From contig JAGCVI010000031.1 in NCBI GenBank assembly GCA_017962445.1, forward strand, positions 93,099 through 157,098: a stretch of DNA of 64,000 nt, given 5' to 3'. A program made the position numbers and the translations under genes. Position 1 is the first letter of the stretch, and each line of letters opens with the position of its first letter. Shown piece by piece: positions 1 to 64,000 of the stretch. The stretch is from Bacteroidales bacterium. GTDB lineage: Bacteria > Bacteroidota > Bacteroidia > Bacteroidales > P3. A model generated the notes under the pieces. That model had not been told where the DNA came from and searched no databases. It saw only the letters and a list, made by a program, of their open reading frames with translations.

Positions 1-751
1 TAGAGTAGAGCTCGGAAATGAGCCACAGCAGGAAGGTGCTGTAGAGTTTGGGCTGCATCATCAGCTTGTCAGCTGCCAGCACGCTCATCACGCCTTTGCC
101 GCCTTCGGTTTGCAGCAGGTCGTAGATGTCGAACGACGGTTCGCCGAAGAATTTGTCAGCACCCTGGCTTTCAAGCTGCAGCAGCGAGCGTTGTATTGCG
201 CCGACTGTCGCAAAAGAGATGTTGCCGTAGGTGGTGGTGTATTCCTTTGAATGTTTGGATACATAGTCGAGCACCGAACGCAAGTCCTTAAGGTCTAATA
301 TGCTCAGCCCCTGCTCGTCGGCAATGCGGAACACGATGTTGAGCACACCGTCTTGGGTTTCGTTGAGGCCCAGCAGGCGCGACAGCAGCTGCGGTCCCAT
401 CTGCGAAATGGTAGCGCGGATGGGATGCCCCTGTTCGCCGAACACGTCGTAGAATCGCACAGGACAAGGCTGAAAGTTGACATCAGTAATTCCGAATTCG
501 TCTTTGCGTTTCTCGATGAAGCCGCTCATCTGGCCCGGGCGGCAGATACCGCTGAGGTCACCCTTCATGTCTGCCATGAAACAAGGCACGCCGGCCTGGC
601 AGAAGGTTTCAGCCATAACTTGCAGGGTGACAGTCTTGCCCGTACCTGTGGCACCGGCGATAAGACCATGGCGGTTGGCCATTTTTCCGTTGATTACGAG
701 GTCGCCCTCGGAGCAATGGGCTATCAGAAGCCCGCGTTCTTTGTCGTACAT
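1..751 (-). CDS. HerA-like ATPase, DUF853 family (3' end outside window)
   Basis: Read on the minus strand, an open frame begins with ATG at 751 and runs without a stop off the left edge, so only the first 250 residues are present. A Walker A motif GATGTGKT sits at residues 33-40, followed by a stretch with FMADMKGDLSGI, as in the DUF853/HerA-like bacterial ATPases (COG0433 group, E. coli YjgR). Members are usually about 500 residues long, so roughly half is visible. The family is a cytosolic hexameric-type ATPase whose physiological substrate is unclear. It is divergent from dnaN and has its own TAnnTTTG promoter. Confident about family, not about role. Confidence 0.85.
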   Translation of the reverse strand, partial: MYDKERGLLIAHCSEGDLVINGKMANRHGLIAGATGTGKTVTLQVMAETFCQAGVPCFMADMKGDLSGICRPGQMSGFIEKRKDEFGITDVNFQPCPVRFYDVFGEQGHPIRATISQMGPQLLSRLLGLNETQDGVLNIVFRIADEQGLSILDLKDLRSVLDYVSKHSKEYTTTYGNISFATVGAIQRSLLQLESQGADKFFGEPSFDIYDLLQTEGGKGVMSVLAADKLMMQPKLYSTFLLWLISELYS

Positions 752-801
752 GTGTATCTATTATTGTTTTGACGCTTGATATCGGTTTCGAAATCAAAAT
801 G

Positions 802-809
802 CAAAAATA
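802..809 (-). promoter_or_regulatory. -7 element for the DUF853 gene
   Basis: On the minus strand the sequence reads TATTTTTG followed by CA, matching the Bacteroidota -7 consensus TAnnTTTG, about 50 bp upstream of the ATG at 751. No convincing -33 TTTG was found. Confidence 0.55.
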
Positions 810-908
810 CGATTTTTTTTCGTACCTGCATATTTTAAAGGTGAAACGTTTTGAACAATTGTTGAAAAATAATCCGTTTTTTTTCAATCCAGACTGCGAA
901 AATACCTT

Positions 909-916
909 TAATTTTG
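909..916 (+). promoter_or_regulatory. -7 element of the dnaN promoter
   Basis: TAATTTTG followed by CA matches TAnnTTTG and lies about 48 bp upstream of the dnaN ATG. A T-rich run about 20 bp further upstream may act as the -33 region. Confidence 0.6.
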
Positions 917-963
917 CAAACGGAAATAATCGTTATATACATTTGAAATAAATACGTAACAAT

Positions 964-2106
964 ATGAGATTCATCATCAACAGCCAAGTATTCCTGAAAA
1001 ACCTCAGTGCCCTCAGCGGTGTCATTTCGAACAACAACACGGTTCCAATCATCTCGTGCTTCCACATGCACCTTGAAGACAATGTCTTGACGGTCAAGGC
1101 TACCGATTTGGAAACCACGCTCGTTACCCGCATTGCACTTGAAAACGCTAAAGTTGAGGGTATTGACAGCATCGCTGTGCCGGCCAAACTTATGCTCGAC
1201 ATGCTGAAATCAATGGACGATGTGCCGCTCAATTTCTCGGTAGATGCAAGCACCTACGGTATCGAAATCAGTTCGGGCGAAGGCAAATACCGTCTCGCAG
1301 GCCAGAACGCCGACACTTTCCCAACCATGCCAGAAATGACAGACACGGTCAACACCGTCATGCCGGCATCGTTGCTCGTCACCGCTATCAACAAGACCTC
1401 TTTTGCAGCCTCTACCGACGAGATGCGTCAGCAGATGTCGGGTATCTACTGCGAGTTGACAACGGAGAATGTCACTTTCGTTGCTACCGATGCCCACAAG
1501 CTGGTACGTTATCGTCGTACCGATGTCCACGCCGACGAGGTGGCCAGTTTTATCCTGCCTCGCAAGCCGGTGTCGTTGGTCAAGAATATTATCGGAAGCA
1601 GCAAGGAAGAAAGCGATGTTACGGTCAGCTACAATAATACAAATGTCTTCTTCTCGTTCGACAATTTCTTGATTGTCTGCCGCTTGGTCGACGGTAAGTA
1701 TCCCAACTATGAGGCTGCCATCCCGAAGGACAATCCCAACAAGCTGACGCTTGACCGCAATACCTTCCTCAACACACTTAAGCGCGTCAGTCTTTTCGCC
1801 AACCAGTCTACTCACCAGGTGCGCCTCACTATCAGCGAGCGCGAGTTGAAGATCTCGGCTGAAGATCTCGAGTTCTCGAACGACGCACACGAAACGATTC
1901 CCTGCAGCTATGACGGCGAACCAATGGAGATAGGTTTCAATGCCAAGTTCCTCAGCGAGATGGTTACCAATCTCGATTCAGAACAGATACTTGTCGAGCT
2001 GTCTCATCCCAGCCGTGCAGGCATTATCTTCCCCATTAACGACGACGAGGAAGCCAGGAACGAGAATATTCTCATGCTCGTGATGCCCGTCATGTTGGCC
2101 AACTAA
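964..2106 (+). CDS. dnaN: DNA polymerase III beta subunit (sliding clamp)
   Basis: This 380-residue protein has the length and sequence pattern of the bacterial beta clamp: start MRFIINS, three repeated clamp domains of about 125 residues each, and the C-terminal ending MLVMPVML that forms part of the hydrophobic cleft used by clamp-binding proteins. The dimeric ring encircles DNA and tethers polymerase III and other replication and repair proteins. It is transcribed alone from the TAATTTTG promoter and is closed by a strong terminator at 2154-2182. Nothing unusual was seen. Confidence 0.97.
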   Translation: MRFIINSQVFLKNLSALSGVISNNNTVPIISCFHMHLEDNVLTVKATDLETTLVTRIALENAKVEGIDSIAVPAKLMLDMLKSMDDVPLNFSVDASTYGIEISSGEGKYRLAGQNADTFPTMPEMTDTVNTVMPASLLVTAINKTSFAASTDEMRQQMSGIYCELTTENVTFVATDAHKLVRYRRTDVHADEVASFILPRKPVSLVKNIIGSSKEESDVTVSYNNTNVFFSFDNFLIVCRLVDGKYPNYEAAIPKDNPNKLTLDRNTFLNTLKRVSLFANQSTHQVRLTISERELKISAEDLEFSNDAHETIPCSYDGEPMEIGFNAKFLSEMVTNLDSEQILVELSHPSRAGIIFPINDDEEARNENILMLVMPVMLAN

Positions 2107-2153
2107 GGGCTTTTATTAATCCCATTATACATAAGACATCTTTTTCTTTTCAG

Positions 2154-2182
2154 AAATCCTGCCTTGACGGCGGGATTTTTTT
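2154..2182 (+). terminator. Rho-independent terminator after dnaN
   Basis: Arms AAATCCTGCC (2154-2163) and GGCGGGATTT (2169-2178) pair with a single G-T wobble around a 5-nt loop, followed by a T run. Confidence 0.85.
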
Positions 2183-2248
2183 GTGAGTTAACAACTCCAC
2201 GTGGCTCGCATTGACAATATATTATTGTTGCATATATAAAAAAATGTG

Positions 2249-2256
2249 TATCTTTG
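2249..2256 (+). promoter_or_regulatory. -7 element of the ftsX operon promoter
   Basis: TATCTTTG followed by CA is a perfect TAnnTTTG match, with a TTGTTG around 2226-2230 placed as a possible -33 element. The expected start of transcription (about 2262) is only a few bases before the ftsX ATG at 2265. Confidence 0.7.
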
Positions 2257-2264
2257 CAGTCTCT

Positions 2265-3155
2265 ATGGATAACAAAAAAAATAAACGTCGCGGTAAGATA
2301 AACCTCTGGGCTGGACGCACTTCCACGGTTTTTAGCATCACGCTCGTGTTGTTCGTTTTTGGCCTTTTGCTGTTTGTCGAATACCATTCGTACAAGGCCA
2401 CGCACACTGTACAGGAACGCATCGCCTATCAGGTTAACCTCAAACCGGATGCTTCAGAAGAGGAGGCTTTGGCTCTTCTCGAGGATTTAAAAGACTTGGA
2501 TTATGTCAAGAATGCGGACTACATCTCGAAGGACGAGGCTGTAAGGCTTTTCTCGGAAGATATCGAAGAGGACATTATGGATGTCACCGATGGCGAGAAC
2601 CCCCTGTACGCAACGATAATGGTCACTTTGAATGCCAGCAACAGTTCCAAGCAGATGACGGAAAGTCGCGAGCGTTTTGAGGAAGATGTTGATGAATACG
2701 CTATTGTCGACAACGTCAGTTACCAGGAAAATATGGTCAACGACTTGAGTGTCATCTTCTACAAGCTGTCATGGTTTCTGGTTGTCTTCGTCGTCCTGCT
2801 TCTGATTGTCTCAGTGGCTCTTATCAGCACAACAATCAAGATTGCCATCAACAACAACCGATACACCATCCAGACGATGAGCATGGTGGGTGCAAAGATG
2901 AGCTTCATCACGCGTCCGTTCCTGTGGCGCAGCCTGTTGTATGGTTTTCTCGGCGCGCTGTTCGCCCTTGTGATGATGTTTGGTGCCATCTATGTATTCA
3001 ACAAGCAGTTCCATCTTGCAATATTCCATCCACGTTATTTCAACGGCTACATAGTGCTTGTGGTCGCTGTCTTCCTTGTCGGCATGACCATCTCGTTCAT
3101 AGCCACCTATTTCTCTGTGCATGCACATCTGCGTAACAGAGACCAATTTAATTAA
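2265..3155 (+). CDS. ftsX: Cell division protein FtsX-like (permease subunit of FtsEX)
   Basis: The 296-residue protein has a basic N-terminal tail, one transmembrane helix at about residues 20-42, a periplasmic domain of about 120 residues rich in acidic positions, and three C-terminal transmembrane helices, which is the FtsX layout. In the family it works with the ATPase FtsE to control peptidoglycan hydrolases at the septum; ftsE is not in the window. I chose the ATG at 2265 because the promoter -7 box lies at 2249-2256, so the upstream in-frame ATGs at 2211 and 2244 would not be transcribed. It begins a run ftsX-DUF3098-uppP-truB that is a recurrent gene order in Bacteroidota. Confidence 0.88.
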   Translation: MDNKKNKRRGKINLWAGRTSTVFSITLVLFVFGLLLFVEYHSYKATHTVQERIAYQVNLKPDASEEEALALLEDLKDLDYVKNADYISKDEAVRLFSEDIEEDIMDVTDGENPLYATIMVTLNASNSSKQMTESRERFEEDVDEYAIVDNVSYQENMVNDLSVIFYKLSWFLVVFVVLLLIVSVALISTTIKIAINNNRYTIQTMSMVGAKMSFITRPFLWRSLLYGFLGALFALVMMFGAIYVFNKQFHLAIFHPRYFNGYIVLVVAVFLVGMTISFIATYFSVHAHLRNRDQFN

Positions 3156-3187
3156 TGGTTTAATTAGCAAAGAAATATCAGTTATAT

Positions 3188-3577
3188 ATGGCAATAATAA
3201 CATGTCCCAAATGTGGGAAAAAAATCTCAGACAAGCCGGTAAAATGTGCTTTTTGCGGTTACAAGCTTGTGAAAACCGACGCCGAGAAGAATTCTGAATC
3301 GACGAGCTATGTGTTCACATTCGGCTGGTTGAACTATATCCTTATCGGTGCCGGATTACTGATTCTGGCATTAGGATATATTCTGTTGAGCGGCGGCGGC
3401 AGCGACGACCCGAATGTTTTCAATATGGAGATGTTCAACAGTCGCCGTATGGTTGTGGCCCCGCTGTTTATTGTCTTAGGCCTTGTCGTTGAGATTTGTG
3501 CCATCATGATTCGCCCGAAAGACAAGGCGAAACAGGTAGAAAACAATGATCAACAAACCTTAGTCGATCAAAAATAA
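3188..3577 (+). CDS. Zinc-ribbon plus DUF3098 membrane protein
   Basis: Of 129 residues, the first 25 form a zinc ribbon (Cys6, Cys9, Cys20, Cys23; CPKC...CAFC). The rest, from about residue 40, matches DUF3098: a membrane segment, the conserved phrase [11 protein letters not shown], an RR-containing turn and a second membrane segment. DUF3098 proteins sit between ftsX and uppP in Bacteroidota and have no assigned role; the context suggests envelope or cell division. The N-terminal zinc ribbon is, to my knowledge, an unusual addition. The stop overlaps the uppP start (TAATG). Confidence 0.8.
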
Positions 3578-4413
3578 TGGACTGGTTACAAGCTCTTATA
3601 CTTGGCGTTGTCCAAGGTCTTACAGAATATCTGCCTGTGAGCAGCAGTGGCCATCTGACCATAGGCTCGCAGCTTTTTGGTGTTGACGGCGAGGCCAATC
3701 TGGCTTTCAATATCGCAGTGCATGTCGCAACGGTTTTGAGTACTTGCTGCATCCTTTGGAAGGACATAGTGTGGATATTCAAGGATTTGTTCCAGTTCAA
3801 ATGGAACGAGGGTACACGCTATACCGTCAATATCCTGGTTTCGATGATCCCTATTGCCATTGTGGGTGTGTTCTTCAAGGACAAGGTGGAATTGATATTC
3901 AACACCGAGACTTCGGAAAAAATATTCGGCAATCCCCTCTTCCTTGTGGGTTGTTTCCTCATGGTGACAGCGGCATTGCTCGTCTTCTCGAATTTTGCAA
4001 GAGAGCGTCGTCGCGACAGAATCTCGCCGTGGCATGCATTTGTCATCGGCATATCGCAGGCAATTGCTGTGATGCCGGGTCTGTCGCGTTCAGGAAGCAC
4101 CATTGCCACAGGCTTGCTGTTGGGTAACAAGAAAGAGCGCATGGCTCAGTTCTCGTTCCTGATGGTCATACCTCCTATTCTCGGCGAGGCATTGCTCGAC
4201 GCAAAGGATTTGTTCAGCGGCGAGGCTGCAAGTGCAGGGACGCAAGCCATCGGCACGTTCCCGCTGCTCGTCGGCTTTATGGCCGCCTTTGTGGTCGGAT
4301 GCCTGGCATGCAAGTGGATGCTCAACATAGTCAAGAAGGGTGACCTCATCTGGTTTGCAATCTATTGCGCCATGGTCAGCTTGCTGGTCATCACGCTTCC
4401 TTATTTCTTCTAA
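3577..4413 (+). CDS. uppP: Undecaprenyl-diphosphatase (BacA/UppP)
   Basis: The 278-residue integral membrane enzyme removes a phosphate from undecaprenyl diphosphate to recycle the lipid carrier for peptidoglycan and glycans. The two family signatures are present: [14 protein letters not shown] at residues 13-26 (Glu17, His26) and PGLSRSGST around residue 165. The length is typical (265-280). It overlaps the preceding DUF3098 gene by one base, so it is probably translationally coupled. Bacitracin-resistance annotations of this family refer to the same activity. Confidence 0.95.
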
Positions 4414-4427
4414 TCTTTTCCTTCGCG

Positions 4428-5243
4428 ATGGGAAAAGCGGGACTTATCATAGCAATAGACAAACCCCGCCAGTGGTCGTCGTTTCAGGTTGTCAACAAAC
4501 TGAAATGGCATATCCGTCGCACCTTCGGTATCAAGAAATTCAAGATTGGTCATGCAGGAACGCTCGACCCGCTTGCATCGGGTTTGCTGTTGGTATGTGT
4601 TGGCAGCGCAACCAAACAGATAGAGCAGTTGCAGTCTGGCGTCAAAGAATACTCCGGCACTATGGTTCTCGGAGCCACCACGCCGTGTTATGACATGGAG
4701 CAGGCCATAGATGCGTACTATCCGTACATGCATATTACCCCTGAGATGCTGGAGACAGAGCGTCGTCGTTTTATCGGAGCCATTGAACAAGTGCCGCCCA
4801 TGTTCTCCGCGGTCAAGGTGGACGGCAACCGGGCATATGTTTCTGCTCGTGACGGCTCTGCTGTCGACATACAGCCTAAGACAGTCACGGTTTACGATTT
4901 TGATATTACCTCTTTCAGACAAGGCAGGGAAATTTCCGACAATTATCAGCCAGAAGCCTGTGTTGCGGGGCCGGTAATGAAGAGGGAACTATACCGTGAG
5001 CCGCAGTGTGTGGTGCCGGATTTCCTGCCGCAACTGGATTTTAGAATCACGTGCAGCAAGGGGACTTACATACGCAGCATAGCACGCGATTTCGGTGCTG
5101 CATTGGGTTCGGGCGCATTCCTCGCTGCGCTGCGACGCGAGAGGATTGGCGACTATCGCGTTGACGATGCCATCTCTGTCGACGCCATCGAGACGACCAT
5201 CACCCCCGACAACGCGGCATACCAAAGTCTGGCATCGCTCTAA
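4428..5243 (+). CDS. truB: tRNA pseudouridine(55) synthase
   Basis: This is a 271-residue TruB, which converts U55 of the T-psi-C loop to pseudouridine. The catalytic motif HAGTLDPLASG is present with Asp47 as the expected nucleophile, followed by a KEYSG motif and a C-terminal RREKIGDY-like element (RRERIGDY). The ATG at 4428, 14 bp after uppP, gives MGKAGLIIAIDKP, the normal family start; a longer frame from 4365 would overlap uppP and is not needed. It is the last gene of the ftsX operon. Confidence 0.95.
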   Translation: MGKAGLIIAIDKPRQWSSFQVVNKLKWHIRRTFGIKKFKIGHAGTLDPLASGLLLVCVGSATKQIEQLQSGVKEYSGTMVLGATTPCYDMEQAIDAYYPYMHITPEMLETERRRFIGAIEQVPPMFSAVKVDGNRAYVSARDGSAVDIQPKTVTVYDFDITSFRQGREISDNYQPEACVAGPVMKRELYREPQCVVPDFLPQLDFRITCSKGTYIRSIARDFGAALGSGAFLAALRRERIGDYRVDDAISVDAIETTITPDNAAYQSLASL

Positions 5244-5365
5244 TCCTTATGTATTGTTAAAATGAATAAAATGTGGCGAATTTTTATTTCGTTGCATTTT
5301 AGTTTTTTATAAATGCTATATAGCCTTGAAATGTTAAAAAACTTGACTTTCGGATTAAAAAGTTG

Positions 5366-5373
5366 TATCTTTG
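5366..5373 (+). promoter_or_regulatory. -7 element of the queA-rarA promoter
   Basis: TATCTTTG followed by CA, with CTTG about 20 bp upstream as the -33 element. The predicted transcript start near 5379 lies upstream of both possible queA starts (5405 and 5429). Confidence 0.75.
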
Positions 5374-5428
5374 CACACTTTCGGACGAAAATAATACATT
5401 TTATATGATAAATACATTATATTCTACA

Positions 5429-6484
5429 ATGAAGTTGTCGCAATTCAAATTCAATCTTCCTAAGGATTTGATTGCAGAGCGCCCATCGAAGCAGCGCGAC
5501 GAGGCAAGACTGATGGTTCTTGATCGCAAGACACAGACAATCCAGCACAAACTGTTCAAAGATCTTATTGACTATGTCGACGCCGACGATGTGGTGGTGG
5601 TGAACAATACCAAGGTGTTTCCAGCCCTGCTGAGAGGTGAGAAAGAAAAAACAGGAGCTCAGATAACAGTGTTCCTTCTGCGTGAGTTGAATCCCGACAC
5701 CCGCCTGTGGGATGTTGTTGTCGACCCTGCACGCAAGATTCGTATCGGCAACAAGCTATATTTTGGTGACAGTGATGCACTTGTGGCCGAGGTTATCGAC
5801 AACACCACCTCGCGTGGACGTACCATCCGTTTCCTGTATGACGGCAGTCACGAGGAGTTTATCCATCTAATCAAGAGCATGGGCCAGACCCCGCTGCCAG
5901 AGGAGTTGCGTGCACTGCGCGACATCACTGCCGACGACAAGGAACGCTATCAGACCATCTATGCCAAAGAGGAAGGTGCCGTTGCAGCCCCCACGGCAGG
6001 TCTTCACATCAGTCGCGAGCTGATGAAACGTATGGAGATAAAGGATGTGAGATGGGCCGAACTGACATTACATGCCGGCATTGGCAACTTCAAGCCTATT
6101 GAGGTAGAGGATCTTAGCAAGCACCGCATGGATTCTGAGGAGATGCATATCAGCGAGGATTGCTGTCGCGTCATCAACGAAGCCAAAAACAACGGTCACA
6201 AAATATGCTGCATTGGCACAACGACAATGAAGGCTATTGAGACTGCTGTGACCATACCTGGCAAGGTCAGTCCCTTCGATGGCTGGAGCAACAAATTCAT
6301 CTTCCCGCCGTACAACTTCACCATCGCTGATATGATGGTCACAAACTTCCATCCATCCATGTCATCGATGTTCATCATGGTGTCAGCTTTCGCCGGTCCG
6401 GAGTTTTTGATGCAAGCATATCAAACCGCCATCAAGGAGAAATACAAATTCCATACCTACGGTGACGCAATGCTGATTTTGTAA
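5429..6484 (+). CDS. queA: S-adenosylmethionine:tRNA ribosyltransferase-isomerase
   Basis: The 351-residue enzyme transfers the ribosyl moiety of SAM to 7-aminomethyl-deazaguanine in tRNA, the penultimate step of queuosine synthesis. It starts [11 protein letters not shown], shows [15 protein letters not shown], and contains the family stretches [11 protein letters not shown] and [14 protein letters not shown], plus a C-terminal TNFH. I chose ATG 5429 over 5405 because family members begin at this point. The gene for rarA follows after 2 bp, so the two are co-transcribed. Confidence 0.95.
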
Positions 6485-6486
6485 AA

Positions 6487-7740
6487 ATGACTCCGCTTGC
6501 AGAACAGCTACGGCCGTCCACACTGGATGATTATATCGGACAGCAACACCTTGTGGGACAGGGTGCTGTTCTTCGTACACTTATAGAAAGCGGCAAGATA
6601 CCATCGATGATTTTCTGGGGCCCTCCAGGAATCGGCAAGACAACCCTTGCGGTGATTATCAGCAACACCCTTGGGCGGCCTTTCCACACGCTTAGTGCAA
6701 TAAGCAGTGGTGTCAAGGAGGTACGCGAGGTAATTGACAAGGCCAAGCAGGAAGAGGGTGCCATTCTGTTCATTGACGAGATTCACCGTTTCAACAAGTC
6801 GCAGCAGGATTCTCTGCTCGGTGCTGTTGAACGTGGCACCATCACCTTGATTGGAGCAACCACCGAAAACCCTTCGTTTGAAGTTATATCCGCTCTGCTT
6901 TCACGCTGCCAAGTGTATGTTTTGAAGGAATTCGGTAAAGCCGAGATGGAACAGCTGATTGCATCGGCTGTAAACCATTATGCAAAACAAGGCCGTAAGG
7001 TGGAGGTGCGTGAAAACGAGGCTCTGCTACGTATCAGTGGCGGCGATGCCCGCAAACTGCTAAATGCTTTCGAACTGGTTGTTAATCGTGACAAAGAGAA
7101 AGATGTTGTTATCGACAATGAGAAGGTTGTCAATGTTATACAACAGAACCTTGCGTTTTACGACCGTCAGGGCGAGATGCACTACGATATCATAAGTGCC
7201 TTTATCAAGTCGATGCGAGGCAGCGACCCCAACGGTGCTGTCTATTGGCTTGCACGCATGATTGAGGGTGGGGAAGACCCCGTGTTTATCGCACGTCGAA
7301 TGCTCATATTCGCCAGCGAAGACATCAGCAATGCCAATCCCAATGCCTTGCTGCTCGCCAATGCATGTTTCGAGGCAGTGACAAAAATAGGATATCCTGA
7401 ATGCCGTATAACTTTGTCGCAGTGTGCGGTATATCTGGCCAACTCGGTAAAGAGCAACAGTACATATATGGCACTTGGCAAAGCCCAGCAGGCTATACGT
7501 CGCACCGGTGACCTTGCCGTGCCTCTACACCTGCGCAACGCCCCCACCAAATTGATGAAGGAATTGGGCTATAGCGACGGTTACAAATATGCACATGACT
7601 ATACTGGCAACTTCGTCGACCAGGAGTTCCTGCCAGATGCTTTGCGCGGCACAAAATTCTATGAACCAGGTGACAACGCCCGCGAAAATGAGACTCGCAA
7701 GCTCTTGCAGTGGCGTTGGAAAGACAAATACGGATACTGA
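6487..7740 (+). CDS. rarA: Replication-associated recombination protein A
   Basis: This 417-residue AAA+ ATPase is related to clamp-loader subunits and eukaryotic WRNIP1. Walker A GPPGIGKT lies at residues 45-52 and Walker B ILFIDEIHRF near residue 96, followed by a sensor region with GATTENPSFE and the MgsA-type C-terminal tetramerisation domain. It acts at stalled replication forks. It follows queA by 2 bp and its stop overlaps the next start (ATGA). Confidence 0.95.
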   Translation: MTPLAEQLRPSTLDDYIGQQHLVGQGAVLRTLIESGKIPSMIFWGPPGIGKTTLAVIISNTLGRPFHTLSAISSGVKEVREVIDKAKQEEGAILFIDEIHRFNKSQQDSLLGAVERGTITLIGATTENPSFEVISALLSRCQVYVLKEFGKAEMEQLIASAVNHYAKQGRKVEVRENEALLRISGGDARKLLNAFELVVNRDKEKDVVIDNEKVVNVIQQNLAFYDRQGEMHYDIISAFIKSMRGSDPNGAVYWLARMIEGGEDPVFIARRMLIFASEDISNANPNALLLANACFEAVTKIGYPECRITLSQCAVYLANSVKSNSTYMALGKAQQAIRRTGDLAVPLHLRNAPTKLMKELGYSDGYKYAHDYTGNFVDQEFLPDALRGTKFYEPGDNARENETRKLLQWRWKDKYGY

Positions 7741-8348
7741 TGATTACCGACCGACAGAGTTATAAAGCCTACCGTGAAGCCGATATCAAGGCCTATCAGG
7801 TTGAACGTCTGACGATATATCGTTGGCGTTGGATGGACTGTCTGCGATTTCAGTTGCGACTTCGAAAGATAGAATTCCTGTACAACACAATGGGTGGTAA
7901 TCCGTTGCGGCGGTTGCGCTGGTTTGTGCTTGAAGTCGTCAACCATCGCCTTGCCACGCGACTGGGGTTCTCGATACCCAAGAATGTCTTTGGTCCTGGA
8001 CTTTGCATCGTCCACCCTGGCACCATTGTGGTGAACCCGGATGCCAAGGTGGGTGCTTTCTGTCGCATCCATCCAGGCACCTGCATAGGCGACTATGACG
8101 GAGTGCCTTCGTTGGGCAACAACGTATATATCGGCCCTGGTGCCAAGCTTTATGGAAATATCACGATAGGTGACAATGTGGCCATAGGAGCCAATGCCGT
8201 TGTCAATACGTCGTTCGGCAACAATGTCACGCTGGCTGGCATACCGGCACGCGTTGTAAGCAATACCGATTCCCTTAGTCAAGGAGTGTTCCCCAAAGAA
8301 ATACTGCCATCGCAGAATGAATATGTAAAAAACAACTCAAATGGCTGA
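7740..8348 (+). CDS. Serine O-acetyltransferase-like hexapeptide-repeat enzyme
   Basis: A 202-residue protein whose second half is a left-handed beta-helix of hexapeptide repeats (IVHPGT, VNPDAKVG, IHPGTCIG, IGPGAKLYG, IGDNVAIGANAVV) ending in AGIPARVV, as in CysE and related serine acetyltransferases. The short helical N-terminus is typical of the serine acetyltransferase variants seen near polysaccharide genes. It may make O-acetylserine for cysteine, or acetylate a sugar; the sequence does not decide. The start at 7740 overlaps the rarA stop (ATGA); the end overlaps the ABC-F start by 8 bp. Confidence 0.82.
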   Translation: MITDRQSYKAYREADIKAYQVERLTIYRWRWMDCLRFQLRLRKIEFLYNTMGGNPLRRLRWFVLEVVNHRLATRLGFSIPKNVFGPGLCIVHPGTIVVNPDAKVGAFCRIHPGTCIGDYDGVPSLGNNVYIGPGAKLYGNITIGDNVAIGANAVVNTSFGNNVTLAGIPARVVSNTDSLSQGVFPKEILPSQNEYVKNNSNG

Positions 8349-10131
8349 TGCTCTGCTAACCATAGAGAACCTTACCAAGTCGTATGGCGACAAGATGCTG
8401 TTCGAGGACATCAGCTTTGGCATCAATTCCGGTCAGAAGACAGCCTTGATAGCCCGCAACGGATATGGCAAAAGCACCCTGCTGAACATTATTACCGGCA
8501 AGGAACTGCCTGACAGTGGCTCGGTGATTTTCAGGGGCAATGTCAAGATGGCCTATCTGCCACAGGTGCCCCAGTTTCACGACAGTCAGACAGTGCGTAG
8601 TTTTGTCGACATGGCAGAGCGTCCGGAAACCGTCGAACCGTGGGATTTTGAGCAACGCATAGAAGAGGTGCTGTCGCGCCTGGAGGTTGACAAGCTTATG
8701 GACCGCCCCATGTCAACCTTGAGCGGCGGTGAGCAAAAAAAGGTGGCATTGAGTCGTATACTTATCGACGACACCAACCTGCTGCTATTGGACGAGCCCA
8801 CGAACCATTTGGACATCAGTATGATTGAATGGCTGGAGGACTTCCTTGGCAAACAGCGTCTGGCAATCCTCATGGTGACTCACGACCGCTATTTCCTTGA
8901 CAATGTGTGTCAGGAAATCATAGAGCTTGACAATGGCCGTTTGTATCACTATCGCGGAACATACAACTATTATGTTGAGAAGAAGGCTGAGCGAGAATAC
9001 AACGAACGTGCCGAGGTTGAGAAAGCCAAGGGTCTGTATCGCACAGAACTGGAATGGATGCGTCGCATGCCGCAGGCCAGAGGCACCAAGGCTCGTGCCC
9101 GAATTGACGCCTTCTACGAGCTGGAGCAGAAGGCTCACACTCGTTTTGAGGAGAAAAAGCCGGAGCTTAGTGTCAAGACGGAGCGTATCGGCGGCAAGAT
9201 ACTTGAACTGTATAATGTCTGCAAGTCTTATGAAGGACGAAAAATTGTAGATGATTTTTCTTTTGCATTCAAGAAAGGGGAGAAGATTGGCGTTGTCGGT
9301 GCCAACGGCATTGGCAAGAGTACATTCCTGCAGATCCTTACTGAACAGCTGCGTCCCGACAGCGGGCGTGTGGTTGTTGGCCAGACAATAAAGTTTGGTT
9401 TTTATACCCAGTCAGGCTTGAAGGCCAAGGACGACATGCGTGTCATCGACATTATACGTGACGTGGCCGAAATGATAGAGCTCGATAATGGCAAGGAGAT
9501 GTCGGCTCATCAGTTTCTCCGTTATTTCGGCTTTGACGACATGACACAGTACAACTATTTCGGCAACTTGAGCGGCGGCGAGCGTCGCAGGCTGTATCTT
9601 CTGACTGTGCTGATGGCTAATCCGAATTTCTTGATCCTTGACGAGCCGACCAACGACCTGGACATATATACTCTCGACATACTTGAACGTTTCCTTGTAG
9701 GCTACAAAGGTTGTCTGGTGATAGTGAGCCACGACCGTAGTTTTATGGATAATATAATTGACCATCTCTTTGTCTTTGAAGGTGATGGACGAATTCGTGA
9801 CTTTCACAGCAACTATACAGAATACAGAGAACTTAAGCTTAGGGACGAGAAACAGTTGCAGCGACAGCGCAAGGAAGAGAAACCTCGTATCGAGCGACCT
9901 CGTAGCGATAAACAGAAAGCCACATACAAGCAGCAGAAGGAATATGAGCAGTTGACTGCAGAAATAGAGGCCTTAAATAAAGAGAAGAGCGATTTGGAGA
10001 CCTTGCTTAGCCAGGGAATGGAGACCGACCATGTCAAGATTACAGAGGCATCGCAGCGTATAGGAGAGGTGAATGCACTACTTGACGAGAAAGAATTGCG
10101 ATGGTTGGAACTTGATGAGATAATTAATTGA
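8341..10131 (+). CDS. ABC-F family ATPase (Uup/EttA-like)
   Basis: The 596-residue protein has two ABC domains in tandem with no membrane segments. The first has a slightly altered Walker A (ARNGYGKST), signature LSGGEQKKVALSR and Walker B LLLLDEPTNHLD; the second has GANGIGKST, LSGGERRRLYLL and LILDEPTNDLD. A charged linker of about 80 residues separates them and a lysine/glutamate-rich coiled coil occupies the last 90 residues, as in Uup. ABC-F proteins act on the ribosome. Antibiotic-resistance members exist, but the housekeeping context favours a general translation role. It lacks a promoter of its own and is coupled to the upstream gene. Confidence 0.9.
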   Translation: MADALLTIENLTKSYGDKMLFEDISFGINSGQKTALIARNGYGKSTLLNIITGKELPDSGSVIFRGNVKMAYLPQVPQFHDSQTVRSFVDMAERPETVEPWDFEQRIEEVLSRLEVDKLMDRPMSTLSGGEQKKVALSRILIDDTNLLLLDEPTNHLDISMIEWLEDFLGKQRLAILMVTHDRYFLDNVCQEIIELDNGRLYHYRGTYNYYVEKKAEREYNERAEVEKAKGLYRTELEWMRRMPQARGTKARARIDAFYELEQKAHTRFEEKKPELSVKTERIGGKILELYNVCKSYEGRKIVDDFSFAFKKGEKIGVVGANGIGKSTFLQILTEQLRPDSGRVVVGQTIKFGFYTQSGLKAKDDMRVIDIIRDVAEMIELDNGKEMSAHQFLRYFGFDDMTQYNYFGNLSGGERRRLYLLTVLMANPNFLILDEPTNDLDIYTLDILERFLVGYKGCLVIVSHDRSFMDNIIDHLFVFEGDGRIRDFHSNYTEYRELKLRDEKQLQRQRKEEKPRIERPRSDKQKATYKQQKEYEQLTAEIEALNKEKSDLETLLSQGMETDHVKITEASQRIGEVNALLDEKELRWLELDEIIN

Positions 10132-10175
10132 TAATAATTCTAAAACAATAACCTTATAAACCCGTAAACCTTATT

Positions 10176-11537
10176 ATGAATACTTTGGATCAGATGCTTG
10201 CCGATGCCCAGGCCAACAACCGTATGTTGACAATCGGGCAGCTTACAGAAATAGTAAAAACTGTTTCACCGAAAGAATATAACAGTATTATAATCGACAA
10301 CGCAGTGGCTGTTAAGCGATACAACTACTGCTATATGAATGTCTTCACTCAGAAGATTGAATATAAATCAGAATCGCGTACATCGGTGGTTGAACCGCCG
10401 TTGGAGCAACAGATTGTCAATTTGATACGTCAGAGTGGAGGTCCGTTTGTACGTGAAGATGAGACTCGTCTTGTGGCTCAGATGGAGAAGGCTCCGAAGT
10501 TTTCAAGTGACAGGTTATTCAGCAGCACACGCAAGAAGGTGAGCGAGATGGTGAACGGCGGACGTGATGTTAACCACGGATATCTTACTCTGAACACTGA
10601 AGGCGACAAGCTGGCGGCCAAGCAACCCACATTCATTGTCCGTTCGGAATGTAGCGTAAACGACTGCACTGAGTGTAAAGGCCTTGGTGTGGTGCCGCGT
10701 ACAAACAAGGATGGCGTTGTCTTTCAGATTGAATGTCCAGAATGCAAGGGTGTTCGTCGCATAGGCACGGTGTCGTATTTTACTCCTAGTATTGTAGAGA
10801 AGAAATTCGACATGGTACGCTGCCAAGAGGGTTCCATTGAGAACTTGAAAAGCGTTATCATTGACAACCACAAGGGTATCGACCCTGCACCGGTACGAAT
10901 GGTGACCCACTTCAACGGAATTGACCGTGAGGATTTTGATGAACCGATACTGCCGTTTGTCGACGCAATACGCGACAAGACAGGCGAGAACGCTGCGGTC
11001 ATTGATGTCTACTATCGTATCATTCCTTGCTTCACTTTCCAGTACCGTAATGTGCTGACTAGCGAGGTTCGTACAGGTGTGCTCGTGGATCCGTTCCGCG
11101 AACCCGAGCTGGTATTGACTCTCGAAAGCACCAGTCGCAAGATTTTCAGCGGTGTGAAGGATGGAATGAAGAACATAAACCGTTTCTTTGGCAGTCTGGG
11201 CAAGTCATCGGGATATAAGGAAAAAGAGGATGTTCGTCGTTCTGCACGATTGCTTATTGCTGTGGCAGTGGCAGATGGTAAAGTGCGTGAGGAGGAAAAG
11301 CAACTGCTTACTCTTACAATTCAGAAAATGAATGATCTGACAAGCGGAGAACAGAGAGACCTGCTTGCTTTGCTTGGCTCACCCGACAGCAGTTTCTTGA
11401 CAGACGACGACTTTAAATTCCATAGTCAGACAGCTGCAGAGGAGACACTCGCACGTATGCATGAGGTGACCGAAGTTGACGGCGAGGTCAGTGATAGCGA
11501 ACGCGAAATAATTGAAAGACTGCGATTGTCGTTATGA
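10176..11537 (+). CDS. Zinc-finger protein with TerB-like C-terminal domain
   Basis: I do not recognise the whole 453-residue protein. It has no signal peptide or membrane helix, so it is probably cytosolic. At about residues 168-190 lies a DnaJ-like CxxC pair (CTECKG...CPECKG), expected to bind zinc. The last 100 residues have the acidic helical pattern of TerB-like tellurite-resistance domains, with ADGKVREEEKQLL and VDGEVSDSEREII as the two Asp/Glu-rich half-motifs. TerB domains are associated with metal or membrane stress. The next gene overlaps its stop by 4 bp. Confidence 0.6.
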   Translation: MNTLDQMLADAQANNRMLTIGQLTEIVKTVSPKEYNSIIIDNAVAVKRYNYCYMNVFTQKIEYKSESRTSVVEPPLEQQIVNLIRQSGGPFVREDETRLVAQMEKAPKFSSDRLFSSTRKKVSEMVNGGRDVNHGYLTLNTEGDKLAAKQPTFIVRSECSVNDCTECKGLGVVPRTNKDGVVFQIECPECKGVRRIGTVSYFTPSIVEKKFDMVRCQEGSIENLKSVIIDNHKGIDPAPVRMVTHFNGIDREDFDEPILPFVDAIRDKTGENAAVIDVYYRIIPCFTFQYRNVLTSEVRTGVLVDPFREPELVLTLESTSRKIFSGVKDGMKNINRFFGSLGKSSGYKEKEDVRRSARLLIAVAVADGKVREEEKQLLTLTIQKMNDLTSGEQRDLLALLGSPDSSFLTDDDFKFHSQTAAEETLARMHEVTEVDGEVSDSEREIIERLRLSL

Positions 11538-12016
11538 ATGTAAAGAAAACCAATGCCGCCAGGCAGCTCGACAGGCTGAAAATCGCTTACGAGCTGATTA
11601 CATATGAGGTCGACGAATCCGACCTCGGGGCTGCTCATATTGCCGAGCAGCTTGGGCAACCTATCGAAAGTCTCTTCAAAACACTTGTTCTTCGTGGCGA
11701 CAAGACGGGACTGTTTGTGTGTGTTGTACCTGGAGCCGAGGAGGTCGACCTGAAGAAGGCGGCGAAAGTCACGGGTAACAAGAAATGCGACCTTATTCCC
11801 ATGAAAGAGCTTTTGCCGACAACAGGTTACATCCGTGGAGGCTGTTCACCGATAGGAATGAAAAAGGCATTTCCGACATATTTCCATGAAAGCATACTGA
11901 ACTATGACGCTGTCTATTGCAGCGCAGGCCAGAGAGGACTCCAGTTTCGTCTGGCACCCTCCGACCTTGTAAATGCCGCCCAAGGCACAGTTTGTGATCT
12001 GATTTTAAATGTTTAA
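11534..12016 (+). CDS. ybaK: YbaK/EbsC-type aminoacyl-tRNA deacylase
   Basis: The 160-residue protein matches Cys-tRNA(Pro)/Cys-tRNA(Cys) deacylases: an N-terminal helix, the SLFKTLVL strand, a VPGAEEVDLKKAAKV segment with the conserved lysines, and GGCSPIGMKKAFPT near residue 100, whose GxxxPxG loop shapes the active site. It clears mischarged Cys-tRNA in trans. The ATG overlaps the stop of the TerB-like gene, so both are likely translated from one message. Confidence 0.92.
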   Translation: MNVKKTNAARQLDRLKIAYELITYEVDESDLGAAHIAEQLGQPIESLFKTLVLRGDKTGLFVCVVPGAEEVDLKKAAKVTGNKKCDLIPMKELLPTTGYIRGGCSPIGMKKAFPTYFHESILNYDAVYCSAGQRGLQFRLAPSDLVNAAQGTVCDLILNV

Positions 12017-12038
12017 CCTGATTACCGATATCCTTATT

Positions 12039-12848
12039 ATGAAAAAAAGTCTTTTCTCATTTGTGATTTCCGGCCTTATGTTTTTGGCTGCAATGCCTCT
12101 TCAGGCCCAAGTCTCGAAAGGTAGCTCTTTCACAGAGTCTGATCTGAATACTATAGTCAAGATAATAGATAGACAATGCCCCATCTCATTGGGTTCCAGT
12201 GGCGAGATTAGGTCGTGCAAGATGACTACTTCGAATCTCGTAATGGAGTGTGTCATGGATGAGGAATACATCGATCTTGATGCCCTTCGCAAGAATCCAA
12301 AACTGGTTCACTCCAATATCGAATCCATGGTGCGTAACGCCACAGGCTATACAGATTCAGTCTATACCCTTTTGGCACAGTTCGGTAAGGGTGTTGTGCT
12401 AAACTACACTGGCGCCCAGAGTGGTAAAAAACTATCGGTGTCGCTTAAGAACAGCGAATTAAAGGAGATTATCAAAACGAGGAGCGATAAAAGAGACCCA
12501 TTAGAGCTACTTCAAGGCATTATTGAGATTACCAATATACAGATGCCTTTGACTGTCGATGACGGTTTGGTTATCAGTGATGTTGCTATAGACGGAGCCT
12601 ACGTGGTATATAATTGTGTCACTGACGAGGATCTATATTCGATAGACGATCTGAACGATGCGGTTACAGAAATGAAAGAGGCGATAAGCGAGGTTTTCGA
12701 CTTGACAGACATAACGATATTGCAACTCCTCAGATATTGCGCTGAGGCCAACAAAGGCATCGCCTACCGTTACGTAGGCAATCAGACAGGAAAGACCTGC
12801 TTTGTCCCGTTCAGTGCAAGGGAAATACGCAGACTGATAGGAGAGTAG
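12039..12848 (+). CDS. Secreted protein with internal duplication, unknown function
   Basis: Starting at ATG 12039 (MKKSLFSF) the protein has a clear signal peptide ending near LQAQ and 269 residues in total. The mature part consists of two similar halves: each has an acidic hinge (CVMDEEYIDLDALR / CVTDEDLYSIDDLN), an alpha-helical middle, and then a Gly-Tyr rich strand followed by a GKK/GKT turn (NYTGAQSGKK / RYVGNQTGKT) and a helix ending in EII/RLI. This suggests a duplicated periplasmic domain. I do not recognise the family. It is convergent with the porin gene that ends 14 bp downstream. Confidence 0.7.
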   Translation: MKKSLFSFVISGLMFLAAMPLQAQVSKGSSFTESDLNTIVKIIDRQCPISLGSSGEIRSCKMTTSNLVMECVMDEEYIDLDALRKNPKLVHSNIESMVRNATGYTDSVYTLLAQFGKGVVLNYTGAQSGKKLSVSLKNSELKEIIKTRSDKRDPLELLQGIIEITNIQMPLTVDDGLVISDVAIDGAYVVYNCVTDEDLYSIDDLNDAVTEMKEAISEVFDLTDITILQLLRYCAEANKGIAYRYVGNQTGKTCFVPFSAREIRRLIGE

Positions 12849-12861
12849 CGAAAGAAAAATC

Positions 12862-14169
12862 TTAGAAATTGTACTTCACCAGGGCGCAGACGCGGTGGTT
12901 TGCGACTTGGTGAAGATTATTGTTGTCGGCCACGGTTCCGTCTGGCTGTAGGTCTCCGTAGGTTACAGCAGTCCATTCGTATTCAAGGCCGATATTGAAG
13001 GCTTTGACATTGTAGCTGAATGACGGGGCAACGCGATAGACGCTGTTGAGGTGGGTGAAATTGTCACCGCCTTTTAAATAAATACGGTAATCGCCTGAGC
13101 CGAAATCATAAAGAGACTCCCTCGCTCCAAGGTTTTTCATATAGCCAAGAAAGAGATTGGCGCGATATTTCTTTCCATAGGCAATATTCAGGTAGGAGAT
13201 TGAAGCTCGAAGTGGGGCGTAGCTCCACGAGCCGTCATCGTTTACACCAGTGACTCCATATCCCACCAACTGATTGAGATGGCTGGTGTTCTGTGCCAAC
13301 AGGGTGCGGAACTGAACGTCGCATTTTGTGTTATTATATCGGATATATAGTGTTGGCGTAATGGAGGTCACGGTCTCATCGACCTTCTTGGTCAAGCCGC
13401 CGACAAGGGAGTGGGTGCGAGGCTTAATGATTTGAGCGTCGACACCAAGCTGTGCATATAAATCCATACCTCTATAGTTGAGTCCCAGAAACGCTTCAGG
13501 CCAAATAGCGTTGTTTGAAAAATCCAACGATGCCACCGAAGTGGGATCCGAAGCATTGCGCGGGCCGTTGTTCATATATTGCAACTGCCAGAGCAAAGCG
13601 CCCGTAAAGCCCCAGTCTTTCCAATACCTTGTACCTCTGATTTGAGGTGTGCGGCTGTGGGGACGAAAGGGAGCGCCGGCGGCCATGCCCAGCACTTCGG
13701 GCATAATGTCTCCGGAAAGGGGATGCCAGTCTTGTCCCACTACCAACTCGCCGTTGGAACGAGCCAACTTGACATAAGCAAGACGCAGACGCAATATGGT
13801 ATTGTTGGTGCCGAAGCCACCAAAATCGCCTTCCAGTTTACCGCTTGATTTCCACTTCCATAGTTCTGGACCGTGGATGTTTACACCAAAGCGCGACGTG
13901 AGAGCTTGCAAGCGCATCGAGGGAATGCCGTTAAGGTCCTCACTGTGGTCCTCGTTCCAGTGTTCGTCGAAGGGAATCATATTATACTCGCCACCGACGA
14001 CCGTATAGGTCTTGCGACTGTCGAAGGTGAGGTAGTTGCGTATAAAGCCATAAACCATGACAGGCTTTACTTTTACGGTATCACCTGTTGGTGTCACCCT
14101 CGACTCCTGCGCTTCGACGAAAGAGAGAGAGATAAGAGCTGCCGCTGCCGCAAAAAAAAGTTTCCTCAT
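12862..14169 (-). CDS. Outer membrane porin-like protein
   Basis: The 435-residue protein has a signal peptide (cleavage near VEAQ) and a sequence rich in alternating hydrophobic/polar strands with aromatic residues, ending in KYNF, the terminal Phe that marks outer membrane barrels. Phrases such as LEGDFGGFG, RLRLAYVKL and VGQDWHPL resemble DcaP-like trimeric porins. It is the last gene of the arcC-argF operon and overlaps the transporter gene by 4 bp, so it probably brings the operon's substrate across the outer membrane. The substrate itself cannot be read from sequence. Confidence 0.8.
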   Translation of the reverse strand: MRKLFFAAAAALISLSFVEAQESRVTPTGDTVKVKPVMVYGFIRNYLTFDSRKTYTVVGGEYNMIPFDEHWNEDHSEDLNGIPSMRLQALTSRFGVNIHGPELWKWKSSGKLEGDFGGFGTNNTILRLRLAYVKLARSNGELVVGQDWHPLSGDIMPEVLGMAAGAPFRPHSRTPQIRGTRYWKDWGFTGALLWQLQYMNNGPRNASDPTSVASLDFSNNAIWPEAFLGLNYRGMDLYAQLGVDAQIIKPRTHSLVGGLTKKVDETVTSITPTLYIRYNNTKCDVQFRTLLAQNTSHLNQLVGYGVTGVNDDGSWSYAPLRASISYLNIAYGKKYRANLFLGYMKNLGARESLYDFGSGDYRIYLKGGDNFTHLNSVYRVAPSFSYNVKAFNIGLEYEWTAVTYGDLQPDGTVADNNNLHQVANHRVCALVKYNF

Positions 14170-15407
14170 GCCATCAAAACCAATAGTTGTGCGGTGAAGA
14201 TGCGGAGGAACATCGTCAGGGGATAGACTGTTGCATAGCCGGTGTTGGGCAGTTTGCAGCCCTCAGGAGCCATGTTGTTTGCAAAGGCCAGGGTGGGAGG
14301 GTCGGTGTGGCTGCCACCGATGAAGCCCATCAGCGTGTAGTAGTTCATCTTCAGCACCAAGCGGCCAAAGAGACCCACCAGCAGCGGCGGGACGATGGTG
14401 ATGATGACACCGTAGACCACCCACATATAGTGTATGCCGACATTCGAGATAAAGCTGGCGCCAGCGCCCAGACCCACGGCGGCAAGGAAGAGGGCGATGC
14501 CCGCCTCGCGTAACATGTGGACACCTTTGCCGTCGGTGAAGTCGGTGCCGAACCAGCCCTTCTTCACTCCCAACCAGCTGCCGACTAGGGCCACCACGAG
14601 TGGACCGCCGGCGAGGCCGAGCTTGACGGGTGCCTTCAGTCCCACGGGGATGGGAATCTGTCCCACCACGATGCCAAGGGCGATGAAGACGAAGATAGGA
14701 ATGAGCAGGATGGAGCCCTTGCCCTTTTTCTCTGAGGTGGTAACAGTCGCCGAAGTACTGTCCACGGTGGGCTCATTCTTGAGGTCAATGCGGCAGAGGG
14801 GGCGCAACAGCAAGCAGGTGGCTATCATGCCCACAACGGCCAGTGGATAGGCCAAGGCGTATCCTGTAGCCAGTGTGTTGGGGTCACCGCCGATGACGGG
14901 GTCTTTCACGGCTTCCTGGGCCGCTGACAGACCGGGGGTGTTGGTGATGGCACCGGTGTAGACACCGGCCATGTCGGTGAGGCTCTGACTGGCCACCTTG
15001 GCTATGATCACGGTGATACCCACGCCGAGGGCTACATTGACCAGCGCCATGCCGTTCATGGCCAGGCCACCTTTCTTGAAACTCTTAAAAAAACCAGGAC
15101 CAACCTGCAGGCCGACACCTGTGACGAAGAGTATCAGACCGAACTCCTTGATGAAATGGAGCATGTGGTGGTTCATGTGCTCTCCAGAGAAGGATTTCCC
15201 TTCGGCAACAACTTGGTTGTTGAAGTCAATGCCGTAGGCGCTTATCACGGCGCTGATGGCAATGCCCACAAAGAGCACCCATGTGATGCCGAGGCTAACG
15301 CCTTTTACCTTCAGCTTGCCTAGCAGCAGGCCGGCAAAGATGGAGATGGCCAGCATCAGAACTGTGCTGGCCACTCCACTACCTGTAAACAGATTAGTAA
15401 ACCACAT
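14166..15407 (-). CDS. AspT/YidE/YbjL-family transporter
   Basis: The 413-residue integral membrane protein has about ten helices arranged as two repeats of the antiporter duplication domain: GLILFVTGVGLQVGPGFF in the first half and GIALFLAAVGLGAGASFI in the second, both the family hallmark. The motif GAITNTPGLSAAQEAV and its counterpart GGSHTDPPTLAFAN are also typical. In this family AspT exchanges aspartate for alanine. TrkA-C domains, present in many members, are absent. Its position between ornithine carbamoyltransferase and a porin suggests an amino acid exchanger, for example citrulline or arginine for ornithine (inference). Confidence 0.85.
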   Translation of the reverse strand: MWFTNLFTGSGVASTVLMLAISIFAGLLLGKLKVKGVSLGITWVLFVGIAISAVISAYGIDFNNQVVAEGKSFSGEHMNHHMLHFIKEFGLILFVTGVGLQVGPGFFKSFKKGGLAMNGMALVNVALGVGITVIIAKVASQSLTDMAGVYTGAITNTPGLSAAQEAVKDPVIGGDPNTLATGYALAYPLAVVGMIATCLLLRPLCRIDLKNEPTVDSTSATVTTSEKKGKGSILLIPIFVFIALGIVVGQIPIPVGLKAPVKLGLAGGPLVVALVGSWLGVKKGWFGTDFTDGKGVHMLREAGIALFLAAVGLGAGASFISNVGIHYMWVVYGVIITIVPPLLVGLFGRLVLKMNYYTLMGFIGGSHTDPPTLAFANNMAPEGCKLPNTGYATVYPLTMFLRIFTAQLLVLMA

Positions 15408-15475
15408 AGTGATTCTATTATTGTTTTATTGTTATGCTGTCGGTGGCCACGTCAGCCACGCAAAGCAATCAAGCA

Positions 15476-16477
15476 TTAGTCACCGAGGGTGGCTACCATG
15501 ACAGCCTTGATAGTGTGCATGCGGTTCTCGGCTTCGTCGAAAACGATGCTGTTCTCGCTCTCGAAGACTTCCTCGGTCACCTCGATGCCATCGAGACCGA
15601 ATTTCTCATGAACATCGCGTCCAACCTGAGTCTCGAGGTTGTGGTAAGCGGGCAGACAGTGCATGAATTTGCACTTCGGGTTGCCGGTATTCTTCATCAT
15701 CTTGGCGTTTACCTGATAGGGTTTCAACATCTTGATGCGCTCAGCCCAAACCTTCTCGGGCTCACCCATTGACACCCATACGTCGGTGTAGATGAAGTCG
15801 CAGCCCTTCACACCCTTAACGGGGTCGTCGGTAACGGTTACTTTTGCACCGGTCTCTTTTGCAATCTCCTTGCAGATCTTGACCAGTTTTGCATCCGGCT
15901 GGAGTTTCTTGGGAGCTATGATGCGGACATCCATACCCATTTTAGCACCACCGACCATCAGGCTGTTACCCATGTTGAAGCGAGCGTCGCCAACATAAGC
16001 GAAAGTGACCTGGTTGAGGGGTTTGTCGACATGTTCCTGCATGGTAAGGAAGTCGGCCAGAATCTGAGTGGGGTGAGCTTCGTTGGTCAGACCGTTCCAA
16101 ACGGGAACGCCGGCGTATTTTGCGAGCTCTTCAACGGTCTCCTGTTTGAAACCACGGTATTCGATACCGTCATACATGCGGCCAAGCACGCGGGCAGTGT
16201 CCTTCATGCTCTCTTTCACGCCAATTTGGCTGCCGGTGGGACCCAGATAGGTTACATGGGCTCCCTGGTCCTTGGCGCCAACCTCAAAAGCACAACGGGT
16301 GCGGGTAGAGGTCTTCTCGAAAATCAGGGCAATGTTCTTGCCTTTCAGAGTGGGCTGCTCGGTGCCGGTATATTTGGCGCGTTTCAGGTCACGAGCCAGG
16401 TCGAGCAAGAAATTGAGTTCCTTTGGACTGAAGTCTAAAATCTTCAGAAAACTGCGGTTTCTTAAATTGTAAGCCAT
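15476..16477 (-). CDS. argF: Ornithine carbamoyltransferase (likely catabolic)
   Basis: The 333-residue enzyme interconverts citrulline plus phosphate with ornithine plus carbamoyl phosphate. It shows the carbamoyl-phosphate motif STRTR at about residues 56-60, HPTQ near 140, the ornithine-specific loop DVWVSMG near 235 and HCLPA near 275. DVWVSMG argues for ornithine rather than acetyl- or succinylornithine as substrate. It sits directly downstream of carbamate kinase, as in arginine deiminase operons, so it probably runs in the citrulline-cleaving direction (arcB-like role). No argininosuccinate or deiminase gene is adjacent. Confidence 0.93.
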
Positions 16478-16532
16478 ATTTATTAATTTTGAATTTAGAT
16501 ATTTGAATTTCGAATTAGTCTAAACACATTGT

Positions 16533-17468
16533 TCATCGAACAATTCTCGTTCCACAATGGGGGTTGTTGAGCTGTCCGGCCTCGGTGATGATGCACTCCT
16601 TGCCGCCGTTCTCGACAAACATGATGGCGGCACGAACCTTGGGTGCCATCGAGCCTTCTGCAAACTGTCCTTCGTCGAGGTAACGCTTAGCCTCGTCAAT
16701 GGTGATTGTGTCGAGAGCCTGCTCGTTCTCTTTGCGGAAATTGATGTATACCTTGGGAACATCGGTGAGGATGTAGAATTCGTCGGCACCGATTTCAATG
16801 GCACAGAGTGCGCTGGCCAGGTCCTTGTCAATGACAGCCTCGACGCCTGTCACGTGGTCGCTTTCCTCAACGACGGGTATTCCGCCGCCGCCAACGGTGA
16901 CAACGATGTTGCCCTGTGTGGCCAGCTGCTTGACAATCTTGATATTGTTAATGCGTGTGGGTCTCGGGCTTGCCACCACTTTGCGCCAACCATTGCCTTT
17001 GGGGTCCTCTTTGTATTTGGCTCCAGTCTCGGCCGACAGACGTTCAGCATCTTCTTTTGTGTAGTAAGGTCCCACAGGTTTGGTGGGGTTCTGGAACATA
17101 GGATCCAGTTTGTTGACTGCCACTTGGGTGATAATGGTGACTACGTTGCGCTGGATGTCGTTGCGAGCCATTACGTTGCGCAGTCCCATTTCAATCATGT
17201 AGGCTATAGAGCCTTGGGTTTCAGCAACACAGAAGTCCATAGGCATAGCCTCGACACCGGCCAGTTTGCCTGCTTCGTGCTGCAGCATAACGTTTCCCAC
17301 CTGGGGTCCGTTGCCGTGACCGATGACCACGTTGTAGTTGCGTTTCAGCAGATTGCATAAGCTGTCGCATGTCTGTTCAACGTTCTCAATCTGCTCTTTG
17401 TATGTTCCTTTTTGGCCGCTTCTAAGCAATGCGTTTCCGCCGAACGCGACCACTGCAAGTTTCTTCAT
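16533..17468 (-). CDS. arcC: Carbamate kinase
   Basis: The 311-residue protein starts MKKLAVVAFGGNALL and has the amino acid kinase fold features GHGNGPQVGN, VVASPRPTRI, TVGGGGIPVV and a Lys-Asp pair (IDKDLASALCA), all diagnostic of carbamate kinase. It makes ATP from ADP and carbamoyl phosphate, releasing carbamate. It is first in a leftward operon with argF, an AspT-type transporter and a porin. Its promoter lies at 17531-17538 and a perfect palindrome at 17501-17518 lies between promoter and start. Confidence 0.94.
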   Translation of the reverse strand: MKKLAVVAFGGNALLRSGQKGTYKEQIENVEQTCDSLCNLLKRNYNVVIGHGNGPQVGNVMLQHEAGKLAGVEAMPMDFCVAETQGSIAYMIEMGLRNVMARNDIQRNVVTIITQVAVNKLDPMFQNPTKPVGPYYTKEDAERLSAETGAKYKEDPKGNGWRKVVASPRPTRINNIKIVKQLATQGNIVVTVGGGGIPVVEESDHVTGVEAVIDKDLASALCAIEIGADEFYILTDVPKVYINFRKENEQALDTITIDEAKRYLDEGQFAEGSMAPKVRAAIMFVENGGKECIITEAGQLNNPHCGTRIVR

Positions 17469-17500
17469 TAGTTGTATATTTTGCTTTTTATCAATTGTTT

Positions 17501-17518
17501 ATATCGTATATACGATAT
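17501..17518. promoter_or_regulatory. 18-bp perfect palindrome, likely operator of the arcC operon
   Basis: ATATCGTAT followed by ATACGATAT is exactly self-complementary. On the transcribed strand it covers about +7 to +24 relative to the start predicted from the -7 box, and ends 33 bp before the arcC ATG. Such a position fits a dimeric repressor. The regulator is unknown. Confidence 0.6.
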
Positions 17519-17530
17519 TAAAAGAAAATG

Positions 17531-17538
17531 CAAATATA
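17531..17538 (-). promoter_or_regulatory. -7 element of the arcC operon
   Basis: The minus strand reads TATATTTG followed by CA. No TTTG is visible at the -33 position, so the promoter may be weak or need an activator. Confidence 0.6.
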
Positions 17539-17596
17539 CATAATATTTTTATATATAGGGAGAAAGGAGTGAAAAGGTCAGCGTAATTGCGCTTTT

Positions 17597-18433
17597 TTAC
17601 ATTATGAAGCCAAGAGTGAGGAATGCTGACAGGCGGTTGAATTTGCCGTCGAGGATGTAAACGTTGTAACCTACTGAGGGTCCTGTGTATAAATCAGTGC
17701 TTTTTGGAAACGAAGTGCCGGCAAAGGCGTGCTTGAAATGACCTGTCAATCCGACAAAAAATGATTCGGTGATGTTGTATTCTGCCCTAATTATAAAATA
17801 GCCGCTAAAGTCTATGTCGAGCGGCATGTCGAAATCCATTTCGTGCCATTCGTTGACGTCGGGGTCGTTGTATAATTGGCCGTTGGATTTGCGTATGGCT
17901 TCGCCACGATGATAGCGGTCGAACTGCAGATCGGCACCTATACCGAGTCCACCGTGGAGCGCGAAGCGTTCGGTGAAATAGTACGACATGTTGTACCCCA
18001 TCTCTATAAGCATGGATTGAGTTTTCTTTCCAAAGCGGTAGTCGTAGTTCACATCGCCTAAATCGTTTCCGTCGAAATCGGCCATCCATTGGTACTTGCT
18101 ATATATGAAATTAAAACCGGCTCCGTGACGTAGCTCGTATTTCAGTTCGGTTTCTGTTTCGAAAGTGAGCATGAATGCCGGCTGGATGTTGAAGTCGACC
18201 GATCGGGGTTCAATCTTGTCGCTATAGGCATAACCGGGACCGTAGCCGATAATGATGCTTGGTGTGCCTGAGGTGCTTATCGCACCGGCATTAAGCGTTA
18301 TTTTTCCTCCACCCGATGAACTCATGGCACCTGAATAGAATTGGGCGTTGGCTTTGCCTGCCACAGCCATTGTGGCCATCAGCAACAATGCTTTAAAAGC
18401 TGTTGCAGCGTTTCTTTTTGTAATTGTAATCAT
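17597..18433 (-). CDS. Outer membrane beta-barrel protein of sigma locus 1
   Basis: The 278-residue protein has a signal peptide (GKANAQ) and a mature sequence dominated by beta-strand patterns with Tyr/Gly-rich turns, for example SMLIEMGYNMSYYF and LHGGLGIGADLQF, ending in LGFIM. It looks like an 8- to 12-strand barrel of the Bacteroidota beta-barrel (OmpA/OMP_b-brl) type. It is third in a sigma / anti-sigma / barrel operon, 6 bp after the anti-sigma gene. A role as surface sensor or as a regulated target is plausible but unproven. Confidence 0.72.
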   Translation of the reverse strand: MITITKRNAATAFKALLLMATMAVAGKANAQFYSGAMSSSGGGKITLNAGAISTSGTPSIIIGYGPGYAYSDKIEPRSVDFNIQPAFMLTFETETELKYELRHGAGFNFIYSKYQWMADFDGNDLGDVNYDYRFGKKTQSMLIEMGYNMSYYFTERFALHGGLGIGADLQFDRYHRGEAIRKSNGQLYNDPDVNEWHEMDFDMPLDIDFSGYFIIRAEYNITESFFVGLTGHFKHAFAGTSFPKSTDLYTGPSVGYNVYILDGKFNRLSAFLTLGFIM

Positions 18434-18439
18434 TCTTTA

Positions 18440-19279
18440 TCAATAATATATAACTCTTGTATTTCCGTTTGCAGATGGTATATAGTGTGGACGCGGGAAA
18501 TTGGTATTGCCTTTGTAAGTGTTCTGTTTTGGAACAATTACGTTGATATTCTTGTCTCTGTTGTCGTTTTTTTCAATGTTGGCTTTATGCCGTTTTCTAT
18601 GCTGGTCTTTTTTGTCGCCGTGCAGGGCGCGTCGGTCGTTGACTTCGTCTTGTTTCATGTCGACATCTTTGATTGTCAGACGGCTGGGGTGTCCGTTGTC
18701 GAGAGCAGGGGAGTCTGTACTGTCTGTCGGTATTGTCTGGTCGTCGGCAATTACAATGTATTCTTCGCATGTCATGTTTGGTAGGATAGTGGATGTGGCG
18801 ACTTGTCCTTGGTTGCGGGTCTTTGCTGTGTTGTCATTGTTGACTTGGCTGAGCAGTAGGGGATTGGCGTCGCTGTTGGCTTCAGAATGGGCAGGCATGG
18901 TTTCTGGGGGGATAGAGTCGCTGATGCCTTGTCTGAAAGAGTCTTCATTATCGGCTGTGATGGTACCGGCAGCAGGATTGTTTGACGGTGAGTTGTTGTT
19001 TGGTGTGGAGCTGAACGGTGAGTTCCAAACGACGAGCCATGCTGCTGTTCCGAGAAATACGAGCAGTAAAACGGCAGCTGCATATCTCCACAGCGGCTTG
19101 GTTGTCTTTGTTTCCTTATGCACAGGAGTAAAATCCACCTGCTTGCCGTCGGCTTTGGCGGCATCGTGTTGCTGTATCAGATCGAGGAGCTCCTGCTCTG
19201 ACGGCAGCTCGAATTTGTCCATCTCTTCACTGAAACGGCGGTACTTGTCTTGAATGTCATTGTTCTTCTGCTTGCTCAT
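18440..19279 (-). CDS. Putative anti-sigma factor, single-pass membrane protein
   Basis: Starting at the ATG at 19279, which overlaps the sigma stop (ATGA), the protein has 279 residues. The first 70 are charged and cytosolic (with FELPSEQELLDLIQQHD), one transmembrane helix follows (YAAAVLLLVFLGTAAWLVVW), and the remaining 180 residues are low-complexity, rich in Asn, Asp, Pro, Ser and Lys, presumably periplasmic. This fits an anti-sigma factor by position and layout; no zinc motif is present. A longer frame starting at 19414 would overlap the sigma gene and is rejected. Confidence 0.7.
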   Translation of the reverse strand: MSKQKNNDIQDKYRRFSEEMDKFELPSEQELLDLIQQHDAAKADGKQVDFTPVHKETKTTKPLWRYAAAVLLLVFLGTAAWLVVWNSPFSSTPNNNSPSNNPAAGTITADNEDSFRQGISDSIPPETMPAHSEANSDANPLLLSQVNNDNTAKTRNQGQVATSTILPNMTCEEYIVIADDQTIPTDSTDSPALDNGHPSRLTIKDVDMKQDEVNDRRALHGDKKDQHRKRHKANIEKNDNRDKNINVIVPKQNTYKGNTNFPRPHYIPSANGNTRVIYY

Positions 19280-19785
19280 AATGTCACGATCCCCCTTTCT
19301 ATATTGATTTCTTTTTTCAGTTTCTTTTTTATCCTTGTCAGTTTGACTGCCACATTCCCTTCCGACAGATTTGTGGTTTCTGCAATTTCGCTGTTCTTGA
19401 ATCCTTCCATCCACATGATGAAGATGTCTTTTTCGGCAGGATCCAGGTGTGCAATTGCCATCCGTAGTTCGTCAATGATGTCTTTGGTACTTTCGTCGTA
19501 GCCGGAAACGTCGGTAATCTCATTGTCGACCAGCACCTCGTTTGTTCGCCGTTTGCGCATGATGTTGAGAATGGTGTGCCGCGAAACGGCAAAAATCCAT
19601 GTCGATTCCTTGCTTTCGTGCCGGAACGAAGGGTACGACTCCCACAAAGCACACACTGCATCCTGGTACAGGTCGCGCAGATCCTCGCCCTTGAAGTTCG
19701 AGAACAGGGTACACACTTTGAGAATCAATCTCTCGTGCTGTTTTATCATTGCGACAAACTCATTCTGTGTAGAGCTTTGGGTCAT
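19276..19785 (-). CDS. ECF-type RNA polymerase sigma factor (locus 1)
   Basis: The 169-residue protein has sigma region 2 (GEDLRDLYQDAVCALWESY, then STWIFAVSRHTILNIMRKRR) and region 4 (LDPAEKDIFIMWMEGFKNSEIAETTNLSEGNVAVKLTRIKKKL) typical of ECF sigma factors. It directs transcription of a small regulon. It is the first gene of the leftward operon with a membrane anti-sigma factor and an outer membrane barrel. Confidence 0.92.
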   Translation of the reverse strand: MTQSSTQNEFVAMIKQHERLILKVCTLFSNFKGEDLRDLYQDAVCALWESYPSFRHESKESTWIFAVSRHTILNIMRKRRTNEVLVDNEITDVSGYDESTKDIIDELRMAIAHLDPAEKDIFIMWMEGFKNSEIAETTNLSEGNVAVKLTRIKKKLKKEINIERGIVTL

Positions 19786-20099
19786 TTTGTCGGGTTAAAG
19801 GTATATAGGTTCAAAAGTTTTAAGTATTAAGAGTATTATGGTTATAAGTCTTTTAAGGTCGGTATCTCGCTAGATATATTTTGATTTAAAATCAGTTAAC
19901 GTAAAACCAGATAATCTTATTTTATCTTTCACACACCTATTCGTAACATTTTTTCAAAAAAATTTACACATCATGAAAAATTTTTTTTCAAAAAGTGTAA
20001 AAAAAAATTCATTTTTGGTACATATGAGATAAAAGATGTAATTTTGCATTGGTTCGTCATGAAGTCGATGCCGATTAATAAAAATGTAAATAGCAAGAT
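19786..20099. other. AT-rich divergent intergenic region
   Basis: This stretch of 314 bp separates the leftward sigma locus from the rightward M48 protease gene. It contains no gene. It holds the protease promoter at 20039-20046, long A and T runs, and the inverted pair TTTACAC (about 19962) / GTGTAAA (about 19995) flanking two near-copies of a T-run-C-A-run sequence, a possible protein-binding site. No clear TAnnTTTG promoter for the sigma gene was seen. Confidence 0.4.
20039..20046 (+). promoter_or_regulatory. -7 element of the M48 protease gene
   Basis: TAATTTTG followed by CA, 54 bp before the ATG, with TTTTTGG about 20 bp upstream as a -33 candidate. Confidence 0.65.
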
Positions 20100-22775
20100 A
20101 TGAGAAAATTATTGTTAGTTGTTTCAATGGCAATGGTAGTAATGAATGCCATTGGACAGACTGAGGGAACTCACAAGGCCGACATTGACGGTTTTGTCGG
20201 CTTGAGGTCGGAAGGCAGGGTGCCTGCCGATTTGAGGCTTAACCTGGACGAACTCTACACCCTCGACAAACAACGTGTGCGCGACTATACCGACGGCAAA
20301 CTCCCCAATCGCGACAAGGTTCTCAACGCGTCATACCATATCAACCGCCTCATGGCTTCGGGACGAGTCCTGTATGGTGATCCTGTCACACGGCTGGTGG
20401 AACGCATAGCCGACACCCTCTTGAAGGATTATCCGCAGCTTCGCAGCGAACTGCGTTTCTATACCATCAAGTCGCCCGAAGTGAACGCTTTTGCCACGGG
20501 ACAGGGCATGGTGTTTGTCTGTACAGGCCTGGTTGCGCAGGTCGACGACGAGGCTCAGCTGGCTTTTGTCATCAGCCACGAGATTATACATTATTTAAAG
20601 AAACACAGCCTCGAAGACATAACACGCAGCAAACGTGATAGCCGCGACATCGAGGCTGAGACTCAGGAAATGCGAGACTTCATCAAGTACCACAACCGCT
20701 CGCGCGAGATGGAGAGCGAAGCCGACAGCCTTGGCATTGCCCTGTTCTATCTCGAAAGTCCGTACGACAAAAACGTCTCGCAAGGCTTTTTCGACGTGCT
20801 GCAGTATGGCTATCTGCCTTTCGACGAGGTGCCTTTCGATACGGCCTTTTTCAACACGCCATACTACAAGATGCCTGCTGAGAATTTTCTCGACAGCCTG
20901 TCGCCTATCACTGCGCGTGACGACTACGACGACTCGCTCAGCACGCATCCCAACATCCTGAAACGCCGCACCGCCACTGCCGCTGTACTGTCGGCTGCAC
21001 AGGGTGGCAGCAGTTATGTCGTCAGCGACAAAGAGGAATTTGAACGGCTACGGACATTGGCACGTATGGAATGCGTGCGGCAGGATTTGGTCAATGCTGA
21101 ATACGCGCGCGCATTCTATGATTGTTATATGCTGTTGCGTCAATATCCCGACAACGCGTTCGTCAACAAGGCCTTCTGCCAGTCACTGTATGGACTGTCA
21201 AAACATAAGACATATACAAGTACAAGCAGTGTGGTCGGCAATTACCTTGACTTTGAAGGCGAGGTGCAGCAGAGTTACTATTTCTTCCGTAAAATCAAGA
21301 AGGAAGACCTTGCTCTCGTTACGGCACGCCAGTTGTGGAAAAGCCATCGTGGTTTTCCGAACGACAAGCAGATAACAGCTATGATGGACGACATCTTTGC
21401 CGATCTGTATGAGATGTATGGTTACAACGCCGATTTCTTCGCATCGACATTTGACACTGTGTCGGCTGTCGACACCACGGCACAACAGAGCAAATACCAG
21501 AAACTGAAACATAAAAAGAAGAAACTTCAGGATACACGCGTGTTTGCTTTCACCGACCTTATTCAGGACGACCCGGACTTCAAGCCTTATATGGAAAGCC
21601 ATCTGCGAAAGCATGACGCCGTGGATGTAAGCCTGGATCCCAAAGAACGGCAGATAGTGTACAACCCGAGTTACAGAACCGTTAACTCGCGTAGCGGTGA
21701 ATTGAAAATCAAACGCTCGAACAGAAGTGAGATACAGCTTGGCGAGCAGATAGCTGAGGCCGCTGCCGCTGCAGGCATCGAGTCGGAGAACTTCTCGGAT
21801 AAGAGCCTGCACGACATGACCACGGCGGAACGATACAACGAGTTTGTCGACATAGTCGAGTGGGTCAAGGAATTCTGGGCCACCGAAGGCAAATTTGACA
21901 TGTTGAATTCCAAGCAGGCCGACATAGACAGGATCTGCAGCAAATACGATGTGGGCAGCATAAACATGACTGTTGTCATGAATGCCGATAATCTGCATAT
22001 TAAAAGCAAGGGCAGGGCGTTATGGGCGCTGGTTGTACCTCCTCTTGCACCGGTGATAATAGAATCGGCAATCACCTCGTCAGAGGCGACAATTGTACAC
22101 TCGGTCCAGATAGATGCGCAGCATGGCCGTTCGATAAATAAAAGCACATACGTATATAAGTACAGCGACGAACCGTCGCGAGTGACCGATGCTATATACG
22201 ACCACTACCAGACAACCATCGACAGTACACGGCAGGTGCCGGGGTACCTGGGCTCCCGATTCATCCTTACCGCCAGCGGCACCTTAGGAATAGCCAACCT
22301 GTCGACCTCGAACAATACGGGGACTTTCCCGCGTCGTTCGCTGGTAAATATTGGTGCTGGCCTCAATGCCGGTTATGTAGTTGGCCGCAAGACTATATTG
22401 GAACTGAGCGGCAACTATATTCCAATGGCATACAACAATACTGTAGATTTCGACTATTATAGTGCTTATTTGAACCTCCGCAGCACATTGGGCGATAATC
22501 TTGCCCCGCTTGGCCGCTCGTTCGCTTTTGGCATCGGCATTGGCGACTGCATCTTGAAGGAGGCCGTCGACGGAGAGAAGAAAGACAATCTCTTCTTCGG
22601 TGTCCATTTAGACCTCAGCAGGCACTATATGCTTTCACGTCATTGGTCGTTGGGTTATACAATCCAATATAATCTGATGAAAAGCATAAGAGAATTGACC
22701 TCTGAGGATATGGAAAGTAATGTATTTCTTACAGGCCTATTCCGTATTGGCCTCACAATTGGATTCATTCCTTGA
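20100..22775 (+). CDS. Exported M48 metalloprotease with barrel-like C-terminal domain
   Basis: The 891-residue protein has a signal peptide (cleavage near AIGQ), then an M48 peptidase domain with the zinc motif HEIIH at residues 160-164 and the third ligand in SREMESEADSLGIALF about 45 residues on. A helical middle with a Lys-rich linker (around residue 465) follows. The last 180 residues change character to alternating strands (LVNIGAGLNAGYVV, LELSGNYIPMAYN, FAFGIGIGD, LFRIGLTIGFIP) that read like an outer membrane barrel. M48 proteins of the BepA type handle misfolded outer membrane proteins. The barrel-like tail is uncommon. The start is supported by the promoter at 20039. Confidence 0.8.
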   Translation: MRKLLLVVSMAMVVMNAIGQTEGTHKADIDGFVGLRSEGRVPADLRLNLDELYTLDKQRVRDYTDGKLPNRDKVLNASYHINRLMASGRVLYGDPVTRLVERIADTLLKDYPQLRSELRFYTIKSPEVNAFATGQGMVFVCTGLVAQVDDEAQLAFVISHEIIHYLKKHSLEDITRSKRDSRDIEAETQEMRDFIKYHNRSREMESEADSLGIALFYLESPYDKNVSQGFFDVLQYGYLPFDEVPFDTAFFNTPYYKMPAENFLDSLSPITARDDYDDSLSTHPNILKRRTATAAVLSAAQGGSSYVVSDKEEFERLRTLARMECVRQDLVNAEYARAFYDCYMLLRQYPDNAFVNKAFCQSLYGLSKHKTYTSTSSVVGNYLDFEGEVQQSYYFFRKIKKEDLALVTARQLWKSHRGFPNDKQITAMMDDIFADLYEMYGYNADFFASTFDTVSAVDTTAQQSKYQKLKHKKKKLQDTRVFAFTDLIQDDPDFKPYMESHLRKHDAVDVSLDPKERQIVYNPSYRTVNSRSGELKIKRSNRSEIQLGEQIAEAAAAAGIESENFSDKSLHDMTTAERYNEFVDIVEWVKEFWATEGKFDMLNSKQADIDRICSKYDVGSINMTVVMNADNLHIKSKGRALWALVVPPLAPVIIESAITSSEATIVHSVQIDAQHGRSINKSTYVYKYSDEPSRVTDAIYDHYQTTIDSTRQVPGYLGSRFILTASGTLGIANLSTSNNTGTFPRRSLVNIGAGLNAGYVVGRKTILELSGNYIPMAYNNTVDFDYYSAYLNLRSTLGDNLAPLGRSFAFGIGIGDCILKEAVDGEKKDNLFFGVHLDLSRHYMLSRHWSLGYTIQYNLMKSIRELTSEDMESNVFLTGLFRIGLTIGFIP

Positions 22776-22835
22776 TGAATGAACTGTGATTGGAATACCC
22801 CTTAAATCTTTAGAAATCATAAACTTTATATAACC

Positions 22836-24284
22836 ATGAAAAAGATTCTTTTGATAATTGTTCTGTTCTGTTTGTATGAAACTGTGAATGCTCAGCAGTG
22901 GCAGTTGAAGACCTATGCCGACTCAAAGGCATTGCAGTTTAGAAACGAAGTTACCAATGTCGGTTTCATTGGCGGTGATGTCGATAAATTCTATCTTCTT
23001 CGCCGTTATCCCAAGAACGAGGCACCATATCTTGTGGCTTACGACAGCAATCTCGTCGAGCTCTGGCACAAAGACCTGGCAAGTGGAGACGGTGTGTTGT
23101 ACTATGGCGGCTTTCTTAATGAGAAAACAATCGATTTGCTTGTCACCGAGCGAGACGACAACTCGTTCAAGGCTTTTCACGAAAGTCATTCCGTATTGGT
23201 CCCCAACGCTGAAGTGACACGTACGGAACTCTTTGCAATAAGCGGCTCCGACAGCAAGAAGATGAAAATGACATTGCGTTCTTCCCAGTCGGGCGAGTGG
23301 ACCGGCACTATGTATGTCCTGCCTGGCAAAGACAACGCCGAGGCCAACGTGGTGCTGTATGACACTGAACTTGACGAGATGTGGAGTATGGAAGTGGCGC
23401 TCGGAACGGTCGACGACTATTTCGTTTCCGACAGCGGTGAAGTGGTCTTTGCAGGCTTCTTCAAAGAGGACGGTATTCTTGAAACCTATCTGGAATTCAC
23501 CGTCTTGGACGGCGAGCGTGAACATACCTATACAAGCAGTATTAATGAGGGTGACTTATATCGTATCGACATTGTGAAATATGAAAACGGAAAGATTTAT
23601 TGCACAGGCCTTATGAAGGGCGAGAAACAGGACGATAAGGACGACTGGAGCTCCGGGTTCTTCTCGCTTGTGTTCGATACAAAGAAAAAGGAGGTCGAAT
23701 ATTTTGAGAAACAGGCGTTCACGAAAACTGACATCTGCCGCCTGTGCAATGTCGCCGACCGTTCGCGTCTGCGTGTGTTGACAACCGACAAGATGGCCTA
23801 CGCCGACTCGCGTTTTGACAAGGGTGGTGCCACCGTGGCCTACGAACGATACTACAATGTGTACGTCAACGGTGGCTATTCACAGACTGTCATGGAAGGC
23901 ATTCTCACCTTCCGTATTGACAACCAGGGCCACCTGCGTTGGAACAACATCTCCCGTCGCCAACTGACGAATGCCGACTTCGGAAAGCTCACAACCACTC
24001 GAATGATAGAGTCTGACAACAAACAATACTTAGTCACCTACGACATGCCTAGCAATGCCAAAGTCAGTCCCGAGAAACCTGTCAGGATTGTCGGCAGTGC
24101 AGACCCCAAGCTGCATATGATGATTCTCTCGTTCGACATCAGTGGAGCAGCCACCCGCAATTATCTGACAATGCCATCCAAGACCATGGCCGTCGGTGCA
24201 CCCCATCGGCTCAACGACGGCAGATATCTTATGCTCTTTGCAGGAAACAGGCACTCAAGTGCGGCCGTACTCTATAATGATTAA
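22836..24284 (+). CDS. Secreted protein of unknown function
   Basis: The 482-residue protein has a signal peptide (VNAQQW) and no further membrane segment. The mature part is strongly beta-rich, with repeated blocks of about 50 residues containing aromatic and acidic turns (VLYDTELDEMW, HRLNDGRYLMLFAGN), reminiscent of a beta-propeller, but I see no diagnostic motif. It follows the M48 protease gene by 60 bp in the same direction and is followed after 9 bp by another secreted protein gene, so the three may be co-transcribed. Function unknown. Confidence 0.7.
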   Translation: MKKILLIIVLFCLYETVNAQQWQLKTYADSKALQFRNEVTNVGFIGGDVDKFYLLRRYPKNEAPYLVAYDSNLVELWHKDLASGDGVLYYGGFLNEKTIDLLVTERDDNSFKAFHESHSVLVPNAEVTRTELFAISGSDSKKMKMTLRSSQSGEWTGTMYVLPGKDNAEANVVLYDTELDEMWSMEVALGTVDDYFVSDSGEVVFAGFFKEDGILETYLEFTVLDGEREHTYTSSINEGDLYRIDIVKYENGKIYCTGLMKGEKQDDKDDWSSGFFSLVFDTKKKEVEYFEKQAFTKTDICRLCNVADRSRLRVLTTDKMAYADSRFDKGGATVAYERYYNVYVNGGYSQTVMEGILTFRIDNQGHLRWNNISRRQLTNADFGKLTTTRMIESDNKQYLVTYDMPSNAKVSPEKPVRIVGSADPKLHMMILSFDISGAATRNYLTMPSKTMAVGAPHRLNDGRYLMLFAGNRHSSAAVLYND

Positions 24285-24293
24285 TAGCCAGAA

Positions 24294-24995
24294 GTGGAAA
24301 TGAAAAGTTTTTTTTCAGGTCTCGTGATTTTCCTTGTAGGTGTCGTGCCAGCATGGGCTCAGTCACCTGAAATGGTTGCTGATACAGGAGTGGCCTGTTC
24401 TGTTGTTGACGATATAGGCATGTACGCTCCGCGTGGTGAATTGTCCGAGCCTCCTTATGAATATCCATCGACGGCCATTGCATTCTATTATCATGGTGAA
24501 AACTACTACATTCCAATCGACGACTCCTGTGACCTCTCGAACATCGACCTCCACGATACGGCCTGCATGACTATAGTGACGCTTCCAGACCGTGTCGGTT
24601 ACTACGGCGAAAAGCCCATGCAACTTATTGTTGGCATAGAACGTGTGAAGTCGCCTTCCACGCACGACACACTCTGTCGTCTTATCCAAGCCTTCGACAC
24701 CCTTTACGTCACCGATGCCGACGCGAAGTGGTATTGTGTTTCTAAAGTGGCTCAGGATCATTTTACAACGATGGATTTGGGAGAACCTGTGTGGATTCTA
24801 CAAATGAGCGAAAAACTATGCAGACGTGTGGATGGTAATTTTCCTGCCGGTGTTGCCGAATATTATGCTCGAGGCAACAGAATGTGGTATAGAATGAAAC
24901 CCTACAAACATCACCTTGATAAGGATGGTAGTTTCCTTTATCCCGAATACGTGTCTAACTGCGAGTTATGGTTTGTTTTCAAGGATGAGTTTTAG
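24294..24995 (+). CDS. Secreted protein, paralogous to the C-terminal half of the 27700-28959 product
   Basis: The 233-residue protein has a signal peptide (PAWAQ). From residue 36 onward it aligns by eye with residues 218-419 of the protein encoded at 27700-28959: shared GMYAPRGE, YPSTAIAF, YYIP..DSC, VERVKS, HDTLCRLI.AFDTLYVTD and FPAG.AEYY..NRMW. The domain is not one I recognise. The start could also be the Met at 24300. It follows the preceding secreted protein gene closely. Probably periplasmic or surface exposed; role unknown. Confidence 0.72.
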   Translation: MEMKSFFSGLVIFLVGVVPAWAQSPEMVADTGVACSVVDDIGMYAPRGELSEPPYEYPSTAIAFYYHGENYYIPIDDSCDLSNIDLHDTACMTIVTLPDRVGYYGEKPMQLIVGIERVKSPSTHDTLCRLIQAFDTLYVTDADAKWYCVSKVAQDHFTTMDLGEPVWILQMSEKLCRRVDGNFPAGVAEYYARGNRMWYRMKPYKHHLDKDGSFLYPEYVSNCELWFVFKDEF

Positions 24996-25102
24996 TTATC
25001 CCATTTAGGTTCGGTAGGCATGACTAATAGGTGCTGCACTTGGTTGTTGAGTCTACATGCTTTTGTTTTAGTAATTCTCTTTTCGCCAATCCAGTTTTTT
25101 CG

Positions 25103-25110
25103 TACTTTTG
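25103..25110 (+). promoter_or_regulatory. -7 element of the flavodoxin gene
   Basis: TACTTTTG followed by CA, 29 bp before the ATG; a TTTTCG stands about 20 bp upstream as a degenerate -33 element. Confidence 0.65.
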
Positions 25111-25139
25111 CAACTTAAAACAAATACCAGTGCAATATT

Positions 25140-25664
25140 ATGAGGAAAGTATCATTAATCATCGTTGCATGCTGCCTGATGCTGGGTGCCAGCGCACAGA
25201 ACTCAGGCAAAGAAACTGTAAAAAAATCAAGTAATATGAGCAAGACATTAATAGTTTACTTCTCGGCAACCGGCACCACCAAGGCCGCAGCACAGAAATT
25301 GGCCAAGCAGTACAATGCCGACCTTTATGAAATCACCCCTGAGCAGCCCTACACCGCTGCTGACCTCGACTGGCGTGACAAATCCTCACGCTCAACCATC
25401 GAGATGAAAGACAAGAGCTCACGTCCCGCCATCAAGGGCCGCTGCGAGAATATCTCCGACTACGACACCGTGTGGATTGGCTTTCCCATATGGTGGTACA
25501 CCGCCCCGACCATCGTCAACACCTTCATCGAGGCACACGACCTCAGCGGCAAGGTGCTCAACGTTTTCGCTACCAGCGGCGGCAGTACCGTCACAGGTTC
25601 CTACAACGACCTAAAGAAAGCCTATCCGCAGTACACTTGGGGCGAAAGCAGATTGATGAATTGA
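25140..25664 (+). CDS. Exported flavodoxin
   Basis: The 174-residue protein starts with a signal peptide (MRKVSLIIVACCLMLGASAQ) followed by a flavodoxin domain: the FMN phosphate loop SATGTTKAAA at about residues 43-52, then DYDTVWIGFPIWWYTAP (isoalloxazine contact) and FATSGGST. The sequence stops shortly after YTWGESRLMN, where the family normally has one more helix, so the C-terminus is a little short. An alternative start at the Met of MSKTLIVYF would give a cytosolic protein. The promoter position supports the longer, exported form. An AraC regulator gene converges on it. Confidence 0.82.
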   Translation: MRKVSLIIVACCLMLGASAQNSGKETVKKSSNMSKTLIVYFSATGTTKAAAQKLAKQYNADLYEITPEQPYTAADLDWRDKSSRSTIEMKDKSSRPAIKGRCENISDYDTVWIGFPIWWYTAPTIVNTFIEAHDLSGKVLNVFATSGGSTVTGSYNDLKKAYPQYTWGESRLMN

Positions 25665-25717
25665 TTTAATTCAGCCCTCAAACATCCAATCAGCAGTACC
25701 TCCAGCGATGGGGGTGC

Positions 25718-26599
25718 TTATTGTTTCTGCTGGCGGAATTCTTTCGGGGTGCAGCCTTTGAGGCGCTTGAAGAAGCGGGCGAAGGTGGTCGTGTCGGCGA
25801 AGTGGAGGCCGTCGGCAATCTGGGCGACGTTGAGAGAGGTTGTCTGCAGCAGCCATGTTGCTTCTTTCAGCAGCATCTGGTCGATGTAGTCGGCTACGGT
25901 GCGGCCACTCACCTGACGCACCACTCGTGAGAGGTAGGTCGTCGTGATGCAGAGGCAGTCGGCATAGAAGGCCATGTTGCGATGCTCGACGAAGTGTTGC
26001 GACAACAGGCGCAGGAAGTCAAGATAGATCTCCTCGACACGTTTTGGAAAACCATGTTGACCGATGCTGCTCTCCTGCGTGGCCGTCAGGTCAATCAGGA
26101 AGAGGTTGTAAAGCAGGCGCAGGCACCCGTCGCGCTGTGGGTGCGAAACACTCTGATAGTGGATGGCCAGACGCATCAAATCGGCCAAATGTGATGCATC
26201 TTTTGGTTGAAGTTTAAGTTTCGGCTCGGTGAGTTCCACCAGCGAAAAGTAGGCAGCACGGATGGCATCGTGCATATAGGACGAGCGGAGCGTGAAGGTC
26301 TCGTCGGCCAGCAGACAGATGCCTTTATAGTCGTCTGAGGCGGCAACGATTCGTAGCGGCATCCCCGGCGCATATGGATAGATGTCACTCTTGGTGAGCG
26401 TGAACTGCTGGTTGTTGTAGTCGATGGTCAGCCATCCTTTCTCGACAAGCGTAAAGGTGTAGCATGCCATCGTGTCCTGAAGCAGATTGGCACGGAGGGT
26501 GAGAGAAGCGTCCGTTTCGGTGCAGAAAGCTGATATGTCAGCCTCACTCGTTTCTTTATTACCAAGTAAAATGAGCAAACTTTCTGATAAACTGTACAT
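25718..26599 (-). CDS. AraC-family transcriptional regulator
   Basis: The 293-residue protein has an N-terminal cupin-like sensing region and a C-terminal double helix-turn-helix: FYADCLCITTTYLSRVVRQVSG for the first and LNVAQIADGLHFADTTTFARFFKRLKGCTPKEFR for the second, the classic AraC signature. It probably controls a nearby metabolic or redox gene; the convergent flavodoxin and the divergent ferritin-like gene are candidates. The start is the ATG at 26599; a TGTTTTTG at 26621-26628 (minus strand) is an imperfect -7 element. Confidence 0.9.
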   Translation of the reverse strand: MYSLSESLLILLGNKETSEADISAFCTETDASLTLRANLLQDTMACYTFTLVEKGWLTIDYNNQQFTLTKSDIYPYAPGMPLRIVAASDDYKGICLLADETFTLRSSYMHDAIRAAYFSLVELTEPKLKLQPKDASHLADLMRLAIHYQSVSHPQRDGCLRLLYNLFLIDLTATQESSIGQHGFPKRVEEIYLDFLRLLSQHFVEHRNMAFYADCLCITTTYLSRVVRQVSGRTVADYIDQMLLKEATWLLQTTSLNVAQIADGLHFADTTTFARFFKRLKGCTPKEFRQQKQ

Positions 26600-26702
26600 T
26601 TTTATATTTTTTCAAGATGCAAAAACACGAAATAATTTTTATATGTTTCGTTTCAGTCGGTTTTTGTTTCGGAAAGAGTTTGGATTTTTAGAAAGAAAGG
26701 TG

Positions 26703-26710
26703 TACTTTTG
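26703..26710 (+). promoter_or_regulatory. -7 element of the ferritin-like gene
   Basis: TACTTTTG followed by CA, about 55 bp before the ATG at 26765. Confidence 0.65.
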
Positions 26711-26764
26711 CATTTAAGTTAAGAGAATAATAATCAACGTTAAATATTTAAAATAAAGAACATT

Positions 26765-27226
26765 ATGACTAAAAAAGAAGCATTGAAGCAGTTCGCCATG
26801 TTCGGCGCCGCTTGGTTTGGAAACAGCAAACAGCATTTTGCCTTCTCGGCCTACGACCGTTTCAACGGCTGGAACAAGCTGGCCGATAAATGGAAAGAGG
26901 AAGCCGAAGAGGAGTGGGTTGAGGCCGAAGAGGTCCTGAATCGTCTGGTGGAACTTGGCTATAAACCCGCTGATTTGCAGAAGCTGATGAAGACCATGGA
27001 GTTTCCCTTCTACGACGACCCCAAGAAGCAGATCGAGAGCGACTACAACCCCGAGGCCATAAAGATGATGAGCGAGATGGCCGAGGCTTTTGCCGACGAC
27101 TACATCACCCAGAAACTCATCTACAAGTGGATTGAGGATGAGAAAGCCCACATGGATTGGGAACGCCAGTACCTCAACTACATCGACAAGCTCGGCTACG
27201 AGAACTTCCTGACAGAAATGATGTAA
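26765..27226 (+). CDS. Ferritin-like (bacterioferritin-type) protein
   Basis: The 153-residue all-helical protein has the two half-motifs of a di-iron ferritin-like bundle: WKEEAEEEWVEAEEVLNRLVELG near residues 40-65 and, near residue 125, an ExxxxH segment EDEKAHMDWERQYL resembling the bacterioferritin DEExHxDW pattern. The canonical ExxH of the first half is not obvious, so the metal site may be altered. It may store iron or protect from peroxide. It has its own promoter and is divergent from the AraC regulator. Confidence 0.55.
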   Translation: MTKKEALKQFAMFGAAWFGNSKQHFAFSAYDRFNGWNKLADKWKEEAEEEWVEAEEVLNRLVELGYKPADLQKLMKTMEFPFYDDPKKQIESDYNPEAIKMMSEMAEAFADDYITQKLIYKWIEDEKAHMDWERQYLNYIDKLGYENFLTEMM

Positions 27227-27248
27227 TACCTTGGAACTAGGTGCTTAC

Positions 27249-27450
27249 ATGGCGGAGAGTATCCGCAACATCATGGCGAAAGCCTACCTCAATGTGCTGG
27301 GCAACCCGAGAGAGGCACGCTTTGTAGCCAGGATGCAACGCACCATCAGTAAAGCCGAACGGCGGCGCAAGACGCACCTGGAGAAAGAGGGTGTCGCTGT
27401 GCCGCCGTTTCTTATTGCCAGCATTGCCACCACCTGCAACCTGCAATGCA
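27249..27450 (+). pseudogene. Truncated radical SAM protein (5' fragment)
   Basis: From the ATG at 27249 the frame encodes a leader of about 65 residues ending in SIATTCNLQC, the beginning of a radical SAM CxxxCxxC motif. After the second cysteine (codon 27447-27449) the homology stops abruptly and the third cysteine is missing. The sequence continues as part of a different gene in another frame. It is therefore a 5' remnant that cannot make an active enzyme. Confidence 0.6.
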
Positions 27451-27648
27451 AAATTGGTCTCCGTCGGCCACCATACCATCACCGTCACCGACCCGCTGCA
27501 ACGCAGGGTGGAACTCTACGACATCATGGGACGTTGTCTGCAGGTGGCTCCGGGTACGCTGCAAACATCGCTCTCCGTGCCTTGCACAGGCGTCTATCTG
27601 CTGCGTGTCGACGGGCTTCCTGCCCGCAAAGTGGTGGTGGTGATGTAA
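27451..27648 (+). pseudogene. T9SS type A sorting-domain fragment (3' end of a lost gene)
   Basis: In the frame beginning at 27451 (AAA TTG GTC) about 65 codons read as a T9SS C-terminal domain: ITVTDPLQRRVELYDIMGRCL, then a VPCTGVYLLRVDG turn and the basic ending ARKVVVVM before a TAA. The frame is shifted by one relative to the radical SAM fragment. It has no start or signal peptide, so it is the 3' tail of a deleted secreted protein gene. Confidence 0.55.
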
Positions 27649-27699
27649 GGGCCTTGTTTACTTGACAAATGTCGCTGTTTTAGATTGTAATCCTCAATT

Positions 27700-28959
27700 A
27701 TGAAAAGAATACTCATTGTAGCTCTCTTATTGTTGTCTTGTCACATCCCGTTGCATTCACAGGTCGTGGCCACTGTCACCGACCAAATTGTAAGTGCACA
27801 GGAATGGTTTGCGGTCATAGGAGAGAGAAATAAATACAATCTGGAAATGCGCTACATTGATTCATTGCCGTATTATATACAGCGGTGCATAGTTCGTGAT
27901 TCAATAATCAAATCTCTTGACCGCGACAACGTTGGCTACGATATCATGTTTTGCGAATACCCCGGAACACATCTTTATGAAGCGATTTTGGCACTCGGAA
28001 ACACTCATTATTGCTACAGCTATTGGTTTATGGGTTACGTCTCCACGCCGCCAGACAGGGAAGGGTGTTGCTCTGCCGTGTCGAAAGACTATATGATTGC
28101 CAATGCTTTCCAGTATGGGGAGAACGACACATTCTTTATAAACTTCTATCGCATGGACAATGGCGTTATCAGGCCTGTATATAGTTATGCAACAGATTGG
28201 GCTTTCGGCTATTGCGACTCAATGTTCTGGCACGACAACAACACGTTGTACATTCCCGAGTGGGTGTCGGGATCGGAACCGTTGCGCTACCATAAGATCC
28301 ATGTGGACTACAATGCCGAAAGGCTTTGCACTGACACTGTGACCATTGAGATTGTGGTCGATGGCATCGGTATGTATGCACCGAGGGGTGAGGCAAGTAA
28401 GCCACCGTATCCATATCCGTCAACCGCTATAGCATTCCATTACAAAGACGGGTTCTATTACATTCCTGTCGAGGATAGCTGCAGCCTTAGGAATATGAAT
28501 ATAGCGCTGCGTGACACTGCTCGACTGACCATCGTGTCGCATCCAGGACGTATTGGACACGCCTATGAAAATCCAATGATGTCAATAATACATGTGGAAC
28601 GTGTGAAGTCTGATGCTGTTCATGACACTCTTTGCCGCTTGATTTTAGCTTTCGATACACTCTACGTTACCGATTCAGACGCACATTGGCATGTGGTGAG
28701 CGAATTGAACGGTTGTTTCGGATGGCCGGCGACTAAAATACACGAACCCGTGTGGACACTGCAGATGAACGACGAGTTTTGCCATCGCATTGGAAATATT
28801 TTTCCTCTTGCCGCTGAGTATTATCAGCGAAGTAACAGGATGTGGATTAAAATGTCGTTGCATGAAAGTTATTATTCCGTCAAAGGAATTGGTATACCGG
28901 ATTGTGAACTTTTGTTCGTTTTCAATCGAGACCGGGGTTTCAAGCTTGATTTAAGATAA
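27700..28959 (+). CDS. Secreted protein of unknown function, two-part
   Basis: The 419-residue protein has a signal peptide (LHSQ). Residues 218-419 are paralogous to the whole mature part of the 24294-24995 product; residues 25-215 are a separate Tyr/Asp/Cys-containing region found only here. The domain boundary falls at the repeated GMYAPRGE motif. I do not recognise either part. It is closed by a strong terminator at 28961-28992. The two paralogues bracket the flavodoxin, AraC, ferritin and scar region. Confidence 0.72.
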   Translation: MKRILIVALLLLSCHIPLHSQVVATVTDQIVSAQEWFAVIGERNKYNLEMRYIDSLPYYIQRCIVRDSIIKSLDRDNVGYDIMFCEYPGTHLYEAILALGNTHYCYSYWFMGYVSTPPDREGCCSAVSKDYMIANAFQYGENDTFFINFYRMDNGVIRPVYSYATDWAFGYCDSMFWHDNNTLYIPEWVSGSEPLRYHKIHVDYNAERLCTDTVTIEIVVDGIGMYAPRGEASKPPYPYPSTAIAFHYKDGFYYIPVEDSCSLRNMNIALRDTARLTIVSHPGRIGHAYENPMMSIIHVERVKSDAVHDTLCRLILAFDTLYVTDSDAHWHVVSELNGCFGWPATKIHEPVWTLQMNDEFCHRIGNIFPLAAEYYQRSNRMWIKMSLHESYYSVKGIGIPDCELLFVFNRDRGFKLDLR

Positions 28960-28960
28960 A

Positions 28961-28992
28961 AGAAAAGAGACGGTGTTAGCCGTCTCTTTTCT
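28961..28992 (+). terminator. Rho-independent terminator after the 27700 gene
   Basis: Perfect 13-bp arms AGAAAAGAGACGG and CCGTCTCTTTTCT around a 6-nt loop. The A/T-rich ends allow it to work in both directions. Confidence 0.85.
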
Positions 28993-29011
28993 TTCATTAT
29001 GTTGATGGCTA

Positions 29012-29110
29012 TTATTTTTCCATCAGTTTGTTGTCCGAAACAAGCACGTTGACAATCTTGTGGATGTACATCTTCTTCATGCTCTTCTCCAGCGACTTCA
29101 ACTGCTGCGT
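29012..29110 (-). pseudogene. 3' remnant of a second class II aldolase gene
   Basis: On the minus strand this reads KSMKKMYIHKIVNVL, then SDNKLMEK and a TAA stop, nearly identical to the last 25 residues of the intact aldolase encoded at 29931-30938 (ESMKKMYIHKIVNVL, SDNKLLEK). Similarity fades upstream of about 29110 and there is no start. It appears to be the tail of a duplicated fbaA whose body was lost or replaced by the CAT-like gene. Confidence 0.65.
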
Positions 29111-29140
29111 CGCACGCAATTTCCCAATGCTCGTACATGA

Positions 29141-29758
29141 TTACATTGCTCGGATTGTATTCTGAAGTCTGTCAAGGAACTGCGCGGCATGGCCACCGTC
29201 CATCTGCACATGGTGGAACTGGAAGGAGATGGGCAAAGTTGTGCGGAGCCATCCTTTGTGGTATTTTCCCCATGAAACAAAAGGATTGCTGAATTCATCG
29301 GTATATTGGTTTACGATGCAGTCAAGTTCCGTGGCTGTCATTGCCGAGGTTCCAATCACCATTGCATCTTCGACGAAAAAACTTTGGCATTTCTCGCTTG
29401 CCTTTTGGGTCAATGCCAGGTAGTCCGTGCTGAATCGTTCCAAATCATCGTAGTAAGGGATGTCGCACGAGTTGATGCCGCCTTCTTTGTTGCTTACAAT
29501 TACGTTGACGGCCAACTTGTCGAACCTGTATAACTTGCCCTGCTCTGGCAGCAGATAAAACTCCTCCATCCGGCTTGCAGCCTTACCGATACACCAGCAA
29601 ATGGACATATTGAATTTCAAACAATTCCTACGACTAAACCTTATAAGTCGTGTCACATCGAAAGTCTTGGTGACAGTGACCATCGGCATGGGCGACGACA
29701 TCCACAACTCGAAAGCCCGTGCACGACTTGTATCTTGGGGATTGATCTCTTGTTTCAT
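29141..29758 (-). CDS. Chloramphenicol acetyltransferase-like acyltransferase
   Basis: The 205-residue protein shows the CAT family catalytic motif FHHVQMDGGHAAQFL near residue 188 (HHxxxDG, with the catalytic His) and a conserved SWGKY segment upstream. The family transfers acetyl groups from acetyl-CoA; some members inactivate chloramphenicol, many do not. The sequence alone does not show the substrate. It starts at ATG 29758 and lies between the aldolase remnant and the intact aldolase gene on the same strand. Confidence 0.82.
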   Translation of the reverse strand: MKQEINPQDTSRARAFELWMSSPMPMVTVTKTFDVTRLIRFSRRNCLKFNMSICWCIGKAASRMEEFYLLPEQGKLYRFDKLAVNVIVSNKEGGINSCDIPYYDDLERFSTDYLALTQKASEKCQSFFVEDAMVIGTSAMTATELDCIVNQYTDEFSNPFVSWGKYHKGWLRTTLPISFQFHHVQMDGGHAAQFLDRLQNTIRAM

Positions 29759-29875
29759 TTCTCCACTGTTATGAAAAGTTTACTACTGCCAAAAGCTGGA
29801 CACAGGTAAGTCCCTCCAGCGTCCGGCAATCAAATGGTTTCTCCAAACTAATCGTCATTGTCCGATTATCATAAA

Positions 29876-29908
29876 AACAGTCCAGTGAAATCAATTCACC
29901 GGACTGTT
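29876..29908 (-). terminator. Rho-independent terminator after fbaA
   Basis: Arms of 14 bases (29876-29889 and 29895-29908, AACAGTCC...GGACTGTT) pair around a 5-nt loop. On the minus strand the hairpin is followed by TTTTTA, so it serves the aldolase gene. Confidence 0.8.
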
Positions 29909-29930
29909 ACTTTTACTGTCTTATTGAATA

Positions 29931-30938
29931 CTACTTCTCAAGCAGTTTGTTGTCTGAACCGAGGACATTCACAATCTTGTGGATGTACATCTTCTTCATG
30001 CTTTCGCGAGCAGGTTTCAGATATTGGCGCGGGTCGAAATGGTCAGGATGCTCAGCCATGTGTTTGCGGATGGCGGCGGTCATGGCCAGACGGCTGTCGC
30101 TGTCGATGTTGATTTTGCAGACGGCACTCTTGGCGGCCTTGCGGAGCTGCTCCTCGGGAATACCCACAGCGGCTTTCAGGCAGCCACCGTTGGCGTTGAT
30201 GGTGTCGACCTCGTCCTGAGGCACAGAGCTTGAGCCGTGAAGCACGATGGGGAAGCCGGGCAGTTTTTTCTCTATAGCCTCGAGTACGTCGAATGCCAGG
30301 GGAGGAGGAAGCAGACGGCCGGTCTTCGGGTCGACGGTGCACTGCTCGGGTTTGAATTTGTAGGCACCGTGCGAGGTACCGATAGAGATGGCCAACGAGT
30401 CGCATCCGGTGCGTGTGGCGAAATCAATCACCTCTTCAGGCTTGGTGTAGTGGCTTACCTCAGAGGCTACTTCGTCCTCAACGCCGGCCAGCACACCGAG
30501 TTCGCACTCGACGGTGACATCATATTGGTGTGCATATTCTACCACCTGGCGGGATATCTTGATGTTCTCTTCGTAAGGCAGGGCGCTACCGTCGTACATC
30601 ACACTGCTGAAGCCCATATCGATGCAGCTCTTGCATGTCTCGAAGCTGTCGCCGTGATCCAGGTGCAGCACTATCTCAGGATGGGCGCATCCCAGTTCCT
30701 TGGCATACTCCACGGCACCTTCTGCCATGTAGCGCAGGAGGGTCGGGTTGGCATAGTCGCGGGCGCCTTTGCTCACCTGCAGGATGACGGGACTTTTGGT
30801 TTCGACAGCAGCCTGAATGATGGCCTGCATCTGTTCCATGTTGTTGAAATTGAATGCCGGAATGGCGTAACCGCCATCAACAGCTTTTGCAAACATTTTG
30901 CGGGTGTTCACAAGCCCTATCTTCTTGTAATCTACCAT
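29931..30938 (-). CDS. fbaA: Class II fructose-bisphosphate aldolase
   Basis: The 335-residue zinc enzyme splits fructose-1,6-bisphosphate in glycolysis. The family features are visible: AIPAFNFNNMEQMQAI near the start, the zinc-ligand motif HLDHGDSFE near residue 92, VECELGVLAGVEDE, LAISIGTSHGAYK and LHGSSSVPQDEV. It ends in SDNKLLEK. Its promoter is at 30995-31002 and its terminator at 29876-29908, so it is a monocistronic unit. A 3' fragment of a second copy lies at 29012-29110. Confidence 0.96.
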   Translation of the reverse strand: MVDYKKIGLVNTRKMFAKAVDGGYAIPAFNFNNMEQMQAIIQAAVETKSPVILQVSKGARDYANPTLLRYMAEGAVEYAKELGCAHPEIVLHLDHGDSFETCKSCIDMGFSSVMYDGSALPYEENIKISRQVVEYAHQYDVTVECELGVLAGVEDEVASEVSHYTKPEEVIDFATRTGCDSLAISIGTSHGAYKFKPEQCTVDPKTGRLLPPPLAFDVLEAIEKKLPGFPIVLHGSSSVPQDEVDTINANGGCLKAAVGIPEEQLRKAAKSAVCKINIDSDSRLAMTAAIRKHMAEHPDHFDPRQYLKPARESMKKMYIHKIVNVLGSDNKLLEK

Positions 30939-30994
30939 GTTATTATTTATTTAAATGATTTGTTTCTATGGGTGACTATTGTTGTTATAAAGTG

Positions 30995-31002
30995 CAAAAT
31001 TA
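30995..31002 (-). promoter_or_regulatory. -7 element of the fbaA promoter
   Basis: On the minus strand TAATTTTG followed by CA, with TTTG 19 bp upstream (31022-31025) as the -33 element. This is one of the clearest promoters in the window. Confidence 0.78.
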
Positions 31003-31141
31003 CAAAAAATTAGATGATTGGCAAAAAAAATGTTTGTTTTTAACAGGTAATCCCACCATTTTTTTTGATTTGTTGCATCCGCTTGTCATGGTGCTTTTAT
31101 CCGAAAACCATGGCTTTTTTCGGGATTGGGGATGCAAGGGA

Positions 31142-31231
31142 CTATTTGTTTTTCTTTTTCCAGTCGAAGTAAATCATTCCGGCTGTCCAGATAAGGGCAC
31201 AGCCTATTGCCCATAATACGCCTGAGTTCAT
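31142..31231 (-). CDS. Possible 29-residue membrane peptide
   Basis: A frame too short for ordinary gene calls starts 6 bp after the stop of the giant T9SS gene and encodes one hydrophobic helix (VLWAIGCALIWTAGMIYF) followed by a basic tail (DWKKKNK). The shape, helix plus positive-inside tail, and the tight spacing suggest a real small membrane protein translated from the end of the giant transcript. No homologue is known to me. Confidence 0.4.
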   Translation of the reverse strand: MNSGVLWAIGCALIWTAGMIYFDWKKKNK

Positions 31232-31237
31232 GGTTGG

Positions 31238-34200
31238 TTATCTTATCAGTGTTACGGTTCCTTTCTTTGACAGCTGGTTTCGAGGTGCTGTCTGGTCGCG
31301 GTAGTGAATGATCCAGACATAGGTGCCTTGCGGACAGACGGAGCCTTTGTAGGTGCCGTCCCATTCATCGTACATATCTTCAGAGTGCCATACAAGGACG
31401 CCTCCACGGGTGTAGAGGTCTATGGAATAGTCTGTGATGCCGATGAAACGGACATAGAATGTATTGTTTGAGTTCTCGGTTGGGGTGAAGACGTTTGGAG
31501 CCCAGATAGTGGCTTTGCGGAATGGAACGACTACAACGGCGGAGTCATAGCATAGACCGTTCTGAGCGATGAGACGGACGACTACGGAGTCGTCTACGGC
31601 TGGGTCGGCAAAGTATGAGATTCGAGAGTTTGCACCGAGGTCGTTGCCATTGACATACCAGTGGTGGGTGAGTTCGTTGGTGGAACGGTTGATGGCTGAG
31701 AGGTGGAGTTGGTCGAGGGTGAGGAACTCAGGGGTGTATTCAATGTCAGCGTGAGGCTTGAGGAGCGGGGAAAGGTATACCGAATCGGTACTCGGGCATG
31801 TTGGCACGTCAGCGTAGTCTGCGAAGAGGCGGTAGAGTTCATGAGTCGTTGGACGTACCTGTATGGTGCGGTCGTATAAGTGACCAGTGAGGGCGGGATC
31901 TTCGGGGAAGGAACCCCACTGGAAATAGGGTGCGTCGGTCTGAGCGGTGAGTGTGAAGGTGCGTGAGTCGCAGTTAGTGTCGACGACGGCGATTACGGTT
32001 GGGTAAGGTAGGAGGATGTGGAGATTGAGGGTGACGACAGAGTCGCAGTGGTCGGTTGTAAAAAGGGAATCGACGTAGGATCCTGATTCAGTATATATAT
32101 TGCCGCCAAAATGATACTCAATTCCTTTACATAGAGTATCGAAGATTTGTGTCGTTTTGCTTTGTGCAACTGTGAGGTTGAGGTTGACGAGGGAATCGCA
32201 GTTGTGGATGGTGTTGAGCGTGAACTGAGCGTCGTGGTTGGACTGCGTGTAAGTGATGCCGTCAATCCAAGTGAGGGAGTCGCAGGCAAAGAGTGAGTCG
32301 ACTACAGAGAGGGAGTGGTGGATTGTCAAGTTGAGATTGATGACACTGTCGCAGCCATGAACAGTGTGGAGTGTGAGTAGGGAATTATGATTGGACTGGG
32401 TGTAGGTGTTGCCGTCTATCCAGTTAATGGAGTCGCAAGAAACGACTGTGTCGGTAATGTCATAGACGGGGTGGACGGTTAGAGTGTGGACAGCTATGCT
32501 GTCGGTTCCGTCGGGGAGGGGAATGGTTTTATTAAGTGTGAATTGCGAATTCTGATTTGTGAACATTGAGGCGTCGAAGTTGAGACCGTCCCAAATGAGT
32601 GGCAGTTGGTTGTAGCAGATGGATGTGTCGGATTGGCTATGGGCGTTGGGGAGGAGTGTGAGAGAGTAGGTGATGACGCTGTCGCATGCAACAGTGTTGA
32701 GGATGGTGATGACAGTGTCGATATGGGTTATTGTGAATTGAGAATCATGAATTGTGAAAATTGAGGTGTCGAATGTTACGCCTCCGAAGGTGTAGGGTAG
32801 TTGATTCTCGACAATTGTGTCGTGTTGAGTGGCGTAGGAAAGGGCGTTGACTTGTAGATGGAGGGTCTCGACGCTGTCACAGTTGTGGATGGTGGTGTAG
32901 TTGTGAATGTATGTGCCTGTGGTGGTGTACAGAGAGTCACCGAAGGGGTAGGGTGCGCCATTGCAGGTGGTGTCAACATAGACAATGTTATAGTCGGGGT
33001 TTACGTGGAGATTCCGTGTCACAATGCTGTCGGCTCCGAATCGGGTATGGAGGGTGTCGATTCGGGTGAGGTGGATTGTGGTCTGGAAATTATGAATTGT
33101 GTCGAAAGGAGTGTTGTCCCAAGTGATTGGGAGTTGGGATGAACAGATGGTGCTGTCGACAGTTAGTCGGACAGTGGGCATCACGGTCAAGGTGAAGTTG
33201 ACTATGCTGTCGCAGCCGTAGCGGTTGACTAGGGTCATCTGCATCTGTGCGTTGGCGGTGTCGACGAAGGTGTAGCCGCTATATATGAAGGGGAGTTGGT
33301 GGTCGCTGATAATGGTATCGATGGACGTGTAGGATACCGGGAATCCCCAAAGGTGATAGGTCTCGTTGCTGTCGCAGCCATGTATGGAGTTCATGTGGCT
33401 GATGCCGAGGTATTCAACGCCAATGCGCATTACACCGGAGTAGTCGCAGATGGTGTCGTAGTAGGTAAGGTCGAAGTTGGGGAAGTTTTCGAAGTGGAGA
33501 TATTCAGAACTATCGCAACCGTCGACGGTGAGGAAGTGCTGTTCATAGAGGCCTGTGACGGTGAGGGTGTCGCCATAGAATACCAGGCTTTGACCGTCGC
33601 AAACAGTGTCGCCCCAGTGGTTGGCGTATGTCGGGTTGACATGCAGATTCATGGTGATGATGCTGTCGGCGGTTGTGTATGCAGGAAGGGTGGCGATACG
33701 AGTGATTGTGAGTCGCGAGTTGAGGATAGTGTCGAAGATGGCATTGTTCCATGTGAGCGGGAGCAGATTGTAGCAAACAGTGGAATCGTAGGAGACGTGG
33801 ACGTTCCAGTGAACGTAGAGACTATAGGAGATAATGCTGTCGCAGCCGTGGACATTAGGAATTATTACAACCGAATCGAGCGATGAGAAGTGTGGTCTAT
33901 AGACAGAAGAGTCGGCACTGTACGATGCGGTGTCTGCAAAATTGCCGGCGGTGAAAATGTAGCCGTTGAATGTGAATGGGAGTTGGTTTTCTACAATAGT
34001 GTCAGTCCATGCAGATGTGGTGTTGAAGAGCATTGTGACGTTCATCGTCAGAAGGCTGTCGGCACCGTGGGTGGTTTGGAGCATTGTCGTCTGTGTGCCA
34101 GTAGTGTCAAAGGTCAAACCATTCCAACTGAAGGGGAAGAAGTTTTCGCATACGTTGCTGTCGGCTGACGCGGAGACGTTGCGCCATACGTGCAGATTCA

Positions 34201-37200
34201 TGGCTGCTATGCTGTCGCAACCTGCAGCATTTGGAATAGTGTTGGATCTACTAATTGAAAAATATGTATCGTGTATCGTGAATTGTGACGGCGGCACGGT
34301 GTCGAAGGTTACTCCGTTCCATGGGTGAGGCAGCATGTTCTCAACGATTGTATCGAAGAGAATCGAGCTGGTGTTGAAGTGTACGGTGAGATGCATGACG
34401 ACAAGGCTGTCTTGACCAAGTGCTGCTGGGAAAACGGCGGTATCGGTGACAGTGACCGGTGATGGATGCTCTCCGATAAGTGAATTGAAGTTGGAGGTGT
34501 CAAAAGAAATGCCATTCCAGATCAGGGGCAGTGAGTTCTCGCAAATGGTGCTGTCGAGGTTTGTGGTTATGTTCCAGTTTACGTGGAGGTTGTAGAAGAT
34601 AATGCTGTCGCAGCCTTTGACATTAGGAATAATGATTGTATCGACGAGGTCGGACTCGGTATGTTGTCCGCCGGTGGTGGCAAACATAGAAATGATGTAG
34701 CTTTCACCGTTGAAAGTGTGAGGCAGATTGTTTTCAACAATAGTGTCGAAATAGATGCTGTGCGTGTTTGTGTCCACCGTCAGGTTCATGGTCAATACAC
34801 TGTCCGCTCCAGTGTAGGCGGTAAGGGTGTCGAGAAGTGTTCCCTGCATTGTGAATGTGCGTGAGTTCCACTGCAGTGGCAGGAAATTCTCGCAGATGGT
34901 GCTGTCTGCTGAAGCCTCCACGTTCCAATGCACGTTCAACGTGTAGTTTATCGAGCTGTCGCAACCGAAGCTGTTGACAATGACGATTGTTGAATCAATC
35001 GAGGCAAAACGTGAGGTAAGATAGGTCGCTGGAGTGAAAAGAATTGTGTCGAAGGTGGCACCGTTGAAGGAATATGGCAGTTGGTTTTCTACAATGGTGT
35101 CGGCGATGTCGGCAGCGGATGTGCCGAAAACGGTGAGGTGCAGCGTCTCGAGACTGTCGCAGTTGTTTATACTTGTCATTAGGTGGGGGTAGGTGCCTGC
35201 CAGGGTGTAGGTGCTGTCGTTGAAGAGGCTTGACTGGTTGCTGCAGATGGTGTCGTAGAAATGAAAATCATAGGTCGGGTTTACATGCAGGTTCATCGTC
35301 AGCACGCTGTCGGCTCCAGTGTGAGCGGTCAGTGTGACGGTGCGTGTAATTGTGAATTGCGAGTTTTGAGTTGTAAGTGAGCTGTCGAAGAGGGCACCGT
35401 TCCAAGTGAATGGCAAGAGATTGTCGCAGATTGTACTGTCAGCGGAGGCACTGACATTCCAGTGGACGAAGAGAGAGTAGGCGATTATACTGTCGCATCC
35501 GGCTTCGTTGGCGATTGTGATGTTTTGTGCGAGCTGAGATGTGCGACCTGTGGGTAAAATAAAGTCTGATATGTCGAAGATTGTATTGTTGAAAGTGAAT
35601 GGAAGTTGATTCTCGACGATGGTGTCGAAATAGACAGACGTGGTGTTATGCAACTGGTTTACGTTCATCGTCAGCGTGCTGTCGGCACCATGGGTTGTGG
35701 ATAGCGATGCGATTTGGGTGCCAGTGGTATCAAAGGAAATGCTGTTCCAAACCAATGGGAAGTAATTCTCGCATAGAGTGCTGTCGGCTTGAGCTGTGCG
35801 GTTGCGCCATACGTGGAGGTTCATGCCTGTGAGGCTGTCGCATCCAAGGTGGTTTGTCAGCGTAGTACCGTGGAACAGGTCTGCTTCACGGATGTTGACT
35901 GCCGAGGTGTCGTTCCAGGTGAAGGTGATACCGTTCCAGCTGTGCGGCAATTGGTTTTCAACGATGGTGTCGTAAAGCAGCGACGAGGTGTTGCCGAGTC
36001 TTGTGAAGTGCATCCAGACGGTGCTGTCGGCTCCGTGCATATTTATCAGAATCGCACTGTCGGTGGAGGTCTGGGTGAAGACTTTGCCGTTCCAGGTGAG
36101 CGGTGTGAAATTCTCGCACAGAGTGCTGTCTACGTGTACTTCCTGGTTACGCCAGACAAAGAGCGAGTAAGTGATTACGCTATCGCAATTCTTTGCATTA
36201 CTGATTGTCACGGTGGTGTTTGTCACCTCGTCGGTGAACTGCATACCGTTGAAGGTGAATGGGAGCTGGTTCTCAACAATGGTGTCGTGTATGGTGCTGT
36301 TGGTTACGACGTTCACTGTCAAATGTAGAGTTACCACGCTGTCGCAGCTATAAATGTTCTGGAATGTATGGGTATAGTCTCCAGTCGCGTTGCGGACAAT
36401 GTTGCCGAATGTGTAAGTCTGGTTGTCGCAGGTGGTGTCTAGGAACTGTGAAATATGAGTCGGGTTGACTGTCAGTAGCAGCGTTACTATGCTGTCACAT
36501 CCGTTGATGGTTGTCAGGGCATGCGGATAACTTCCTGCTGTGCTGTAAATGTTGCCGATGAAGGTTGTTGTCTGGTTGTCGCAGATGGTGTCGGGAACAG
36601 TATGGTCGTATGTGGGATTGACGTGCAGTGTCATTGTTACAATGCTGTCGGCACCTGTGGCGGTGTAGAGTCTGGCTGATTGTGTTCCGGCGGAGGTGAA
36701 TGTCTTGCCGTTCCAGGTCAGTGGCAGTGCGCTTTGGCAGATGGTTGAATCAACCGCGGTGCTGACGTTGGGGTAGATGTATAATGAGAAGTTGATAACG
36801 CTGTCGCATCCAGCAATGTTTGTTATCGTTATCGTTTCATTCTGTACGTTGCCGTTGAATGAGTGTCCGTTGAATTGATAGGTCGACAGCTCGTTTTCCA
36901 ATATTGTGTCGTAAACTGTGCTGTGGGTCACAGCATTAACGGTTAGGTGCAAGGTGACGGTGCTGTCGCAACCCTTTGTGGTCATTAGGTGATGGGTGTA
37001 TTCACCGGTGGTATTGTAGGATGTTCCCGCGAAAGTGTAGCTGCTGTTGTCGCAGATGGTCATGTAGAAGTCCTGGTTCCATGTCGGGTTGATATGCATA
37101 TTACGCACCACCACGCTGTCGGCGCCGGATGTGTTGTAGAGGTGGTCGGTCTTAGTGCAGTCGAAGACACCCTGCGGAAAATTGAAGTCGCTTGCAGAGA

Positions 37201-40200
37201 AGATGGTGCCGTCCCATGTAAGTGGCAATAGATTGTCGCATATTGTTGAGTCGACGACGGTGTTGTCGTTCCAATTGATAGTCAGCGAGTAGTGAATGGT
37301 GCTGTCGCAGCCGTAATGGTTGGTGAGATGAATGTCGGTGGACAATACATTACTTGTAAATGTTTGGCCGTTGAAGGTGTGTGGCAGGTCGTTTTCCAGA
37401 ATGGTTTCGTGTATGGTGGTGTCGGTGACGGGGTTAACTACAAGGTTAAGCGTCACCACGCTGTCACATTCCCATATGTTGGCGAAGGTGTGTGTGTAAG
37501 TCCCTGATGTAGTCAGGGTCTGACCTGCAAAGCTGTAGGGAGAGCTGATACATGTTGTGACAGACAGTGTTGTGGCATTGGTGGAATGAACGGTCAGGTG
37601 CAAAGTCTCGGTGCTGTCGCAGCCATAATTCGAGGTCATGCTTCGCGAATAGGTACCGGTATTTGTATAGTTATTGCCTTCGAACTGAAATGTCTGGTTG
37701 TCGCAGATTGTGTCGTAGTGTTGGTTGTTGTATGTTGGATTTACATTAAGAGTATAGTACACAGTGCTGTCTGCACCGTTCGAGCGTTGGTATAGTATGT
37801 TCTGAGTCCCTTGTTGCAGGAAGGTCAAAGGCCCCCATTGGAAAGGCAGCTGGTCGTCGCAGATGGTCTCGCTAAAGTGGGTTTCAGTGTTCATGTTGAT
37901 ATACAGCGTGTAATGTATAGTGCTGTCACACCCGTAATGGTTCGTCAGGTGAAAAACAGTGTCGATAACGCTGTGGTCAAACCACACACCGTTGAAATAC
38001 CAAGGCAGTTGGTTCTGATTGATGACTCGGTAGATAGAGGTATCTGTCTGTGGATAAATGTTAAAAACAAGTGTTGCGAACGAATCGCATGGAGAATTTG
38101 GAGTGCGGTGCGTTATGGAATAGTTTCCGAGAGTCTGTGTCTCGGAGCTTGTCATTGAAAATCCGTGGTCGTTGTAGGTATCGCCACGGCAAATGTTGGC
38201 ATGGAAAGTGTCGCGGTCAGCAGCACGCTGCAAAAGGTTTAGGTGTATAATGCTGTCGCAACCGGTGTTGAGATGGAAAGTGTAGGTGTGCTCGCCAAGA
38301 CTGGTGAAATTGCTGTCGGCATAAGCATAGGTGTCCAGATAGTCACAATAGCGAATAGTCTTGTATTCTTCATAAGAGGGTAGGACGGTGAGGTCTAGAT
38401 GTACGATTGAGTCGCAGCCATGAATTGTCTCTCGGTCAAACAAGTATGAATTTGAGGTTGTTCCGCTATAGAATGTCTCTCCCCTCCAAGTCCACGGTAG
38501 TTGAGCTTGACAGATGCTTCTGGCATAGTGTAGGTCGTATTGCTGAAAAACGGTAATTGGATATGCTAAATCATATGTACAGTGGTTAGAGTCTGTGACG
38601 TGGCAAAATACAGTATCGCTATGTTGAATATTGCGTATAGGAAGATTATTTCTGGTGGTTGAGTTGTTTTGATATGTCCATAGTGGAGTTTCGTTGTTGT
38701 TGTGTATATATAGTATTGTGTTCTGCCCGGGGCATAGGGTACTGTCGCCGCTGATATATGGAGTGGGATATTCTCCTGTTAATACGATTGATTTGGTAAT
38801 AGTGTCTTTACATTCGTTGCCTGCGATGCCAACGATGAGAGTTACTTGATATGTGCCGATGGCTGTGTAAGTCACTTCGGCATTGTAGTTTGTTGATGTT
38901 TGTCCATTTCCGAAATCCCAGAATGCAGTCTCGCAGTCTTCATTGGTCCACAATGGATTACCGTCAGAACCATAGATCTTGCTTTCGTTTGTGAATCGTA
39001 CCCGGAACTGGCAGTTAGTTACGCTGAATGTATCGCTGAAATCAGCATGGGGGAATCGTGGAGCAGCAAGAGCGTTGATAATATATCCACAGTTTGGATC
39101 GTCGCAATCTGTAGGGGTAACATAACATTGGTACAGCCCTGAATCAACAACATTCAGCATTCGGTTTACTGATAATGTCGAATCAGGATTGGCGGCATTG
39201 TACCATCTGTAGTTGAAACCTTCTGGTGCGTAGAAAGTATTGGCGGTATTGTTTCCACATTGTTGTTGGTGGTCAATTTGTTTTCGTGCACAATGAAGCG
39301 TAAAATAGGCGTATGCTGATGAAGAAGATGAACCGTCGGTAGTAGACAGTTGTAGGTATAGCGTTTTTCCGTGGTAAGGGGACAAATCTATTCCCATCGA
39401 CATCCAGTCGTGCCAATGGTATGGATTTGTGTTGTTTCCAAGTGTATACGTATTCCAGCCCGTAGCACCATCGCTGTACATGAAATCCCTACAATAGCAC
39501 AAGGGCTGTACAGGCAGGCAGTTCTCGTCGAATAAACGAATGGTGAATCGAGGCTTCATATAGTCCAAAACTCCAATCTGTTGCTGAAAAACCATAGCAT
39601 AGCGCAGCATCATCAGGTTGTAGTCATTGGTGTCAACGTGTATTTCATAAAGGATGCTTTCTCCGCCTCCAGATCGTGGATTGCCTAAACGAACCGATAC
39701 AGTGTCGTCAGTTGGCACTAAATGCAATTGATTGCCAGTCCGCTCATCAAGGGCAGTAGGATCGGTGTTTACAGTGTGCTGCGATGAATCAGACTGCCAG
39801 CCCAAATCCACAACACATTGTAATGAATCGCTATGTCTTACTGTCCCTTTGTAGCATGTGACTTGTTCTGCACCACTGAATTGTGTGTATTTGATGCATT
39901 CACGGTAATGGTTACATGTGCTGCAGTTGTAAACCTTTGGAGTCCTGAATTTGAGAGGTGGTGCAACGCAGTAATTAGAGGTATCAGAGCTATAACTTGG
40001 TTTGATGTAGTATGTATATTCTGTTCCTTGTGCAAGAGTTGTAAGTGAATCGTTTCGGTGATGTGCGGTCCTTGATGTTGTAGAACGATTTGGATCGTGG
40101 CTTTGGAAATAATCGACATATCCGTTGGAATAGCCACCCTGCCAAGAGAAATGTGTATAAGTGGTGTTTGTGTTGAATACGTGAACGTCATAGATAGTCG

Positions 40201-40657
40201 GAAAACAAATGTTGAAACTGAAACCATCAGCTATTCCGAAATAGTCGCTATAAAATTTTAGTGTTACTTCGCCTGAATAGCAGTATACTTTCATACTTCC
40301 ATTGCCAATGCAGAACCGCTCAATCGGATATTTTGTCGAACCTCCTTGGTATACAGTTAGATAGTTTCCTTCGTCAATACTAAAATTCCCATAAATAGAA
40401 AAAGGTCTTCCGTCTGTACTACGAATAGTAATGGTTGAGTTGCAGTTTTCAGGGTAGTAGCTGTCTCCTCCGGGGTCAAGAACAGTGTAAGTATTACTTG
40501 ATGAAATCAGAATGGTTGTGTCGCCTGTTTGCGGCATTATTATCTGGTTTTGTGCCGGTATGATATATACGAAAACAAATATTATGACAAGCAGAATTGC
40601 TTTGAAATATCGTGTATGTAATAATCTTTGCATTCTGTTTTTTATTAATTGATTCAT
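31238..40657 (-). CDS. Giant T9SS-exported multi-module surface protein
   Basis: From the ATG at 40657 the protein has about 3,139 residues. In order: a signal anchor (AILLVIIFVFVYIIPAQ); a CUB-like domain (about residues 40-150) with conserved Cys and GxFSIDEGNYLTVY; a fibronectin-like stretch; a region with a jelly-roll-like SSSSSAYAYFTLHC; a PKD-like domain (WDFGNGQTS...YTAIGTYQVTLIV); about 39 tandem modules of some 55 residues encoded by roughly 38525-32010; a second PKD-like region; and a type B T9SS sorting domain (APNVFTPTENSNN, LYTRGGVLVW, GTYVWIIHY, KKGTVTLIR). The three module types differ in their cysteines (see findings). It is probably anchored on or released from the cell surface as an adhesin. 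Its promoter is at 40673-40680. Confidence 0.88.
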   Translation of the reverse strand: MNQLIKNRMQRLLHTRYFKAILLVIIFVFVYIIPAQNQIIMPQTGDTTILISSSNTYTVLDPGGDSYYPENCNSTITIRSTDGRPFSIYGNFSIDEGNYLTVYQGGSTKYPIERFCIGNGSMKVYCYSGEVTLKFYSDYFGIADGFSFNICFPTIYDVHVFNTNTTYTHFSWQGGYSNGYVDYFQSHDPNRSTTSRTAHHRNDSLTTLAQGTEYTYYIKPSYSSDTSNYCVAPPLKFRTPKVYNCSTCNHYRECIKYTQFSGAEQVTCYKGTVRHSDSLQCVVDLGWQSDSSQHTVNTDPTALDERTGNQLHLVPTDDTVSVRLGNPRSGGGESILYEIHVDTNDYNLMMLRYAMVFQQQIGVLDYMKPRFTIRLFDENCLPVQPLCYCRDFMYSDGATGWNTYTLGNNTNPYHWHDWMSMGIDLSPYHGKTLYLQLSTTDGSSSSSAYAYFTLHCARKQIDHQQQCGNNTANTFYAPEGFNYRWYNAANPDSTLSVNRMLNVVDSGLYQCYVTPTDCDDPNCGYIINALAAPRFPHADFSDTFSVTNCQFRVRFTNESKIYGSDGNPLWTNEDCETAFWDFGNGQTSTNYNAEVTYTAIGTYQVTLIVGIAGNECKDTITKSIVLTGEYPTPYISGDSTLCPGQNTILYIHNNNETPLWTYQNNSTTRNNLPIRNIQHSDTVFCHVTDSNHCTYDLAYPITVFQQYDLHYARSICQAQLPWTWRGETFYSGTTSNSYLFDRETIHGCDSIVHLDLTVLPSYEEYKTIRYCDYLDTYAYADSNFTSLGEHTYTFHLNTGCDSIIHLNLLQRAADRDTFHANICRGDTYNDHGFSMTSSETQTLGNYSITHRTPNSPCDSFATLVFNIYPQTDTSIYRVINQNQLPWYFNGVWFDHSVIDTVFHLTNHYGCDSTIHYTLYINMNTETHFSETICDDQLPFQWGPLTFLQQGTQNILYQRSNGADSTVYYTLNVNPTYNNQHYDTICDNQTFQFEGNNYTNTGTYSRSMTSNYGCDSTETLHLTVHSTNATTLSVTTCISSPYSFAGQTLTTSGTYTHTFANIWECDSVVTLNLVVNPVTDTTIHETILENDLPHTFNGQTFTSNVLSTDIHLTNHYGCDSTIHYSLTINWNDNTVVDSTICDNLLPLTWDGTIFSASDFNFPQGVFDCTKTDHLYNTSGADSVVVRNMHINPTWNQDFYMTICDNSSYTFAGTSYNTTGEYTHHLMTTKGCDSTVTLHLTVNAVTHSTVYDTILENELSTYQFNGHSFNGNVQNETITITNIAGCDSVINFSLYIYPNVSTAVDSTICQSALPLTWNGKTFTSAGTQSARLYTATGADSIVTMTLHVNPTYDHTVPDTICDNQTTTFIGNIYSTAGSYPHALTTINGCDSIVTLLLTVNPTHISQFLDTTCDNQTYTFGNIVRNATGDYTHTFQNIYSCDSVVTLHLTVNVVTNSTIHDTIVENQLPFTFNGMQFTDEVTNTTVTISNAKNCDSVITYSLFVWRNQEVHVDSTLCENFTPLTWNGKVFTQTSTDSAILINMHGADSTVWMHFTRLGNTSSLLYDTIVENQLPHSWNGITFTWNDTSAVNIREADLFHGTTLTNHLGCDSLTGMNLHVWRNRTAQADSTLCENYFPLVWNSISFDTTGTQIASLSTTHGADSTLTMNVNQLHNTTSVYFDTIVENQLPFTFNNTIFDISDFILPTGRTSQLAQNITIANEAGCDSIIAYSLFVHWNVSASADSTICDNLLPFTWNGALFDSSLTTQNSQFTITRTVTLTAHTGADSVLTMNLHVNPTYDFHFYDTICSNQSSLFNDSTYTLAGTYPHLMTSINNCDSLETLHLTVFGTSAADIADTIVENQLPYSFNGATFDTILFTPATYLTSRFASIDSTIVIVNSFGCDSSINYTLNVHWNVEASADSTICENFLPLQWNSRTFTMQGTLLDTLTAYTGADSVLTMNLTVDTNTHSIYFDTIVENNLPHTFNGESYIISMFATTGGQHTESDLVDTIIIPNVKGCDSIIFYNLHVNWNITTNLDSTICENSLPLIWNGISFDTSNFNSLIGEHPSPVTVTDTAVFPAALGQDSLVVMHLTVHFNTSSILFDTIVENMLPHPWNGVTFDTVPPSQFTIHDTYFSISRSNTIPNAAGCDSIAAMNLHVWRNVSASADSNVCENFFPFSWNGLTFDTTGTQTTMLQTTHGADSLLTMNVTMLFNTTSAWTDTIVENQLPFTFNGYIFTAGNFADTASYSADSSVYRPHFSSLDSVVIIPNVHGCDSIISYSLYVHWNVHVSYDSTVCYNLLPLTWNNAIFDTILNSRLTITRIATLPAYTTADSIITMNLHVNPTYANHWGDTVCDGQSLVFYGDTLTVTGLYEQHFLTVDGCDSSEYLHFENFPNFDLTYYDTICDYSGVMRIGVEYLGISHMNSIHGCDSNETYHLWGFPVSYTSIDTIISDHQLPFIYSGYTFVDTANAQMQMTLVNRYGCDSIVNFTLTVMPTVRLTVDSTICSSQLPITWDNTPFDTIHNFQTTIHLTRIDTLHTRFGADSIVTRNLHVNPDYNIVYVDTTCNGAPYPFGDSLYTTTGTYIHNYTTIHNCDSVETLHLQVNALSYATQHDTIVENQLPYTFGGVTFDTSIFTIHDSQFTITHIDTVITILNTVACDSVITYSLTLLPNAHSQSDTSICYNQLPLIWDGLNFDASMFTNQNSQFTLNKTIPLPDGTDSIAVHTLTVHPVYDITDTVVSCDSINWIDGNTYTQSNHNSLLTLHTVHGCDSVINLNLTIHHSLSVVDSLFACDSLTWIDGITYTQSNHDAQFTLNTIHNCDSLVNLNLTVAQSKTTQIFDTLCKGIEYHFGGNIYTESGSYVDSLFTTDHCDSVVTLNLHILLPYPTVIAVVDTNCDSRTFTLTAQTDAPYFQWGSFPEDPALTGHLYDRTIQVRPTTHELYRLFADYADVPTCPSTDSVYLSPLLKPHADIEYTPEFLTLDQLHLSAINRSTNELTHHWYVNGNDLGANSRISYFADPAVDDSVVVRLIAQNGLCYDSAVVVVPFRKATIWAPNVFTPTENSNNTFYVRFIGITDYSIDLYTRGGVLVWHSEDMYDEWDGTYKGSVCPQGTYVWIIHYRDQTAPRNQLSKKGTVTLIR
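32010..38525 (-). repeat. Array of about 39 coding modules in the giant protein
   Basis: Each module has a start motif (TICDN, TIVEN or STICEN type), a short TFNG/TWNG or FEG strand and an end motif (GCDS or GADS plus a beta strand such as TLHLTV, YSLYV, TMNLHV). Counting by eye gives 15 modules with cysteine at both motifs, 12 with cysteine only at the end and 12 with cysteine only at the start. Mean spacing is about 167 bp. Confidence 0.75.
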
Positions 40658-40672
40658 TAGTAAATGAAAATG

Positions 40673-40680
40673 CAAAGGTA
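40673..40680 (-). promoter_or_regulatory. -7 element of the giant gene
   Basis: On the minus strand TACCTTTG followed by CA, with TTTTTTG 20 bp upstream (40701-40707). The start of transcription would be only about 10 bp before the ATG at 40657. Confidence 0.7.
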
Positions 40681-40683
40681 CAT

Positions 40684-40725
40684 AAAAAAACAAAATGACC
40701 CAAAAAATGGCCATTTTGTTTTTTT
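40684..40725 (-). terminator. Terminator of the nuclease gene, overlapping the giant gene's promoter
   Basis: Complementary 14-base arms AAAAAAACAAAATG (40684-40697) and CATTTTGTTTTTTT (40712-40725) surround a 14-nt loop. On the minus strand it follows the nuclease stop at 40748 and ends in a T run. The right half contains the -33 element of the next gene. Confidence 0.6.
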
Positions 40726-40747
40726 AGGATAAGGTGTGATTGTTAGT

Positions 40748-41575
40748 CTACCATTCCGACAGGTCGGAGGTTGTTTTTACTTTGGACGACAAGTCTTCGG
40801 GAAGGTTAGGGAAGAATGTCATGCCTGTTATTCGCTCCACTTGGCTGATGCTGTTGACATAGAAGTCTTTCTTTCGGTTGCCTTCGGTGTTGCGGCAGAT
40901 GAAACCGATACCTTTGGGATTGTCAGGGTTAAGGCAGGCTATCACTTTGAAAAAGGCTTCGGGTACGGGTATACGGTTATAGCCTATTGTGTCGTGTTCC
41001 TGATTCATGAATATTGGTCCGCAGACAATATATATGTCGCCATATTTCTTGGCCCATCCGCGACACGATTGCTCGATTTCGTTCCAGTCGCCGCTATTCA
41101 GGTTTTTGTGTTGCGGACAAGCATTGGTCATCAGGAAACTCTCGTACATGGCCGTCTCGTCCCACTTGTTGTCGCCGGCAGGGCACATGTGTCCACGGTC
41201 CCACCCTGTGTTGCGGTAGTCGGCATGATAAGCCCTTGGAGCAGGTACATCCATGTCTTCGTGCCACGCGGCTCCTGGACGCGGTACGTCGCCGTCTGCG
41301 TGTTGTGCAGTGAGATGCCACGCCACCCAGTTGGGCTGGCGAGTGTCTTTGTTGTACGACACCACGTAGGCTTTGCGATAAAGCAGTTGCTCGGCTTTGT
41401 CGGTCAGCGGCAGTGGCAGGTCGATGTCCTTGGTCCATTGGCCTGGCTCCTCTTGCACGATGGCCATCTGTTTCGATGCCACCTGCGAATTGGCCTGGCG
41501 GCACGAAACAAGCGACATGCTGCCAAACAGCAGCGCAAGAATCAGTATACGGATTCGAGTCAGTTTGCTAATCAT
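40748..41575 (-). CDS. DNA/RNA non-specific endonuclease lipoprotein (NUC1 family)
   Basis: The 275-residue protein starts with a lipoprotein signal (LVSC, Cys near residue 25). It carries the NUC1/Serratia-type nuclease motif DRGHMCPAGDN near residue 148, with the catalytic His in DRGH and a downstream Asn (MTNACPQHKNLNSGDWNEIE) that binds magnesium. Such enzymes degrade external DNA and RNA for nutrients. Start ATG 41575 overlaps the upstream thioesterase gene by 8 bp. Confidence 0.9.
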   Translation of the reverse strand: MISKLTRIRILILALLFGSMSLVSCRQANSQVASKQMAIVQEEPGQWTKDIDLPLPLTDKAEQLLYRKAYVVSYNKDTRQPNWVAWHLTAQHADGDVPRPGAAWHEDMDVPAPRAYHADYRNTGWDRGHMCPAGDNKWDETAMYESFLMTNACPQHKNLNSGDWNEIEQSCRGWAKKYGDIYIVCGPIFMNQEHDTIGYNRIPVPEAFFKVIACLNPDNPKGIGFICRNTEGNRKKDFYVNSISQVERITGMTFFPNLPEDLSSKVKTTSDLSEW

Positions 41576-41966
41576 TGTCTCTTGTACGCTTTTCGTTGGT
41601 TTTTGCTTGGAACTTGGTGCTGTCGATTATGAACCTCTCATGAGTGCCTTCTCCGATGAGTCCGCATTCGTCGTAGGCGGCGACTTTAAAAACAAGCCTG
41701 CGCCTGTCCACTTCCACCAGCTCGCTGTCGCACCACACTCGCATTCCGATGGGCGTGGCGGCGCAATGCGATACGTCGATATGTGTACCCACCGTGCCTT
41801 GCCCTGCTTCGAGCAACGGCGTGACGCTCTCGTTGCAGGTTTGTTCAATCAAGGCAATCATCATAGGCGTGGCAAAGACTTTGACAAGCCCGCTGCCGAT
41901 ACGGTCAGCGCAGACTTCGTCAGTGACGGTTTGTTCCAGATGTCCTTTTATTCCGATAGTAATCAT
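41568..41966 (-). CDS. FlK-like hotdog thioesterase
   Basis: The 132-residue protein resembles fluoroacetyl-CoA thioesterase-like proteins: ATPMMIALIEQTC near residues 32-44 with the Thr and Glu of the FlK catalytic triad, and GTHIDVSHCAATPIG near residue 62 carrying the His. The family hydrolyses short acyl-CoA esters. It lies downstream of crotonase and hydroxybutyryl-CoA dehydrogenase genes on the same strand, but a strong terminator (41981-42035) separates it from them, so a functional link is only possible. Confidence 0.75.
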   Translation of the reverse strand: MITIGIKGHLEQTVTDEVCADRIGSGLVKVFATPMMIALIEQTCNESVTPLLEAGQGTVGTHIDVSHCAATPIGMRVWCDSELVEVDRRRLVFKVAAYDECGLIGEGTHERFIIDSTKFQAKTNEKRTRDND

Positions 41967-41980
41967 TGCTATAAATGAAA

Positions 41981-42035
41981 AACCTTAACCTTGGCGTTGA
42001 CGGTATTTGTCATTGTTAACGTCAAGGTTAAGGTT
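41981..42035 (-). terminator. Strong terminator between hbd and the thioesterase gene
   Basis: Long arms, AACCTTAACCTTG (41981-41993) and CAAGGTTAAGGTT (42023-42035), with further pairing inwards, are followed by TTTTTC on the minus strand. Confidence 0.8.
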
Positions 42036-42049
42036 AAACTGTCGGTTTA

Positions 42050-42886
42050 TTAATATTTAAAGAAACCTTCTCCGGTTTTGCGTCCGAGCAGACCGGCGCG
42101 CACCATCTTGCGGAGCAGCGGGTGAGGACGGTACTTCGGGTCGCCGAATTCTTTGTAGAGAACTTCCATGATGGCGAGGTTGACATCGTTGCCGATGAGG
42201 TCGGCCAAAGCCAGGGGACCCATTGGGTGGTTGGCACCGAGCATCATGCACTTGTCGATATCCTCGGCCGATGCGATACCGTCGGCCAGGATACCACAGG
42301 TTTCGTTAATCATGGGAATGAGGATGCGGTTGACGACAAAGCCGGGAGCTTCTTTCACTTCGACAGGCTGTTTGCCAATGCTGGTGGCCAGGTCGATGAC
42401 GCACTTGCACACGTCGTCGCTGGTGAGCTGTCCGCGGATGACCTCAACGAGGGCCATACGGTCGGCGGGGTTGAAGAAGTGCATGCCGATGAACTGTGCC
42501 GGACGCGAGGTGCAGGCAGCTATCTCGGTGATGCTGAGTGACGACGAGTTGGTGGCGAAGATGGCTTCGGGCTTGCAGATCTTGTCAAGTTCCATGAAGA
42601 CATCCTTCTTGAGCTGCATTTCCTCGACGGCGGCCTCGATGACGAGGTCTGCATCGGCGAAGGAGGCGTAGTCGGTGGTGGTGGTGATGTTGGCGAGCAG
42701 TGCGTCAACGGCCTCCTGTGTCATCTTGCCTTTCTCAACGAGTTTGGCATACGATTTGCTGATTGAACCCATAGCCTTGTCGAGGCTTGCCTGGGTGCGG
42801 CTTTTCATAACGACGGGCATCTTGGCGGCAAAGGCTTTCACAATACCTTTAGCCATAGTACCGGTTCCGATAACGTAGATTTTCAT
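42050..42886 (-). CDS. hbd: 3-hydroxybutyryl-CoA dehydrogenase
   Basis: The 278-residue protein has an N-terminal Rossmann fold with GTGTMAKGI at residues 7-15, the 3-hydroxyacyl-CoA dehydrogenase signature [14 protein letters not shown] near residue 183 and the catalytic His in [11 protein letters not shown] near 137. The length is that of the single-function Hbd of butyrate-forming bacteria. It reduces acetoacetyl-CoA to 3-hydroxybutyryl-CoA. It follows the crotonase gene by 95 bp in the same operon. Confidence 0.94.
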
Positions 42887-42981
42887 GGTATTATACTTTT
42901 TTGTTTATATGTTTATACATTAAAAATTTTCAGAGTCAAAGAGTTAAAATGGTCAAATCTGCTTTCTGACGTTAAAGAAGA

Positions 42982-43761
42982 TTATTTTCCTTGGAATTCG
43001 CATTTTCCTTTGTTAAGGAAGGCGGCCATGCCGTTCTTCTGGTCTTCTGTGGCAAAGCAGCGTCCAAAGATACCGTTCTCGTAAAGGATGGCTTCGTTGG
43101 CATCCATGTCGTATTCGGCGTTGATGCATAGTTTGGCGGCTTTGACTGCGAGGGGAGCATTGGCTGCAATCTGGTTGGCGATTTCCAAGGCGCGGTTCAT
43201 CAAGTCGGCCTGAGGCACCACTTCGTTGACGAGTCCAATGCGGAGGGCTTCGTCAGCTTTGATGGCCTTGCCTGTATAGATGAGTTGCTTGGCCATACCC
43301 ATGCCTACCAGGCGTGCCAGACGCACGGTGCCGCTGAAACCGGGGATGATGCCCAATCCCACTTCCGGCTGGCCGAAGCGGGCGTTGTCGCTGCAGATGC
43401 GTATGTCGCAGGCCATGGCCAGCTCGCAACCTCCACCGAGGGCGAAACCGTTGACGGCGGCGATGACAGGGACGTGCAAAGTCTCGATTTTGCGGAATAC
43501 GGCGGCTCCTTTTTGACCAAAGGTCTGTCCCTGAGGGACATTCAGGGTTGCCATCTCGCTGATGTCAGCGCCGGCTACAAACGACTTCTCGCCGTCGCCG
43601 GTGATTATCAGGCAGCGGTACTTGTTGCAGTCGAAATTGTCGCAGAAATCGCCGATTTCGTTAAGAATCGTGGAGTTGAGGGCATTGAGGCTCTTGGGAG
43701 CGCTGATGGTGAGGATGCAGATATTGCCCTCGGTGGCTATTTTCAGAAAACTGTATTCCAT
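42982..43761 (-). CDS. crt: Enoyl-CoA hydratase / crotonase
   Basis: The 259-residue protein shows the crotonase fold motifs GDGEKSFVAGADISEM (oxyanion-hole loop, near residue 57) and the glutamates in ALGGGCELAMACDIRI and PEVGLGIIPGFSGTVRL. It hydrates crotonyl-CoA or removes water from 3-hydroxybutyryl-CoA. Together with Hbd it forms the central reversible steps of butyrate metabolism; acyl-CoA dehydrogenase and thiolase genes are not in the window. Promoter at 43886-43893. Confidence 0.93.
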   Translation of the reverse strand: MEYSFLKIATEGNICILTISAPKSLNALNSTILNEIGDFCDNFDCNKYRCLIITGDGEKSFVAGADISEMATLNVPQGQTFGQKGAAVFRKIETLHVPVIAAVNGFALGGGCELAMACDIRICSDNARFGQPEVGLGIIPGFSGTVRLARLVGMGMAKQLIYTGKAIKADEALRIGLVNEVVPQADLMNRALEIANQIAANAPLAVKAAKLCINAEYDMDANEAILYENGIFGRCFATEDQKNGMAAFLNKGKCEFQGK

Positions 43762-43885
43762 TTTTGCTTGGTTGTTTGAACGGTCGAATGCCGTGGGTTT
43801 ATTTGACTATTATTAGTGTATCATTCTTTATTAATAACCTACTAATCAATAAATAATTATTTTATTAATGTTTTGTAGACTGTTG

Positions 43886-43893
43886 CAAATTTA
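43886..43893 (-). promoter_or_regulatory. -7 element of the crt-hbd operon
   Basis: On the minus strand TAAATTTG followed by CA, with TTTG 19 bp upstream (43913-43916). The leader is about 120 nt and AT-rich. Confidence 0.72.
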
Positions 43894-43963
43894 CAAATTA
43901 ATATTCAACCGACAAAGATTTTTTTTATCGGTCCGCTTTTCAATCCGGTTATTGACTTTTGGA

Positions 43964-45109
43964 TCAGAATCCTATCTCGATGCCTATTTCGTGGTAGGAA
44001 CTGGAGGTATAGAGTGACAGCAGATTGGCTGTAAGGTTCACGCGGCGAAACAGTCCACGAGGGAAGGTGAGTCCGACGCCCATGGTGATTCGCCAGGGGT
44101 TAAGGATTGGGCGATTGGTAGCGAGGGTCCCCATAGGTCTGGAACTGACGAGGCTGTGTGAAGGCGTGATACTCAGATTCCAGCCGACATCCTTCATTCT
44201 TTTGGATTTGAAGTTGAATGTCAGCGGTAAGTTGGCGTAGAGACTGAACATGTAGAAAGGGTCGGGGTCGCTTGCCTGAAGGATGGTTATCGTTCCATCA
44301 ATGGAACTTACCGATTCGGTGCTGTATCTTGTTGCTTCCGACTGATGAGAGTAGCCGCTAAGTCCGACACCGAGTTCCAGCCCATGTTGTCTACCCATGG
44401 GAATGGCGTAGCTGACGCCGATATTTGCCGCAAGGGTGGCATTGGGTGTAACTTGGATGTAGGGCTCGTTATTGGAATTAGAAAGACTAGGGTCGTCGGC
44501 ATTGCCTATGCCGATACGGGAAAAGGTGGATGCTCCGACTGATGCTTTGAAACGGAGGCGGCGGCTTTCGTCATCAGAAGGATTAATGTCTGTGTTGTCG
44601 GCCAATAGTAGGGTGGGGTTGTCATACGGATTAATGACAGGTGAAGTGGGTTCTTTGGGAGTCGGATTGTCAGTTTGGGGTGTTTCTGTATTTTCGGATG
44701 GCCATTCCGTTGCAATCACAGAAGGTTCCGGCGATGCAAATTCAGAAGATGTGGTGTTCTCCTGTTGTGGTGACTCCGTCAAGGGGAGCGGTGTTATAGG
44801 TGTGGCGGTAGGACGCTTGGTGTTGTCGTGGAAGAAATCGCGGGTGTTTGGTTGTGCGGGTGTTTGGTTGTGGGTGTTTGGTTGTTTGAGGGTCTCCTGT
44901 TGTGCCACGACGATCTCCTCCGCCTGTTGTAGCGGTGCCAGTCGGTGTAGGGTCCATACGGATGCTGCCACAAGCACCACCGTGCAGACCCAAAGGACTC
45001 GCTGTTTTTGGCGACGAGCCATGCCGTGCAGACTGTCGGAGAGCTGTTGCTGCTGTCGGCGGTCACTTCCGTATTGTTGCAATATTTTTTCTATGTCGTC
45101 CTGTTTCAC
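43964..45109 (-). CDS. Fused anti-sigma / outer-membrane-barrel protein (locus 2)
   Basis: The 381-residue protein has a cytosolic N-terminus of about 37 residues (DDIEKILQQYGSDRRQQQQ), one transmembrane helix (VLWVCTVVLVAASVWTL), a linker of about 130 residues rich in Pro, Thr, Asn and Glu, and from about residue 185 a strand-rich C-terminal domain ending in EIGIEIGF that looks like a small outer membrane barrel. This would span the whole envelope. It is downstream of the ECF sigma gene, in the position where locus 1 has two separate genes. The barrel assignment is by eye. Confidence 0.7.
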   Translation of the reverse strand: MKQDDIEKILQQYGSDRRQQQQLSDSLHGMARRQKQRVLWVCTVVLVAASVWTLHRLAPLQQAEEIVVAQQETLKQPNTHNQTPAQPNTRDFFHDNTKRPTATPITPLPLTESPQQENTTSSEFASPEPSVIATEWPSENTETPQTDNPTPKEPTSPVINPYDNPTLLLADNTDINPSDDESRRLRFKASVGASTFSRIGIGNADDPSLSNSNNEPYIQVTPNATLAANIGVSYAIPMGRQHGLELGVGLSGYSHQSEATRYSTESVSSIDGTITILQASDPDPFYMFSLYANLPLTFNFKSKRMKDVGWNLSITPSHSLVSSRPMGTLATNRPILNPWRITMGVGLTFPRGLFRRVNLTANLLSLYTSSSYHEIGIEIGF

Positions 45110-45134
45110 TGGGTAAACGTTTGAGGGTTAAGGA

Positions 45135-45590
45135 TTATTGGGCTTGGTGCTTTGCTATTTCAGTTCTCAATGCAGCGTAGGCGCGGCTCAGCAAGGTGGT
45201 GATATAGGTCTCGCTGAGTCCGGTTTGCTGCGCCATTTCATGAATGGACATTTGTTTGACATATTTCATTTCAATCAGTTGCTGCTGTTTCGGTGACAGT
45301 GAGGCTATGGCCTGTTCCACTTGTCTGTATTGTTGTTCGGCTTCAAGTGAATCATCGTCGTATGGGTGGTTGTATATTTCTGCTGCTGCAGCCCCTGTGT
45401 TTTTTTGCCGGTTTTTGTCCCGTCGCAGCATATCGATGCACAGATTGCGCAACGTTCTCATAGCGAAACCCTGAGGATCTTCCATTAGTCCCAGTCGCCA
45501 TCGTTTGCGCCAAAGACGCACAAAAGCTTCCTGTACGGCGTCGTTGGCAAGGTCGTCGTCGTGCAGTATCGCCGCAGCCGTCTGTCTCAT
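45135..45590 (-). CDS. ECF-type RNA polymerase sigma factor (locus 2)
   Basis: At least 151 residues with sigma region 2 (DDDLANDAVQEAFVRLWRKRW, then FAMRTLRNLCIDMLRRDK) and region 4 (LSPKQQQLIEMKYVKQMSIHEMAQQTGLSETYITTLLSRAYAALR). The only ATG near the beginning is at 45590, but coding-like sequence (TERFIQDIVSLQPT) continues upstream in frame to an ATA codon at 45636-45638, within an open stretch that begins after the stop of the lipoprotein gene. The real start may be that ATA or an unusual codon. It sits in an operon with two lipoprotein genes upstream and its anti-sigma gene downstream. Confidence 0.88.
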   Translation of the reverse strand: MRQTAAAILHDDDLANDAVQEAFVRLWRKRWRLGLMEDPQGFAMRTLRNLCIDMLRRDKNRQKNTGAAAAEIYNHPYDDDSLEAEQQYRQVEQAIASLSPKQQQLIEMKYVKQMSIHEMAQQTGLSETYITTLLSRAYAALRTEIAKHQAQ

Positions 45591-45659
45591 AGTCGGTTGC
45601 AGCGATACGATGTCCTGTATGAATCGTTCTGTATTTATGTCGGTTGGGGTACTATGAGG

Positions 45660-46559
45660 CTATTCATCCATAAAATGTTCGCCGTATTGGAAAGTGGTGG
45701 TAATGTTGATGGTCGAGTAGATAGGTGTGTGGATTGTGTACGTTAAGCTGAGCGGGTAGCCGTCGTTGCTGCGGTATTGGTAGGCGAAGTTGATTGTTGT
45801 AGGAATTGAACTGTATACGGTGCTTTGAATCAAATTGTTCCGGCTTAGGAAGGTGGGGTTGTCGATAAATCTGTTCTCAAAGATAGAATTTGATGTAAAG
45901 TGGCCTTGCAGGGGGTTGTAGTGGTTGTCGTACTGGTAGTCGATGTGGTTTATTCCGGTGCAATAATGAGCCATCGAATCGGCTGTGGCACGCACCAGGT
46001 TGCCGTCGTTCCACTGCAGCGTCCAGCATTGCACGAGTGTGTCGGTATGGTAAATGTCACGGAGCCAGTCTGCTACGGGTTGTACGAGCACTATTGCGTA
46101 TGGATACCGGCTGCCGTCGGAGTAGCGGAATTCGGTGCTGCGAATCTGGTTTTCTTGACCGAAGGGGTAGGTGATACGCTGCAGCAGACCGTTGCCGTAG
46201 TGGAATTTGAATGTGCGCTGAGCCTCGGTGTCGCTATGATATACAATGCTGTCTATCCGGCCGTTGCTGTTGTAGTGGTAGGTGTCGTAGGTAGGGCTTT
46301 GGATGCCATAGTAATAGCCATTGCCGTAGTGCACCGTAACCAGCTGGCGGTCGCGGTTCCACGTCCAAACGTCGTTGACGGTCCTGTCGGTTGTGCCAAA
46401 TTCACCCACTTCATATATTTCGTGCACCATCCCCGTAATCGGCAGCGAGGGGGAATAGCGTCCTTCAAAGGCATTCTGTTCGCCGTCGGTGTAATGCTGC
46501 GGACGGCATCCTGCCAGCAAAACAAGGAGCGGTACGAGAAAAATATTAATCCGTTTCAT
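45660..46559 (-). CDS. Lipoprotein of unknown function (locus 2)
   Basis: The 299-residue protein begins with a lipoprotein signal peptide (LLVLLAGC, Cys18). The mature part is rich in aromatic residues and YD-type turns (YHYNSNGRIDSIVYHSD, FKFHYGNGLLQRITYPFG), a pattern like RHS/YD-repeat proteins. It lies between a smaller lipoprotein gene and the ECF sigma gene, and its TAG stop is in frame with the sigma gene. Probably a surface or periplasmic component of the same regulated unit. Confidence 0.7.
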   Translation of the reverse strand: MKRINIFLVPLLVLLAGCRPQHYTDGEQNAFEGRYSPSLPITGMVHEIYEVGEFGTTDRTVNDVWTWNRDRQLVTVHYGNGYYYGIQSPTYDTYHYNSNGRIDSIVYHSDTEAQRTFKFHYGNGLLQRITYPFGQENQIRSTEFRYSDGSRYPYAIVLVQPVADWLRDIYHTDTLVQCWTLQWNDGNLVRATADSMAHYCTGINHIDYQYDNHYNPLQGHFTSNSIFENRFIDNPTFLSRNNLIQSTVYSSIPTTINFAYQYRSNDGYPLSLTYTIHTPIYSTINITTTFQYGEHFMDE

Positions 46560-46569
46560 AATACTGCTG

Positions 46570-47031
46570 TTAATTCTGATGTGTGATTGTCTCTTCGAAT
46601 ACCGTTGTTTGATGCGGAGTGCCGGCGTAGATACTTTCCACTTTGATTCTCAGCGTGAACTTACCTTGCGGAAGGTAGTTGATGGTGAACGAGTTGTCGT
46701 AAAGGCAGATGCAGTTGGTCAAGCCCTGCTCGCCCACGTGCTCAACCACGGTCACGACGTTGCCTTCTGTTTCGACCGTGGTTGTGATGTCGGGTTCTCC
46801 GCAGTCGAGCATCAGGTTGTAGTGCGTCACCTGCAGCGAGTTGCCGTCGTCCGCAAACGAAAAGACGATGGAGTCGGTTGTCATATCCTTTGCAGCCAGT
46901 TTGTCGGTGTAGGTGTGGCAGTCCGACGTATGGATATCGGAGATGAAGGGCGTGGGGTTGTTCTCCTTTTCGCAGGCCCAAAGCATTGCGACGATGATTG
47001 TGGCGGCAGCCAATACTTGTGTCTGTTTCAT
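46570..47031 (-). CDS. Small lipoprotein heading the sigma-2 operon
   Basis: Starting at the ATG at 47031 the 153-residue protein has a lipoprotein signal (AMLWAC, Cys20). The mature part has strands with three cysteines and a C-terminal IKVESIYAG segment; I do not recognise the family. It is the first gene of a leftward operon (46570, 45660, sigma, anti-sigma/barrel). Its promoter is the minus-strand copy of the mirrored ECF-like motif, 25 bp upstream of the ATG. Confidence 0.68.
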   Translation of the reverse strand: MKQTQVLAAATIIVAMLWACEKENNPTPFISDIHTSDCHTYTDKLAAKDMTTDSIVFSFADDGNSLQVTHYNLMLDCGEPDITTTVETEGNVVTVVEHVGEQGLTNCICLYDNSFTINYLPQGKFTLRIKVESIYAGTPHQTTVFEETITHQN

Positions 47032-47055
47032 GGTGATTATTTTTTGTTCACTATA

Positions 47056-47083
47056 ATAACGCACAAACTCGTAGAATGTCACA
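47056..47083 (-). promoter_or_regulatory. ECF-like promoter, leftward copy
   Basis: On the minus strand TGTGACATT, 8 bases, then TTGTGCGTTAT. The spacing between TGACA and CGTT is 15 bp, typical for an ECF -35/-10 pair. No TAnnTTTG is present. It ends 25 bp before the ATG at 47031. Confidence 0.6.
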
Positions 47084-47103
47084 GCAAAAGAAAAATTTTT
47101 TTT

Positions 47104-47131
47104 TGTGACATTTAATCCTGTTGTGCGTTAT
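47104..47131 (+). promoter_or_regulatory. ECF-like promoter, rightward copy
   Basis: TGTGACATT, 8 bases, then TTGTGCGTTAT: the same two blocks with the same spacing as the leftward copy, and likewise 25 bp before the ATG (47156). The 8-base spacers differ, so the blocks are conserved for function. Confidence 0.6.
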
Positions 47132-47155
47132 ATAGGTGTAACTAAACAACGCAAT

Positions 47156-47533
47156 ATGAATATGAAGAAAAAAAAGTTTGTTTTACTAGCCATTATGGCG
47201 ATGACAGTGCTTATGCTGCCTGGATGCGAAGAGGACGAGTACATCCATAATATAGAAAAGGGTAAGTTTGTGGTGTTGGAGGAGCCCTATCAGCATCCGT
47301 ATGCTTCCAATATCACCATCAAAGCCGTCATACTTGTAGAAGGGGATTCTTTGCCACATCGTGGCAGGATGATAACGCCGTATTGCATATCGGGGCATAT
47401 CCCATCTGGATACCACGCTGGTGACACCACGACAGTGCGGGCCAAGATAAAAGAGATATATCCCAAAGGTCCGACATTCGCGACAGCAGACAATGTTACT
47501 GTTTATAAATTAAAAGATATAGAAAGGATTTAA
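47156..47533 (+). CDS. Small lipoprotein, rightward unit of sigma locus 2
   Basis: From the ATG at 47156 the protein has 125 residues with a lipoprotein signal (LMLPGC) and an acidic mature N-terminus (EEDEY). It may start at the second Met (47162). A single beta-rich domain follows with no recognised family. It overlaps the next gene by one base and both are likely driven by the ECF-like promoter at 47104-47131. Function unknown. Confidence 0.68.
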   Translation: MNMKKKKFVLLAIMAMTVLMLPGCEEDEYIHNIEKGKFVVLEEPYQHPYASNITIKAVILVEGDSLPHRGRMITPYCISGHIPSGYHAGDTTTVRAKIKEIYPKGPTFATADNVTVYKLKDIERI

Positions 47534-48297
47534 TGATGAAAAAACTATTTCTTCTTCCACTGTCGGCACTTTTGCTGTGCCTGTTTTTTCCCGCCTGTAA
47601 GAAAGACAAAATCAAACTTCATTTTGACTACGATGGTCCATGCCATTGCGGTGTGGAGAACCCGCTTGAGGAGTTGGAATGGCTGCATAATACGGCTGTG
47701 GAGTTCGAGTCATGGCCTGAAAACAGATGGGCGAAAATTTTTATCTGCACCTATGACTCCACCAAGCAGGGTTTTATCATCGACCCCTGCGTGAATTGTG
47801 ACGATGGCATGCAGTCATTCGTCGACTGCGAAGGCAATAGGCTGGGTGATCTGGGTGGCTTTGCCGGCATACCAATTTCCACCTATAATATTGATCCCGC
47901 CAGTGTACGCGAAATCTACCGCAACTATCCCGACACGGCCGCCACACTCGTCAATAAACGTTGGCAGATTCAGCGATTCTTTGATCGTGAGACATGGACT
48001 GAATCGGTTCCAATGCAGGGCAACAATCCCATTCCTTTCTGGCTATATTTCCGTAGCGATGGCTCCGTAGAAGGCGGCGGCATCAATCAATTGAGCGGCC
48101 AATATGTGATTTATGAAGGCAAAACCTATATCAACATCGCCGCTACCACCGAAATCTATGACGCCACAGGATGGGAAGAACGCCTGATCAATGCCTTGAA
48201 CGACGCTACGATCAGTGAAGTGTCGTATTATGGTAGGTCCATGCGCATCTATTATGATATGAACCGGAAGTATATGGACTTTATTCGAGCGGATTAA
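47533..48297 (+). CDS. Lipoprotein of unknown function
   Basis: The 254-residue protein has a lipoprotein signal (LFFPAC) followed by a Lys-rich spacer. The mature part contains a cysteine cluster near its start (CHCG) and another (CVNCDD) about 70 residues on. The second half, beginning at LVNKRWQIQRF, has the strand pattern of small lipocalin-like stress domains (WYF...DGSVEGGGINQLSG). I cannot assign a function. Start codons ATGATG at 47533 overlap the previous stop. Confidence 0.7.
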   Translation: MMKKLFLLPLSALLLCLFFPACKKDKIKLHFDYDGPCHCGVENPLEELEWLHNTAVEFESWPENRWAKIFICTYDSTKQGFIIDPCVNCDDGMQSFVDCEGNRLGDLGGFAGIPISTYNIDPASVREIYRNYPDTAATLVNKRWQIQRFFDRETWTESVPMQGNNPIPFWLYFRSDGSVEGGGINQLSGQYVIYEGKTYINIAATTEIYDATGWEERLINALNDATISEVSYYGRSMRIYYDMNRKYMDFIRAD

Positions 48298-48333
48298 ATT
48301 TTGTTATTATTTTGCTGATATAAAAAAAAATCT

Positions 48334-48341
48334 TATCTTTG
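48334..48341 (+). promoter_or_regulatory. -7 element of the TM1266-hydG operon
   Basis: TATCTTTG with TTTG 19 bp upstream (48311-48314), an excellent match to the Bacteroidota housekeeping promoter. Confidence 0.78.
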
Positions 48342-48373
48342 TTGCGTCGTTTCGAAAGTGTGAAACGGCGCAA
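48342..48373 (+). promoter_or_regulatory. Hairpin at the 5' end of the hydG transcript
   Basis: 12-base arms TTGCGTCGTTTC (48342-48353) and GAAACGGCGCAA (48362-48373) pair with one G-U wobble around an 8-nt loop. It begins right after the -7 box, so it is either an operator or a structure in the leader of about 60 nt. No T run follows, so it is not a terminator. Confidence 0.5.
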
Positions 48374-48408
48374 TTTGTTGTAAATCTAATCCAAAAGCCC
48401 AATCCCTG

Positions 48409-48657
48409 ATGGAAAAGAGAATAGGAACAATAACCATTTTGGTGACCGACCGAAGCCAGGCGGCACAGATTAATCCCATTATTTCGGACTACTCCGACAT
48501 CATCCTCTGTCGGCAAGGATTACCGTTTCAGCAGCGTACTGTGGCGGTGATATCGCTTATTGTTGAAGGTACCGTCAATCGTATCAATGCCCTTACCGGC
48601 ACTGTCGGCCGTATTCAAGGAGTGGAATGCAAGGCAGTGATGACCAAAGCTAGTTAA
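48409..48657 (+). CDS. TM1266-family regulator (iron-only hydrogenase system)
   Basis: The 82-residue protein has an ACT-like ferredoxin fold pattern: RIGTITILVTD, then CRQGLPF, then VAVISLIVEGTVNRINALTGTVGRIQGVECKAVM. This is the small putative regulator often found in hydrogenase maturation operons. Its role is inferred from that association; no mechanism is established. It starts 27 bp before hydG's ATG region and shares its promoter. Confidence 0.85.
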   Translation: MEKRIGTITILVTDRSQAAQINPIISDYSDIILCRQGLPFQQRTVAVISLIVEGTVNRINALTGTVGRIQGVECKAVMTKAS

Positions 48658-48684
48658 TAATAATCATTAAATCCATAAAACCCC

Positions 48685-50115
48685 ATGAAACATCAAAATT
48701 TTATCGATAGAGACAAACTCTACGGCATGCTCGACAATAACGCTCCTTCGGAGAGCCAATTGAACGATATCCTCAATAAGGCCCGCAAACTGAAGGGTCT
48801 AAACTTGGAGGATGTGGCCAAACTGCTCTGCGTGGAGGATGAAGCCGGCATTCAGAAAATCCTCGACACGGCGCATTACTGCAAAGAGGAGATCTACGGC
48901 AAGCGTCTTGTGCTTTTCGCCCCTATTTATACAGGTAACGCCTGCGTGAACAACTGCGTCTACTGCGGTTTCCGTCGCGACAACAAGGCACTGAAACGCA
49001 AGATATTGACTCTTGATGAAATCGAGACCGAGACGCTCCACCTGCTCCGCATGGGTCACAAGCGCGCGCTGCTTATCTGCGGTGAGAGTCCTCGTAACGA
49101 TGCCAATTACATGGTTGAGGCCATCCGCCGCACCTATGCTGCCAAAGACGAGAAGGGCAGCACTATCCGTCGTATCAATGTGGAGTTGGCTCCCATGAGT
49201 GTCGAGGACTATGCAAAGCTTAAGGCTGAGAAAATTGGTACCTACGTCTGCTTCCAGGAGACATACGATGAGGTGGAATATGCCAAGTTCCATCCAGCAG
49301 GCACTCCCAAGGCTGACTACTTGTACCGTCTTACTTGTATGGACCGCGCCATGGAAGGCGGTATTGACGATGTGGGTGTCGGCGCCTTGTTCGGACTTGT
49401 CGACTACCGTTTCGAGATTCTCGCTATCATGGAGCACGCGCGCCATTTGGAGGAGGAGTATGGCTGTGGCCCGCACACCGTCAGCTTCCCGCGTATCGAG
49501 CCTGCAGAAGGCACTCCCTTCTCGCTGCCTGAAAATATTCCGCATCCTGTCAGCGATGCCGATTTTATGAAGATTATCGCCATTATCCGCATCGCTATGC
49601 CTTATACAGGCATCATCATCAGTACTCGCGAGCGTCCCGAACTCCGCGACCAGCTGGTGAAATATGGTGTGAGCCAGATTTCGGCAGCCTCCGAGACCAA
49701 TCCCGGCGGCTACGATGAAGACAACAACAGCAATGAGGCTAAGCCGTACGAGAAAACAGGAGACACTGGCGCTCAGTTTACCCTAGGTGACCACCGTTCG
49801 CTCGACGAGGTCATCAGCATGATGATTGACGGTGGCTATATTCCCAGTTTCTGCACGGGCTGCTATCGCAAAGGCCGTGTCGGTGCCGACTTCATGGACC
49901 TTGCCAAACCGGGTCTTATCAAGGAGTACTGCAAACCCAACGCTATGTTCACCTTCCGTGAGTACCTCGAAGACTATGCCAGCCCCGAAACCAAGGCAAA
50001 AGGTCTTGCATTGCTCAAACAGCTTACACAGACTTTCACCAAGGAAGAATTAAAGAAAAAAGTGGAAGGTAATCTTTGCAAGATTGGCGAAGGACAGCGC
50101 GATTTGTATTTCTAA
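48685..50115 (+). CDS. hydG: [FeFe]-hydrogenase H-cluster radical SAM maturase HydG
   Basis: The 476-residue tyrosine lyase makes the CO and CN ligands of the hydrogenase H-cluster. The radical SAM cysteines are present as CVNNCVYC (Cys87, Cys91, Cys94) and the C-terminal auxiliary cluster cysteines at about 390, 393 and 416 (FCTGCY...EYC). Length and the ending QRDLYF are typical of HydG. HydE, HydF and the hydrogenase itself are not in the window. The gene implies hydrogen metabolism in the organism. Terminator at 50137-50180. Confidence 0.96.
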   Translation: MKHQNFIDRDKLYGMLDNNAPSESQLNDILNKARKLKGLNLEDVAKLLCVEDEAGIQKILDTAHYCKEEIYGKRLVLFAPIYTGNACVNNCVYCGFRRDNKALKRKILTLDEIETETLHLLRMGHKRALLICGESPRNDANYMVEAIRRTYAAKDEKGSTIRRINVELAPMSVEDYAKLKAEKIGTYVCFQETYDEVEYAKFHPAGTPKADYLYRLTCMDRAMEGGIDDVGVGALFGLVDYRFEILAIMEHARHLEEEYGCGPHTVSFPRIEPAEGTPFSLPENIPHPVSDADFMKIIAIIRIAMPYTGIIISTRERPELRDQLVKYGVSQISAASETNPGGYDEDNNSNEAKPYEKTGDTGAQFTLGDHRSLDEVISMMIDGGYIPSFCTGCYRKGRVGADFMDLAKPGLIKEYCKPNAMFTFREYLEDYASPETKAKGLALLKQLTQTFTKEELKKKVEGNLCKIGEGQRDLYF

Positions 50116-50136
50116 AATGTTAAAAACTTCATTTCA

Positions 50137-50180
50137 GGGCTCCGAATTGACATTTCCGTCATGATTCGGAGCCCATTTTT
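50137..50180 (+). terminator. Rho-independent terminator after hydG
   Basis: Perfect 11-base arms GGGCTCCGAAT (50137-50147) and ATTCGGAGCCC (50164-50174), 16-nt loop, followed by a T run. Confidence 0.88.
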
Positions 50181-50191
50181 ATTTTTTTTCG

Positions 50192-50199
50192 TATTTTTG
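50192..50199 (+). promoter_or_regulatory. -7 element of the small outer membrane protein gene
   Basis: TATTTTTG followed by CA, directly after the hydG terminator, leaving a leader of about 75 nt. Confidence 0.65.
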
Positions 50200-50280
50200 C
50201 ATTCGAATTCAACAACAGAAATGGAGATGCCGAAAACCATGTAAATAATAGAGTAGGCACAATTTAAAAACGAAATTAAA

Positions 50281-50934
50281 ATGAGAAAATTATTTATTAC
50301 CCTTGCTCTTGTTGCTTTCGCAATGACCGCAAATGCACAGTGGGTTCTCGGTGGCCAGGTCGCTCTCGGTCACAATGGTGCTCATGATGACGATTTCACC
50401 GTTGGTAGCAATGCCAATACCTTCATGACTATCATGCCGAAGGTTGGTTATCAGCTGAATGACAATATGCAGGTTGGAGTTCTGTTTGGTTTGGAATACA
50501 ACTACAATAGAAACTACACCAACCCCCTCGGTAGTGAGGATGATTATAATTCATGGCGTCAGTCGACCATCAATATCGCTCCTTATTTCCGCTACAATGT
50601 TCTTCAGTGGCGCAGCTTCACCCTCTTCTGCGAAGCTCAGGTTGCATTAGGCCTTCACATGGAGAGCCATAACTACAATGCTACCACTGATACAGAAATC
50701 GACAATGGCGATGATTTCACATCACTTGGCATCAGCGTTGTTCCTGGTCTGAACTATTCACTCAGCGACAAGGTTTCTCTGGATCTTTACTGCAACCTCG
50801 CTCGTTTGGCTGCTGACTTCACCTTCGCTGACGGCTGGAGCACTCACAGCTATGGCCTCGAGGCTAACATGAATGCTCAGAGCCTGAATGCTCACCTCAA
50901 CAACTTCGCAATCGGTTTCAACTATCACTTCTAA
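50281..50934 (+). CDS. Small outer membrane beta-barrel protein
   Basis: The 217-residue protein has a signal peptide (TANAQ) and a mature sequence of about eight amphipathic strands with Gly, Asn and Tyr (WVLGGQVALGHNG, MQVGVLFGLEYNYN, SLDLYCNLARLAADF) ending in FAIGFNYHF, with the terminal Phe of an outer membrane barrel. The size fits an OmpX/OmpW-like 8-strand barrel. It is monocistronic with its own promoter and terminator, and its regular codon use suggests a well-expressed protein. Confidence 0.82.
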   Translation: MRKLFITLALVAFAMTANAQWVLGGQVALGHNGAHDDDFTVGSNANTFMTIMPKVGYQLNDNMQVGVLFGLEYNYNRNYTNPLGSEDDYNSWRQSTINIAPYFRYNVLQWRSFTLFCEAQVALGLHMESHNYNATTDTEIDNGDDFTSLGISVVPGLNYSLSDKVSLDLYCNLARLAADFTFADGWSTHSYGLEANMNAQSLNAHLNNFAIGFNYHF

Positions 50935-51009
50935 TAGAAACTATTTGAATCGGATAGAAAATACTTTTTCATGATTTGAAGATTGTTTTGTTGAATTCAT
51001 AATGGTGTT

Positions 51010-51040
51010 GGACGTCCCCGATTGGGGACGTCCTTTTTTT
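51010..51040 (+). terminator. Rho-independent terminator after the outer membrane protein gene
   Basis: Perfect 10-base arms GGACGTCCCC and GGGGACGTCC with a GATT loop, followed by a T run of seven. Confidence 0.9.
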
Positions 51041-51089
51041 AGTCGTCTGCGTCTTCGCAGATAAAACACAACTGCGGTACTGCAGTTGC

Positions 51090-52217
51090 CTACAATGAAC
51101 TTTCTATGAGTTTTACCAGCTCTTCGACAGCGTCATGCTCGTCGATATTGCGTTTCACAATTTCTTTGCCTTTGTATAGTGTTATCTTGCCGGGACCGCT
51201 ACCCACATAACCGAAGTCTGCGTCGGCCATCTCTCCCGGGCCGTTGACTATGCAGCCCATGACGCCAATCTTCACACCAGTGAATCGAGCTGTGGCGGCT
51301 TTGATACGCTGCAGGGCCTCTTGGATATTGTATTGCGTGCGACCACAGGATGGACAGGCAATGTACTCAGGTTGTGTGATGCGTACTCCGACAGCCTGTA
51401 GTATGTCGTATGCCACTGGTATTTCTGCTACAGGGTCCTCGGTCAACGAAACACGGATGGTGTCGCCAATGCCGTCTATGAGCAGTGCTCCGATGCCAGC
51501 GGCGCTCTTCAAGCGACCCTGCATGGCATCGCCGGCCTCAGTCACACCGAGGTGGATGGGGTAGTCCATGCCAAGTGCTTTCATCTTCTCGACAAACAGC
51601 CGTGTGCTCTGCACCATGACCTTGACGTTGCTGGCTTTCATTGAGAAGACAAGTTTGTCGAATCCCTGACGGCGACATACCTCTGCAAATTCGATGGCTG
51701 ACTGTGCCATGCCTTCGGCCGAGTTGCCGTAGCGGCTCATGATGCGTTCGCTCAGGCTGCCGTGGTTGGTGCCGATACGCATGGCGGTACCGTGTTTCTT
51801 GCAAATATCTATCAGCCGCGACATCTTTTCTCCGATTTTATCAAGTTCGTCGCGGTATTCCTGGTCTGTGAAGTTTATCTTCCCGGTGTTTCGGTCGGAA
51901 TAATTGCCGGGGTTTACACGCACCTTCTCGACGATTGTTGCTGCGGTTTCGGCGGCGAGGGGATTAAAGTGTATGTCGGCGACAAGAGGTACGAAACAGT
52001 TGTGGCGTGCCAGCTCGTTCTTGATATTATACAGGTTCTCGGCTGCTTTGACATCTGGTGCGGTGATGCGTACCAGCTCGCAGCCGGCCTCTACAAGTCG
52101 TAGTGTCTGTTCTACGGTGGCGCGGGTGTCCATGGTGTCGGTGTTGGTCATGCTCTGCACGCGGACGGGCGCACCTCCGCCTAGCGTCAGGTTGCCTATA
52201 GTGATTTGTCTGCTCAT
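51090..52217 (-). CDS. ispG: 4-hydroxy-3-methylbut-2-enyl diphosphate synthase, short form
   Basis: The 375-residue iron-sulfur enzyme performs the sixth step of the MEP isoprenoid pathway. The N-terminal TIM barrel carries VRVNPGNYSDR, RIGTNHGSLSERIM and LGVTEAGDAMQGR; the C-terminal [4Fe-4S] domain has CPSCGRT and GCIVNGPGE. Many Bacteroidota have a long IspG of about 600 residues with an extra domain between barrel and cluster domain; here the two are joined directly after DPVAEIPVAYDIL. Monocistronic; the start ATG at 52217 gives the usual length of the short form. Confidence 0.95.
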   Translation of the reverse strand: MSRQITIGNLTLGGGAPVRVQSMTNTDTMDTRATVEQTLRLVEAGCELVRITAPDVKAAENLYNIKNELARHNCFVPLVADIHFNPLAAETAATIVEKVRVNPGNYSDRNTGKINFTDQEYRDELDKIGEKMSRLIDICKKHGTAMRIGTNHGSLSERIMSRYGNSAEGMAQSAIEFAEVCRRQGFDKLVFSMKASNVKVMVQSTRLFVEKMKALGMDYPIHLGVTEAGDAMQGRLKSAAGIGALLIDGIGDTIRVSLTEDPVAEIPVAYDILQAVGVRITQPEYIACPSCGRTQYNIQEALQRIKAATARFTGVKIGVMGCIVNGPGEMADADFGYVGSGPGKITLYKGKEIVKRNIDEHDAVEELVKLIESSL

Positions 52218-52250
52218 TGAGTTATATTTCTATGTTGATTGATAAATAAT

Positions 52251-52784
52251 CTATTTCTTTGGTATCAGGATAAGGTGGAGACCGTCATACTTTTTGGGAA
52301 TAGCATAATAGATTCCTTCTTCATCTTCTTTTTTTACATCTACACCAAGAAGTTCTCCATTAAGTATGGCATGATAACCATCTGCCCACATGCTTGTAAC
52401 TACATACTCCACCTCGTCATTGCGGTTAGGGTACCAGTTGTCTTCGCGCCGTAGGTCAATAACACCATCTATGGTACGTAGGTTCTCACGAGGTATCGTA
52501 TAAACAAATCTTATAGCATTATGACGCTCAAGCAACTCAATGGTATCACCATGACGTTTATAATGAACCTCTTCTTCATCATCGATTACCAATATTGTAC
52601 TATATTGCGATAACAATGCATAGTTCTTTGTACTGCTTGTTGTATCCCAATAGCACCAAACGGCAACACGCAAAGAATCATCCTCAATACCACAAGACAT
52701 TGAATACGTTGAGGGTTTGCTTTGTGCCGAGACAATGGTGGTAAAGAACACCATCGCTGTGTATAGTATTGGTATCTTCTTCAT
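52251..52784 (-). CDS. Secreted protein of unknown function
   Basis: From the ATG at 52784 the protein has 177 residues with a signal peptide (TIVSAQ). The mature domain has strands with many acidic residues (DDEEEVHYKRHGD) and ends in LHLILIPKK. A longer frame overlapping the upstream gene is unlikely. It is third in a leftward group with 52811-53368 and 53380-54207 (gaps 26 and 11 bp). Not recognised. Confidence 0.62.
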   Translation of the reverse strand: MKKIPILYTAMVFFTTIVSAQSKPSTYSMSCGIEDDSLRVAVWCYWDTTSSTKNYALLSQYSTILVIDDEEEVHYKRHGDTIELLERHNAIRFVYTIPRENLRTIDGVIDLRREDNWYPNRNDEVEYVVTSMWADGYHAILNGELLGVDVKKEDEEGIYYAIPKKYDGLHLILIPKK

Positions 52785-52810
52785 TGTCTTAATGTTGTGC
52801 TTGTTTTTCT

Positions 52811-53368
52811 TTATGCTTCTCCGTTTATCATTTTTCCCAAGATTTTGCTGTCGCTGATGTTCAGCAATACATTCCAAAAATAGTTGCCGCCATCTCTGAC
52901 ACGAACAATGCCCTTGGATACACTTTCTGTCAAATAAGAACCGTCTTCAATTCTCAATGCGTTAATCCAAACATATTTCTTGCCATTCTCATCAACGCCG
53001 AAGACATATTGCCGTGTGTACCATTTCAGCTCTGGCCGAGTTTTTTGTCCATTGTTGTCATTTGTCTTTGGCATGATGTATATATATTTGCTTCGCAGTA
53101 ATTGTTCTGCCTCGCGCACATCTTCCATAGTAGGTTTGTACACTTTCTTTACAACTGCATCTTTATCATCATCAAGATAGTCAAGATAGTATTGTTTCAT
53201 GAAGACATAGCCGAGAATCGTGGTGTCGTCAGCATTTAGCGTGTCGTAGTCGCATTCGCGGACAGTCATCACGGAACCTTTTTCTTCGTTCTGTGCAAAA
53301 AGAGGAGTGTTGGCGACCATCGCCACCATCGCCGCGCATAGCATTAAGGTCTTGATGTGCATGTTCAT
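52811..53368 (-). CDS. Secreted protein of unknown function
   Basis: The 185-residue protein has a signal peptide (NTPLFAQ). The mature part contains an acidic central helix and a C-terminal stretch GGNYFWNVLLNISDSKILGKMI. The start could also be the Met at 53362. It is in the middle of a three-gene leftward group. No family recognised; the pattern is typical of small periplasmic proteins in Bacteroidales. Confidence 0.62.
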   Translation of the reverse strand: MNMHIKTLMLCAAMVAMVANTPLFAQNEEKGSVMTVRECDYDTLNADDTTILGYVFMKQYYLDYLDDDKDAVVKKVYKPTMEDVREAEQLLRSKYIYIMPKTNDNNGQKTRPELKWYTRQYVFGVDENGKKYVWINALRIEDGSYLTESVSKGIVRVRDGGNYFWNVLLNISDSKILGKMINGEA

Positions 53369-53379
53369 TGTTTAAGGGA

Positions 53380-54207
53380 TTAGTATGTCGTCAGGCTTTC
53401 GGGATTGATTTTGGGGATGTTGAAATCCGAATAGTTCGGCTCTGCCTGGTCAATGGTCATCTCCTTCTTCCGTTTCTCCATGAATTCCATCAGCTCCTGC
53501 TCGGTGATGTCGATGGCCTTCATGTTCTTCCGGTTATAGTAGCGCAGGCACTCGACATTGAAGCGGGCCCACGAGCGCAGGCTGTGTATCATCAGCAGTT
53601 TCTGCCTCATGCCAGGGTCGCGGGCAATTTTGGCAGCTTTTGTCTCGCCGGGATATTGGTCTGGATGGGACGCTATCTCGTTGAATGTGTTGGATAAATC
53701 CTCCTGATAGTTATTCCATTTCTCTTCGCAAAGACGCATCAAAGAAAAACTTTTGCCAACCATGTCGATGAATTGGAAGTTGCCCATGTTCTTCCACGTC
53801 TCGATGTTGTTGGAGAAGATGTTCTCAGTAGATTTGTCGTAGTTAAGATAATTGATATTAATAGCTTTCGATATGATAGGCAGCAACTCATCTTGGCTCA
53901 TCTTGTCCAGTGAGTCTTTTGGTATGTTCAACAACCAAGTTGTGGCAGTGTCGGCGTATGCCGCCATAATCCACAGTGAGTCGAGCTGTTGCGCAAAGGT
54001 CTCGATGTTGCTCATCACCATCATGGCCGTCAGGCGACGGTCTTTGGCTCGTTGATGTTTTTGTATGATTTGTGCTGTGCCGAAGGTTAGCACTAGCGAC
54101 ACGGTGGTGCCGAGCACCAACATGCCGATTTGTTTCCAGAATCCGCCGTGCTTGCCTGAGGGCTTAATCTCGGGCGGTGTTACTATTTCAAGATTTTCCA
54201 TTGGCAA
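53380..54207 (-). CDS. Membrane-anchored protein of unknown function
   Basis: The 275-residue protein has a short cytosolic N-terminus, a transmembrane helix at about residues 28-48 (IGMLVLGTTVSLVLTFGTAQII) and a helical, mostly periplasmic domain of about 220 residues with conserved-looking Trp and Asn (LDSLWIMAAYADTATTW, EKWNNYQEDLSNTFNE). This layout resembles a family of Bacteroidota proteins of unknown function (similar to DUF6090), but the match is only by eye. First gene of the group with two secreted proteins. Confidence 0.6.
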   Translation of the reverse strand: MPMENLEIVTPPEIKPSGKHGGFWKQIGMLVLGTTVSLVLTFGTAQIIQKHQRAKDRRLTAMMVMSNIETFAQQLDSLWIMAAYADTATTWLLNIPKDSLDKMSQDELLPIISKAININYLNYDKSTENIFSNNIETWKNMGNFQFIDMVGKSFSLMRLCEEKWNNYQEDLSNTFNEIASHPDQYPGETKAAKIARDPGMRQKLLMIHSLRSWARFNVECLRYYNRKNMKAIDITEQELMEFMEKRKKEMTIDQAEPNYSDFNIPKINPESLTTY

Positions 54208-54280
54208 TAATTATATTATGATTCGGCTTTTTGTTTCGTCCGGTGACTTCGACAACGTGGCTTTGGATGATTTTATCCGA

Positions 54281-54991
54281 TTATCTAAAATACACTTCTG
54301 TGGCACCAACGCCGTATTTTGACATTGGGGCTTCGAAGAAATGGATGTTGTCGTATTGCTTCAATTCTTTGATTATCTCGTCTTTGAGTATTCCTTTGCC
54401 GACACCGTGTATGAAGGTCACTTTCTTCATCTTGTTGGCAAAAGCGTGGTTCATGCAGAGACGGAAGTAATGCATCTGGATTTCGAAAGCCTCGTGGGCG
54501 CTCAGGTCTCCGGGACGCTCGCTCAGCATGTCGATGTGGAGGTCGACCTCGGCTTCGCCAGGATTCACCTGGTGCTGCAGGAGTATGTTGTCAGTCAGCG
54601 TGTGCGTGTTTTGCTGCTGCACGTTGCTGAGCTGTTTCTTGAGTTTTGCAATCTGGTCTTTCAGATTTGCCACTTGGCTTTTGAGTTGTTTTATTTCCTC
54701 CTCAGGAGTAATTGGTACGGCTGCCTTTAGTGCCGCCGCAGCCTTCGAGGTGGAGTCGAAAACAGACGGCAATGGAGTGCCTTTGCCTTTGAGGTGTTCT
54801 TCCATAGTGGCGTTGAACATCTTGGCTGCACCTTGCTGGTCGGCCATCCGTATCAGCTCTTCTGGCTGCATGGGAATGTCGAATCCCGTGTCGTCTTGTA
54901 CAAATATGAAATCGTCGGTGACTTTGGTGACGATGCCGCCGCCGATTTGGTTAAGGAATTTGACTTTATCGCCTGGTTCGAAATGTGACAT
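54281..54991 (-). CDS. DUF2027/Smr-domain protein
   Basis: Starting at ATG 54991 (MSHFEPGDKVKFLNQIGGG) the protein has 236 residues. The N-terminal region with GDKVKF and TKVTDDFIFVQDDTGFDIP is a small SH3-like/DUF2027 domain. A coiled-coil of about 40 residues (EEEIKQLKSQVANLKDQIAKLKK) follows, then a C-terminal Smr nuclease domain with VDLHID and HGVGKGILKDEI. In typical Smr domains the first motif is DLHG; here it is DLHI, so activity may be changed. Smr domains act on nucleic acids. The gene lies directly downstream of mpl. Confidence 0.82.
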   Translation of the reverse strand: MSHFEPGDKVKFLNQIGGGIVTKVTDDFIFVQDDTGFDIPMQPEELIRMADQQGAAKMFNATMEEHLKGKGTPLPSVFDSTSKAAAALKAAVPITPEEEIKQLKSQVANLKDQIAKLKKQLSNVQQQNTHTLTDNILLQHQVNPGEAEVDLHIDMLSERPGDLSAHEAFEIQMHYFRLCMNHAFANKMKKVTFIHGVGKGILKDEIIKELKQYDNIHFFEAPMSKYGVGATEVYFR

Positions 54992-55013
54992 GGTTAAGTT
55001 AGTGATTTCTGGT

Positions 55014-56384
55014 TTATTGTTTAAGGATTTCATCCGCAAGGATGGCGAAGTCTATGCCGTCGAAGTTTCCGCTGGACATCATCAGCAGATTGCTGGGGCT
55101 GTCGTTGTTGCGGAATAATGTTATGACGAAATCTATCATCTCTTTGCTGTCGGTGAAGACCTTCACGTCGCCGCCAAATGCCTCGCGGACGGCTTCAGGG
55201 TCGAGTGGAGGCAACTTTTTGAGTTGCAATGCGTGCTGGCTGAAGTAGACGCAACGCACGTCAGCCTCGTTCATAGTGTTGCGGTATTGCTGCAGGAATT
55301 CTTGCGTCAGCGAGCTGAAGGTGTGGAGCTCCATGCAGGCCACAAGGCGTCGGTCGGGGTATTGCTCGCGCATGGCGTGGATGGTGGCGCGAAGCTTCGA
55401 CGGTGCATGGGCAAAGTCTTTGTAGACGGCGCAGCTGTCGTTTTTCTTTACCAGCTCCAGACGCTTGCTGGCGCCACCGAAACTGCTGATCGCCTCGTTG
55501 AACTGGTCGTCTCTGATGCCTATCTCGCTGCATGCGTAGCGTGCGGCTGTGAGGTTCAGCAGATTGTGTCGTCCAAAGATGTTCAAGGCTACCGGAGTGT
55601 CATAACCGGTGAGATAGGTGATACCGTCAGTCACCTTGTATTCGGGTACATCGTAAGGCAGTTTGGCAATATCGGTGCGTTTGTTGTGAAGAGCCACGTC
55701 GTGCACCTCCTTGTCGTCGTCGCAGTAGATAAGCGTTCCGCCCTCTTCGATGAGGTCAACGTATTTAGCGAACTGTTCCTTGTAGATGTCGAATGTCGGA
55801 AACACGTTGATGTGGTCCCATTCTATGCCGGTGATTATGGCCACGTTGGGTTTGTATAAATGGAACTTGGGCATGCGGTCGATAGGAGAGGTGAGGTACT
55901 CGTCGCCTTCAATCACCATAACCTTCGCAGTGTGCGAAAGGCGTACCATCACGTCGAAACCTTTGAGCTGAGCTCCGACCATATAGTCTGCCTCTATACC
56001 GCAATGTGCCAGTACGTGCAGTATCATTGCCGTTGTCGTCGTCTTGCCGTGCGAGCCGCCGACAACTATGCGCAGCTTGTCTTTCGACTGTTCGTACAGG
56101 TATTCGGGATAACTGTATATCTTCAACCCCAGTTCCTGTGCACGCAGCAGTTCGGGATTGTCGATGCGTGCGTGCATGCCAAGCACGACAGCGTCGAGCT
56201 CTTTTGTGATGCGCTCAGGGTACCAACCCTCTTTGTCGGGCAGAAGGCCTGCGTTTGCAAGCCGTGTCTTGGCGGGGTCGAAAATCTCGTCGTCCGAGCC
56301 TGTTACAGTATATCCTTTCTGGTGCAACGCAAGTGCCAGGTTGTGCATCGCACTTCCGCCGATGGCTATAAAATGTACTCGCAT
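55014..56384 (-). CDS. mpl: UDP-N-acetylmuramate:L-Ala-gamma-D-Glu-meso-DAP ligase
   Basis: The 456-residue Mur ligase family protein recycles murein tripeptide by joining it to UDP-MurNAc. It has the MurC-like N-terminus (IAIGGSAMHNLALALHQKGYTVTGSDD), the ATP-binding GGSHGKTTTTAMI near residue 110 and FGRHNLLNLTAARYA in the middle domain, and a C-terminal domain with YKDFAHAPSKLRATI. Methionine at 56384 is the family start. A perfect 14-bp palindrome lies 25 bp upstream. Confidence 0.93.
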   Translation of the reverse strand: MRVHFIAIGGSAMHNLALALHQKGYTVTGSDDEIFDPAKTRLANAGLLPDKEGWYPERITKELDAVVLGMHARIDNPELLRAQELGLKIYSYPEYLYEQSKDKLRIVVGGSHGKTTTTAMILHVLAHCGIEADYMVGAQLKGFDVMVRLSHTAKVMVIEGDEYLTSPIDRMPKFHLYKPNVAIITGIEWDHINVFPTFDIYKEQFAKYVDLIEEGGTLIYCDDDKEVHDVALHNKRTDIAKLPYDVPEYKVTDGITYLTGYDTPVALNIFGRHNLLNLTAARYACSEIGIRDDQFNEAISSFGGASKRLELVKKNDSCAVYKDFAHAPSKLRATIHAMREQYPDRRLVACMELHTFSSLTQEFLQQYRNTMNEADVRCVYFSQHALQLKKLPPLDPEAVREAFGGDVKVFTDSKEMIDFVITLFRNNDSPSNLLMMSSGNFDGIDFAILADEILKQ

Positions 56385-56408
56385 AATCTAGGTGTATTTT
56401 TATGTATA

Positions 56409-56422
56409 AACGTTGCAACGTT
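56409..56422. promoter_or_regulatory. 14-bp perfect palindrome upstream of mpl
   Basis: AACGTTGCAACGTT is self-complementary and lies 25-38 bp upstream of the mpl start, where a promoter or operator would be. No TAnnTTTG is evident nearby. Confidence 0.35.
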
Positions 56423-56517
56423 GTATATATTTTCTCGGCAGTGATTTATTTTACAATATATACAATAATAATATTATTGCCGCGTTATCAACTATAAATT
56501 AATTAATTGATTGTATT

Positions 56518-56919
56518 ATGGGAAACACTTGTATTGTCAATGGCCGGCGTGTTGCGTCGGACCGTATCTCGACTCTCGGAAACAATGAAATCTTCGTTTT
56601 TGGCAGCAACATCCAAGGTATGCATGGCGGTGGTGCAGCAAGGTTTGCCTACAATAATTTCGGTGCCGAATGGGGAGTGGGCGAGGGCCTGACAGGCCGG
56701 ACTTACGCTTTGCCGACCATGGAAGGCTACGAGTCGATGAAACAGGCTGTCGGACGTTTCACCGAATGTGCCCGCCAGCATCCAGAACTGACATTCCTTG
56801 TTACTGCTATTGGTTGTGGCATTGCAGGCTATACCCCTCGTGAGGTCGCTCCTTTGTTCAAAGAGGCATTGAAACTTGAGAATGTGTTCCTTCCGCAAAT
56901 TTTTGTTGATATAATATAA
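56518..56919 (+). CDS. A1S_2505-type (phage non-structural-like) protein
   Basis: The 133-residue protein contains the family phrases NEIFVFGSNIQGMHGGGAAR near residues 23-42 and TFLVTAIGCGIAGYTPREVAPLF near 99-121. This family is annotated after an Acinetobacter protein and related phage proteins, and its glycine-rich loops recall macro-domain or nucleotide-binding folds. The function is unknown. It is followed after 6 bp by a YD-repeat-like secreted protein gene on the same strand; whether they act together is not clear. Confidence 0.75.
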   Translation: MGNTCIVNGRRVASDRISTLGNNEIFVFGSNIQGMHGGGAARFAYNNFGAEWGVGEGLTGRTYALPTMEGYESMKQAVGRFTECARQHPELTFLVTAIGCGIAGYTPREVAPLFKEALKLENVFLPQIFVDII

Positions 56920-56925
56920 CCGATA

Positions 56926-57741
56926 ATGAAACGTAAATTATTTCTTTTTGTGGCGCTGTTGCCTTTGGGTTTTCAGCTTAATGCCCAGCAATTAAATGCA
57001 CCCCATCTTTCTCCCAGTGGTTTGTTCGACACCGATCTGCGTGGTCCTGTGAAAATGGTCAAGACCGTTTACCGTGACTCCATGATGGACATGACATCCA
57101 CTGTTACCAATTATTACAACAAGGCGGGATTGCTCGAAAGGACCGTTCATAAGTCTTTTGACGGTTTTTCGATGGAGGAAAGATACCAATACAACAAGTC
57201 TGGTAAACTCGTTTGCTATAGGAATGACTTTCTTCAGATTTCTTACTTCGAATATGACAAAAGAGGCTGTCTGACTCGTATTGTCGATGTGGATAGTACG
57301 GATGAAAGTAATATTGCATATGATACTACTCTGATAGAATGTGATGCAAACGGTAGGGTGAAGTATGTGAAAACAGCAGTTAAATCGGCATATTATCCAA
57401 CAATCATCCGTACCGACACTATTGTCTACGATGCCAATGGGCGTATCGCATCCATACTAAAAGGTTCTGGCTCTAACCATTACACATACAATAGCAATGG
57501 TCATATGCTGACAGAAAAGAACGCAAAAAACGGATGTACCTATAATGTCTACAATGACAAGGGGTTTATAGTATCGACGCGATTTGAAAGTACAAGTAAA
57601 ACGAATCCTGTCTATAACCGCCATGAATACTCCTATTCCGGCAAATACGACAAACATGGCAACTGGTTGCGCCGCCTTGATGTTGAAATAGACAATGGTA
57701 GTACTATCATTGAGACTCGAACCATTACATATTACCCCTGA
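56926..57741 (+). CDS. Secreted YD-repeat-like protein, copy 1
   Basis: The 271-residue protein has a signal peptide (LNAQ). The mature part is made of short repeats of YxxxGxL type, as in RHS/YD proteins: YYNKAGLLERTV, YQYNKSGKLVCY, EYDKRGCLTRIV, ECDANGRVKYV, VYDANGRIASI, YTYNSNGHMLT, VYNDKGFIVS and, near the end, KYDKHGNWLRRL. It is paralogous to the product of 57796-58572. Such proteins in Bacteroidales are of unknown role. It lies 6 bp after the A1S_2505-type gene. Confidence 0.72.
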   Translation: MKRKLFLFVALLPLGFQLNAQQLNAPHLSPSGLFDTDLRGPVKMVKTVYRDSMMDMTSTVTNYYNKAGLLERTVHKSFDGFSMEERYQYNKSGKLVCYRNDFLQISYFEYDKRGCLTRIVDVDSTDESNIAYDTTLIECDANGRVKYVKTAVKSAYYPTIIRTDTIVYDANGRIASILKGSGSNHYTYNSNGHMLTEKNAKNGCTYNVYNDKGFIVSTRFESTSKTNPVYNRHEYSYSGKYDKHGNWLRRLDVEIDNGSTIIETRTITYYP

Positions 57742-57795
57742 TCAAAATAATAGAGTACCTGTTTCTCAATTGTTTTCTCCCAAAAATCAACGAAT

Positions 57796-58572
57796 ATGAA
57801 ATATAGATGTTTTCCTCTAATTATATTGATGGCACTGGGTTTGCATCTCCATGCTCAATCCGATAAGCCTCAGAGTCTCTCTGATTTGAATCTCAAAGGA
57901 GCTGTCAAGACTGTGAAAACCTTTTATGAAGGTGACGGGTATCCGTATGTCAAGACGGAACAGTTCAATCGGTCTGGTCTTCTGGAGATTGTGTCTTATG
58001 ATGGGGCACTGCGTAGCGGTAAGACTAAATATACTTATGACAAGCAGGGTAGACTTGTCAAGAAGGATTATTTTGACTTCAACCGCACCTTGACAGAATA
58101 CATCTATGACAAGAAGGGTTGTTTGGTGCGTAAAAACATTGTGACATACGAAGAGGAGGGCGATACTGTACACGAGGCAGTGGAGTACATCAATGGCAAT
58201 GACTGCAAGCCGAGGTTCATCAAAGATAATGATGGGACAACAGACTCCCTTGTTTACGATAAGAACGGTCGCCTTATCTCTTTATGGAATCAGAGTTATC
58301 GGACTGATTACACCTATGACGATGCCGGGCGTCTGTTGTCGGAAGACAATAATAGAGGCGAGACTGTCACTTACTTTGTCTACGACGGCAATGGCTCTCT
58401 CGTTGAAACCTGGACAACCCGTGACGGAAAGGAAATCGAGCGTTCCCGATTTGAGGTCTCAGGAAAGCTCGATGCCAAAGGCAACTGGTTGACCCAGAAA
58501 TTAACCTATTCTGATGAAAATGGTACGAGAACCGAAACCATTACCAGGACTATAGAGTACTATTCCAAATAG
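57796..58572 (+). CDS. Secreted YD-repeat-like protein, copy 2
   Basis: The 258-residue protein is a tandem paralogue of the 56926-57741 product: same signal peptide type (LHAQ), same opening (LNLKGAVKTVKTFY versus TDLRGPVKMVKTVY), the same series of YDKxGRLV repeats, and the same ending with LDAKGNWL followed by a TRTIEYY-like strand. Separated from copy 1 by 54 bp, so probably a recent local duplication in one operon. Role unknown. Confidence 0.72.
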   Translation: MKYRCFPLIILMALGLHLHAQSDKPQSLSDLNLKGAVKTVKTFYEGDGYPYVKTEQFNRSGLLEIVSYDGALRSGKTKYTYDKQGRLVKKDYFDFNRTLTEYIYDKKGCLVRKNIVTYEEEGDTVHEAVEYINGNDCKPRFIKDNDGTTDSLVYDKNGRLISLWNQSYRTDYTYDDAGRLLSEDNNRGETVTYFVYDGNGSLVETWTTRDGKEIERSRFEVSGKLDAKGNWLTQKLTYSDENGTRTETITRTIEYYSK

Positions 58573-58581
58573 GATGTCTTT

Positions 58582-60417
58582 TTATTCGTCCTTGTAGCCG
58601 GCGGCGATGCGGGCGCGTTTGCGCTCAATCTCGTCAAGAATAATCTTGCGTATACGGAGGTGTGACGGGGTGATTTCCAAGTACTCGTCGTCACGGATAT
58701 ATTCCATAGCCTCTTCCAGACTGAACTTTATGGCAGGTGTACATGTCGACTTTTCGTCGGCACTCTTGGTGCGCATATTGGTGAGGTTCTTGGCAGTGAC
58801 GACATTGATGACGATGTCGTTGCCAGGACGCAGGCTTTCGCCAATGACCTCGCCGGCGTAGACTTGGTCACCTGGCTCGATGAAGAAAGGTCCGCGGTCT
58901 TGCAGCTTGCTGATGCTGTAGGCTGTGGCTTCGCCGGTTTCTTTGGCGATAAGGGCACCGTATTTATGGTCGTCGATGTCGCCCTTCCAAGGTTGGAATT
59001 CAAGAAAACGACTGGCAATGACGGCCTCGCCGTTGGTGGCTGTTAGCAGTGTGTTGCGCAGACCTATAATGCCGCGGCTTGGGATTGTGAAGTCGAGTTG
59101 CACGCGGTCACCTTTGGTGTCGATGGTTCCCACTTCTCCTTTGCGACGAGTGACGACGTCAATGACTTTGCTGCTGAATTCTTCGGGCACAAGGACTGTC
59201 AGTTGCTCAATAGGTTCGCATTTATGGCCGTCGATCTCTTTGATGATGACTTTCGGCTGGCCAACCTGAAGCTCATAGCCTTCGCGGCGCATGGTCTCGA
59301 TAAGTATGGAGAGATGCAGAATGCCGCGGCCGAAGACGAGCAGCGAGTCGGGCGAATTCGTCTCCTCGACACGCATTGCAAGGTTTTTCTCCAATTCGTG
59401 ATAAAGACGTTCGCGTATATGTCGGCTTGTTACGTACTTTCCTTCTTTGCCGAAGAATGGTGAGTTGTTGATAGTGAACAGCATGCTCATCGTCGGTTCG
59501 TCAACCTTGATTGGCGGCAGCGGCTCAGGGCTCTCGTTGTCGCAGATGGTGTCGCCGATTTCGAACATGACATTCTTGTCCAGGTCGAGCAGGACTGCGC
59601 ATATTTCGCCTGCCTCGACGACATTCTTTGTGCGTTCCTTACCAAGTCCTTCGAAAGTATACAGCTCTTTTATCTTGCTGTGAATCTGGGTGCCGTCGCG
59701 TTTCACAAGGCAGATGGATTGTCCGGCCTGAAGGGTTCCGCGATGCAGTCGCCCCACAGCGATACGTCCAAGATAGCTGCTGTAGTCAAGGCTCGAGAGC
59801 ATCATTTGGGTGTTGCCTTCGGGAACGATGGGGGAGGGGATGTTGTCGATTATCAAATCCATAAGATAGCTGATGTCGTCAGTCGGATTGTTCCAGTCGG
59901 CTCCCATCCATCCCTGCTTGGCACTGCCGTAGGCTGTCGGGAAATCGAGTTGCTCATTGTTGGCTCCGAGGTTGAACATCAGGTCGAAGACAGCCTCTTG
60001 TGTCTGTTCAGGGTCGCAGTTGGGTTTGTCGACCTTGTTGATGACCACTATGGGTTTCAGTCCGAGTTCAATGGCTTTCTGCAAAACAAAACGCGTCTGT
60101 GGCATCGGTCCCTCGAAAGCGTCGACCACCAGCAGTACACCGTCGGCCATGTTGAGCACACGCTCCACCTCACCTCCGAAGTCGCTATGGCCTGGTGTGT
60201 CAATGATATTGATCTTATATCCTTTGTAACGGACGGAAACGTTTTTTGAAAGGATGGTTATTCCGCGTTCGCGTTCAAGGTCGTTGTTGTCAAGGATAAG
60301 ATCGCCGGTTTCCTGGTTGTCGCGAAAAAGTTTGGCTTGGTGCAGCATTCGGTCGACAAGCGTGGTCTTTCCATGGTCGACGTGTGCTATAATTGCCACA
60401 TTACGAATATTTTGCAT
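58582..60417 (-). CDS. typA: Translational GTPase TypA/BipA
   Basis: The 611-residue ribosome-associated GTPase has G1 AHVDHGKTT at residues 11-19, [15 protein letters not shown] (G3), VVINKVDKP (G4), an EF-G-like domain II and the BipA-specific C-terminal domain ([20 protein letters not shown], ending in [12 protein letters not shown]). It is important for ribosome assembly and stress responses. It is monocistronic with a TATTTTTG promoter on the minus strand and converges on the YD-repeat genes. Confidence 0.96.
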
Positions 60418-60443
60418 TGATTATTCTGATTTTTGTCAAATTG

Positions 60444-60451
60444 CAAAAATA
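60444..60451 (-). promoter_or_regulatory. -7 element of typA
   Basis: On the minus strand TATTTTTG followed by CA, about 30 bp before the ATG at 60417. No clear -33 TTTG. Confidence 0.6.
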
Positions 60452-60497
60452 CAAAAAAATGTGGAAATTCTCTTCAACTTTAAAAGCTCCGACAATT

Positions 60498-60953
60498 TCA
60501 TTGCTTCTCTGTCAGAGTGAAGCTGCGGAAACGCGAGGTCGTCGATGATGTCTCGCGGACGCGTACCAATTTGTCGCCGAAATGCATGGTTTTGTCATCG
60601 CTGTTGGGGTTCTCGGTGTGGTAGACTTGGAACAGGCGATTGAAGTCGCGTAGGAAATCGGCACTGCGAACATCGAGAATGATTTCATAGCATATCTCGT
60701 TCGTAGGATCCATCTTGAAGGTACAGCGATATTCTGCGGTATTGATAATCATCACGCCTTCGACATGGTTGCCGGCAGGCATATATGTTATGTCGAACGA
60801 CTGGCTCTCAGCTCTTTCGTTGCCTACAAAGGCTCCGAGCGATTGCACGATGTGGTGTGCGTCGCGGCCTATCTGCTCCACGATATACGAGGCTTGGGCT
60901 CTTGTTGTCAGTGCGGCAAAGGCCAACAGTATGATTAATAATGTCTTTTTCAT
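60498..60953 (-). CDS. Small secreted protein of unknown function
   Basis: The 151-residue protein has a signal peptide (TTRAQ) followed by a single strand-rich domain (SFDITYMPAGNHVEGVMIINTAEYRCTF) with one short helix (SADFLRDFNRLFQVYH). No motif was recognised. It starts 3 bp after the stop of the nucleoside phosphorylase gene and is probably its operon partner. Confidence 0.6.
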   Translation of the reverse strand: MKKTLLIILLAFAALTTRAQASYIVEQIGRDAHHIVQSLGAFVGNERAESQSFDITYMPAGNHVEGVMIINTAEYRCTFKMDPTNEICYEIILDVRSADFLRDFNRLFQVYHTENPNSDDKTMHFGDKLVRVRETSSTTSRFRSFTLTEKQ

Positions 60954-60956
60954 GCT

Positions 60957-61826
60957 TTATAGTAGGCTGTCCATAATCTTGGTTATGGAATTCTTCATAA
61001 GGTCGTGGTACTCATTGATAAAGGTGCCGTCGGCGCGGTTGGCGATGATAAGACAGACGGTCAATGCGTTGTGACCCATCAGTGCCGACAAACCATAGAT
61101 GGCTGATGTCTCCATTTCCAGATTTGTGACTTTTAGTCCATCCCACTTGAATGCGGAGAGTTTTTCGTTCAAATCTTTGATGCTCGGTGCAATGCGTATA
61201 TTGCGACCTTGAGGGGCGTAAAAACCCGGTGCCGTTGCAGTGATGCCTAGCGTCATTTTGTCGGCTACACGATTCAGCAACTCTTGGCTTGCCTTGACAC
61301 AGTATGGACGTGCGAAGCGCTCACCGAACTGCATATGGCTGCAGAAAGCCTGAGTCATCGCCTCTTCGAGCTGGTTGTCGTTGTGCTCGTAGTAGTTGAG
61401 CAGGCCGTCGAGCCCTATGGCGTAGGCCGAAGCCACAAGTGATCCTACGGGTATTTCGCTGTGCAGCGACCCAGAGGTGCCAATGCGGATCATGTTAAGG
61501 GTACGATGGCTTGTCTTGACGGTACGGCTTTTCAGGTCGATATTGGCAGCTGCATCGAGTTCGGTGACGACGATGTCAATATTGTCGCAGCCCATTCCGG
61601 TGCTGAGAGCAGTGAAACGATGCCCTTTGTAAGTTCCTGTCAGGGCATGCAGTTCACGGTTAAGGCTTTCGAATTCAATGCTGTCAAAGAGTTCCTTGAA
61701 CATGTTTACACGTGCAGGGTCACCAACCAGGAATATGTCGTCGGCGAGATTGTCACCTGTCATATTGATATGGTAAAGGCTCCCTGAGGGAGCCAGTACC
61801 AATTCGCTTGATTTTATCATTTCCAT
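60957..61826 (-). CDS. udp: Nucleoside phosphorylase (uridine phosphorylase-like)
   Basis: The 289-residue protein belongs to the PNP/UDP family: GDNLADDIFLVGDPARV near the start, STGMGCDNIDIVVTEL with the phosphate-binding loop, RIGTSGSL near residue 113 and VTNLEMETSAIYGLSALMGH with the purine/pyrimidine-site Glu and Met. It splits a nucleoside to base and ribose-1-phosphate for salvage. Uridine is the likely substrate but the sequence does not exclude another nucleoside. It sits between a Ser/Thr-rich repeat protein gene and a small secreted protein gene. Confidence 0.82.
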   Translation of the reverse strand: MEMIKSSELVLAPSGSLYHINMTGDNLADDIFLVGDPARVNMFKELFDSIEFESLNRELHALTGTYKGHRFTALSTGMGCDNIDIVVTELDAAANIDLKSRTVKTSHRTLNMIRIGTSGSLHSEIPVGSLVASAYAIGLDGLLNYYEHNDNQLEEAMTQAFCSHMQFGERFARPYCVKASQELLNRVADKMTLGITATAPGFYAPQGRNIRIAPSIKDLNEKLSAFKWDGLKVTNLEMETSAIYGLSALMGHNALTVCLIIANRADGTFINEYHDLMKNSITKIMDSLL

Positions 61827-61834
61827 TGTTAGAC

Positions 61835-62989
61835 TTATCTTGAGTTGCTGGAACCTCTGTTAGTCGTGGCGTTGCTGCGCGAGCTGGTTGAGGTTGTTGT
61901 AGATGTTCCGCGGCTGCCAGTGCTTTCGCTGCTGGTGTTGGAGCTTCCACTGCGGCTGCTCTTGTTAGAGGTGTTGTTCGTTGCCGAACCGCGGGTTGAG
62001 GTGCCAGTGTTGGTAGTGGTGCTTGTTCCGCGAGAGCTTGTGCCGGTGTTGGTCGAGGTGTTGGTTCCGCGCGAGCCGGTGTTGCTGCTTGGCGTTGCGC
62101 TTGTGCCGCGAGTGCTCGTGCCGGTATTGGTCGTGGTGTTGGTTCCGCGCGAGCCGGTGTTGCTGCTTGGCGTTGCGCTTGTGCCGCGAGTGCTTGTGCC
62201 GGTGTTGGTCGAGGTGTTAGTTCCGCGCGAGCCGCTGTTACCGCTGTTTACGTTCCTGTTGGTGGTTCCCGGGTTTCCAGTGTTGCTTCTGTAGCTGTCT
62301 GAGCGTGCGCCTCCGGTGGTGTTGAAGTTTGTGCTTCTGGTTCCTTCGTAGTTGATGCGGTTTCCGCTTCCAAGGTAGCCGTGTCCGTCAGGAGTGATTG
62401 GGTAGTCGATTCCAGGGGTGAACGGTTTCGGCGGTACAGGTGCCGGGGTGCTCGGGGTGCGCATGTAGTAGGGGTGCAGTGGGTAGGGGTGGCCGTTGCT
62501 TGCGTATGGAGGTCTCCATCCGTAGCGATGTATGTGGTAGTGGTAGGTGTACATGTGGTTGTACATCGGGTCGTGGTAGTGGCGCGTGAACGAGTTGTAG
62601 GGTGGCATCGTCCAGAAGAAGTTTGGCCTTGTCACGGCGCCGCGGAATCTCAGGTATTGAGCCGCACTGTACATGTGGTAGGTGCGTGGGTTGTACAGCC
62701 AGATGCAGGCCAGGTCGATGGGCATGTAGATTTCTTCTCCGGTGTAGGCGTCGTATCCGTACAGCCAGATCTCGTAGTAGGTGCTGTTGACACGCTCCAT
62801 CCACACTTGGTTGATTATCACGTATGTTGCCAGTTCGTATTCGTAGCCGCAGTATATCATCAATTCATTCTCGGCATCGAGAGCTGAGGCTACCCTTATA
62901 GCTTGTCTTTCGGTGAAATAGCGTATTGAGTTTGCTGATGCAGCGAAGGTCGCTATTACCATTGCCATTGTCAAGATGAATTTTTTCAT
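61835..62989 (-). CDS. Secreted Ser/Thr/Gly/Arg-rich repeat protein
   Basis: From the ATG at 62989 the protein has 384 residues. It has a signal peptide (ASAN), then a Tyr- and His-rich folded part of about 170 residues (IYMPIDLACIWLYNPRTYHMYS and Pro-rich YPLHPYYM), then a low-complexity tail of about 170 residues of Ser, Thr, Gly, Asn and Arg containing a 26-residue tandem repeat (GTNTSTNTGTSTRGTSATPS). It is probably extracellular and possibly glycosylated. The ATG is preceded by AAAGGAG, a Shine-Dalgarno-like sequence unusual in this phylum. A longer frame starting at 63061 is less likely. Confidence 0.68.
   Translation of the reverse strand: MKKFILTMAMVIATFAASANSIRYFTERQAIRVASALDAENELMIYCGYEYELATYVIINQVWMERVNSTYYEIWLYGYDAYTGEEIYMPIDLACIWLYNPRTYHMYSAAQYLRFRGAVTRPNFFWTMPPYNSFTRHYHDPMYNHMYTYHYHIHRYGWRPPYASNGHPYPLHPYYMRTPSTPAPVPPKPFTPGIDYPITPDGHGYLGSGNRINYEGTRSTNFNTTGGARSDSYRSNTGNPGTTNRNVNSGNSGSRGTNTSTNTGTSTRGTSATPSSNTGSRGTNTTTNTGTSTRGTSATPSSNTGSRGTNTSTNTGTSSRGTSTTTNTGTSTRGSATNNTSNKSSRSGSSNTSSESTGSRGTSTTTSTSSRSNATTNRGSSNSR
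62047..62230 (-). repeat. 78-bp tandem repeats in the Ser/Thr-rich gene
   Basis: About 2.3 copies of a 78-bp unit (26 codons) lie in frame within the low-complexity tail. The copies differ at only a few bases, so they are probably recent and liable to change in number by slippage. Confidence 0.7.
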
Positions 62990-63153
62990 TGTGAACTCCT
63001 TTCTTTTTGTGCCTGCTCCGTTGCAGGCTTGTTTTATTGTTGTTTTATATTTTGTATTCAAATATCGCGTATTATTGCCGTCGTTAACTAATTTTATGAA
63101 TTTGCGGAATTAAGAGCAATGATATTGCTGTTTTTCAGGTCGCAAAATTTTTG

Positions 63154-63161
63154 CAAAAGTA
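63154..63161 (-). promoter_or_regulatory. -7 element of the Ser/Thr-rich gene
   Basis: On the minus strand TACTTTTG followed by CA, with TTTTG about 19 bp upstream (63181-63185). It gives an unusually long leader of roughly 160 nt. Confidence 0.6.
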
Positions 63162-63232
63162 GTAAATATTGTGTGTTTCGCAAAATTTTTTTTACGAAAA
63201 CCAAAAAATACTTGCGATTCGAAAAAAGTTAG

Positions 63233-63240
63233 TATCTTTG
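63233..63240 (+). promoter_or_regulatory. -7 element of the tRNA-Ser gene
   Basis: TATCTTTG followed by CA, with TTG at 63212-63214 as -33 core, about 60 bp upstream of the tRNA. Confidence 0.7.
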
Positions 63241-63298
63241 CACTCCGAAAACGAGGCGGAAAAGATTGTAAAATCCTTTCTAAATCGTTGTCAATCAT

Positions 63299-63386
63299 GG
63301 AAAGATGCCGGAGTGGTCGATCGGGGCGGTCTCGAAAACCGTTGACCAGCTTGCCTGGTCCCAGGGTTCGAATCCCTGTCTTTCCG
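63299..63386 (+). tRNA. tRNA-Ser (anticodon CGA)
   Basis: An 88-nt class II tRNA: acceptor GGAAAGA pairing with TCTTTCC, a D arm, an anticodon loop CTCGAAA giving anticodon CGA (reads UCG), a long variable arm (GACCAGCTT..CTGGTC) and the T arm GGGTTCGAATCCC. Discriminator G is followed by C rather than an encoded CCA. The long variable arm and anticodon identify serine. Confidence 0.96.
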
Positions 63387-63393
63387 CTGAAAT

Positions 63394-63436
63394 AGTCTCA
63401 TAAGTTGTTGTAAAATAAACTTGTGAGACTCTTTTT
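63394..63436 (+). terminator. Terminator after tRNA-Ser
   Basis: Arms AGTCTCATAAGTT (63394-63406) and AACTTGTGAGACT (63418-63430), with one mismatch, 11-nt loop, followed by CTTTTT. Confidence 0.8.
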
Positions 63437-63493
63437 ATGTCGAAAAAATGCACCATAATTGCACAGAACTCACTATTGCCAAGTTTATTACAC

Positions 63494-63526
63494 AAAAAAA
63501 AGGAGACTGCATCGCAATCTCCTTTT
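63494..63526 (-). terminator. Strong leftward terminator
   Basis: On the minus strand AAAAGGAGATTGC and GCAGTCTCCTTTT pair (one G-U) around a 3-nt loop and are followed by more T. It lies directly after the stop of the small frame at 63528-63698. Confidence 0.75.
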
Positions 63527-63527
63527 C

Positions 63528-63698
63528 CTATAAACATAATACTGTTAGAAGTTCGTCTCCATCATATTCTTTCTCGTTTTGTCCGTCAGTGCTATGTATG
63601 GTCTCATTGTGTCGTAATTCTCGTGACCGGTATATGTCATAACCAGTTGAGGCGACCATCATCAGTTCCGCGGCTGCGAGGAGTATTGGTTTCTCCAT
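63528..63698 (-). CDS. Possible small protein, 56 residues
   Basis: On the minus strand the frame starting at ATG 63698 encodes a short hydrophobic beginning (PILLAAAELMMVAS) and a polar, acidic rest. It ends immediately before a strong leftward terminator, which shows that something is transcribed here. No promoter of the usual type and no homologue are apparent, so it may instead be an untranslated RNA or a decayed gene. Confidence 0.28.
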   Translation of the reverse strand: MEKPILLAAAELMMVASTGYDIYRSRELRHNETIHSTDGQNEKEYDGDELLTVLCL

Positions 63699-63816
63699 CG
63701 TTTTTTTAAGGTATGATATATTCATTTAACGTGAATGTCTCCAATTTATTTTGCCATCGGGCACCACGCCCTGTGACTCCCGCCATAAAAGGCTATAACA
63801 CAATCTGTTCTTATGC

Positions 63817-63865
63817 TGTTCTTATGTTGTTCTTTGGTTTTATTCTAAAGAACAACATAAGAACA
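63817..63865. repeat. 19-bp perfect inverted repeat
   Basis: TGTTCTTATGTTGTTCTTT (63817-63835) and its exact complement (63847-63865) flank an 11-nt loop. The left arm is preceded by a partial tandem copy of its first 11 bases. The arms lack a T run on either strand, so it is not a simple terminator. Confidence 0.7.
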
Positions 63866-63949
63866 ACATTACATCAATATGAAAATAAGGCCACTAGGTA
63901 TGGCGCCAGAGGATGCCTTACCTAAGGTTAAAAAAAACTGTTCGTTTGT

Positions 63950-64000
63950 TTATTTCGGAGAGGTCTTCTTGATAATCTTTGCGGGGTTTCCGGCAACGAC
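63950..64000 (-). CDS. Hexapeptide-repeat acyltransferase, C-terminal end only
   Basis: The last 16 codons of a minus-strand gene enter from the right edge and read VVAGNPAKIIKKTSPK before TAA. VVAGNPAKIIKK is the standard closing segment of LbetaH acetyltransferases (maltose/galactoside O-acetyltransferase or sugar acetyltransferase type). Nothing more can be said about its substrate. Confidence 0.65.
   Translation of the reverse strand, partial: VVAGNPAKIIKKTSPK

Follow-up and report, generated by a model that had tools for sequence, protein, structure and literature searches.

The window, the whole 64,000-nucleotide stretch of Bacteroidales DNA analysed here, contains an open reading frame (ORF) of 3158 amino acids (aa) in the ORF list (31238..40714), on the reverse strand like all features below. 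The giant protein that it encodes is predicted to sit on the surface of this uncultured bacterium. The PF13585 match at the C-terminus (aa 3072-3154, 31253..31501; E = 4.5e-12) identifies a CHU_C type IX sorting domain, of type B; TIGR04131 scored 29.3 bits, under its 35-bit cut-off. At E <= 0.001 the same genome yields 16 matches to CHU_C, with 15 exceeding the cut-off. PF13573 (SprB repeat) was unmatched up to E = 1 in the giant protein. A scan of 10 neighbouring ORFs gave no PorP/SprF family match, and 3 of them had no Pfam match of any kind.

Tabulation of cysteine states delimited an array of 39 modules of ~51 aa or more each (aa 726-2903, 32006..38539). Upstream of it lies a divergent domain 0 (~aa 651-725, 38540..38764) with an s-type Cys 661 and an e-type Cys 712, and downstream a divergent module 40 (~aa 2904-2986, 31757..32005) with an s-type Cys 2915 and an e-type Cys 2973; both were limited by eye. 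The terminal domain (~aa 2987-3068, 31511..31756), PKD-like by eye and without a Pfam match, has one Cys only, the e-type Cys 3055 (NGLCYDS). A PKD_4 match was found at aa 593-635. No Pfam or NCBIfam model covered the module (giant protein against both, two relatives against Pfam only). Among solved structures, the best hit of a 19-module profile was the 64-aa HEEH_rd4_0097 (E = 0.034), which we took as chance, and a profile of 31 four-module stretches gave none up to E = 10.

Cysteine states of modules and joints

Modules carry a cysteine at both the start slot (s) and the end slot (e) (B), at the end slot only (E) or at the start slot only (S), in the order BBBESBBESBESBBESESESBESESESESBBESBESBBB. 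This amounts to 15 B, 12 E, 12 S and 0 without Cys, exactly the states that the sequence-only reading had counted by eye in about 39 modules. That reading had also claimed that end-only modules are followed by start-only ones without exception, and we observed this for all 12 E modules; likewise, 12/12 S modules came directly after E. Under free permutation of the 39 states the chance is 1/C(39,12), ~1 in 3.9 billion, a figure that makes the evidence look stronger than it is, since E and S were duplicated together as one unit. The further statement that no module is left with an unpaired cysteine does not hold strictly, as an extra Cys (aa 1186, 37157-37159) is present inside S module 9. From end slot to next start slot we counted 23 residues at 38/38 joints; the next starts were set by this 23-residue rule and seen by inspection to coincide with the motif, with a possible one-residue shift in module 32. 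Start-to-end distance within a module varied from 24 to 50 residues. The proposed length grammar was borne out: any position can take an additional B or ES pair unless this would split an E from its S.

The twelve E-S doublets, read below as joints without a staple, are modules 4-5 (37733..38047), 8-9 (37082..37426, with the odd Cys 1186 in module 9), 11-12 (36611..36928), 15-16 (35990..36304), 17-18 (35645..35989), 19-20 (35273..35644), 22-23 (34766..35119), 24-25 (34373..34765), 26-27 (34022..34372), 28-29 (33629..34021), 32-33 (32993..33334) and 35-36 (32465..32839).

We compiled related arrays comprising 217 chains and 1974 modules of >= 15 bits each. The set excludes modules <15 bits, chains <3, duplicate chains and first modules that were truncated, together with L001-L030 (short stretches) and L111-L114 (judged to be already-used contigs); 12/141 sources yielded no chain. 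The frequency of ES in this set is not a genome-wide estimate because loci were chosen by a doublet or module profile match. E was followed by S in 314/321 cases and S was preceded by E in 314/336; shuffling the states within arrays 1000 times gave an average E-to-S fraction of 0.32 (maximum 0.385). None of the 1974 modules lacked both cysteines. The pairing rule, which the sequence-only reading had wanted checked in homologues, holds in related arrays of one genus; it also appears in a handful of loci from other families (L097, L102, L104).

All seven E misses are E-B transitions. Six are the first member of their chain, most not full-module-like by eye, with a displaced Cys visible in L152 and L153; the seventh is L102 (BEBES). 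The 22 S misses comprise 21 BS and one SS (L085). In every BS case an apparently E-like module precedes S, its Cys displaced to one residue ahead of the slot in 20 cases and four ahead in one (L044), and 16/21 of these joints have an odd total of three Cys. One extra Cys occurred in 55/1239 B units and 49/314 ES units of the relatives (104/1553 together).

That S always comes after E is logically equivalent to a second statement: the Cys at s(i) is present if and only if the Cys at e(i+1) is present. This was so at 41/41 joints in the window (29 with both, 12 with neither, 0 mismatched) and at 1728/1757 joints in related arrays (both 1414, neither 314, mismatched 29; phi = 0.946). For the remaining slot pairs, phi was 0.281 for e(i)/s(i+1), -0.231 for s(i)/e(i), -0.216 for s(i)/s(i+1) and -0.234 for e(i)/e(i+1). 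Where the pair is missing, both cysteines are replaced together, most often by Val at s and Ala at e. Two neighbouring joints without the pair were never observed, compared to 50 or more in shuffles.

The co-loss rule is largely inherited from a few ancestral doublets. On a tree of 277 doublets (dereplicated, capped by type), state changes numbered 15 and 7, with only 7 for the e(i+1) state. An independent-contrast test on this tree had 3 supported contrasts and was not significant. Invariance of the retained cysteines in alignments A1 and A3 was discarded as evidence, since rows had been chosen by Cys state.

Coevolution and strand register

We computed a coevolution map with our own mean-field script from 1742 module pairs. 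Cys columns were excluded because four invariant ones, in BB only, gave equal values for six pairs, an artefact. In the predicted fold, each module would consist of four strands (A-B-C-D), with A parallel to the D of the same module and C antiparallel to it; the start Cys would lie at the end of strand A and the end Cys at the start of strand D. Between A and D of one module, a parallel diagonal at register +11 was the strongest (summed z = 6.2 and 7.1 in the two module copies; best antiparallel diagonal 3.8). BB pairs alone gave 5.2 and 6.0. When the loci were split at random into halves, +11 again led the parallel diagonals, compared from 5 to 17 (mean z = 1.50 and 2.03), as it did in other families alone (0.95; 143 pairs). 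The top coupling inside a module (7.1) joins s-9 and e-4; it does not fall on the +11 diagonal and is compatible with a start of strand A near the e end.

The end strand showed no coupling to the start strand of the following module (best diagonal -0.2, 1742 module pairs). A hairpin of these two strands, an idea drawn from the fixed 23-residue spacing, was dropped as no antiparallel signal was seen.

The top non-Cys coupling between modules in the full set was e+11(i) with e-2(i+1) (z = 6.1 for neighbours). It fell to 0.1 for modules two apart, 0.2 for three apart and -0.6 after re-pairing, and was weak (0.8) in the other families. In ES pairs alone it reached z = 6.8, and therefore unstapled joints retain this interface. 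For BB pairs alone it came second (4.2) behind e+6/e+6 (5.3), a coupling that reflects repeat similarity.

A parallel A-D register would set the start Cys beside the end Cys of the next module and far from its own. The two cysteines of one module would then be separated by the length of an extended ~11-residue strand, or ~35 Å by standard strand geometry. Register and interface support a predicted contact of s(i) with e(i+1) at bonding distance, and these are the two positions whose cysteines are lost jointly in the ES doublet.

Cysteine pairs beyond the two slots also map to this interface. Extra pairs were found at e+11(i)/e-2(i+1) in L049 and L044, both at unstapled ES joints, and at s-1(i)/e-4(i+1) in L118, L134 and L141; their p values overstate independence because two or three related proteins contribute to each. 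A further extra pair, e+7(i)/e+11(i+1), occurred in 2 cases and falls outside the staple scheme.

A predicted staple and its alternatives

These data suggest that one inter-module disulfide staple, s(i)-e(i+1), recurs along the array and that the ES doublets are joints lacking it, a reading we consider probable. The array would be a stalk whose small beta modules follow each other with no linker between them, strand D of one module continuing straight into strand A of the next at fixed spacing. This would bring the start Cys to its module's distal end, next to where the following module's D begins, and it would bond to the end Cys there. Such staples would recur joint after joint, from domain 0 to the terminal domain that precedes the sorting signal, and an E-S doublet would be a joint at which both cysteines had been replaced. 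As no two neighbouring joints are unstapled, each module would be stapled to at least one neighbour. The staples may stiffen the stalk, with unstapled joints as its softer points. The wider proposition, a widespread family of giant Bacteroidota stalks with uniform disulfide staples that are dropped singly and never at adjacent joints, so that the gene encodes a pattern of stiff and compliant joints, is in our judgement evenly balanced between right and wrong.

At the array ends, Cys 661 of domain 0 can staple to the end Cys 767 of module 1. The end Cys 712 of domain 0 is assigned no partner. Downstream, the predicted scheme is s(last)-e(40) and s(40)-e(terminal), so that Cys 2973 would pair with the start Cys 2862 and Cys 3055 with Cys 2915. 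Among tails with the sorting-domain motif, 68/70 have a Cys in the terminal domain 15-20 residues before the motif (the 33 tails lacking the motif do not enter this count), and 50/72 tails have an s-type Cys 22-26 residues after the last module. More cysteines than the simplest staple scheme needs are present in 34/72 tails. The terminal-domain Cys could instead pair with a Cys of the sorting domain, which is absent in 5/68. At least three array starts after a domain that we take to be CARDB-like were compared, two B-first with an extra Cys and one S-first without. Array starts do not make a clean test, as the domains before the array differ.

The sequence-only reading had proposed two disulfide architectures, B modules self-closed by s(i)-e(i) and doublets closed by a special e(i)-s(i+1) bond. 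It was right that the rule concerns cysteine connectivity across joints, and its two architectures fit the order of states as well as the staple does, the two rules being logically identical over B, E and S. They also account for the 0/1974 modules lacking both cysteines; the staple explains this equally, and we discarded the observation as a test between them. The coevolution map speaks against them. Its parallel register sets s(i) ~11 residues along D from e(i), on which ground self-closed B modules were rejected, and the missing coupling between end strand and next start strand speaks against the doublet bond. Two architectures would also give the lone terminal-domain Cys nothing in the array to pair with, and parity alone would permit E-B-S orders, none of which occurs with a convincing E among related arrays. 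We consider this reading improbable. It inferred a bond from the cysteines that were kept, where comparative practice infers it from those jointly lost.

Inheritance without any bond is harder still to credit. The E-S doublet would be an old two-module duplication whose Cys pattern was passed on without functional constraint, as the few state changes on the doublet tree (15 and 7 over 277 rows) and the likeness of E and S modules in the N-x-LP stretch that follows their start slot would allow. Against it, 321/321 modules that lack the start Cys and have a successor keep the end Cys, the s(i)-e(i+1) geometry comes from non-Cys columns and is seen in BB pairs alone, and substitute Cys pairs appear at the same interface. 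It is also unlikely, in our view, that the two cysteines touch but stay reduced or serve another role such as metal binding. In favour of a reduced state or another role, DsbA and VKOR were not found in the own genome (80% complete), and among 87 genomes of the genus VKOR was matched in 1 and Thioredoxin_4 in 2. One named relative comes from sheep colon and two carry the prefix RUG, presumably that of a rumen catalogue; both sites are anaerobic. For metal binding, only two conserved cysteines are available at a joint (cysteines being the ligands considered). Against a reduced state, disulfides are described in envelope proteins of another Bacteroidota with type IX secretion, in a passage of PMC12635249.

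Significance and known systems

If the staple model is true, dozens of disulfides per exported chain would form without a recognisable DsbA or VKOR, which raises the question of how. The model also warns that a cysteine pattern can be misread, since loss at a joint and not retention marks the bond. The staple rule further offers a test for a large repeat set that has no Pfam model. Among the matches listed in a literature search (titles and starts of abstracts; preprints and most subscription journals lay outside its scope), neither this Cys rule in such repeats nor inter-domain disulfide stapling of type IX stalks was described.

Several known systems resemble parts of this protein. PKD/Ig-like repeat proteins with a type IX sorting domain share its overall build, and it has one PKD_4 match; its module differs from their repeats in that no copy searched matched a Pfam or NCBIfam model. 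SprB-type gliding adhesins are likewise very long surface proteins secreted by the type IX system, with a length given as about 200 nm in one part of PMC12635249. The window protein, unlike SprB, had no PF13573 match. The disulfides in that part of PMC12635249 link SprF and PorG to GldK and not adhesin domains to each other. In the relative L096, SprB repeats lie downstream of the module array.

Long bacterial stalks require stiff joints, and calcium is one described solution. Disulfides at most joints, with missing staples never adjacent, would be a different, covalent solution that can be read from sequence. The extender regions of the RTX adhesins MhLap, AhLap and MpIBP are similar in plan, belonging to giant surface proteins that owe their reach to many tandem beta repeats; there, the repeats are beta-sandwiches and a specific linker feature stiffens their joints (PMC7493085). 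In the RTX case calcium does this stiffening, whereas a disulfide is predicted to do so in the window stalk, which also differs from the extenders described there in having no spare linker residues, a set of unstapled joints and a type IX sorting domain.

Cysteine states along the module array

In the giant protein (31238-40714, minus strand; open reading frame of 3158 amino acids, 83 cysteines), Pfam matched PKD_4 at residues 593-635 and, at the C-terminus, a CHU_C type IX sorting domain. By its sequence it belongs to the CHU_C type IX sorting-domain proteins. Pfam found no SprB repeat (PF13573) in it. The same genome holds 16 CHU_C matches, including those of two further giant open frames of 3293 and 3961 residues (G000:C7:31275-31487 and G000:C4:58852-59001, the latter below cut-off). 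A putative chloramphenicol acetyltransferase family member matches at 29141-29758, minus strand (PF00302, E 5.5e-15).

Between the PKD_4 match and the sorting domain lie 39 modules (residues 726-2903), for which no Pfam or NCBIfam model was found in the window protein, nor a Pfam model in two relatives. Module states were read at two anchors, the xDS motif at the end and the motif at the start: both cysteines (B), end only (E) or start only (S). The order was BBBESBBESBESBBESESESBESESESESBBESBESBBB, and the tally of 15 B, 12 E and 12 S reproduced exactly the counts made by eye in the sequence-only reading. Its rule that E is always followed by S was borne out for 12 of 12 E modules. Its corollary that no cysteine is left unpaired proved not to be strict, as Cys 1186 (37157-37159), within S module 9, breaks parity and has no obvious partner. 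The spacing from end slot to next start slot was 23 residues at 38/38 joints; next starts were placed by this spacing and motif agreement was then inspected, with module 32 perhaps one residue off. The distance from start to end slot within a module varied from 24 to 50 residues. A length of ~4 nm per module would give an array of ~150 nm.

Slots kept and lost together in related arrays

A profile of the 12 doublets matched 100 of 148 genomes searched, including all same-genus genomes listed. We fetched 140 loci (L031-L110, L115-L174) from 88 genomes, chosen because they match the profile; counting its own genome, 78 belong to the window's genus, and the other 10 are from other families of the order. 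Of 141 sources, 129 yielded chains with an iterated module profile (cut-off at least 15 bits). The 217 chains hold 1974 modules: 1260 B, 360 E and 354 S, with no module lacking both cysteines. The pairing rule, tested here, held in 314/321 cases of E; of the seven misses, one was in L102 and six were first chain members, most of which by eye did not resemble full modules. The fraction reached at most 0.385 in within-array shuffles. Conversely, S was preceded by E in 314/336 cases. The 22 misses were one SS (L085) and 21 BS, where the preceding module looked E-like with a displaced cysteine, one residue before the slot in 20/21. The 20 other-family loci (chains in 18) were almost exclusively B, with E-S pairs in L097, L102 and L104. 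The suggested grammar of length stood in this form: modules can be inserted elsewhere, but not between an E and its S. One locus (L112, contig CADBOG010000096.1) had in-frame stops within the array, either decay or an assembly error; its close relative L111 was open throughout.

Over three states, the rule "E then S, S after E" is identical to the statement that the start slot of module i, s(i), holds cysteine if and only if the next end slot, e(i+1), does. At 1757 joints, both were present in 1414, neither in 314 and one in 29 (phi 0.946; remaining slot pairings 0.281, −0.231, −0.216 and −0.234). The slots present or absent jointly are therefore s(i) and e(i+1), not e(i) and s(i+1). This allows one universal inter-module bond as well as the two architectures proposed earlier (self-closed B modules and cross-closed E-S doublets). 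Because the same facts fit both schemes, geometry has to decide.

At joints lacking both cysteines (ES joints), the commonest replacements were Val at s (172/314) and Ala at e (201/314), found together in 116. Two neighbouring joints were never both without cysteines (shuffle mean 67, minimum 50, 2000 shuffles), or once when mismatched joints are included, so that every module keeps at least one potential bond to a neighbour. In a tree built from 277 doublets with the cysteine slots masked, 15 changes of state fell on s(i) and 7 on e(i+1); with only three supported independent contrasts, a sign test was not significant. The rule is mostly inherited.

Geometry of the joint

A structure search with module profiles found no solved relative. 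We applied mean-field direct coupling analysis (own script) to 1742 neighbouring module pairs (effective number 1320), leaving cysteine columns out of strand-diagonal couplings. Among the four predicted strands (A-D), the strongest diagonal between A and D of one module was parallel, at register +11 (summed z 6.2 in one module copy and 7.1 in the other; with BB pairs alone, 5.2 and 6.0), ahead of parallel +13 (3.7, 3.3) and antiparallel diagonals (at most 3.8). When the loci were split at random, each half again ranked register +11 first of parallel diagonals 5 to 17 (mean z 1.50, 2.03), as did the small set from other families (0.95, 143 pairs). Strands C and D coupled antiparallel (5.5). The top single intra-module coupling, s−9/e−4 (7.1), lies off the +11 diagonal and fits a start of strand A near the module's e end.

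The strongest non-cysteine coupling between modules in the full set was e+11(i)/e−2(i+1) (z 6.1 for neighbours; 0.1 two apart, 0.2 three apart, −0.6 when re-paired within state classes), whereas couplings from repeat similarity, such as e+6/e+6, persisted two and three modules apart. Restricted to BB pairs, it ranked second (4.2) behind e+6/e+6 (5.3), and in other families alone it was weak (0.8). In ES pairs alone it reached 6.8, so joints lacking both cysteines retain the same interface.

Put together, these couplings suggest that s(i) adjoins e(i)+11, which adjoins e(i+1). That would set s(i) and e(i) ~11 strand residues apart, or ~35 Å by standard strand geometry, which argues against self-closed B modules. 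Closure of doublets through e(i)-s(i+1) is likewise disfavoured: those are not the slots that come and go together, and the end strand showed no coupling to the next start strand on any diagonal (best −0.2). Most likely, small beta modules follow one another without linkers to form a stalk, and a staple joins each module's A-strand cysteine to the D-strand cysteine of its successor; losing a staple would mean losing both its cysteines.

Array ends, extra cysteines and known systems

Array ends and extra cysteines give further hints that do not depend on the couplings. In the window, the divergent module 40 contributes Cys 2915 and Cys 2973, and Cys 3055 is the only cysteine of the last domain. 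With pairings 2862-2973 and 2915-3055, the rule is obeyed at every one of the 41 joints between the divergent domain 0 and the last domain (29 with both cysteines, 12 with neither, 0 mismatched). The end cysteine of domain 0, Cys 712, would require a partner further upstream. Among related tails, 68 of the 70 with a recognisable sorting-domain motif had a cysteine 15 to 20 residues before it (33 tails without the motif left out), and 50/72 had an s-type cysteine 22 to 26 residues past the last module. The simplest staple scheme was exact in 38/72 tails; 34 had further cysteines.

Co-occurrence of extra cysteines was scored over 1351 dereplicated pairs. Inside modules, s+8 paired with e−8 (strands B and C; 4 cases, p 1e-8). 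Across joints, where each kind of pair is confined to two or three related proteins, e+11(i)/e−2(i+1) occurred twice (L049 and L044, both ES joints without the canonical staple) and s−1(i)/e−4(i+1) twice dereplicated, three times raw. The pair e+7(i)/e+11(i+1), in two dereplicated module pairs of the related proteins L049 and L044, is left unexplained by the staple model. Single extra cysteines were common (55/1239 B units, 49/314 ES units), and 16/21 BS units had an odd three. The E-like modules before S with an extra cysteine one residue ahead of the start slot often read YYDTC[TVI]ENxLP, mostly in three-cysteine doublets with similar contexts (L053, L060, L065, L051, L064, L074, L075, L115, L116, L118, L120, L121, L125, L131, L134, L141); L118, L134 and L141 have a second at e−4 of the next module.

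Neither DsbA (PF01323, searched in this genome only) nor VKOR matched in the window's own genome, which is 80% complete. Among 87 genus genomes, VKOR was found in one (G031) and Thioredoxin_4 in two (G031, G073). The surface proteins of these genomes are nonetheless rich in conserved cysteine pairs. Envelope-protein disulfides are reported from another member of the Bacteroidota with a type IX secretion system (PMC12635249). Among the papers listed by literature searches, we found no description of a cysteine rule in such repeats, judged by titles and abstract openings. The stalk can be likened to RTX adhesin extenders, in which calcium stiffens the joints between tandem beta-sandwich repeats (PMC7493085).
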